Below are positions 1 through 26,329 of a DNA stretch of 26,329 nucleotides, piece after piece. The notes beneath the pieces were generated by a model that saw nothing but the letters and a program-made list of their open reading frames with translations, searched no databases and was not told the origin of the DNA. The translations under genes were made by a program, and so were the position numbers. Each line of letters opens with the position of its first letter. Within the stretch, counting starts at the first letter, position 1. Source of the stretch: a virus. The DNA lies in the IMG/VR virus record IMGVR_UViG_3300032081_000195, positions 1 to 26,329 of that record. One strand, written 5' to 3'.

Positions 1-2
1 TC

Positions 3-320
3 CAGGGTAATGTTATAATGTTCAATATATCGATCCTGGCTATGGATATTGTATGGCAAAATAAAGACCAAATAGATGAGTCATTGAATATAGATGAAAC
101 GTTTGTAGGGGTAGATAATGAGCACGATGTAATGAATACGCAATTAGCGGTCCTGAATAAGCTTAATGAGGTCCTGAGAAGAGGTACTCTACATACTGAT
201 TTATTTCAGTTAGATGGCGTTCCAAATTGTGAGCCTTTTTATGATAGGTTTGAAAATAAGATTGCAGGGTGGACTTATACCGTAAATATTATGGTTGCAA
301 ATGATATAGATAAATGCTAG
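3..320 (+). CDS. Tail completion/neck protein, 5' end missing
   Basis: The frame is open to the window edge. An ATG lies at 18, but the N-terminal part expected for this kind of protein would lie upstream, so I treat the gene as truncated by the window start. What remains is about 100 residues, ending in a conserved-looking block (residues 'GVPNCEPFYDRFENKIAGW' followed by a short strand and a terminal Cys). That block resembles small proteins next to HK97 gp10-like proteins in flavobacterial phages, which are thought to act at the head-tail joint. It overlaps the next gene by 7 bases, as expected for a co-translated structural pair. The family is recalled from pattern, not searched; the specific role is inference from position. 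Confidence 0.6.
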   Translation, partial: QGNVIMFNISILAMDIVWQNKDQIDESLNIDETFVGVDNEHDVMNTQLAVLNKLNEVLRRGTLHTDLFQLDGVPNCEPFYDRFENKIAGWTYTVNIMVANDIDKC

Positions 321-886
321 AAACGTTTGATAATCTTAAAAGCTCTTTAGAGCAGTTTAGAGACCTGGTAATAGAAGATGCTAAGAAGAATCTAGCTACG
401 CCACAGGGCAAGTATAACCAGCCAATAGATGCATCAGGGAAGTTAAGTGATAGTATAATGGGAATGCCTGTTGTAGTTTATCCATCAGGAGCTTTAGAAT
501 TTATCATCAAGATGGAGCATTATGGAGCTTTCATCGACCAGGGTGTATCAGGGATTGACAAGAAGTATAACACACCTTATTCATACAAAAGCAAGGGCGG
601 TAAGAATGGTTTAAAAGGTATGCCACCACCAAAGAAATTAGACAAGTGGATTGTTAGAAGAAATATAGCAATGAGAGATGATAAGGGTAAGTTTCTACCT
701 CGTAAGAGCATTCAGTTTGCAATAGCAGTAGGGGTATTTAAGAATGGTATTAAACCAAGCTTATTTTTCACCAAACCTTTTCAGAAGCATTACAAGATGT
801 TACCTGAGGTATTAGCTGAGGCGTATGGCCTGGATGCAGCAGAATTAGTTCGCTTAGTATTTTTAAATAATAAAAAGAAAAAATGA
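314..886 (+). CDS. HK97 gp10-like tail/neck component
   Basis: A 190-residue basic protein. The segment around residues 70-80 (YGAFIDQGVSG) and the later FFTKPF near residue 155 are the kind of conserved blocks seen in HK97 gp10-like proteins, which form part of the neck or tail-completion ring of siphophages. Long Lys-rich stretches (residues 84-115 and the C-terminus) fit a DNA-proximal or assembly role. The start is the ATG at 314, inside the end of the upstream frame. The stop overlaps the next ATG as ATGA, so the two are translationally coupled. Family assignment is by motif and gene order; confidence is moderate. Confidence 0.7.
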   Translation: MLETFDNLKSSLEQFRDLVIEDAKKNLATPQGKYNQPIDASGKLSDSIMGMPVVVYPSGALEFIIKMEHYGAFIDQGVSGIDKKYNTPYSYKSKGGKNGLKGMPPPKKLDKWIVRRNIAMRDDKGKFLPRKSIQFAIAVGVFKNGIKPSLFFTKPFQKHYKMLPEVLAEAYGLDAAELVRLVFLNNKKKK

Positions 887-2031
887 GTACAATAATAAAC
901 GCAAGAAGTCCGTATTACATAAAGTATAAAATCACTGGGGAAGAGATACAAAGTGTTGATATAAGCATTCGTATTTGGAGCGGATTAGAGACGAGTCCAC
1001 CTACACCAGTTACTTATTCTTTGTCTAAAGTGCCTCTAGTTATAGAAACTGATAATTATGCAGTTATAGAGATTAGTGAGTTAATAAGAGATTATTTATA
1101 CACAGAGTTTTATAATGAAGCACAAGATGCAGTATGGGTAAAGGTTGATGCCTCTATTGATATAGGTACAGGTACTCCGTTTACGACCGATGATACTTAT
1201 TTAGCATTTGATGGTTATGGATATTTTGAAGAGGGTGCAAATCCTAGGCAAAGTATATCTCCAGCAGATGACAGTTTTACTCCTATGGTTTTGCAATCTA
1301 ATATGACTGTATATTTTGTACCTGGGAGAGATATAAAGATTCCTGTATTTTCTGAAACGGCTCCAGTTGTAAATACTGATATAGTAGATGGTAAGTGGGA
1401 TGGGAATGATAATTTTTGGAATGTAGTAGATGTAAACTGGCAAGATGTAACCACAAATTTAAACATTACAGATAGTGATGATAGTGCAGATAAGATTCAG
1501 TATGTAATTATTAGTAGTGATGCTGCGGTTACAGGAGATACGATAACGTTTACAAGTACTAACGGAGAAGCTCAAGTACAAACAGTAAAGCTGGTTGAAA
1601 TATGTGAGCCTAGATTTGAGAAGTTTAGAGCGGTATTCTATAATAAATTTGGTGCATTACAATCATTTTGGTTGAGTAAAAAATCAGTTATTTCTACTTC
1701 TATAAAATCTGAAAATTATGAAAGTAATACTTTAGACACTTCAGGTGTAGATGTATCTTACGGTATTTTAAAGCATTCTAAGAAACGTTTTCAGGTTAAG
1801 GCTAACCAAAGTATTAAGACAAATACTCCGTTAATAGATGACACTCAAAATGAGCCGATAGAGCAAATGCTGATGTCAGAACAAGTATGGTTAGAGAAAA
1901 CAGAGGGAGATACTTTACCAGTAGTAGTTAAAACTTCCAGCCTTATTCGTAAAACTAGCCTTAATGATAAAATGGTTCAGTATAGTGTAGATTTTGATTA
2001 TGCGTTTGATAAGATAAACAGTATAAGATAA
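883..2031 (+). CDS. Tail-associated structural protein of unknown fold
   Basis: A 382-residue protein, acidic and rich in Thr, Ser and Val, with no signal peptide or membrane segment. The opening (INARSPYYIKYKI) and alternating beta-type pattern resemble beta-rich tail proteins encoded just upstream of the large baseplate-like protein in Bacteroidota siphophages. It starts at ATG 883 in an ATGA overlap with the gp10-like gene and ends one base into the next start, so it sits in a tight tail operon. No enzymatic motif is visible. It has only one CCTGG pentamer, near 1321, and opens a 3.1 kb stretch lacking that motif. The tail assignment rests on neighbours. Confidence 0.55.
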   Translation: MSTIINARSPYYIKYKITGEEIQSVDISIRIWSGLETSPPTPVTYSLSKVPLVIETDNYAVIEISELIRDYLYTEFYNEAQDAVWVKVDASIDIGTGTPFTTDDTYLAFDGYGYFEEGANPRQSISPADDSFTPMVLQSNMTVYFVPGRDIKIPVFSETAPVVNTDIVDGKWDGNDNFWNVVDVNWQDVTTNLNITDSDDSADKIQYVIISSDAAVTGDTITFTSTNGEAQVQTVKLVEICEPRFEKFRAVFYNKFGALQSFWLSKKSVISTSIKSENYESNTLDTSGVDVSYGILKHSKKRFQVKANQSIKTNTPLIDDTQNEPIEQMLMSEQVWLEKTEGDTLPVVVKTSSLIRKTSLNDKMVQYSVDFDYAFDKINSIR

Positions 2032-4076
2032 TGAGAAATATAGAGTTATACATAAGTGGACAAAGAGTAGATCTCTTCAATGATGAGAGCGTAACTATAA
2101 AAGACAGTATCCAAGATGTGAAAGATATTGAGAAAGTGTTTACATCGTTTTCTAAGTCATTTAATATTCCAGCCTCTAAGACTAATAATAAGCTCTTTAA
2201 ACATTACTATAACTTTGATATTGATAATGGTTTTGATGCTAGGATAAAAGTTGATTCTACGATTGAAATAAATAGCTTAACATTCAAGTTTGGTAAGGTT
2301 AAATTAGAGGGGGTAAATTTAAAATATAATAAACCACATACTTATAGAATTACATTTTTTGGTAGTACGGTTGATTTAAAAGATAAGTTAGGAGAGAGTA
2401 AACTTTCAGATTTAGATTTAACAGAATATGATTTAGACTATAACGCACAAACTGTAAAAACATATTTAGCAGATAAAAGAGAGTCAAATAATAATCATAT
2501 AATAGTACCTTTAATAACGCATACGCAAAGGTTGTTTTATGATAGTAGTTCGCACGATGAAAAAGGAGATGGAAACCTATACTGGGACACAGGTCATATA
2601 CAAGACTTACACGGTGTTAAATGGAATGAGTTAAAGTACGCTATAAGAGTTAATAAAATAATAGAGGCAATAGAAAATGATTTTGGTTTACAGTTTTCTA
2701 CCGACTTTTTTAAAAATATAGATAACGAAAGGTTTGACCATTTATTTTTATGGTTGCATAGAAAAAGTGGTAAAGTCGAAGACTTGTCTGGTGGTACAAA
2801 GGTTGATACTCTAGTAAATGCTTTTAAACCTATCTCTACCACAGGACCTATATACAATAGAAGTGGTTATGTAATGGCTTTAGTATTCAAAGAGGACATA
2901 TTGGAATGGAAAGTTAGACTCGAGCCAGTAAACTTAACGCAAGTATATACGGTTACATTTAGAGATACAAGTAATAATATTATTTATAGAAAAGAAAATC
3001 ACAAAGGAAATTTAACTGTTTTTTTAGAAGATACTTTTGAGTATGGTTTAAGATACTACCTTTGGATTGAGGCGAGTGGACAGGTTTCTTTTAATAATAT
3101 AAGGTGGTCAATAAGATATAGAGATATAACTAACCTAATTTACGATGTACAGTTTAACACAGGCACATACCAAACGTCTTTAAATTTTAGATTTAACGTT
3201 GCTAAACAAATGCCAAATATTAAAATATTAGATTTTCTTACAGGACTGTTTAAGACATTTAATTTAACTGCATACGAGCAAGACGGTATTATAGTTGTAA
3301 AACCTTTAGATGATTTTTACGCAGAATTTAATACATACAATATAGACGAGTATGTAGACGTATCTAGTAGTACGGTAGACATTGCTTTGCCATACAAAGA
3401 GGTTGTTTTTAAATTTAAGGATACAAAATCTTTTTTAGCAAATAAGTATGGCGAATTGCAGAATAAAGAATGGGGCGAGTTAAAATATTCAGATAATACG
3501 CCAGATCTAGTAGGAGGTATCTATAAAATAGAAGTCCCTTTCGGACATATGATGTACGAGAATATAGTAGACCCTAACACAAATTTTAAAACTAATATAC
3601 AATGGGGTTATAGTGTTAATGATAGTCAAAGTGCTTATTTAGGTAGTCCGTTACTGTTTTATCCTAAGTGGGGTGCCTTGCCTTTTAATATTAGTTTTGT
3701 AGATGAAGTTGACGAAAACGGTAAACCAATAAGCCATAGAAATATAGCTGGTTTTAACAAACCTTTAAATAGTCAATCGACTAATTCTAGTTTCAATCCT
3801 TTTAATTTTAATTTTGCTTTAGAGCCAAGCGAATACACAGGTGGGACTGGTTTTAACGAAACTTTATTTACAGAGTATTACTCAGAATATATAAATAGCG
3901 TATTCAATCCTAAGCAAAGAATTACAAAAATAAGTGCTTATTTACCGTTACGAATACTATTAAATTATAAACTTTCAGATAGGTTTGCTTTTAAAGATAA
4001 TATATATAGGATAAATTCAATAACCACTAATTTGCAGACTGGTAAATCGCAATTAGAATTACTAAACGACTTATGA
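2031..4076 (+). CDS. Large tail/baseplate protein (distal tail or tail-associated)
   Basis: A 681-residue protein starting at ATG 2031, overlapping the previous stop by one base. The N-terminus contains the block IYISGQRVDLF-like to FNIPASKTNN (residues about 6-50), then FDARIKV and a YRITFFG block near residues 105-115. I recognise this pattern from large tail proteins of flavobacterial siphophages, usually annotated as hypothetical or tail protein, and thought to form the tail tip or carry host-recognition functions. The body is beta-rich with many Asn, Tyr and Phe. No protease or lysozyme motif is evident. It lies two genes before the tape measure gene, which suits a tail tip component. 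It contains no CCTGG pentamer, unlike the tape measure gene after it. Confidence 0.6.
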   Translation: MRNIELYISGQRVDLFNDESVTIKDSIQDVKDIEKVFTSFSKSFNIPASKTNNKLFKHYYNFDIDNGFDARIKVDSTIEINSLTFKFGKVKLEGVNLKYNKPHTYRITFFGSTVDLKDKLGESKLSDLDLTEYDLDYNAQTVKTYLADKRESNNNHIIVPLITHTQRLFYDSSSHDEKGDGNLYWDTGHIQDLHGVKWNELKYAIRVNKIIEAIENDFGLQFSTDFFKNIDNERFDHLFLWLHRKSGKVEDLSGGTKVDTLVNAFKPISTTGPIYNRSGYVMALVFKEDILEWKVRLEPVNLTQVYTVTFRDTSNNIIYRKENHKGNLTVFLEDTFEYGLRYYLWIEASGQVSFNNIRWSIRYRDITNLIYDVQFNTGTYQTSLNFRFNVAKQMPNIKILDFLTGLFKTFNLTAYEQDGIIVVKPLDDFYAEFNTYNIDEYVDVSSSTVDIALPYKEVVFKFKDTKSFLANKYGELQNKEWGELKYSDNTPDLVGGIYKIEVPFGHMMYENIVDPNTNFKTNIQWGYSVNDSQSAYLGSPLLFYPKWGALPFNISFVDEVDENGKPISHRNIAGFNKPLNSQSTNSSFNPFNFNFALEPSEYTGGTGFNETLFTEYYSEYINSVFNPKQRITKISAYLPLRILLNYKLSDRFAFKDNIYRINSITTNLQTGKSQLELLNDL

Positions 4077-4219
4077 TAAAAAATATATTAGATATGCTTC
4101 CTTATGTAGATGAGGGTAAATATGTTGAGATAGCTAAGGGAAAGAATAACCTACCAATGAGCTGGAAAGAGTTGAGAACACAAATTAAATATGTAAGAAA
4201 TGGTACAAGAAACAGTTAA
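4073..4219 (+). CDS. Small conserved-type phage protein, 48 aa
   Basis: The ATG at 4073 overlaps the stop of the large tail gene (ATGA), and the frame runs 48 codons to TAA at 4217-4219, overlapping the tape measure start at 4200 by 20 bases. The product begins MIKNILDMLPYVDEGKYVEI and ends with basic residues; it has no membrane segment. Tight overlaps on both sides and otherwise unoccupied sequence between two certain genes make a real gene likely. By position before the tape measure it could be a chaperone or assembly factor, but nothing in the sequence proves that. Confidence 0.6.
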   Translation: MIKNILDMLPYVDEGKYVEIAKGKNNLPMSWKELRTQIKYVRNGTRNS

Positions 4220-6122
4220 GATACAGGCTGATGTAAAGGATGCAGTAAAGAAAATATCAGAGCTTACTAAAGCCGTTGAAAAACTTACTAAGGAGAATCA
4301 GGAGCAGCAAGAGAGCCTTAAAGAAGCTTTAGATAAGAATGCTGAGGCAGGAGAGAAACAAGTAAGTGTTCTAAAGAAAGTAAAAGGAGCAGTAGGTAAA
4401 TTAGGTAAAGGTTTTAAAGGACTAGGCCTGGTGTTTAAGGGCCTGGGATTTGGTATTCTTATAAAACTGGCTGGGGATTTAGTTGAGAAGTTTAAAGAGA
4501 ATCAGATAATAACTGATGCTTTAGCTCAAGTTTCTGAAACTTTAAGTATAGTTCTAAACCAAATTATAGATGTATTTAAACCGATTATAGAGAGGGTAAA
4601 TGAGGCAACAGGTGGATTTGATGCTTTACAGAAAGTCCTGGGCGGAGCTTTGACTATTGCTATTAATTCAGTTCTTATTATTATTCAGGGATTAATGCTG
4701 GGCGTTAAAAAAGCACAATTAGCCTGGGAAGAATCATTTTTTGGAGATGAAGATCCTGAAACTATTAAAAGACTACAAGGAGATATAGAAGAAATTGGTA
4801 ATAAGATTGATGCCACTGCAGAAAAAATTAAGGGCGGTGGAAAACAGATTGCAGATAATTTTGTAGAAGCCGTTGGAGAGATTGGTACTTTAGCTGAGGC
4901 CGTTGTAGAGGGGGTTTCTGAGGCCGTTGAAAAAGTTGATGTAAAGACCGCAAGTGCACAGGCTAAAAGGCTGGTAGCAGCTCAAAAGAATTTCAGACTC
5001 TTAGAGCTTCAACAACAAAGGTTGATTGAGAAATATGACTTACAAGCGGAGAAGCAAAGACAGATAAGGGATGATGAAACAGTATCTATTGCGGATAGAA
5101 TAAAAGCTAACGAGGAGTTAGGTAAAGTTTTAGAAGACCAGGTTAATGCAGAAAAAGCATCAGTACAAGCTCGTATAAATTCATTGCAGCAGGAGATTGA
5201 TTTGAAAGGACAATCAACAGAAAGGTCTAATGAGTTATTTGAATTACAGACTGAATTATTAGCAGTTGATGCTAAGGTCGCTGGTTTTAAATCTGAGCAA
5301 TTAACTAATGAAAATGCACTTAAAAAAGAACAGATAGAGCTTACTAATTCACAGTTAGAATCTGAAACTACTTTAACGCTAGAACAAAAGAGGTTTAATG
5401 CTGAAAGAGAAGTAAATGAGCTTACCAGGTTAGAGAAGATGAGAGAGGTCCTGGAGCAAGAAAAAGAGATAGAGCTAGAAAGGTTACAGAATAATATAGA
5501 CCTTTATGCTGAGGGCACTCAAGCTAGAGTAGATGCAGAAATTGCATACGCAGAGGCTAAGCAAGGTTTAGACCAACAAATAGCTACTAATGAAGATGCT
5601 ATAAACAGAGAGAAGAGTAAAAATGAGGTAAAATGGGCAGAGCTTACACAAGAAGAAAAGGCTAGAGTAGTATCAGATGGGTTTAAAAACTTATCATCTA
5701 TCCTGGGCGAAGAAACTGCAGCAGGAAAAGCAGCAGCAATAGCAGCAGCAACGATTGATACCTATCAAAGTGCTACCTCATCATATAAATCACTAGCGGG
5801 TATTCCTATCGTAGGTCCTGCATTAGGAGCAGTAGCAGCAGGGGCAGCAGTTGTATCAGGTTTCAAGAATGTTAAGAGTATCTTAGCTACAAAAACACCT
5901 GGTAATAAGAGTTCAGGCTCCGCTCCATCAGGCTCGGCTTCTACTCCAGCAGTAGCTTCTACTCCACCATCATTTAATTTAGTTGGAGCAAGTGGCTCTA
6001 ACCAGTTAGCTGAGGCTATTGGTAGTCAAACTAAAGAGCCTGTAAAAGCATTTGTAGTATCCAATGATGTTACGACTGCACAAAGTATGGAAAGAAATAT
6101 AGTAGAAAACGCAAGTATATAA
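4200..6122 (+). CDS. Tail tape measure protein
   Basis: A 640-residue protein with the architecture of a phage tape measure. It has an N-terminal helical region with Lys/Glu-rich heptads (residues 1-60) and a Gly/Phe/Leu hydrophobic segment (about 70-95). A second hydrophobic helix pair lies near 145-170, followed by a long coiled coil (about 250-490) rich in Glu, Gln, Lys and Leu. The C-terminal part is Ala/Gly-rich (about 500-570), including AGIPIVGPALGAVAAG. Such proteins set tail length and may help DNA passage through the membrane. At 640 residues it would imply a short tail for the family. The start at 4200 overlaps the upstream small gene by 20 bases. The last codons carry the first half of the late promoter described at 6108. 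It stands upstream of the protease and capsid genes, which is unusual. Confidence 0.85.
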   Translation: MVQETVKIQADVKDAVKKISELTKAVEKLTKENQEQQESLKEALDKNAEAGEKQVSVLKKVKGAVGKLGKGFKGLGLVFKGLGFGILIKLAGDLVEKFKENQIITDALAQVSETLSIVLNQIIDVFKPIIERVNEATGGFDALQKVLGGALTIAINSVLIIIQGLMLGVKKAQLAWEESFFGDEDPETIKRLQGDIEEIGNKIDATAEKIKGGGKQIADNFVEAVGEIGTLAEAVVEGVSEAVEKVDVKTASAQAKRLVAAQKNFRLLELQQQRLIEKYDLQAEKQRQIRDDETVSIADRIKANEELGKVLEDQVNAEKASVQARINSLQQEIDLKGQSTERSNELFELQTELLAVDAKVAGFKSEQLTNENALKKEQIELTNSQLESETTLTLEQKRFNAEREVNELTRLEKMREVLEQEKEIELERLQNNIDLYAEGTQARVDAEIAYAEAKQGLDQQIATNEDAINREKSKNEVKWAELTQEEKARVVSDGFKNLSSILGEETAAGKAAAIAAATIDTYQSATSSYKSLAGIPIVGPALGAVAAGAAVVSGFKNVKSILATKTPGNKSSGSAPSGSASTPAVASTPPSFNLVGASGSNQLAEAIGSQTKEPVKAFVVSNDVTTAQSMERNIVENASI

Positions 6123-6138
6123 ATTATAAACGTTATAT
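6108..6138 (+). promoter_or_regulatory. Candidate phage late promoter, copy 1
   Basis: AACGCAA at 6108-6114, a 16-base spacer, and CGTTATAT at 6131-6138, ending four bases before the protease ATG at 6143. The same two boxes with the same spacer precede the genes at 7324 and 10254. The upstream box lies inside the last codons of the tape measure gene. If the downstream box is a -7 type element, transcription would start at or next to the ATG. Function is inferred from the repetition. Confidence 0.6.
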
Positions 6139-6142
6139 AATT

Positions 6143-7072
6143 ATGAAAATAATAGAGCTAGTTATAGATGAGCTTCAGGAAGATGGAGTAGAGGCAATAT
6201 CGGTTGTAGAATCTCCAGCTATTGAAGAGAATTTTGTGGCTTTAAAGTCTAATTCAGTTGAGATTAAATTTGAAAAGCAAGATGCAGAGAAGAAAATATT
6301 GATGGGGCCTATTCTGATTCCTAATAAACCTATTTTTAGAGTTAGTGGAGAAGATGAGTACTACATTTATTTCAGTAGAGAAACAGTTAAAAAAGCTTCT
6401 GAGCTTTATTTACAAGCTGGTAACCAATCTCAAAGTACTTTAGAACACGAAATGCAGATACAAGGTCTTACCCTGGTTGAATCCTGGATAGTAGAAGACA
6501 AAGAAAATGATAAGTCTAATGTCTATGATATGGATGTGCCAGTAGGTACCTGGATGGGAGCGGTAAAAGTGAACAACGATGAGATATGGAATGATTATGT
6601 AAAGACTGGTAAGGTAAAAGGCTTCTCAATAGAGGGATATTTTGCAGATAAAGCTGAAAGGCCTAAAGAAAACATAGCAGAGTCATTGTCTAGGATTGAA
6701 CAAGAGGAAGCTGAGGCTATTGTTAAAAAATTAAAGGAGTATTTTAAGGAGTCTGAGGGCACGAATTTAGAATCTTATAATGATTACCCACAGAGCGTAA
6801 AGAACAACGCTAAAAGGGGTAGAGAATTAAACGAGAAAGTAAATAACAAGTGTGCTACTCAAGTGGGGAAAGTTCGTGGAGCCACTTTGGAGAAAGGCGG
6901 TAACCTTGAAGCTGATACAATTATGCGTATGTACTCTTACCTGAGCAGAGCTGAAGAAGACTATGATGAAAATGATACAAAAGCCTGTGGTACGATCTCT
7001 TATTTACTATGGGGAGGCCTGGCTGGTAAAAGATGGGCAGAAAGTAAGTTGAAAGAACTAGGTAAATTATAA
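6143..7072 (+). CDS. XkdF-type prohead protease with extra C-terminal domain
   Basis: A 309-residue protein. Residues about 1-170 match the pattern of the XkdF-like putative serine protease family. It has an ELVIDE start and a VESPAIEENF block (22-31). H102 lies in an EHEM context, followed by LVESWIVED (111-119), VPVGTWMGAVKV (132-143) and GFSIEG (160-165). This family is thought to process the prohead during capsid maturation; which His and Ser are catalytic I cannot prove. Residues about 205-309 form a second domain (YPQSVKNNAKRG near the start, GGLAGKRWAESKLK near the end) that recurs in Bacteroidota phage head proteins; its role is unknown. It is followed by small genes, a scaffold-like gene and the capsid gene, the expected order. 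A candidate late promoter sits directly before the start. Confidence 0.8.
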   Translation: MKIIELVIDELQEDGVEAISVVESPAIEENFVALKSNSVEIKFEKQDAEKKILMGPILIPNKPIFRVSGEDEYYIYFSRETVKKASELYLQAGNQSQSTLEHEMQIQGLTLVESWIVEDKENDKSNVYDMDVPVGTWMGAVKVNNDEIWNDYVKTGKVKGFSIEGYFADKAERPKENIAESLSRIEQEEAEAIVKKLKEYFKESEGTNLESYNDYPQSVKNNAKRGRELNEKVNNKCATQVGKVRGATLEKGGNLEADTIMRMYSYLSRAEEDYDENDTKACGTISYLLWGGLAGKRWAESKLKELGKL

Positions 7073-7075
7073 TAT

Positions 7076-7279
7076 ATGGATAAAAAATATACCATAGGAT
7101 ATGCAGTTCCTAAAGGAGGTCGTAGAGCTTGTTTATGTAAAGATAAAGATACGTATTCAGTAGAATGCTGCGATGGGTATTTTATAAATCAAGGTATTGG
7201 AAATATAAATAGGATTAATGTTGAAAAGTGGAGTAATAATTTCTACAAGTGGGAAACACAAGATGTTACCTGGGATTAA
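7076..7279 (+). CDS. Small Cys-rich phage protein, 67 aa
   Basis: The product has four closely placed cysteines (C19, C21, C31, C32) in the pattern CLC-x9-CC, then a QGIG motif and a Trp-rich tail. I recognise this CLC...CC...QGIG pattern as a recurrent small protein in flavobacterial phages, without known function. The cysteines could bind a metal or form disulfides; that is inference. It starts three bases after the protease stop, within the head operon, so a minor virion or assembly role is plausible. The Trp codons near the end include a CCTGG pentamer. Confidence 0.65.
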   Translation: MDKKYTIGYAVPKGGRRACLCKDKDTYSVECCDGYFINQGIGNINRINVEKWSNNFYKWETQDVTWD

Positions 7280-7284
7280 TCTTA

Positions 7285-7315
7285 AACGCAAAACAGAATA
7301 AATTAATCGTTATAT
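7285..7315 (+). promoter_or_regulatory. Candidate phage late promoter, copy 2
   Basis: AACGCAA at 7285-7291, 16-base spacer, CGTTATAT at 7308-7315, then eight bases to the ATG at 7324. It occupies the 44-base gap after the small Cys-rich gene and is the only copy fully outside coding sequence with no other apparent role for the gap. In copy 3 the upstream box is likewise followed by further A residues (AACGCAAAA). Confidence 0.62.
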
Positions 7316-7323
7316 ATGTAATT

Positions 7324-7794
7324 ATGAGTAAAATCAACAATATCCTAAGCAAGATTAAAACTGCTAAAGAAAATCAAAAAACTGAGTTAGCTTCTAAGGA
7401 AGTATCTTTATCATTAACAGGTGTTAAATCTGACTATTCAGCGATTGGAAAAAAAGCTGATAAGATTGATGAGGATATAAAAGAGATTTCAAAAAGAAGT
7501 TTAAAGTTAGTTTCTGAATTAAAGGAATTAGCTAATGAAATGAATAATTTAAAAGTAGATGGTTTAAAGGTAATGCAAGACTTATCAAGAATTTCAAATG
7601 AATCAGAAGATAAGGCTTTAGATTATGAGGATATAGCTTCAAGAATGCAAGAAGCTGATTTAGATTACAAACAACCAATGGCTTTAGCAGAAGAAGCTAT
7701 GGAAATAATGCAGGAAGCTTTGCAAGTTAGAGATTATATTGGGGGTAAAATAGATGATATAGATAAAACATTATCAAATATAAAATCAATTTAA
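7324..7794 (+). CDS. Helical coiled-coil protein of the head module
   Basis: A 156-residue Lys/Glu-rich, almost entirely helical protein with heptad-like Leu/Ile spacing and no Cys or Trp. A longer frame opens at 7249, but the ATG at 7324 is preferred: it follows the candidate late promoter, avoids overlap with the upstream gene, and the extra N-terminal residues look unlike a natural start. It lies between the protease and the scaffold-like gene, so an accessory scaffold or capsid assembly role is possible. I do not recognise the family. It contains no CCTGG pentamer. Confidence 0.7.
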   Translation: MSKINNILSKIKTAKENQKTELASKEVSLSLTGVKSDYSAIGKKADKIDEDIKEISKRSLKLVSELKELANEMNNLKVDGLKVMQDLSRISNESEDKALDYEDIASRMQEADLDYKQPMALAEEAMEIMQEALQVRDYIGGKIDDIDKTLSNIKSI

Positions 7795-7795
7795 T

Positions 7796-8443
7796 ATGAA
7801 TAAATCAAATGAAGTTTTATCTAGAGTTAGACAAGCTTTAGGTATTGAAGTATCATTAGAGCAGCGTAAGTTGGAAAATGGTACTGTGATTGAAGCTGAG
7901 AAGTTTGAATCAGAAGAGCAAGTATTCATCGTAACAGAAGATGAGAAAGTAGCTTTACCAGTTGGAGAATACGCTATGGAAGATGGTATGACACTAGCAG
8001 TAGCAGAAGAGGGTGTTATCTCTCAAATAGTAGAAAAAGTAGCTGAGAAAGTAGCTGATGAGCAAACTGAGGAAGTAGAGGCTGAAGCTGAACAACAAGC
8101 TCCTAAAAAAATAGTAGAGAGTACAGTTAAAGAATCTCACTTTGCAGAAGAAGAAAAACCTGAAAAAGAAGAGGTAGAAGCTGGTTACGTTACTAAAGAA
8201 GAATTAGGACAGGCAGTAGAAGAAATCAAAGCTATGATTGATGAGGTTAAGGCCGAATACGTTAAGAGCGGAGAGGACAAAAAAGAGGAAGAAGCAGATA
8301 TGAAAAAAGAATTATCTAAGGCTGCATCTAAACCTTTAAGACACAATCCAAACGCTAAGAATATTAGCAGAGAGCAGGTTAAATTTTCGTCTAATGCGAA
8401 GAAAACTGTTCTAGACAGAATATTAAATAAAATAAATCAATAA
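7796..8443 (+). CDS. Probable head scaffolding protein
   Basis: A 215-residue, very acidic protein with Glu-rich coiled-coil stretches (about residues 70-165) and a short basic C-terminus (about 175-215). Acidic helical proteins encoded between protease and major capsid protein are typically scaffolds that guide procapsid assembly and are then degraded by the protease. The basic C-terminal tail fits the capsid-binding end of known scaffolds. The N-terminal part (about 10-65) looks more globular, with VFIVTEDEKVALPVGEY-type strands. Assignment rests on position and composition, as scaffolds are poorly conserved in sequence. Confidence 0.7.
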   Translation: MNKSNEVLSRVRQALGIEVSLEQRKLENGTVIEAEKFESEEQVFIVTEDEKVALPVGEYAMEDGMTLAVAEEGVISQIVEKVAEKVADEQTEEVEAEAEQQAPKKIVESTVKESHFAEEEKPEKEEVEAGYVTKEELGQAVEEIKAMIDEVKAEYVKSGEDKKEEEADMKKELSKAASKPLRHNPNAKNISREQVKFSSNAKKTVLDRILNKINQ

Positions 8444-8462
8444 TTTTTTATAATTAAATACA

Positions 8463-9401
8463 ATGGCAAATAGTTTAAACACACCGATTACAACGACATA
8501 CGCTGGAGAATTTGCAGGTAAGTATATTGCTGCAGCTTTGTTATCAGGAGATACACTTGACAAGGGTGCTATCACAATCAAACCGAATGTAAAGTACAAA
8601 GAGGTTATTAAGAAGTTAGAATCTAATAATATTGTAAAAGCAGCTACCTGTGACTTTACAACTGAAGCAGATGTAGTAACTTTAACTGAGCGTATTTTGA
8701 CTCCAAGCGAGTTTAACGTAAACTTAGAATTATGTAAGGCTGATTTCAGGTCTGACTGGGAAGCAGTAGAAATGGGTTATTCTGCATACGATAATTTACC
8801 ACCAGCATTTTCAGATTTCTTAATTGCACACGTTGCAGAAAAAGTATCTCAAAATATTGAACAACAAATTTGGACTGGTACTGGAGCAGCAGATGGTATC
8901 TCAGGATTTTCTACTTTATTCGCAGCTGATGCTGATGTTAATGATGTAGTAGGAACAACTATAACATCTGGAAACGTTTTAGATGAATTAGGCAAACTAG
9001 AAGATGCTATTCCAGCTTCTGTTAAATATAAAGAAGACCTACATATCTATGTTTCTAACCATATTTTCGCACAATATGTGAGAAGTTTAGGAGGATTTGG
9101 AGCTGCAGGTGTAGGCGCTGCGGGTGTTGGTACGGCAGGACCTAACCAAGATTTAGGACAAGCTTTATTATTTAATGGAATCAAGATTTTCAGAGCACCA
9201 GGATTAGGTACTAATGATATGGTAGCTGCTGAGAAGTCTAACTTATTCTTTGGTACTGGTTTATTATCAGATAAGAATGAAGTAAAAGTGATAGATATGG
9301 CAGACATTGATGGATCTCAGAATGTTAGAATGGTAATGAGATTTACTTATGGAATCCAATATGGTATTGGTTCTGACATAGTTTACTACACACCAGCATA
9401 A
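8463..9401 (+). CDS. Major capsid protein
   Basis: A 312-residue protein in the position of the capsid gene, directly after the scaffold-like gene and 19 bases downstream of its stop. Features typical of HK97-fold capsid proteins are an N-terminal helical part, a long central helix-strand region and a C-terminal segment of alternating strands ending in a YGIQYGIGSDIVYY-like strand. An odd Gly/Ala/Val-rich tract with a GAAGVG repeat lies at about residues 213-232, probably a flexible loop. The gene has no CCTGG pentamer. It is followed by a weak hairpin that may trim expression of the downstream gene. Fold assignment is by context and pattern, not by search. Confidence 0.85.
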   Translation: MANSLNTPITTTYAGEFAGKYIAAALLSGDTLDKGAITIKPNVKYKEVIKKLESNNIVKAATCDFTTEADVVTLTERILTPSEFNVNLELCKADFRSDWEAVEMGYSAYDNLPPAFSDFLIAHVAEKVSQNIEQQIWTGTGAADGISGFSTLFAADADVNDVVGTTITSGNVLDELGKLEDAIPASVKYKEDLHIYVSNHIFAQYVRSLGGFGAAGVGAAGVGTAGPNQDLGQALLFNGIKIFRAPGLGTNDMVAAEKSNLFFGTGLLSDKNEVKVIDMADIDGSQNVRMVMRFTYGIQYGIGSDIVYYTPA

Positions 9402-9414
9402 GAATTATTAATCT

Positions 9415-9439
9415 AAGGGCCTGTTAATTCAGGCCTTTT
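9415..9439 (+). terminator. Weak terminator or attenuator after the capsid gene
   Basis: AAGGGCCTG and CAGGCCTT form a stem of about nine pairs with one G-T wobble around a six-base loop, followed by only four T residues. It lies just after the capsid stop. The short T-run suggests partial termination or 3'-end protection, so the next gene may be expressed at a lower level. Confidence 0.6.
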
Positions 9440-9455
9440 ACTAAAACATAAAAAT

Positions 9456-9998
9456 ATGAGTTGTACTTTAAATACAGGTCGTATTGAGCCTTGCAAGGAT
9501 TCCGTAGGTGGATTGAAGAATGTTTACTTCATCGACTATGGTACTTTAGGAACAATAGACTACAACATAACAAATGATGATACGATTGACTCATTCGGAG
9601 GTACTCCAACGGCTTATAAATATGAGCTAAAGGGTACAAGTTCTTTTGAGCAAACTATTACTTCTAGTAGAGAAAATGGTACTACTTTTTATGAACAAGC
9701 CTTAAACCTTACTTTCAAAAAGTTAGACAAGGAAACACATAATGAGATAGCAGTATTAGCAGTATCAAGGCCTCACGTTATTGTAGAGGATAACAATGGT
9801 AATTTATTCACTATGGGGTTAGTTCACGGAGCTGATGTTAATGGTGGAACAATAGTAACTGGTGCAGCAATGGGAGATTTAAGTGGTTATACACTTACCT
9901 TAGCTGGGCAAGAAACTAAACCAGCAAATTTTATTGAGGGAGATTTAGCATCGGCTGGTGTTACAGTATCAGGTAATGAAATTGATCCAGGGAATTAA
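9456..9998 (+). CDS. Probable major tail (tube) protein
   Basis: A 180-residue, beta-rich protein beginning MSCTLNTGRIEPCKDSVGGL. The pattern of an N-terminal Cys, a second Cys and 'SVGGLKNVYF' is familiar from proteins encoded just after the capsid gene in flavobacterial phages, which I take to be the tail tube subunit. The rest alternates short strands and loops rich in Gly, Thr and Asn with no enzymatic motif. It stands alone between two hairpins, the kind of arrangement used for a highly expressed structural subunit. Another capsid-associated protein is possible. Confidence 0.6.
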   Translation: MSCTLNTGRIEPCKDSVGGLKNVYFIDYGTLGTIDYNITNDDTIDSFGGTPTAYKYELKGTSSFEQTITSSRENGTTFYEQALNLTFKKLDKETHNEIAVLAVSRPHVIVEDNNGNLFTMGLVHGADVNGGTIVTGAAMGDLSGYTLTLAGQETKPANFIEGDLASAGVTVSGNEIDPGN

Positions 9999-10030
9999 GA
10001 ATATTCCAAGTAAATATTTATAAATTAATG

Positions 10031-10062
10031 AGAGGTTTGACTGATGTTGAGCCTCTTTTTTT
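10031..10062 (+). terminator. Strong rho-independent terminator
   Basis: AGAGG at 10031-10035 pairs with CCTCT at 10052-10056; the stem can be extended inwards with wobble pairs to a TGAT loop, and seven T residues follow. It closes the head module begun at 6143. Confidence 0.85.
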
Positions 10063-10107
10063 GTGCTTTTTTGTAAAAATACTGAATGTACGGAGAGGCA
10101 TTTTAAA

Positions 10108-10198
10108 CCACTTTTAAGCAATTTAGCCACCATTCCTAATATAGGTGTTATAAATTTTACGTTCGTAGAAACGCTATGGAGTCTAGGGATAGAGAGCA
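10108..10198 (+). promoter_or_regulatory. Intergenic block A, shared with the 25.6 kb region
   Basis: This 255-base non-coding stretch, from the tail tube stop to the next start, contains CCACTTTTAAG (10108-10118), then AAATTTT followed after seven bases by TAGAAACGCTA (10166-10176), then AGAGAG (from 10191). The same elements occur in the same order at 25602-25704. GGCATTTTAA is also present in both, just before the first element here. The shared order suggests a regulatory region such as a promoter or operator. What binds it is unknown. Confidence 0.45.
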
Positions 10199-10218
10199 CA
10201 TTTATTTTTTTCAGGTTT

Positions 10219-10249
10219 AACGCAAAAAGTCACTTTTTCTACGTTATAT
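10219..10249 (+). promoter_or_regulatory. Candidate phage late promoter, copy 3
   Basis: AACGCAA at 10219-10225, 16-base spacer, CGTTATAT at 10242-10249, with ATG at 10254 four bases on. It follows a terminator and so is well placed to restart transcription for the portal operon. Confidence 0.62.
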
Positions 10250-10253
10250 GTGT

Positions 10254-10619
10254 ATGAAAAAAGTTCCACCGACTACATCATCTACCATTAAAGTCATACC
10301 TAGAAAATATGCCTCGAATGTTAGTTTGAAATTAAGAGATAGAATTACAAATGTGACTGAAACTTTGACAACAACTTTGTCAAAAGATAGAAATTTCTTG
10401 TCAGTAACTTTTCAGACATCAGAGGATTTTTTAGTTGAAGAACATCAGTATGATTTTTGGCTTTTAGATTCAGATGATGATAATAGAGTGATTTATAGAG
10501 ATACAATTTTTTGTACAAACCAAGAGGTAGACCAAGATGAAAATGAGGTTTTCGATATTAATAAAGATGTTTACGTATCACACGATACAGGAGATAACGA
10601 TTACATACTAATAGATTAG
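10254..10619 (+). CDS. Small beta-rich virion-type protein, 121 aa
   Basis: An acidic, beta-rich protein with the blocks YDFWLLD, VIYRDTIFCTNQ and a C-terminal Tyr/Asp-rich tail. Proteins with this 'VIYRDKIF.T.Q' pattern occur near the portal gene of flavobacterial phages; function is not known to me. An ATG also exists at 10248, but 10254 is preferred because it lies at the same distance from the CGTTATAT box as the start of the protease gene. It ends two bases before the portal start, so it heads the portal operon. Confidence 0.65.
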   Translation: MKKVPPTTSSTIKVIPRKYASNVSLKLRDRITNVTETLTTTLSKDRNFLSVTFQTSEDFLVEEHQYDFWLLDSDDDNRVIYRDTIFCTNQEVDQDENEVFDINKDVYVSHDTGDNDYILID

Positions 10620-10621
10620 AT

Positions 10622-12397
10622 ATGAGTAAAATAAGAGTAGTAAACCTTAGTACCTATACGAGTCCTGAGATAGCGGTAAAAAACAATAAAGACTGGGTAA
10701 ATTATGGGGATAACAATAATTACTTTCAGTACCTGATTGACAGATATACAGGAAGTCCTACTAATAATGCGATAATTAAGGGGTTTTCTCAACTTATATA
10801 TGGTAAAGGTTTAGATGCGACAGATAGTAATAAGAAGCCATCTGAATACGCTGCTATGATTAACTTATTCCACAAAGATTGTGTACGTAAGTTGGTTAAT
10901 GATTTGAAACTGATGGGCCAATGTGCTATTCAGGTTATATATTCTAAGGACCGAAAGAGTATAGCTCAGGTTGAGCATATGCCTGTTGAAACATTAGCAA
11001 TGGAGAAATGTGATGAAGATGGCGAAATTAATGGTTTTTATTATTGTCCTGATTGGAATAAATTAAAGAACGGAGAGATACCTAAGAGAATACCAGCATT
11101 TGGTACTTCTAAGGAGCCTATTGAGATATTATATGTTAAACCTTATGTATCAGGCTTCTACTACTTTAGTCCTGTTGATTATCAAGGTGGATTACAGTAT
11201 GCTCAACTAGAAGAAGAGGTTTCAAACTACCATATAAACAATATTCAGCAAGGTCTTAATCCATCAATGATTTTGAATTTCAATAATGGAGTTCCAAACG
11301 AAGAGGAAAGAGATTTGATAGAGAGCCGTATTACACAAAAATTTGCAGGTAGTTCTAATGCAGGGAGATTTATCCTGGCTTTTAATGAGAGTTCGGAAAC
11401 GGCTGCAACCATCGAGCCAGTACCTTTATCGGATGCACATAACCAATACCAATTCCTTTCTGATGAAAGTATGCGTAAAATAATGGTAGCACACGGAGTA
11501 GTTAGTCCTATGCTTTTAGGTATTAAAGATAATTCAGGCCTGGGGAATAATGCAGATGAGTTGAAACAAGCTTCTATACTTATGGATAACACAGTTATAA
11601 GACCATTCCAGGAGCTTCTAATTGATGCGTTTGACAAAATCCTGGCCTATAACAATATTAGTTTAAACTTATATTTCAAAACTTTGCAGCCTTTAGAGTT
11701 TAAAGATTTGTCTAATATAACGGATGAAGAAACGAGAGAGGAAGCAACAGGAGTTAAAATGAGTCTATCTAATGATAACTATGAGATTGATGTAAAACTG
11801 CAAGAGAGCGTAGCTGAGGAGTTGATAAAATTAGGAGAATCAGAAGATATTGAGGGGTATGAGCTTGTAGATGAAAGAGAAGTTGATTACGATTCAGAAG
11901 ATTCTTTAGATGCTATGCTTAGTTTAGCTTCAACTGGGGTTGCTAGGCCTAAGGCTAAATCAAAGGAAGATGGTACAAGTAAACAAGATAGTCAAAAAGA
12001 TGTTTTATTCAAAGTAAGATATAGATATGCACATCCTATAAAATCTAAGAATAAAAGCAGAAAATTTTGTGAAATGATGTCTAGTGCGAATAAGGTTTAT
12101 CGTAAGGAAGATATACAAATGATGAGTAAAAAGTCGGTTAATCCTGGCTTTGGAGAAAATGGTGCTAAAACTTATGATATTTGGCTCTACAAAGGTGGTC
12201 CGAGATGCCATCACGCCTGGTATCGTAGAACATATATGTTGAAAGATGGTAAACAGACTGAGATTACTACTAAACAAGCACGTAGTAAAGGCTTTAAACC
12301 TGTTCCAAATGAGTATGAGGTACCTACTCCGCCAAATAATATGAAGAATAAAGGATTTTCACCAAATAATCCTAACATACCAAAAGACGCAAGATAA
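10622..12397 (+). CDS. Portal protein with C-terminal extension
   Basis: A 591-residue protein; the portal forms the dodecameric ring through which DNA enters and leaves the capsid. Residues about 1-400 carry the portal-type pattern: NNAIIKGFSQLIYGKGL near 48-64, then a beta-rich wing. LSDAHNQYQFLSDESMRKIMVAHGVVSPMLLG-type helices lie about 275-305, then GNNADELKQASILMDNTVI and a terminal strand before about 370. Residues about 445-591 are an unusual extension with a conserved-looking block (FCEMMSSANKVYRKEDIQMM, then GGPRCHHAWYRR) that contains Cys and two adjacent His. It may bind metal, by inference. The gene ends one base into the connector gene. CCTGG pentamers reappear within it near 11371. 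Confidence 0.85.
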   Translation: MSKIRVVNLSTYTSPEIAVKNNKDWVNYGDNNNYFQYLIDRYTGSPTNNAIIKGFSQLIYGKGLDATDSNKKPSEYAAMINLFHKDCVRKLVNDLKLMGQCAIQVIYSKDRKSIAQVEHMPVETLAMEKCDEDGEINGFYYCPDWNKLKNGEIPKRIPAFGTSKEPIEILYVKPYVSGFYYFSPVDYQGGLQYAQLEEEVSNYHINNIQQGLNPSMILNFNNGVPNEEERDLIESRITQKFAGSSNAGRFILAFNESSETAATIEPVPLSDAHNQYQFLSDESMRKIMVAHGVVSPMLLGIKDNSGLGNNADELKQASILMDNTVIRPFQELLIDAFDKILAYNNISLNLYFKTLQPLEFKDLSNITDEETREEATGVKMSLSNDNYEIDVKLQESVAEELIKLGESEDIEGYELVDEREVDYDSEDSLDAMLSLASTGVARPKAKSKEDGTSKQDSQKDVLFKVRYRYAHPIKSKNKSRKFCEMMSSANKVYRKEDIQMMSKKSVNPGFGENGAKTYDIWLYKGGPRCHHAWYRRTYMLKDGKQTEITTKQARSKGFKPVPNEYEVPTPPNNMKNKGFSPNNPNIPKDAR

Positions 12398-12909
12398 TGG
12401 CAAAAGCACTATTTATAGGAAATAAAGACCTGGTAAGGAATACGATAATTGATGGCAATGTTGATGTAAATAAGTTTAAACAATTTATAAAACTAGCTCA
12501 AGATATTCATATTCAAAATTACTTAGGTACTGATCTCTACGATAAGTTACAGGCTTTAATCCTGGCTGGAGAGTTAAATGAAACAGATAATCCTGACTAC
12601 TTAACATTAGTAAATGAATATTTAAAGCCTATGCTAATTCACTTTGCTATGGTAGATTATATTCCTTTTTCAGCTTATCAGATAGCTAACGGTGGGGTGT
12701 TTAAGCATAGCTCTGAGAATAGTGAAACGGCTAGTAAACAAGAGGTAGATTATCTTATAGAAAGGCATAGAAGCTTTGCTGAGTTTTATACTAGAAGATT
12801 TATAGATTTTATGGTGTATAATCAAAGTAAGTACCCTGAGTATTATAGTAATTCAGAAGATGATATGTATCCTGATAGAAATGCTAATTTTAGTGGCTGG
12901 GTGTTATGA
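12397..12909 (+). CDS. Head-tail connector, DUF6712-like
   Basis: A 170-residue helical protein with the block IQNYLGTDLYDKLQ (about residues 38-51), followed by a helical segment around LKPMLIHFAMVDYIPF and a C-terminal Tyr/Asn-rich tail. This is the pattern I associate with the DUF6712 family, found after portal genes in Bacteroidota phages and thought to act like HK97 gp6 as the adaptor below the portal. It overlaps the portal stop by one base and the next micro-gene by ATGA. Family naming is from memory; the connector role fits the position. Confidence 0.7.
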   Translation: MAKALFIGNKDLVRNTIIDGNVDVNKFKQFIKLAQDIHIQNYLGTDLYDKLQALILAGELNETDNPDYLTLVNEYLKPMLIHFAMVDYIPFSAYQIANGGVFKHSSENSETASKQEVDYLIERHRSFAEFYTRRFIDFMVYNQSKYPEYYSNSEDDMYPDRNANFSGWVL

Positions 12910-13016
12910 TAAGAGATAGTAAACCAAAACAAAAAAATATACAAAAGCTAAAGTTATTTTTGATAAAATCTAAAAAATCATTAAATAAACAAAATAATTT
13001 AAAAAATAAGATATGA
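12906..13016 (+). CDS. 36-residue Lys-rich micro-protein
   Basis: ATG at 12906 overlaps the connector stop as ATGA, and the frame runs 36 codons to a TGA that itself forms ATGA with the next start at 13013. The product is strongly basic (Lys in about one third of positions) with a short hydrophobic LFLI core. The double ATGA linkage leaves no gap between two certain genes and is the main reason to call it real. An alternative is that the frame only serves ribosome re-initiation. No family recognised. Confidence 0.55.
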   Translation: MIRDSKPKQKNIQKLKLFLIKSKKSLNKQNNLKNKI

Positions 13017-13963
13017 GTACTTTACAAGGAAAAAAAATTAAAGATACTTTTGATGGTCTGATAAAAACTAATAATGAGGACCAATTACCTGGTACTGGGC
13101 AAGTATTATTACAAGATGGAAACGGAAATGATTCTTCACTAAGTTTAGGAAGAAGTGGAGAGGGAGTTAGTCTTAATGGGAATCTTGATGTAACTGGTAG
13201 AGTAGATTCAAGTAGTCAAGTAAGAGTTGAAGATTCAGGAAGTAATCCTGGTTTGGTTTTAGGCTCATCTTCAAGTTCAGGAACAAAAATTAAGCTGGAA
13301 AATACATATGAAAAAGATGCATTTATTTCCTTAAGAGGGGGTAATGTTGGTATTGGTGGAGTTGATGGAGTTTCTACGAATAACCTAAACATTAGAAAGA
13401 GTGATGGATACGTAGGTATTAAGCAAAAAGCACCGTTAGCACCTTTGCACGTTAAAAAGAATGGCGAGGCAATAAGATTAGAAAGTACAGGAGATAATAT
13501 ATGTTCGATTGATTTTAGGCAAGGCACAAATAAAAGAGGGCATATAGAGTATGATAATAGCAACGATACGTTAGAAATACAAACACAAAACCCAACAGGT
13601 GCAACATCTAAAATAAAATTTAGTGTAGCAAAACAAGGTCAAGACCCAGAGGAGGTAATGAGAATACAATCTACTGCGTGGGGTGGAAAACAAGTTGTAA
13701 TTGGCAATATTCCATCTGTTTATTCACAAAGAGAGTTGTTTGTAAGTGGAGATGCAGAGGTAACAAGAGATTTATGGGTAGGTCGTAATGCAGAAATTGA
13801 CGGTAGATGTCACGCAGATAGTTTTAAAGTAGAGGGTTTGAATACAGCACCTGGTTCAGCTACAGCTTATGGAAAACAAGGAGAGATAAGATATACGGCA
13901 GATTACATATACGTTTGTGTAAGTGAAAATAATTGGAAACGTACTGCATTAACAAGTTGGTAA
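13013..13963 (+). CDS. Tail fibre-like structural protein
   Basis: A 316-residue Gly/Ser/Asn-rich protein. The N-terminal block LQGKKIKDTFDGLIKT (residues 4-19) is one I know from tail fibre-type proteins of flavobacterial phages. Repeated short beta motifs follow (SLNGNLDVTGRVDSS, LFVSGDAEVTRDLWVGRNAE), of the kind seen in trimeric beta-helical fibre shafts. It closes with GEIRYTADYIYVCVSENNWKRT, a very common C-terminal tail of phage fibre proteins. It probably contributes to host recognition. No chaperone-type intramolecular peptidase motif is visible. Confidence 0.7.
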   Translation: MSTLQGKKIKDTFDGLIKTNNEDQLPGTGQVLLQDGNGNDSSLSLGRSGEGVSLNGNLDVTGRVDSSSQVRVEDSGSNPGLVLGSSSSSGTKIKLENTYEKDAFISLRGGNVGIGGVDGVSTNNLNIRKSDGYVGIKQKAPLAPLHVKKNGEAIRLESTGDNICSIDFRQGTNKRGHIEYDNSNDTLEIQTQNPTGATSKIKFSVAKQGQDPEEVMRIQSTAWGGKQVVIGNIPSVYSQRELFVSGDAEVTRDLWVGRNAEIDGRCHADSFKVEGLNTAPGSATAYGKQGEIRYTADYIYVCVSENNWKRTALTSW

Positions 13964-13964
13964 T

Positions 13965-14120
13965 ATGGATTTAACAGATTTGAAAATATACGGTTTAAAT
14001 TTAAGTGTATTTGCAGTTTCTTTTACGCAAATAGAAATGGCGTTAAAAATAATTTTATTGTTAGTTTCAATAGGTTATACTATACAAAGAATCTATGAAT
14101 TAAAAGATAAAAATAAATAG
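13965..14120 (+). CDS. Small single-span membrane protein, 51 aa
   Basis: ATG at 13965, one base after the fibre stop, 51 codons to TAG. Residues about 25-41 (MALKIILLLVSIGYTIQ) form one membrane helix, followed by a short charged tail ending LKDKNK. The N-terminal part is also fairly hydrophobic, so a second weak span is possible. Small proteins of this shape are common beside fibre genes of flavobacterial phages and could act in lysis. The main holin is more likely the gene at 15220. Confidence 0.65.
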   Translation: MDLTDLKIYGLNLSVFAVSFTQIEMALKIILLLVSIGYTIQRIYELKDKNK

Positions 14121-14122
14121 TT

Positions 14123-14590
14123 ATGGCAAATACGATTAACTGGGGTAAAATATACTGTTATAGTTGGTGGGGAGCTGAAAGAAATAAATTTAGCGTACCT
14201 GAATTTCCTGAATTTTGTGCATTGATTGATGGGGATTGTGGTACTCAATATACATATACTGGTGGTCAGAATTATCCTGAAAGATACGTTTATAATTTAG
14301 GAGTTACAGGAACATCGACATTAACGTACCAAGCGTACAGTATTCCAGATAAATGGGTTATAGTACAAGACGGAGTTGTAATATTAGATACAGGATATAG
14401 AGGAGAGGTCAGTTACCAAACAGATTTAGATAATGCTTTGGCAGAAAGAGGTTTGCCTCCTGAAACAATACAGGGTACTGGAAGTGGCTCTATTCAATTT
14501 ACAGTTAGCACGTTAAGTCCGATTTATGTTTATGTATACGCACCTATGCAAGGTACTAATTTTCAAACAACAATTAGTTGTCCGATATAA
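14123..14590 (+). CDS. Beta-sandwich tail-associated protein
   Basis: A 155-residue protein with many aromatic residues. The central block reads like a carbohydrate-binding or P-domain-like beta sandwich: YQAYSIPDKWVIVQDGVVI (about residues 71-89), LDTGYRG, a Gly/Ser loop and a final strand with YVYAPMQGT and a terminal Cys-Pro. I recognise this 'PD-x(4)-DG-x(2)-x-DTGYRG...AP-x-GT' pattern from phage tail-associated proteins. It may help surface attachment; this is inference. The two genes that flank it closely (2-5 bases) are a small membrane protein and the endolysin. Confidence 0.5.
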   Translation: MANTINWGKIYCYSWWGAERNKFSVPEFPEFCALIDGDCGTQYTYTGGQNYPERYVYNLGVTGTSTLTYQAYSIPDKWVIVQDGVVILDTGYRGEVSYQTDLDNALAERGLPPETIQGTGSGSIQFTVSTLSPIYVYVYAPMQGTNFQTTISCPI

Positions 14591-14595
14591 ATATT

Positions 14596-15018
14596 ATGAG
14601 AAAAATTAATAAAATTATAATTCATTGTACGGCTACTCCTGAGGGTAGAGAGGTTTCTAAAAAAGACTTATATAAATGGCACGTTACAGAGAGAGGCTGG
14701 TCTGATATAGGTTATCATTTTTTTATTGACCTAGCTGGAGAGATACACGAGTGCAGACCGATTGAGCGTACTGGAGCTCATACTAAGGGGAGTAACTGGG
14801 ATTCTATTGGTATTGCTTATGCTGGTGGTATGACTAAAGATATGAAGTCGGCTAAAGATACCAGGAATGATAAACAGAAAGATGCTTTAGTAGATTTATT
14901 ATGCCAATTAAAAGACACTTACGGTGGAGTGATATATGGTCATAGAGATTTTAGCTCCAAAGAATGTCCTAGCTTTGATGCTAAGAAAGAATACGAGAAT
15001 ATAAGTTTTAGGTACTAA
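14596..15018 (+). CDS. N-acetylmuramoyl-L-alanine amidase (endolysin)
   Basis: A 140-residue enzyme of the Amidase_2/PGRP family, the type of T7 lysozyme, which cleaves the bond between N-acetylmuramic acid and the L-alanine of the stem peptide and degrades the wall at lysis. Visible active-site residues are H10 in the HCTATPEGR motif, H116 in GHRDF and C124 (Zn2+ ligands), with K122 two residues before the Cys as in T7 lysozyme; Y40 is in the expected Tyr position. A TTG at 14578 opens the frame earlier, but the ATG at 14596 gives the usual short N-terminus and sits after the upstream stop. No signal peptide, so a holin is needed for export; one follows at 15220. Confidence 0.92.
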   Translation: MRKINKIIIHCTATPEGREVSKKDLYKWHVTERGWSDIGYHFFIDLAGEIHECRPIERTGAHTKGSNWDSIGIAYAGGMTKDMKSAKDTRNDKQKDALVDLLCQLKDTYGGVIYGHRDFSSKECPSFDAKKEYENISFRY

Positions 15019-15081
15019 GTACTTTTTTAGGTACGTACTATACTCTTATACATATAATAAAGATAGTAAAAACTAACAATT

Positions 15082-15216
15082 ATGGAGATAAATTTAATAT
15101 TTTTAGTGCCAAATGCAATGTTAATAGGATGGCAATATTATGCTCCTGAAGATGGTTTTAACTACACAGAATTTAATTTATTTCTGTTTTTTGCACAGTT
15201 ACAAATAAGATGGTAA
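15082..15216 (+). CDS. Small hydrophobic phage protein, 44 aa
   Basis: ATG at 15082, 44 codons to TAA at 15214-15216, four bases before the holin start. The product is hydrophobic and aromatic (MEINLIFLVPNAMLIGWQYY, then an acidic patch, then LFLFFAQLQIRW). Such short proteins with an IG-x(2)-YY segment and an aromatic C-terminus recur in flavobacterial phages and are of unknown function. A membrane association near the holin is plausible. The region before it (15019-15081) has a GTAC-rich partial inverted repeat and a TATAAT-like hexamer; I see no convincing promoter. Confidence 0.6.
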   Translation: MEINLIFLVPNAMLIGWQYYAPEDGFNYTEFNLFLFFAQLQIRW

Positions 15217-15219
15217 GTA

Positions 15220-15663
15220 ATGAAAAAGAAATTTAAAGACACTAAGGTCGGACAGTTCCTGATAGGAAAAAAAGGTTTATTCAGTAAGTTGGGAGATGCA
15301 TTACCTGATAAAGGCTTTTTAGGTATTTTAAAGAATCTTATTGACTCTGATGACACTTTGCTACCGAAAGATAAAGAGACTGCCTTAAAACTACTCGAAA
15401 TGGACTTAGAGGAGATGAAGTCAGTTACTGAAAGATGGAAAAGTGATATGGTGTCAGATTCCTGGCTTTCAAAAAATACTAGGCCATTAGTTTTAATTTA
15501 CCTGACTTTTACTACTACACTATTCGTAATCCTGGATTCAACAGGAAGTGCATTTGCTATCGCTAACGAATGGATTGAGCTTCTAAAGACCTTACTAGTA
15601 ACCACTTATGTAGCTTATTTCGGAAGCCGTGGCATAGAGAAGTATAATGCCATCAAAAAATAA
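15220..15663 (+). CDS. Holin, 3TM superfamily III type
   Basis: A 147-residue protein with a soluble charged N-terminal half (residues 1-80) and two or three membrane segments, about 88-105 (PLVLIYLTFTTTLFVILD) and 117-134 (EWIELLKTLLVTTYVAYF). The block WKSDMVSDSWLSKNTRPLVL and the AYFGSRGIEKY end are diagnostic for the Holin_3TMs family. It makes lesions in the inner membrane that release the amidase encoded 200 bases upstream. It is the last gene of the lysis and structural half; the sequence after it switches to a promoter and a repeat region. Confidence 0.85.
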   Translation: MKKKFKDTKVGQFLIGKKGLFSKLGDALPDKGFLGILKNLIDSDDTLLPKDKETALKLLEMDLEEMKSVTERWKSDMVSDSWLSKNTRPLVLIYLTFTTTLFVILDSTGSAFAIANEWIELLKTLLVTTYVAYFGSRGIEKYNAIKK

Positions 15664-15664
15664 A

Positions 15665-15696
15665 TTTGCCAGGTTAAAATATTTAGCATAACTTTG
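15665..15696 (+). promoter_or_regulatory. Bacteroidota-type promoter before the ninG operon
   Basis: TTTG at 15665-15668 and TAACTTTG at 15689-15696 are separated by exactly 20 bases, a full match to the -33/-7 consensus of Bacteroidota housekeeping promoters. Transcription would start near 15701-15704 and run through the tandem repeats into the gene at 15825. Confidence 0.75.
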
Positions 15697-15732
15697 AACC
15701 ATTTCTTATAGAAAGGTCTTAGCTTAATTCTA

Positions 15733-15784
15733 AGCCTTAGCTAATACTTAGCCTTAGCTCATTACTTAGCCTTAGCTAATGTTT
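15733..15784 (+). repeat. Three tandem 17-18 bp direct repeats
   Basis: Three adjoining units begin AGCCTTAGCT at 15733 (17 bases), 15750 (18) and 15768 (17), each continuing with AAT/CATT and ACTT/GTTT. The core TTAGCTAA is palindromic in the first and third units. A degenerate copy, TTAGCTTAATTCT, precedes them. The block lies between a promoter and the first early gene. It could be an operator for a repressor or iterons of a replication origin; the sequence alone does not decide. Confidence 0.75.
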
Positions 15785-15789
15785 AGTTA

Positions 15790-15824
15790 ATAGTAATAAT
15801 AATAATAATTATAATAATAATAGT
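15790..15824 (+). repeat. TAA/AAT trinucleotide tract before ninG
   Basis: An almost pure trinucleotide tract lies immediately before the GTG start at 15825. It is very AT-rich and would melt easily or form an unstructured ribosome landing zone. Slippage could change its length and so the leader. Confidence 0.6.
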
Positions 15825-16220
15825 GTGGCTAAATCTAACAGGAGTAAATTAGTAGCAAAAGCAGATAAAATTTTTTCGCAATACATCCGTACCAGGAATG
15901 CGGATAATAGAGGCTTTGTGCCTTGTTTTACCTGTGGAAAGATAGATCATTGGAAGTCGCAAGATTGTGGTCACTTTATGAGTCGCAAACATTATAACAC
16001 TAGGTGGGATCCTGATAATTGTCAAGTTCAATGCAAGGGATGTAACATCTTTAGGCACGGAGAGCAGTTCTTATTTGGCGTACACTTAGACAAGCTTTAT
16101 GGAGAGGGTAAAGCCGAAGAGCTTCATTTTAAATCTAGGCAAACAGTAAAATTAAGTCAGCAAGATTTACAAGGTATCATAGATTATTATAATTCACTTT
16201 TAGTTAAAGCTGGTGTTTAA
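15825..16220 (+). CDS. ninG: NinG-like recombination protein (Cys-rich nuclease)
   Basis: A 131-residue protein of the lambda NinG/Rap type, which resolves recombination intermediates such as Holliday junctions. It shows six cysteines (C34, C37, C48, C66, C70, C73), with blocks PCFTCGK, CGHFMSRKHYNTRWD (48-62) and NCQVQCKGCNIFRHG (65-79) that match the family's metal-binding pattern. The start is GTG at 15825: no in-frame ATG exists before the upstream stop at 15777-15779. It is shorter than lambda NinG (about 200 residues), as is common in Bacteroidota phages. It is the first gene after the early promoter and repeats. Confidence 0.85.
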   Translation: MAKSNRSKLVAKADKIFSQYIRTRNADNRGFVPCFTCGKIDHWKSQDCGHFMSRKHYNTRWDPDNCQVQCKGCNIFRHGEQFLFGVHLDKLYGEGKAEELHFKSRQTVKLSQQDLQGIIDYYNSLLVKAGV

Positions 16221-16229
16221 GCAAATATT

Positions 16230-16463
16230 ATGAAGTCATCACAAATGCATTACGATTCAGGGAAAGATTATGATATTATAGACGTATGTAAGGATTACGC
16301 TCTTAATTTTAACAGAGGTAATATCCTGAAGTATGTAGCAAGAGCTGGAAAGAAAGAAGATGAGCTTAAAGATTTGAGAAAGGCTTTAGAATATCTAGAA
16401 AGAGAGATTTCTTACTTACAAGAAAAGAAGAAAGAAGATATAAAACGTAGAATAGACAGGTAA
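16230..16463 (+). CDS. DUF3310 family protein
   Basis: A 77-residue protein with the hallmark DUF3310 pattern: HYDSGKDYDIIDVCKDYALN, then FNRGNILKYVARAGKK and a Leu-rich LRKALEYLEREI helix. The family is common in phages and is sometimes labelled nucleotide kinase, without proven function. It follows ninG by nine bases and is the last gene before a 231-base non-coding stretch. Confidence 0.88.
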   Translation: MKSSQMHYDSGKDYDIIDVCKDYALNFNRGNILKYVARAGKKEDELKDLRKALEYLEREISYLQEKKKEDIKRRIDR

Positions 16464-16499
16464 GTTCCTGGTTATTAAAATTTGTGAATAAAAAATAAG

Positions 16500-16600
16500 T
16501 GTATAATCCATTATATTTAATATATTCGCATTGAGATTGTTCGTAAATCTTAATACAATGTTAGATGGAAGAGCCAGGCATATAAGTCCTGGCTTTTTTT
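16500..16600 (+). ncRNA. Candidate small RNA: bulged hairpin plus terminator
   Basis: The non-coding stretch 16464-16694 holds two hairpins. The first pairs CATTG (16529-16533) and AGATT (16534-16538) with AATCT (16546-16550) and CAATG (16556-16560), leaving a five-base TAATA bulge on one side. The second is a terminator: AGCCAGG (16572-16578) with CCTGGCT (16588-16594) followed by seven T residues. Hairpin plus terminator with no reading frame suggests a short transcript. A possible TATAAT at 16502-16507 could start it, but it may equally be the 3' end of the ninG-DUF3310 mRNA. Confidence 0.45.
16572..16600 (+). terminator. Rho-independent terminator after the DUF3310 gene
   Basis: A seven-pair GC-rich stem with a nine-base loop, followed by a seven-T run ending at 16600. 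It separates the ninG unit from the next promoter at 16632. Confidence 0.88.
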
Positions 16601-16631
16601 GTGCCTGATAATCAGCGTTTTAAAACTTTAT

Positions 16632-16663
16632 TTTGTTTTTATCAATATTTGTTATTAACTTTG
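16632..16663 (+). promoter_or_regulatory. Bacteroidota-type promoter for the replication genes
   Basis: TTTG at 16632-16635, a 20-base spacer, and TAACTTTG at 16656-16663 match the -33/-7 consensus exactly, with the same -7 octamer as the promoter at 15665. The sequence just after it, TTACTAACATTAAAAT, is almost the same as that following the -7 box at 20062. The gene at 16695 would have a leader of about 25 bases. Confidence 0.78.
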
Positions 16664-16694
16664 CTGCATTACTAACATTAAAATTTCATACGTT

Positions 16695-17024
16695 ATGAAC
16701 GATTACAAAGTACTGAGTAGGGAAGAATCCTACTCTTTTATGGGCGGAACATCTCTTAGAGATAAAGTAGAAGCCGATTATTATGACCTGAAAGAAATAT
16801 TTGGGCCTCCATCAACAGATGATGAAGTCGGAGAAAAAGTGTCAGTAGAATGGATTTTAGACCTAGGCGATAGGTATCTTACCATATATGATTGGAAGCA
16901 TTATTCATCACATACTGCTAAGGCACATTGCAGGTCCTGGCACATAGGGGGTAGGCCTGAAGACTATATGGATGTTATTGATTTGAAGCTTTATATACTA
17001 AAAAAACTAAAATCTAAGAGATAA
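16695..17024 (+). CDS. Small early phage protein, WHIGGR type, 109 aa
   Basis: A 109-residue protein with the blocks DLKEIFGPPSTDDEV, VEWILDLGDRYLTIYDWK and WHIGGRPEDYMDVI. The combination 'FGxP...EW...IYDWK...WHIGG' recurs in early regions of many phages and is of unknown function to me. It is the first gene behind the promoter at 16632 and overlaps the following small gene by one base. No catalytic motif is visible. Confidence 0.65.
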   Translation: MNDYKVLSREESYSFMGGTSLRDKVEADYYDLKEIFGPPSTDDEVGEKVSVEWILDLGDRYLTIYDWKHYSSHTAKAHCRSWHIGGRPEDYMDVIDLKLYILKKLKSKR

Positions 17025-17179
17025 TGACACATTTAGAAGATTTAGCTAGGCTCAAAGAGTTTAGAATCGAGGCTATGGAATTACACATAGCTGCATTAGA
17101 AAGTAAAATAGCCTACCTTGAGGCGAATATCGAGGTGTTAAATAATAATAATAAATCTAATATTTATGAAAACGAGTAA
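17024..17179 (+). CDS. Short coiled-coil protein, 51 aa
   Basis: ATG at 17024 shares its A with the previous stop codon; 51 codons end at TAA 17177-17179, overlapping the next start (17166) by 14 bases. The product is one amphipathic helix with Leu and Ile at heptad positions (LEDLARLKEF, MELHIAALESKIAYLEANIE), followed by an Asn-rich tail. It could dimerise or pair with the protein encoded next. No family recognised. Confidence 0.6.
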   Translation: MTHLEDLARLKEFRIEAMELHIAALESKIAYLEANIEVLNNNNKSNIYENE

Positions 17180-17546
17180 AATCACTCACATTGAAAACAA
17201 AGGTACCTGGTCTAACGGACAAAAAACGTTTAACCGATTCCAGGTCAATTTTGCGAACGGCGACAATCCAATTTTTTTAGCTACTGGCGAATTTAAAAAA
17301 GCCGTAGGAGATGAGGTAGAATACCAAATTAAGGATTCTAAGTATAATACGGCTAAATTAGTCTATACTCAACCTCAGCAAGTACAACAAGCTTCTAGTA
17401 AAGCTCCATCAGGAAACAGAGAGCAGCTGATTATACGCCAAAGTATGGTAAAAGCAGCAGCAGATTTTCACGCTCAGAGAGGGCAAAGTGGTATCGAAGA
17501 AGTTATCAGAGATGCTCAGTTATTAATTGATTTTATAAACTTATAA
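17166..17546 (+). CDS. OB-fold-like single-stranded DNA-binding candidate
   Basis: A 126-residue protein. Residues about 1-68 form short beta strands in an OB-like order (KGTWSNGQKTFNRFQVNFANG, then VGDEVEYQI and AKLVY). A Gln/Ser/Ala linker follows (about 69-84), then a helical C-terminal domain (REQLIIRQSMVKAAADFHAQRG, EEVIRDAQLLIDFI). This architecture recurs next to exonuclease and helicase genes in flavobacterial phages, and a replication or recombination single-strand binding role is likely but inferred. It is followed after four bases by another small gene of the same set. Confidence 0.6.
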   Translation: MKTSKITHIENKGTWSNGQKTFNRFQVNFANGDNPIFLATGEFKKAVGDEVEYQIKDSKYNTAKLVYTQPQQVQQASSKAPSGNREQLIIRQSMVKAAADFHAQRGQSGIEEVIRDAQLLIDFINL

Positions 17547-17550
17547 TATT

Positions 17551-17808
17551 ATGGCAAAAGAATTCGTAGATGGAATAGTGGTAAAAAAAGCACCTAAAGA
17601 TTTCATAGTAGTAAAGCTGGGTTTTAGAGCGGCAGAGTTCGCAGATTTTCTGATAAAGAAACAGGCTCATATAGAGGCTAACAATGGATGGATTAATATA
17701 GATATCCTAAAAGCTAAATCAGACCCTGATAAGATGTATGCAAGTTTTGATGACTGGACTCCGAATAAGGTAGCAGCATCCGACCATAGTCCTGATAGGG
17801 ATTTCTAA
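17551..17808 (+). CDS. Small DNA-metabolism-associated protein, 85 aa
   Basis: An 85-residue protein with KLGFRAAEFADFLIKKQAHIEANNGWINIDILKAKSD as its core and an acidic-Trp tail (FDDWTP). Proteins with 'F..FL......GW.NI.I..s' next to single-strand binding proteins are common in phages; function unproven. It is encoded directly behind the OB-like gene and ends the operon before a terminator. Confidence 0.6.
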   Translation: MAKEFVDGIVVKKAPKDFIVVKLGFRAAEFADFLIKKQAHIEANNGWINIDILKAKSDPDKMYASFDDWTPNKVAASDHSPDRDF

Positions 17809-17828
17809 TATGGTTTTTTAATAAGATT

Positions 17829-17857
17829 AAGAGGCCGTAAAAAAGCCTCTTTTTTTT
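17829..17857 (+). terminator. Rho-independent terminator
   Basis: AAGAGGC (17829-17835) pairs with GCCTCTT (17845-17851) around a nine-base CGTAAAAAA loop and is followed by a run of T. It separates the small-gene cluster from the helicase gene at 17901; I see no clear promoter between them. Confidence 0.85.
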
Positions 17858-17900
17858 ATTTGATTTTTTTTTATAAATTAAGAACAAATAATTCTAACAG

Positions 17901-18818
17901 ATGTTAATAGATTTTAGTAAACAAATGGACAAGCTCAATGATGTAAGGAGCGGAAAGTTTAAAGAGGGTTTAAGCCTGGGCGTACCAGGTATTGATGAAT
18001 ATTTGAGATTCAAGCCTGGCAATTTTAATGTGATATTAGGTCACGCAAATGTAGGTAAGACAACAGTAGTATTATATCTGATGCTTTTATATACTATGAA
18101 GCACGGAATAAGATGGCTGGTGTTTAGTTCAGAAAATGAATCTTACAGTATTATAAAGAAGTTAATTGAGTTTATGGAGCAGCAGCCAATCAATAAGATT
18201 GACCAAGAGGTTTATAAGAAACAAGCTGCATTTATAGAATCGCATTTTAAATTTGTAGATTGTGAAGAATTATTCACTTTTGATAAGCTTCTAAAGTTGG
18301 CAGAAAATATTAAAGATGCCTGGGATTATAAAGGTTTTTTACTAGATCCTTATAATAGCCTTATAAAGAATAGAGAAGTATTGAAAGGGATTAGCTCACA
18401 CGAATATGATTATGAAGCAACATCTAGGATGAGAATGTTTTGCAAAAATAAAGGGGTTTCAATATGGCTTAATACACACGCTAGTACAGAAGCATTAAGA
18501 AAGAAGCATTCTAAGGAAGATTTTTATGCTGGTCATCCAATTCCACCTATGGCCTCAGATGTTGAGGGAGGAGGTAAATTTGTGAACAGAGCAGATGATT
18601 TCCTGGTTATTCATAGATACATACAACACCCGCAAGACTGGATGCAGAGTCATATCCACGTTAGAAAGGTTAAAGATATAGATACTGGTGGAAGACCTAC
18701 TCCAATGGATGAGCCAATTAGATTAAGGTCAATAAAGAATAATGTAGGTTTTACTGTAAATGGTAATAATCCTATCAAACCTGAAACACATAAATTTAAA
18801 GAAGAAATACCATTTTGA
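17901..18818 (+). CDS. DnaB/RecA-type replicative helicase ATPase
   Basis: A 305-residue RecA-fold ATPase. Walker A is GHANVGKTT (residues 47-55), a catalytic Glu candidate is in SSENE (76-80), Walker B ends in D149 of GFLLDP, and H193 in LNTHAS resembles the gamma-phosphate sensor of DnaB-like helicases. It lacks the N-terminal domain of full DnaB (about 450 residues), so it is a core-only helicase or related loader as seen in other Bacteroidota phages. It probably unwinds DNA at the phage fork. The stop overlaps the next start as TTGA. An alternative is a RecA/RadA-like recombinase. Confidence 0.8.
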   Translation: MLIDFSKQMDKLNDVRSGKFKEGLSLGVPGIDEYLRFKPGNFNVILGHANVGKTTVVLYLMLLYTMKHGIRWLVFSSENESYSIIKKLIEFMEQQPINKIDQEVYKKQAAFIESHFKFVDCEELFTFDKLLKLAENIKDAWDYKGFLLDPYNSLIKNREVLKGISSHEYDYEATSRMRMFCKNKGVSIWLNTHASTEALRKKHSKEDFYAGHPIPPMASDVEGGGKFVNRADDFLVIHRYIQHPQDWMQSHIHVRKVKDIDTGGRPTPMDEPIRLRSIKNNVGFTVNGNNPIKPETHKFKEEIPF

Positions 18819-19312
18819 GAATATTAGAATTATTATCGGCTAAACACGAAACCTGGGTTGAGATTACTATGACCTTTGGCCTGGATAAAATGTCAGCCGA
18901 AGATATAGTTCAAAATATGTATATCAAGATTCATACCTGGTCTGAAAAGAATAAAGACAAGCAAAGCATAATGTTTAATGAAAATGAGGTTAATTATTAT
19001 TTCGTTTTTAAGACTCTAAGGAGTTTATTTTATGATTATACTAGAAAGGTTAGCAGAAGAACGAAGTACGTAGAGAGCGTAACTGAGCCATTATCTGAGG
19101 AATATATATACGATACAATCGACATTGAAATTAAAGAAGCTCATATTAAGAATGTAATTGATAAACTGCATTGGTATGATAAAAAAGTTTTTCAGTTAGT
19201 TTATAAAGAGAATATTTCTATGCTCCAGCTGAGTGAAATGACAGGGATAAGTTATTATTCCATTTATAGAACAATTCAGAAAGTTAAAAGGAAAATAAAA
19301 AATAATATATGA
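18815..19312 (+). CDS. Sigma-70-like factor (region 2 and 4 type)
   Basis: A 165-residue protein. Residues 20-60 (DKMSAEDIVQNMYIKIHTW) resemble sigma region 2, and the C-terminal part from about 120, ending LQLSEMTGISYYSIYRTIQKVKRKI, is a helix-turn-helix like sigma region 4. It starts at TTG 18815, coupled to the helicase stop (TTGA). The next in-frame ATG would remove the first 18 residues, whose ILELLSAKHETWV pattern looks native. Such proteins could direct polymerase to phage promoters; the late motif at 6108, 7285 and 10219 is a candidate target. Whether it is a true sigma or only a DNA-binding regulator is not settled by sequence. Confidence 0.72.
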   Translation: MRILELLSAKHETWVEITMTFGLDKMSAEDIVQNMYIKIHTWSEKNKDKQSIMFNENEVNYYFVFKTLRSLFYDYTRKVSRRTKYVESVTEPLSEEYIYDTIDIEIKEAHIKNVIDKLHWYDKKVFQLVYKENISMLQLSEMTGISYYSIYRTIQKVKRKIKNNI

Positions 19313-19473
19313 GATTAGGAGATTTAGTATTTTATATCACAAAATATACTGGTATAAACTGGGTTGTAAAGTCAGTAAGTAAAATGCTGGGCGTTGATTG
19401 TGGATGCGAACAAAGAAGACAAGACTGGAATAACTTAAAAATAGACAGGTATGCAAAAGCTAAAGATGAGTAA
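19309..19473 (+). CDS. Small conserved-type protein with CGCEQRR motif, 54 aa
   Basis: The ATG at 19309 overlaps the sigma-like stop (ATGA) and the frame ends with TAA at 19471-19473, overlapping the next gene. The product, beginning MRLGDLVFYITKYTGINWVV, has a helical hydrophobic N-terminus and a VDCGCEQRRQDWNNLKI C-terminus with two cysteines. I recognise this 'YTGI...DCGC..R...N' pattern as a widespread small protein in phages; function unknown. Confidence 0.65.
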   Translation: MRLGDLVFYITKYTGINWVVKSVSKMLGVDCGCEQRRQDWNNLKIDRYAKAKDE

Positions 19474-19663
19474 AGAAGATTATGAGGATTGGACAAAGTT
19501 CAGGAGTAAGGTAAGTTCTAGAATGGAAAAACAAGAGATAGATCTCCTGGTTAATTTACACGCAAAGTATAAGAATCACAGAGTGTATTATCCGTGTACC
19601 TGTTCACCTAAGATTTATAATCGTTGGATATCTGACTTAAATGATATATATGAAGGTAGATGA
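19451..19663 (+). CDS. Small phage protein with CTCSP motif, 70 aa
   Basis: A 70-residue helical, charged protein whose C-terminus reads YPCTCSPKIYNRWISDLNDI. A 'His-Ala-Lys-Tyr ... C-x-C-S-P-K' arrangement with two Cys and two His could bind zinc; that is inference. An alternative start at 19466 would remove five residues and reduce the overlap with the upstream gene from 23 to 8 bases. Overlap with the following gene is also 23 bases. Family recurrent in flavobacterial phages, unknown role. Confidence 0.6.
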   Translation: MQKLKMSKEDYEDWTKFRSKVSSRMEKQEIDLLVNLHAKYKNHRVYYPCTCSPKIYNRWISDLNDIYEGR

Positions 19664-20057
19664 TATTCATAAGTGGGAAAAGGCAGTTGTAATGATTTTA
19701 AATTTAGATGGATGGAAGTTAGAACATACTGGCGATGGGATGGAATGGTATGATGCAAAAGGTAAGACACCTAAAGGACACGACTGCGTTATAGAGATGA
19801 AATTTAGGAATAAGCATTATCCTGAAAAAATGCTAGAAAAAGATAAATTAGAAAGGCTTTTAAGCCTGGGGGTAGTAGCTATTTATTTTGTAGCTGATTC
19901 TAAGGGTAATTATATGTACTGGTTAAATAACTTGAAATTACCTGAGCCAGTTCAATTATATTGTCCTGAAACAACATTGTGGAATAGCAGGAAAGTAAAA
20001 AAGGATTGCTACCTATTAGATGAGAAAGATGCAGTAGTTATTAACATTAATGAATAA
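19641..20057 (+). CDS. PD-(D/E)XK nuclease-like protein
   Basis: A 138-residue protein. Residues 37-56 (YDAKGKTPKGHDCVIEMKFR) form the core of a PD-(D/E)XK nuclease: D48 followed by E52-x-K54, after a Trp-Glu-Trp-rich strand. The segment PEKMLEKDKLERLL (61-74) is the usual helix, and VVAIYFVADSKGNYMYW (78-94) continues the sheet. A Holliday junction or branched DNA nuclease role in phage recombination is plausible. An ATG at 19650 may be the true start. It overlaps the upstream gene by 23 bases. Confidence 0.7.
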   Translation: MIYMKVDDIHKWEKAVVMILNLDGWKLEHTGDGMEWYDAKGKTPKGHDCVIEMKFRNKHYPEKMLEKDKLERLLSLGVVAIYFVADSKGNYMYWLNNLKLPEPVQLYCPETTLWNSRKVKKDCYLLDEKDAVVININE

Positions 20058-20061
20058 TTAC

Positions 20062-20069
20062 TATCTTTG
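20062..20069 (+). promoter_or_regulatory. Probable Bacteroidota-type promoter, -7 box only
   Basis: TATCTTTG matches TAnnTTTG and is followed by TTTTACTAACATAAAATAATT, nearly the same leader as after the promoter at 16632. The -33 position (20038-20041) reads TTAT in place of TTTG, so this promoter would be weaker or activator-dependent. Confidence 0.55.
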
Positions 20070-20093
20070 TTTTACTAACATAAAATAATTAAG

Positions 20094-20411
20094 ATGAGCG
20101 AACAAAATTATCTAAAAATTAGATTACTGGAAGATATAGAGCATTCGGCTGACTTTCAGATGATGGGAGAGCTACTGATTAAGTGGTCAAAGAAGTCTGA
20201 GAATACTGAATTAAAAGAGTTTAGTATGGCCTTTAATAAGATGTTCTTTTATATACATAATCTTCAAAGCTGGAGAGATAATTCTCATAAGGCTATGTCA
20301 CAATATAGGCAGGATAAGCTTAGGGCAGTTACTAGAGCACGTAAGTCTGAGCTTAAAATAAAAAGACTTGAAAAAGAATTAGAGAAATTAAAAAGTATAG
20401 TTAATTTATAG
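20094..20411 (+). CDS. Coiled-coil early protein, 105 aa
   Basis: A 105-residue helical protein. The second half (about 60-105) is rich in Lys/Arg and Leu with heptad spacing (DKLRAVTRARKSELKIKRLEKELEKL), a basic coiled coil. The first half has HSADFQMMGELLIKW, a possible small helical domain. No motif gives a function. It precedes the exonuclease gene, behind its own promoter-like -7 box. It may be an accessory subunit of the replication or recombination machinery, by position only. Confidence 0.6.
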   Translation: MSEQNYLKIRLLEDIEHSADFQMMGELLIKWSKKSENTELKEFSMAFNKMFFYIHNLQSWRDNSHKAMSQYRQDKLRAVTRARKSELKIKRLEKELEKLKSIVNL

Positions 20412-20417
20412 GCTAAA

Positions 20418-20439
20418 GCTCCTGGCCTTTAACAGGAGT
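20418..20439 (+). terminator. Intercistronic hairpin before the exonuclease gene
   Basis: CTCCTG (20419-20424) pairs with CAGGAG (20433-20438) around an eight-base loop. Only T-poor sequence follows at once, with TTTTT about 15 bases later, so it is a weak terminator or an mRNA-processing or stability hairpin. The loop side also contains GGCC, which allows an alternative pairing with GGC at 20411. Confidence 0.4.
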
Positions 20440-20458
20440 ATTATTTAACATTTTTATT

Positions 20459-21253
20459 ATGAGTAACACAATTCAATTATTAGATGGCTCTCAACACAGT
20501 CACAAAGATTTATTAGAGAAAATGCAAGATGATTCATTTTATTATGGAGAGTTGAGCAAACTGGCTTTGAGTTCCAGTTCTGTAAAAGACTTATTAGATA
20601 GTCCTAAAACATATAAGTTTAAGCAGAAAATCGAGCAAAAAGAATCTCAACCTTTAAGAGATGGCTGGTTATTTCACACGGCAATATTAGAGCCGCACGT
20701 ATTCGAGTCGCAAATATTTATAGATGTTCAAAGCAAGAATACAAAGAAGTATAAAGAGGCCGTAGCAGAACACGGCAAGGTTTTCACTATAAAAGAGAAG
20801 AACCAAGCAGAGAGGTTAGCTGATGCATTCCTGAGGACTGAAATGAGTCTAAAGTATTTAGGTAATTCAGAGTTCGAGGTACCAGCTATTGGATATGTAG
20901 ATGGTTATCCTTTCAGAGGTAAGGCCGATGTCCTGGGTGCTATTCCTAGTTATGCTGGTAGAAGAATTGTAGATTTAAAGACTACAAATGATATAGGCGG
21001 CTTTCATTATAGCTGCAAGAAATATCACTACGATTGTCAAGTTTACATATATTGCAACTTATTCAATGTACCTTACCAAGAGTTTAAGTTCCTGGTTATT
21101 GATAAAGGTAATTTAGAAATGGCTTTAGCACATTGTTCTGAAGAGTTTTATCTATCAGGTCAAGCAAAGGTTAGAGAGGCGATTTCTAAGTATAAGGCTT
21201 TCTTTCAAGATGGTGCAGATTTAGATAACTATTATAGAGAATTTACATTATGA
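20459..21253 (+). CDS. RecB-like PD-(D/E)XK exonuclease (PDDEXK_12 type)
   Basis: A 264-residue phage recombination exonuclease resembling the PDDEXK_12/DUF3799 family. Motifs are H73 in LFHTAILEP (71-79), G154-K-A-D157 (second catalytic acid), D172-L-K174 in RRIVDLKTT, and the Gln helix HYDCQVYIYCN (190-200). Such enzymes resect double-stranded DNA to produce 3' overhangs for annealing by a RecT-type protein. No RecT is visible here, but the OB-like protein at 17166 may act with it. The product overlaps the GP88-like gene as ATGA. Confidence 0.85.
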   Translation: MSNTIQLLDGSQHSHKDLLEKMQDDSFYYGELSKLALSSSSVKDLLDSPKTYKFKQKIEQKESQPLRDGWLFHTAILEPHVFESQIFIDVQSKNTKKYKEAVAEHGKVFTIKEKNQAERLADAFLRTEMSLKYLGNSEFEVPAIGYVDGYPFRGKADVLGAIPSYAGRRIVDLKTTNDIGGFHYSCKKYHYDCQVYIYCNLFNVPYQEFKFLVIDKGNLEMALAHCSEEFYLSGQAKVREAISKYKAFFQDGADLDNYYREFTL

Positions 21254-21873
21254 AATTTTTAAGAAAAACAAAATACTATGATGGCGTGGTTTATGAGTGG
21301 AATTTACCAAGTGGTTTTAGTTGTCCATCGGCTTTAGAGTGTTTAGTTAGAGTGGATAGGAAAACAGGAAAGTTTGATAATAGGAGTAATGCTTATAGAT
21401 GTTATTCGGCTATGCAAGAAAGGTTTCCTGCAGTTCGTGAACATAGGTGGAAAAACTTTGATTATTTAAGAAATGGTGGCGTACCAAAAATACCAAATAA
21501 GGCAAAACATATAAGAATACATATGAGTGGTGATTTTTATTCCCAAGATTATTTTGATATGTGGCTAAAAATATGTGAACAACACAAAGAAGTTGAGTTT
21601 TGGGCGTACACTAAAAGCGTTAATTATTGGGTAAATAGATTAAACGAAATACCAAGTAATTTAGTTTTAACTGCGAGTAGAGGTGGCAAATTTGATAGTT
21701 TAATTGAAAAACACAATCTTAAAAATGTTGAAATAATAAAAACAAAAGAACAAGCTAATGGAAGACCAATAGATAAAAACGACGACCAAGCAAGGATACC
21801 AAATATAAACTTTTGCTTATTAGACAATTTTGCTAAAAAAGAAGAACTAAATTATGGGAATAAAACCAACTAA
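21250..21873 (+). CDS. GP88-like protein, possible radical-SAM-type barrel
   Basis: A 207-residue protein resembling mycobacteriophage gene product 88. It has three conserved-looking cysteines in the N-terminal quarter (C25 and C31 in SCPSALEC, C51 in RCYSA). Blocks IRIHMSGDFYSQDYFDMWL (about 88-106) and VEFWAYTKSVNYWVNRLNEIPSN-type (about 115-137) suggest a (beta/alpha) barrel related to radical SAM proteins. This family label and cluster binding are inference. It lacks any CCTGG, and the codon pattern differs from its neighbours, which hints at separate acquisition with the next gene. It starts in an ATGA overlap with the exonuclease. Confidence 0.65.
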   Translation: MKFLRKTKYYDGVVYEWNLPSGFSCPSALECLVRVDRKTGKFDNRSNAYRCYSAMQERFPAVREHRWKNFDYLRNGGVPKIPNKAKHIRIHMSGDFYSQDYFDMWLKICEQHKEVEFWAYTKSVNYWVNRLNEIPSNLVLTASRGGKFDSLIEKHNLKNVEIIKTKEQANGRPIDKNDDQARIPNINFCLLDNFAKKEELNYGNKTN

Positions 21874-22171
21874 AACATTCACAGATGAAAAAGGTAATTG
21901 GTGGATTGAGTTTAATTCTGATGAATTGAAAAAAGCATTAGATAAATATAAACAAAATCGTAATAAATATTCACAGTTTGAAGATGAAAAAAACAATAAA
22001 GATATGGAACAAAAACCTTTTAAACTAACAGTACAACATTGGGATACGATAATAACTATTGAAAAAGACCATTCAGATGTTGATATGGAAGAACTACACG
22101 AAATGTGGTTGAGTATGGTTAAAGCTATGGGTTTTTTTCCTGATGTTATAAAAGAGTTTTACAAGGAATAA
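21854..22171 (+). CDS. Small unknown early protein, 105 aa
   Basis: A 105-residue protein in two parts: an N-terminal part with WWIEFNSDELKKALDKY, and a C-terminal part from about residue 51 (MEQKPFKLTVQHWDTIITIEKDHSDVDMEELHEMW) that looks like an independent small domain. An internal ATG at 22004 could start that second part on its own. It overlaps the GP88-like gene by 20 bases. Followed by the structured RNA candidate. No family name offered. Confidence 0.55.
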   Translation: MGIKPTKTFTDEKGNWWIEFNSDELKKALDKYKQNRNKYSQFEDEKNNKDMEQKPFKLTVQHWDTIITIEKDHSDVDMEELHEMWLSMVKAMGFFPDVIKEFYKE

Positions 22172-22175
22172 TTTT

Positions 22176-22282
22176 TAAGAGGTGTAGTTTCAGCAGTTAG
22201 GCTCGACATCATTGAAAAAGGGTTAGTAGTAAGGTCGGCAAACCTGTAGCCCTGAAAGACCCAAAGCACCTCTTATTTTTTA
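22176..22282 (+). ncRNA. Structured RNA candidate with closing stem and T-run
   Basis: A closing stem of nine pairs (TAAGAGGTG at 22176-22184 with CACCTCTTA at 22267-22275), with a G-T wobble to extend it, encloses about 80 bases. Inside, TTTCAG (22188-22193) pairs with CTGAAA (22252-22257), GGCT (22200-22203) with AGCC (22248-22251), and CGAC (22204-22207) with GTCG (22234-22237). GGGT (22220-22223) could pair with ACCC (22259-22262), which would make a pseudoknot. ATTTTTT follows the closing stem, so it could end as a terminator. The 130-base space between two genes has no credible reading frame. I could not match it to a known RNA family from memory. Confidence 0.6.
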
Positions 22283-22301
22283 TTATAATTAAATATAAAT
22301 T

Positions 22302-22748
22302 ATGGATTACAAACAAGATGAATTACACCAGTTTATTAAGAACTTTACAGGTGTAGATATATTTGAAGAAACTAGAAAAAGAGAGAATGTAGAGATGCGT
22401 TCATTATATAATTACATTTTACATACGGTATTAAATAAAGGGTGTTCTTACATAGCAAGAATATATAAAAGTAAGGGTAAGAATTATGACCATTCAACAG
22501 TACTGCATTCCTTAAAGATGTTTGAGATTTATAAGGCTTATAATGAAAAAATACCTTTGATTTTGTCTGAGGTCTGCAGAAGTTATATACCGGTGTCAGG
22601 TAAAATACAATTCATTGAAAGGTCCTTGAGAGATTTAAACGAAGAACAAGTAGATGAAGTTTTAGATATAATTCAAAATAAAATAAAAGAATATAGTAAT
22701 GGAGATAAAGAGATTTTCAAAGTACAAGTTGAGCCAGTTGAAGCCTAA
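22302..22748 (+). CDS. DnaA domain IV-like replication protein
   Basis: A 148-residue protein. Residues about 24-80 (RKRENVEMRSLYNYIL, then SYIARIYKSKGKNYDHSTVLHSL at 49-71) match DnaA domain IV, the helix-turn-helix that binds DnaA boxes; DHSTVLHSL corresponds to the DnaA signature. There is no AAA+ domain, so this is a stand-alone DNA-binding module. It may recruit or compete with host DnaA, or mark the phage origin. It is the first gene after the structured RNA and overlaps the ParB-like gene by 50 bases, which couples it to the modification cluster. Confidence 0.8.
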   Translation: MDYKQDELHQFIKNFTGVDIFEETRKRENVEMRSLYNYILHTVLNKGCSYIARIYKSKGKNYDHSTVLHSLKMFEIYKAYNEKIPLILSEVCRSYIPVSGKIQFIERSLRDLNEEQVDEVLDIIQNKIKEYSNGDKEIFKVQVEPVEA

Positions 22749-23313
22749 CCCTGATAACCCAAGGGTAATTAGAGATAGTAATTTTCAAAAATTAGTAAAA
22801 AGTATTAGGGATTTTCCTGAGATGTTAGAGCTGAGGGAAGTCGTAGTAGATGAGGATTATTTTATCCTGGGGGGTAACCAGCGATATTTAGCCTTAAAAG
22901 AGCTTAGAATTAAAGAGGTGCCAGTAGTTCAAATTACTGGCCTCTCATCTGAGCGTAAAAAAGAGTTTATAGTAAAAGATAATGTAAACTATGGCGTATG
23001 GGATTGGGATATCCTGGGTAATGAATATGATCCTGAGCAGTTAAAAGCATTTGGATTAAATGTATGGCAGCCACAAGAGTTCGTAGAGGATGATATGGAA
23101 TATGATTTTGAGGATGAATCTCCAAAAGTAGAAAATGATATGTCTGATATAGATGGCTCACAAAATGTAAACGACAAACCACCTGTTTATGTAGTAGAGT
23201 TTGATATAAATGACTATCCAGCTGCATTTGAATTAGCAAAAGAAGTTACTGACCTGGGTGGTTCAGTAGGAGATATTTTAGTTAAAGTTTTAAAAGATAA
23301 TTATGAAGATTAA
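22699..23313 (+). CDS. ParB/Srx-like protein, paralogue 1
   Basis: A 204-residue protein. Residues about 10-85 are ParB-N/sulfiredoxin-like: LSQLKPNPDNPRVI, SIRDFP, then VVVDEDYFILGGNQRYLALKEL (48-69) with GGNQRY in the place of the ParB nucleotide-binding motif. An acidic linker (about 125-150) precedes a small C-terminal domain (YVVEFDINDYPAAFELAKEV) that resembles the end of paralogue 2. In phages such ParB-like domains are linked to DNA modification enzymes as CTPase or nuclease-like partners, not partitioning. The start overlaps the DnaA-like gene by 50 bases; the stop overlaps paralogue 2 by 11. Confidence 0.75.
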   Translation: MEIKRFSKYKLSQLKPNPDNPRVIRDSNFQKLVKSIRDFPEMLELREVVVDEDYFILGGNQRYLALKELRIKEVPVVQITGLSSERKKEFIVKDNVNYGVWDWDILGNEYDPEQLKAFGLNVWQPQEFVEDDMEYDFEDESPKVENDMSDIDGSQNVNDKPPVYVVEFDINDYPAAFELAKEVTDLGGSVGDILVKVLKDNYED

Positions 23314-23857
23314 AGTTAGCCAATTAACCACATATGAGAGCAATCCTAGAATTATAGATACGCATAAATATGAAGCTCTTAAAAAGTCCTTGACCGATTT
23401 CCCTGATATGATGCAGGTAAGACCGATTATAATAGATGAGGATAATAGAATCCTGGCTGGTAATATGCGGTATAAAGCCTGGGTAGAGCTGGGTAATAAA
23501 GAAGTTGTGGTAAAGCAAGTAAATGATTTTACTGAAGAGCAGAAGCAAGAGTTAGTTATAAAAGATAATATTAGCTTTGGAGAATGGGATGAAGAGATTA
23601 TTCAGGATAAGTTTCCACAGTTCGATGATTGGTTTGGTAAAACTACTATGGATTATTCTATTTTAGATTATGAAGATTTAGAAGATGAGATTGATAATTA
23701 CGAATCAAACGTAAAAAAAGCAATGCACATCAAGGTAGATATGTCAAAAGATGATGCTATAAGGTATAATAAGCACTTTAGAGAGCGAAATATATATGTT
23801 GGAGGCCTACTGTTAGAAGAATTGAGAAACGTAAAGAGAGGTTATGAAAAAGGTTAA
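23303..23857 (+). CDS. ParB/Srx-like protein, paralogue 2
   Basis: A 184-residue protein that follows paralogue 1. LTTYESNPRII, LTDFPDMMQVRPIIIDEDNRILAGNMRYKAW (31-60) and the helix EEQKQELVIKDNISFGEWDEE line up with FPEM, FILGGNQRY and KKEFIVKDNVNYGVWDWD of its neighbour. The C-terminal part (MHIKVDMSKDDAIRYNKHFRERN) matches the tail of paralogue 1 in layout. So the pair arose by tandem duplication and diverged. It overlaps the dioxygenase gene by 14 bases, implying a joint function with it. Confidence 0.75.
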   Translation: MKIKVSQLTTYESNPRIIDTHKYEALKKSLTDFPDMMQVRPIIIDEDNRILAGNMRYKAWVELGNKEVVVKQVNDFTEEQKQELVIKDNISFGEWDEEIIQDKFPQFDDWFGKTTMDYSILDYEDLEDEIDNYESNVKKAMHIKVDMSKDDAIRYNKHFRERNIYVGGLLLEELRNVKRGYEKG

Positions 23858-24599
23858 TTTAAAAAAGGTTGAGCATTCAGTAAAAGTTGGAGATACTTGT
23901 AATTATATTGAGCCTAACGTTACAGAGGATTCACTTTTTTATGATAATGATGAGCTGGTCGGATTCTATATTAGAGATATAAACAAATATTCTCCTAAGC
24001 TGGGTGCATTTGTAAACCTGGCTAACGCAGAGCTATTGTCAAAAAGAGTTCCTAAAGCTACAATGAAGAGAAGCTCAGGCGTATTACAGTTTAGCACTAT
24101 CCTGGGTGCCATTGCTCCAAGACCGCATATGAGAAGACCTTATGCTACAATTAGCTCAGTACATTCAGTAACCTCAGCAAAGACCTTTGTAAAGGCTATG
24201 AGCCTGGCCGCAAGAGAGTCTGAGTTATTAATTAAAGAGATTGCACCTAACATCTACGATAATCAAAAAGAGTTATTTAAAAGCATAGATGATAAATGGA
24301 AGTTCGGAAAGTTATTTACAAGCTCGATATCTAATTATAATATAGCAGCACCTTATCATAGAGATACTGCAAACCTGGTCGGAGCAGTAAACGTTATAAT
24401 ATGTAAAAGACAAAATAGCAAAGGCGGTTGTACGACTATACCTGATTATGGAGCAACAGTTGACAGTTGTGATAATTCTATGTTAGTTTATCCAGCCTGG
24501 CGTAATGTACACGGAGTTACTCCGATAATACCTTTAGCTGATGGTGGTTATAGGAATACCCTGGTTTTTTATCCTCTAAAAGCATTTTTAAATGAATAG
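23844..24599 (+). CDS. TET/JBP-like 2-oxoglutarate/Fe(II) DNA dioxygenase
   Basis: A 251-residue protein with the double-stranded beta-helix signature of TET/JBP enzymes, which hydroxylate the methyl group of 5-methylpyrimidines in DNA. The iron ligands appear as H172-R-D174 (in APYHRDTAN) and H223 (in RNVHGVTPI), and R237 (GYRNTLVFYP) is placed to bind 2-oxoglutarate. A Gly-rich strand and VYPAWR precede the distal His as in the family. The length, about 250 residues, suits the compact phage type. Overlaps with ParB-like paralogue 2 (14 bases) and the PLP enzyme (8 bases) indicate a single operon. Substrate (thymine or 5-methylcytosine) cannot be read from sequence; no methyltransferase is in the window. 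Confidence 0.8.
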   Translation: MKKVNLKKVEHSVKVGDTCNYIEPNVTEDSLFYDNDELVGFYIRDINKYSPKLGAFVNLANAELLSKRVPKATMKRSSGVLQFSTILGAIAPRPHMRRPYATISSVHSVTSAKTFVKAMSLAARESELLIKEIAPNIYDNQKELFKSIDDKWKFGKLFTSSISNYNIAAPYHRDTANLVGAVNVIICKRQNSKGGCTTIPDYGATVDSCDNSMLVYPAWRNVHGVTPIIPLADGGYRNTLVFYPLKAFLNE

Positions 24600-25599
24600 T
24601 ATATTTCCAGTTCATAGTTTTGATAGGTCCGTAATAAGATGGTCCGATTATTTAAAAGCATTAACACCTGTTGAGGAGTACGGAGGGGTAAGATTTAAAA
24701 GAGAAGATAAATTTGCACCTATGGGATTCAACGGAGTAAACGGCTCTAAGATGAGGCAATGTCTGTGGCTGGTTGATGAATGGGTAAAGACTAAAAACAT
24801 TACTGGTATAGTTTCAGGTTCAGTAGTGGGTAGTCCGCAACACCCATTTATATCTTCAATCTGTAAGCATTATGAACTGGGGTGTTTAATAGTAACTGGA
24901 AGTAAGCATTATATGAAGCATACTAATATGATATTAGCACATCGTATGGGAGCTCAATTTAAAGTAGAGAAGATTGGTTACGCAAGAGCTTTGCAGTCTA
25001 AGGCTTTTCAAGTAGCAAAGAAACTGCCAGGGCACGAAGTATTGGAAACAAATATAACAGTTGATGAGAGGTTAAATCCACCTGAGCGTATAGAGGCTTT
25101 TCATAAGATAGGTAGTTACCAAGTAGCTAATATTCCTGATGATATTGAAACAATGATTATTCCGTGTGGCTCCTGTAATTCAGTAGTTAGCATTTTATAT
25201 GGTATAGCTCTTAATCCACCTCGTAATTTGAAAAGAATATTACTTATGGGTATCGGAAATAATGGCTCTTTCAATTTAAAATACATACCTAACAGATTAA
25301 AAATAATAAGTAAAGTTATAGGTAAAAATCTTAATTCAGCATTCAGTTATACAATGTTCAATGATAAAAATACTGGTATAAATTTAATTCATCACGATAT
25401 AAACGGCACAGGATTTTGCAGTTACGGAGATTGGATGCCATTCAATTTTGGGGGTATAGATCTTCATCCGAGGTATGAGGGCAAAGTGTGGAATTTTATG
25501 AAACAAAGTCCTGATAAATTTGACAAATATATGAACAAAAATACCCTGTTTTGGGTGGTAGGAAATGAGCCTAGGGAAGTTTTTCCAGTTGTTAACTGA
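24592..25599 (+). CDS. Fold-type II PLP enzyme in the modification cluster
   Basis: A 335-residue protein of the tryptophan synthase beta/ACC deaminase superfamily. Residues 31-57 hold GGVRFKREDKFAPMGFNGVNG-like blocks with NGSKMRQ, giving K53 as the likely Schiff-base lysine. SGSVVGSPQHPF (75-86) matches the substrate-carboxylate loop and GSCNS (about 193-197) the phosphate-binding loop. In phage DNA hypermodification clusters, PLP enzymes process the amino acid attached to the base. Here it follows the dioxygenase with an 8-base overlap. It could otherwise be a free amino acid deaminase, but the context argues for base tailoring. Confidence 0.75.
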   Translation: MNSIFPVHSFDRSVIRWSDYLKALTPVEEYGGVRFKREDKFAPMGFNGVNGSKMRQCLWLVDEWVKTKNITGIVSGSVVGSPQHPFISSICKHYELGCLIVTGSKHYMKHTNMILAHRMGAQFKVEKIGYARALQSKAFQVAKKLPGHEVLETNITVDERLNPPERIEAFHKIGSYQVANIPDDIETMIIPCGSCNSVVSILYGIALNPPRNLKRILLMGIGNNGSFNLKYIPNRLKIISKVIGKNLNSAFSYTMFNDKNTGINLIHHDINGTGFCSYGDWMPFNFGGIDLHPRYEGKVWNFMKQSPDKFDKYMNKNTLFWVVGNEPREVFPVVN

Positions 25600-25601
25600 A
25601 T

Positions 25602-25704
25602 CCACTTTTAAGGCATTTTAAGATACTTTCAGGTTTCTGTGATATAAAGCCATTGAAATTTTGAGAAGTTAGAAACGCTACATAGGCGAGTAATAAGAGA
25701 GAAT
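25602..25704 (+). promoter_or_regulatory. Intergenic block B, shared with the 10.1 kb region
   Basis: The non-coding region 25600-25723 contains CCACTTTTAAG (25602-25612), GGCATTTTAA, AAATTTT followed after seven bases by TAGAAACGCTA (25670-25680), and AGAGAG about fifteen bases on. These repeat block A at 10108-10198 in the same main order; only GGCATTTTAA has moved. No TTTG/TAnnTTTG or late promoter box is seen. It may control the genes from 25724 on. Confidence 0.45.
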
Positions 25705-25723
25705 AATTTTAAAGTTAAAAAAT

Positions 25724-25876
25724 ATGATAACAGTTATTGGATTTGGTTTTTTAGGGTTTGTAATTGGTTTAGCAGTCGGCTCAAATGACCAGGCTAAAAC
25801 GATACAAAAAGCATTTGAAAAAGAGGGGTATAGTTATACTAGATTTTATGAAGTAATTTACAGAAATGATAGGTAG
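25724..25876 (+). CDS. Small membrane-anchored protein, 50 aa
   Basis: ATG at 25724, 50 codons to TAG at 25874-25876. A Gly/Val/Leu-rich N-terminal helix (VIGFGFLGFVIGLAVG, about residues 4-19) is a single membrane span, followed by a charged soluble tail (KTIQKAFEKEGYSYTRFYEVIYRNDR). It overlaps the next gene by 11 bases. Function unknown; an inner membrane tether or regulator is possible. Confidence 0.55.
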   Translation: MITVIGFGFLGFVIGLAVGSNDQAKTIQKAFEKEGYSYTRFYEVIYRNDR

Positions 25877-26329
25877 GTATTCAGAAATAAACAATATACA
25901 AGAGCAATCAGATTTGATGCCTGGTCTTGATTTCAGGTTACCTCAATATAGGCGAGAAGTTTTTTTAAGGTTTTATGAATTTCACTTAAAATATCAGGGC
26001 CACGCAGGAGCGGTTTACTATTCATTTCCTCACATATTCAAAGAATTGAAACTAGATAAAGAGCAACAGTTATGGTTTACTTTTATCAATGGATGCTCTC
26101 AGAATGTACTCACTACATATTTAATATTTAAAGAATTTCCAAGCTTACAAGATTTAGATATTAAGGTTTTTAGTTCCTGGTTCAGGACTAATTACCTCAA
26201 GCTAGGATGGGATACAGACAGGCGATACATAAAAAACGTATTTGAAGATTGTATCATAAAGTACAAGCAAGTTTTAGCAGGTCGTACTCAAGAGCAGTTA
26301 TTCTCAGAGTTATGCAATACAGAAGATAA
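25866..26329 (+). CDS. Amino acid:DNA transferase-like (aGPT-PPlase) protein, 3' end cut off
   Basis: The frame from ATG 25866 runs 154 codons and is still open at the window end, so the gene is incomplete. Blocks FRLPQYRREVFLRFYEFHLKY (in part), GHAGAVYYSFPHIF and EQQLWFTFINGCSQNV (residues about 70-86) match my memory of the alpha-glutamyl/putrescinyl-thymidine pyrophosphorylase family. Its members transfer amino acids to activated hydroxymethyl bases in phage DNA; the PGxVYY motif is here HAGAVYY. With the dioxygenase and PLP genes upstream this completes a hypermodification set. The match is by recalled pattern, so a search is needed to confirm it. Confidence 0.65.
   Translation, partial: MIGRYSEINNIQEQSDLMPGLDFRLPQYRREVFLRFYEFHLKYQGHAGAVYYSFPHIFKELKLDKEQQLWFTFINGCSQNVLTTYLIFKEFPSLQDLDIKVFSSWFRTNYLKLGWDTDRRYIKNVFEDCIIKYKQVLAGRTQEQLFSELCNTED

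Follow-up and report, generated by a model that had tools for sequence, protein, structure and literature searches.

The locus described here raises the question of whether a small phage could hypermodify the thymine of its finished DNA by starting from a TET/JBP-type dioxygenase, whereas the aminoalkyl-thymine phages known so far rely on a hydroxymethylase that alters the nucleotide pool. It lies on the plus strand at the 3' end of the virus record IMGVR_UViG_3300032081_000195, all 26,329 bases of which were analysed (the window), and it comprises, in this order, two ParB-like genes, a TET/JBP-like gene, the gene of a PLP-dependent enzyme and the open-ended start of an amino acid:DNA transferase (ADDT) gene (Table 1). 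A preliminary description had read these genes as a compact cluster for the hypermodification of DNA bases, and this reading as a whole is supported by the TET/JBP and ADDT identities and by a kinase gene found downstream.

The answer that we consider probable is a fully post-replicative thymine hypermodification pathway with four enzymes. As a proposed first step, the TET/JBP enzyme would hydroxylate the 5-methyl group of thymine in the phage DNA, yielding 5hmU, and a P-loop kinase encoded downstream would then phosphorylate the hydroxymethyl group. The ADDT would put an amino acid, most likely serine, in the place of the phosphate, and the fold-type II PLP enzyme is proposed to act last, decarboxylating the DNA-linked amino acid and leaving an aminoalkyl side chain. 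The end product would most likely be 5-(2-aminoethoxy)methyl-dU, as in phage ViI, and the modified base would shield the phage DNA from host nucleases. We infer each reaction, the base, the product, the order of the steps and serine as the donor, the choice of amino acid and its decarboxylation being carried over from ViI. In this Salmonella phage (Kuttervirus), we take orf00066 to be a thyA-type hydroxymethylase, orf00067 the kinase, orf00247 the ADDT and orf00226 the PLP enzyme; the ViI kinase reportedly phosphorylates, the ADDT loads serine and the PLP enzyme decarboxylates, as Lee et al. are said to have found in 2018 and 2022.

Table 1. Features of the locus; positions refer to the window, or to the overlapping contig L008 where so marked
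Feature	Position	Strand	Basis
ParB-like protein 1, tandem copy	22699..23313	+	Pfam ParB_N E 3.7e-5
ParB-like protein 2, overlaps TET start	23303..23857	+	Pfam ParB_N, weak, E 0.007; phrog_498/620 E 1e-25
TET/JBP-type 2OG/Fe(II) dioxygenase, 251 aa; proposed thymine-5-methyl hydroxylase	23844..24599	+	Pfam, phrog, profile
Fold-type II PLP-dependent enzyme, 335 aa, catalytic Lys K53 (NGSKMRQ); proposed decarboxylase	24592..25599	+	phrog, AlphaFold + Foldseek
PLP-ADDT intergenic stretch, conserved AT-rich block	25600..25865	+	
ADDT / aGPT-PPlase, first 154 codons, cut by contig end	25866..26329	+	Pfam PF18724, profile
Full ADDT, 366 aa	L008:678-1778		
P-loop kinase, 156 aa, overlaps ADDT end	L008:1775-2245		Walker A, predicted structure

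It had been stated that the window encodes neither a kinase nor a C5-methyltransferase, which its open reading frames and the searches confirm, and a kinase had been expected either past position 26329 or from the host. A second metagenome contig (L008) equals positions 25189-26329 at 100% over 1,141 bases and, judged by this overlap, is the same phage continued beyond the end of the window; it carries the rest of the ADDT gene and, directly downstream, the P-loop kinase, followed by TerS and TerL. The same gene order as in the window and this contig together is found in the close relatives L002-L004. The first gene of the window has its match in L003 some 4.5 kb past the kinase; roughly 5 kb are therefore missing from the window, and the estimated length of the complete genome is about 31 kb. 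The portal protein is related to that of Nonlabens phage P12024S (38% identity over 98%), which makes a marine flavobacterium the likely host. Promoter and terminator counts are not above those in shuffled sequence.

The likeness of the open-ended 3' gene to the aGPT-PPlase family, noticed from the letters, holds. Even the fragment in the window exceeds the cut-off of PF18724 (E 4e-8, 33.7 bits against 26.2), the full-length homologue of L003 matches it at E 1.6e-18 (67.7 bits), and the ADDT profile matches ViI orf00247 at E 6.5e-49; no relative was found in the PDB. By these matches, the gene belongs to the amino acid:DNA transferase family, and transfer to phosphorylated 5hmdU is its predicted activity. 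The cluster had been described as lying on one strand with overlaps or short gaps. The single strand stands, as does the overlap, the TET and PLP frames sharing 8 bases, but the 266 bases between the PLP and ADDT genes form a longer gap than was implied. In the lineage of the window, this stretch also holds a short unshared open reading frame of about 50 codons. It was considered as an RNA element and rejected, as there was neither an Rfam match in it nor a consensus fold.

In the downstream kinase, the Walker A motif is invariant among relatives. A model built from the L003 homologue (pLDDT 94) gave moderate Foldseek matches in BFVD to the 5-hmdU DNA kinases of phages PhiW-14 (E 2.2e-5) and SP10 (E 3.3e-4), so that the predicted fold resembles annotated enzymes of this kind. 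Its relationship to ViI orf00067 is weak (profile E 3.2e-5 in the Vi01 genome), with hhalign probabilities of 89 and 95 to the ViI and M6-type kinases, respectively, both over partial alignments.

The PLP enzyme matches phrog_3650 at E 4e-77, and the lysine K53 of its NGSKMRQ motif is invariant in the family alignment. As a single sequence it gave no significant match in the PDB; its AlphaFold model (pLDDT 79, pTM 0.82) is closest in Foldseek to the D-cysteine desulfhydrase 4d8t (E 1.8e-10, TM about 0.57) and also resembles ACC deaminase, serine racemase and O-acetylserine sulfhydrylase. The predicted structure and the invariant lysine thus bear out the assignment to fold type II made in the preliminary description. 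That description had, however, called the use of such an enzyme the least expected part of the cluster, and in this it was mistaken. The enzyme is unsurprising because ViI phages carry the same family: identity to the Vi01 protein (the ViI orf00226 family) is 36.9% over 97%, and 346 records of the phage collection, mostly ViI-like, encode a member; no relative was found in the bacterial genomes scanned.

It should be noted that a thymine pathway could hold even if the PLP enzyme were not a decarboxylase. Enzymes of fold type II often carry out elimination, deamination or replacement, and the closest folds here, D-cysteine desulfhydrase and ACC deaminase, are not decarboxylases; were one of these reactions to apply, the product would not be 5-(2-aminoethoxy)methyl-dU. 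We regard this as unlikely, since ViI orf00226 belongs to the same family, down to the invariant motifs, and ViI DNA contains 5-NeOmdU (PMC11721090), a base that needs the loss of the serine carboxylate. A natural comparison is offered by two loci, L015 and L016, the latter of which is without exactly the PLP gene, the flanks being 99% identical over 6 kb downstream and 87% identical upstream. As the two differ by this gene alone, the PLP enzyme looks like a separable late step.

The entry enzyme is of the TET/JBP type. The window protein stays just under the cut-off of Pfam Tet_JBP (E 4.6e-8, 32.9 bits against 34.9), and its 88% identical L003 homologue lies above it (E 5.8e-9, 35.8 bits); the match of the window protein to phrog_6059 reaches E 2e-50. 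The HxD...H...R signature proposed at the outset is exactly as described, and its residues H172, D174, H223 and R237 make up four of only 8 invariant columns in an alignment of 24 divergent relatives (down to 16-20% identity). The profile of these 24 sequences matches human TET2 in the PDB at E 1.8e-9, with weaker PDB matches to fungal CcTet and Naegleria Tet. The profile evidence places the protein inside the 2OG/Fe(II) superfamily and identifies it, at the level of sequence, as a TET/JBP-type 2OG oxygenase.

Which base the oxygenase acts on can be approached through the company that it keeps. Thymidylate-synthase-type hydroxymethylases, searched for as proteins of the thymidylate synthase family, which includes dUMP hydroxymethylases, are encoded by 0 of 46 PLP records that are TET-positive, including the window, versus 4 of 13 TET-negative ones, including ViI (Fisher p 0.0016, a guide only, since the records, most of them fragments, many related and some near-duplicates, are not fully independent). 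Even TET-positive records as long as 98 and 169 kb lack them; a supply of 5hmdU by a dUMP hydroxymethylase before replication, as in the ViI and M6 pathways, was thus not found in the window or in the other TET-positive PLP records, and the cassette would work like these pathways without having their described form. Among the TET-negative records, 9 of 13 have neither a TET nor a detected hydroxymethylase. C5-cytosine methyltransferases (PF00145) occur in 2 of 84 records, and DNA polymerases of family A, the polymerase family searched for, in none of 18 module-bearing records including the window. Taken together, the hydroxymethylase counts, the scarcity of C5-methyltransferases and the lack of family A polymerases favour the hydroxylation of thymine in finished DNA, and the split in hydroxymethylases backs the earlier suggestion of a dioxygenase that stands in for the hydroxymethyl-dUMP route. 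That suggestion had left the choice between thymine and cytosine open. Thymine is much likelier, as C5-methyltransferases are nearly absent, and it is most likely the modified base.

Nevertheless, the TET enzyme might act on 5mC made by a C5-methyltransferase of the host or the phage, in which case the pathway would decorate 5hmC and not 5hmU. Phage TETs reportedly start from 5mC together with partner C5-methyltransferases (Burke et al. 2021), one TET-bearing record (L028) carries such a methyltransferase, and specificity for T or 5mC cannot be told from sequence alone. The rarity of C5-methyltransferases argues against this, as do the kinship of the ADDT and PLP enzymes of the cassette with those of ViI and the characterised ADDT/kinase pathways, the substrate of which is 5hmdU (PMC6449724), and we consider it improbable. 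A role of the genes in modifying tRNA or some target other than DNA, to which the label queuine tRNA-ribosyltransferase on phrog_6059 and several RefSeq records would point, is hardly credible in view of the matches to TET2 and Tet_JBP and of neighbours that are amino acid:DNA transferases and DNA-base-kinase-like proteins; the label looks like a misannotation and was rejected.

TET, PLP, ADDT and kinase genes lie within 8 kb of each other in 60 of 85 PLP loci (redundant loci were excluded, and the PLP alignments were free of contamination by PLP-ADDT fusion frames), and they do so in six gene orders. Fusions join PLP and ADDT in two loci (L137, L146) and ADDT and kinase in five (L109, L110, L114, L116, L117). 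Judged by this gene content, the four genes form a real module. A ParB-like gene adjoins TET in most TET loci, and the tandem pair is kept in the close relatives of the window; the conserved context points to ParB-like protein 2 as a possible DNA-targeting accessory, and ParB-like protein 1 may also be an accessory.

The TET family, with 84 records in the phage collection, also keeps other company. In related phages, the position that separates ParB from TET, or the one that follows TET, is occupied instead by a TET-associated glycosyltransferase (Pfam TAGT), an FkbM-type methyltransferase, a glutamine amidotransferase with ADDT, a kinase alone or other glycosyltransferase-like genes, the last of which have no Pfam match and were judged by eye. 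Among the matches listed, the named TET-bearing genera are absent from the named PLP-bearing ones, but six PLP organism names were cut short and may hide an overlap. A quick and rough TET tree with long branches calls for about 10 changes of the PLP set, supported branches forcing 7 of them, against a mean of 27 after shuffling; this number of changes suggests that tailoring sets have been exchanged repeatedly. We tentatively entertain a wider generalisation: in many marine phages, TET would be the constant entry to a DNA-decoration locus in which a slot beside ParB-TET-terminase takes up alternative tailoring sets, all of them acting on thymine hydroxylated in place. If so, phages without nucleotide-pool machinery of their own could make many hypermodified thymines, and some of the products, for example, O-methylated 5hmU, would never have been described.

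Part of this is established or was predicted before, namely the functions of the components, the pairing of TET with ADDT (and kinase) in actinophages, and the fold-type II PLP enzyme in ViI relatives and in phage Montesquieu. What is new, on the evidence of the gene neighbourhoods, is the combination of a TET entry with the complete ViI-type set, which is exchanged in the tailoring slot beside TET; no paper describing the full set of TET, kinase, ADDT and PLP genes was found in a search that stopped short of the key papers of the field. With a route that begins with TET, a small phage would need about four genes to hypermodify its finished DNA, and the spread of the trait between phages would be explained. 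Such a route would also offer a compact set of enzymes with which amine handles could be written onto ordinary thymine in DNA, and it raises the directly testable question of whether a phage TET hydroxylates T, as JBP does, rather than 5mC.

Several known systems share parts of this design. The phage TETs of Burke et al. 2021, which reportedly start from 5mC, follow the same oxygenase logic, but with C5-methyltransferases as partners. In kinetoplastids, JBP1/2 likewise act on the methyl group of a DNA pyrimidine before further decoration (PMC6449724), whereas base J is glucosylated. Rhodococcus phage Tonitrus, for which a five-gene system of thymine hypermodification has been predicted (PMC11955845), and mycobacteriophages such as Bane2 have ParB-like, TET and ADDT genes together, as here, and Tonitrus has a kinase in addition; in contrast to the cassette, no PLP enzyme is listed among the neighbouring genes, and the ADDT profile of the cassette does not reach the ADDT of Tonitrus, which is too distant. 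Glutamicibacter phage Montesquieu has an ADDT of clade 2 beside a fold-type II PLP gene annotated as ACC deaminase, to which the cassette enzyme is related (hhalign 99.8%, E 3e-28), but it has an annotated thymidylate synthase/pyrimidine hydroxymethylase and a thymidylate kinase, and it is not in the tblastn list of TET-bearing phages.

The cassettes of Pseudomonas phage M6 and Sphaerotilus phage SN1 consist of a hydroxymethylase, aGPT-PPlase1/2, a kinase, a radical SAM enzyme and a PLP enzyme (PMC9476957). They share the logic of kinase, transferase and PLP enzyme acting on 5hmdU (PMC9476957), but have the hydroxymethylase in place of TET and an additional radical SAM step; their PLP enzyme is only weakly alike to that of the cassette (hhalign probability 22, E 9e-4), and the ADDT profile did not reach the transferase of the M6-like SN1 at E 0.001. 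ViI has a homologous PLP enzyme (37% identity, 97% cover), a homologous ADDT (E 6.5e-49) and the same kind of P-loop kinase. It differs in having a thymidylate-synthase-type hydroxymethylase and no TET, where the cassette has TET in that place, and its genes are scattered over 157 kb, whereas here they form one cluster in a phage of about 30 kb. Because the PLP and ADDT families are shared with ViI, while the SN1 transferase is unmatched and the M6/SN1 PLP enzyme is only weakly alike, ViI-type rather than M6-type chemistry, and with it a ViI-like aminoethoxy base, is our best guess for this phage.

The family of the window's TET dioxygenase carries the label queuine tRNA-ribosyltransferase in PHROGs (phrog_6059) and in several RefSeq phage records, which is probably a misannotation. 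The ParB-like neighbour of TET is retained in most related loci, and also in actinophages, and the tandem ParB-like proteins of the window are a possible targeting factor. Between the PLP enzyme and the transferase (ADDT) genes, RNA fold prediction found no structure for the AT-rich conserved block, in which the window lineage has an additional short ORF of about 50 codons with a hydrophobic start.

Features of the window and of related loci (L-numbers; G019:C1 is the coordinate handle for the L028 record)
Feature	Position	Strand	Basis
ParB-like genes, tandem, adjoining TET	22699-23857		
AT-rich conserved block, PLP-ADDT intergenic	25600-25865		
FkbM-type methyltransferase (cluster c21)	L022:1740-2435, plus other loci		Pfam Methyltransf_21, E 6e-10
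Glutamine amidotransferase-like gene, adjoining ADDT and TET	L037:6338-7222; L061:1360-2788		
QueE-like gene (7-deazaguanine pathway)	L066-L068; L068:2868-3641		Likeness judged by eye
C5-cytosine methyltransferase, TET-bearing record L028	G019:C1:27399-27887	-	E 2e-42

In L022 and other loci, the FkbM-type methyltransferase occupies the TET-side slot and could O-methylate 5hmU; the O-methylated form of 5hmU is not known to have been described. Where the glutamine amidotransferase-like gene is found, the donor is perhaps ammonia in place of an amino acid. The QueE-like gene lies immediately 3' of TET, with a TET-associated glycosyltransferase or kinase adjoining; a phage of this type possibly has two base modifications.

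Neither TET nor a dUMP hydroxymethylase was detected in the PLP records L108, L111, L113, L119, L136 and L138-L141, most of which contain ADDT. L028, with both TET and a C5-cytosine methyltransferase, is possibly a 5mC-type TET system.
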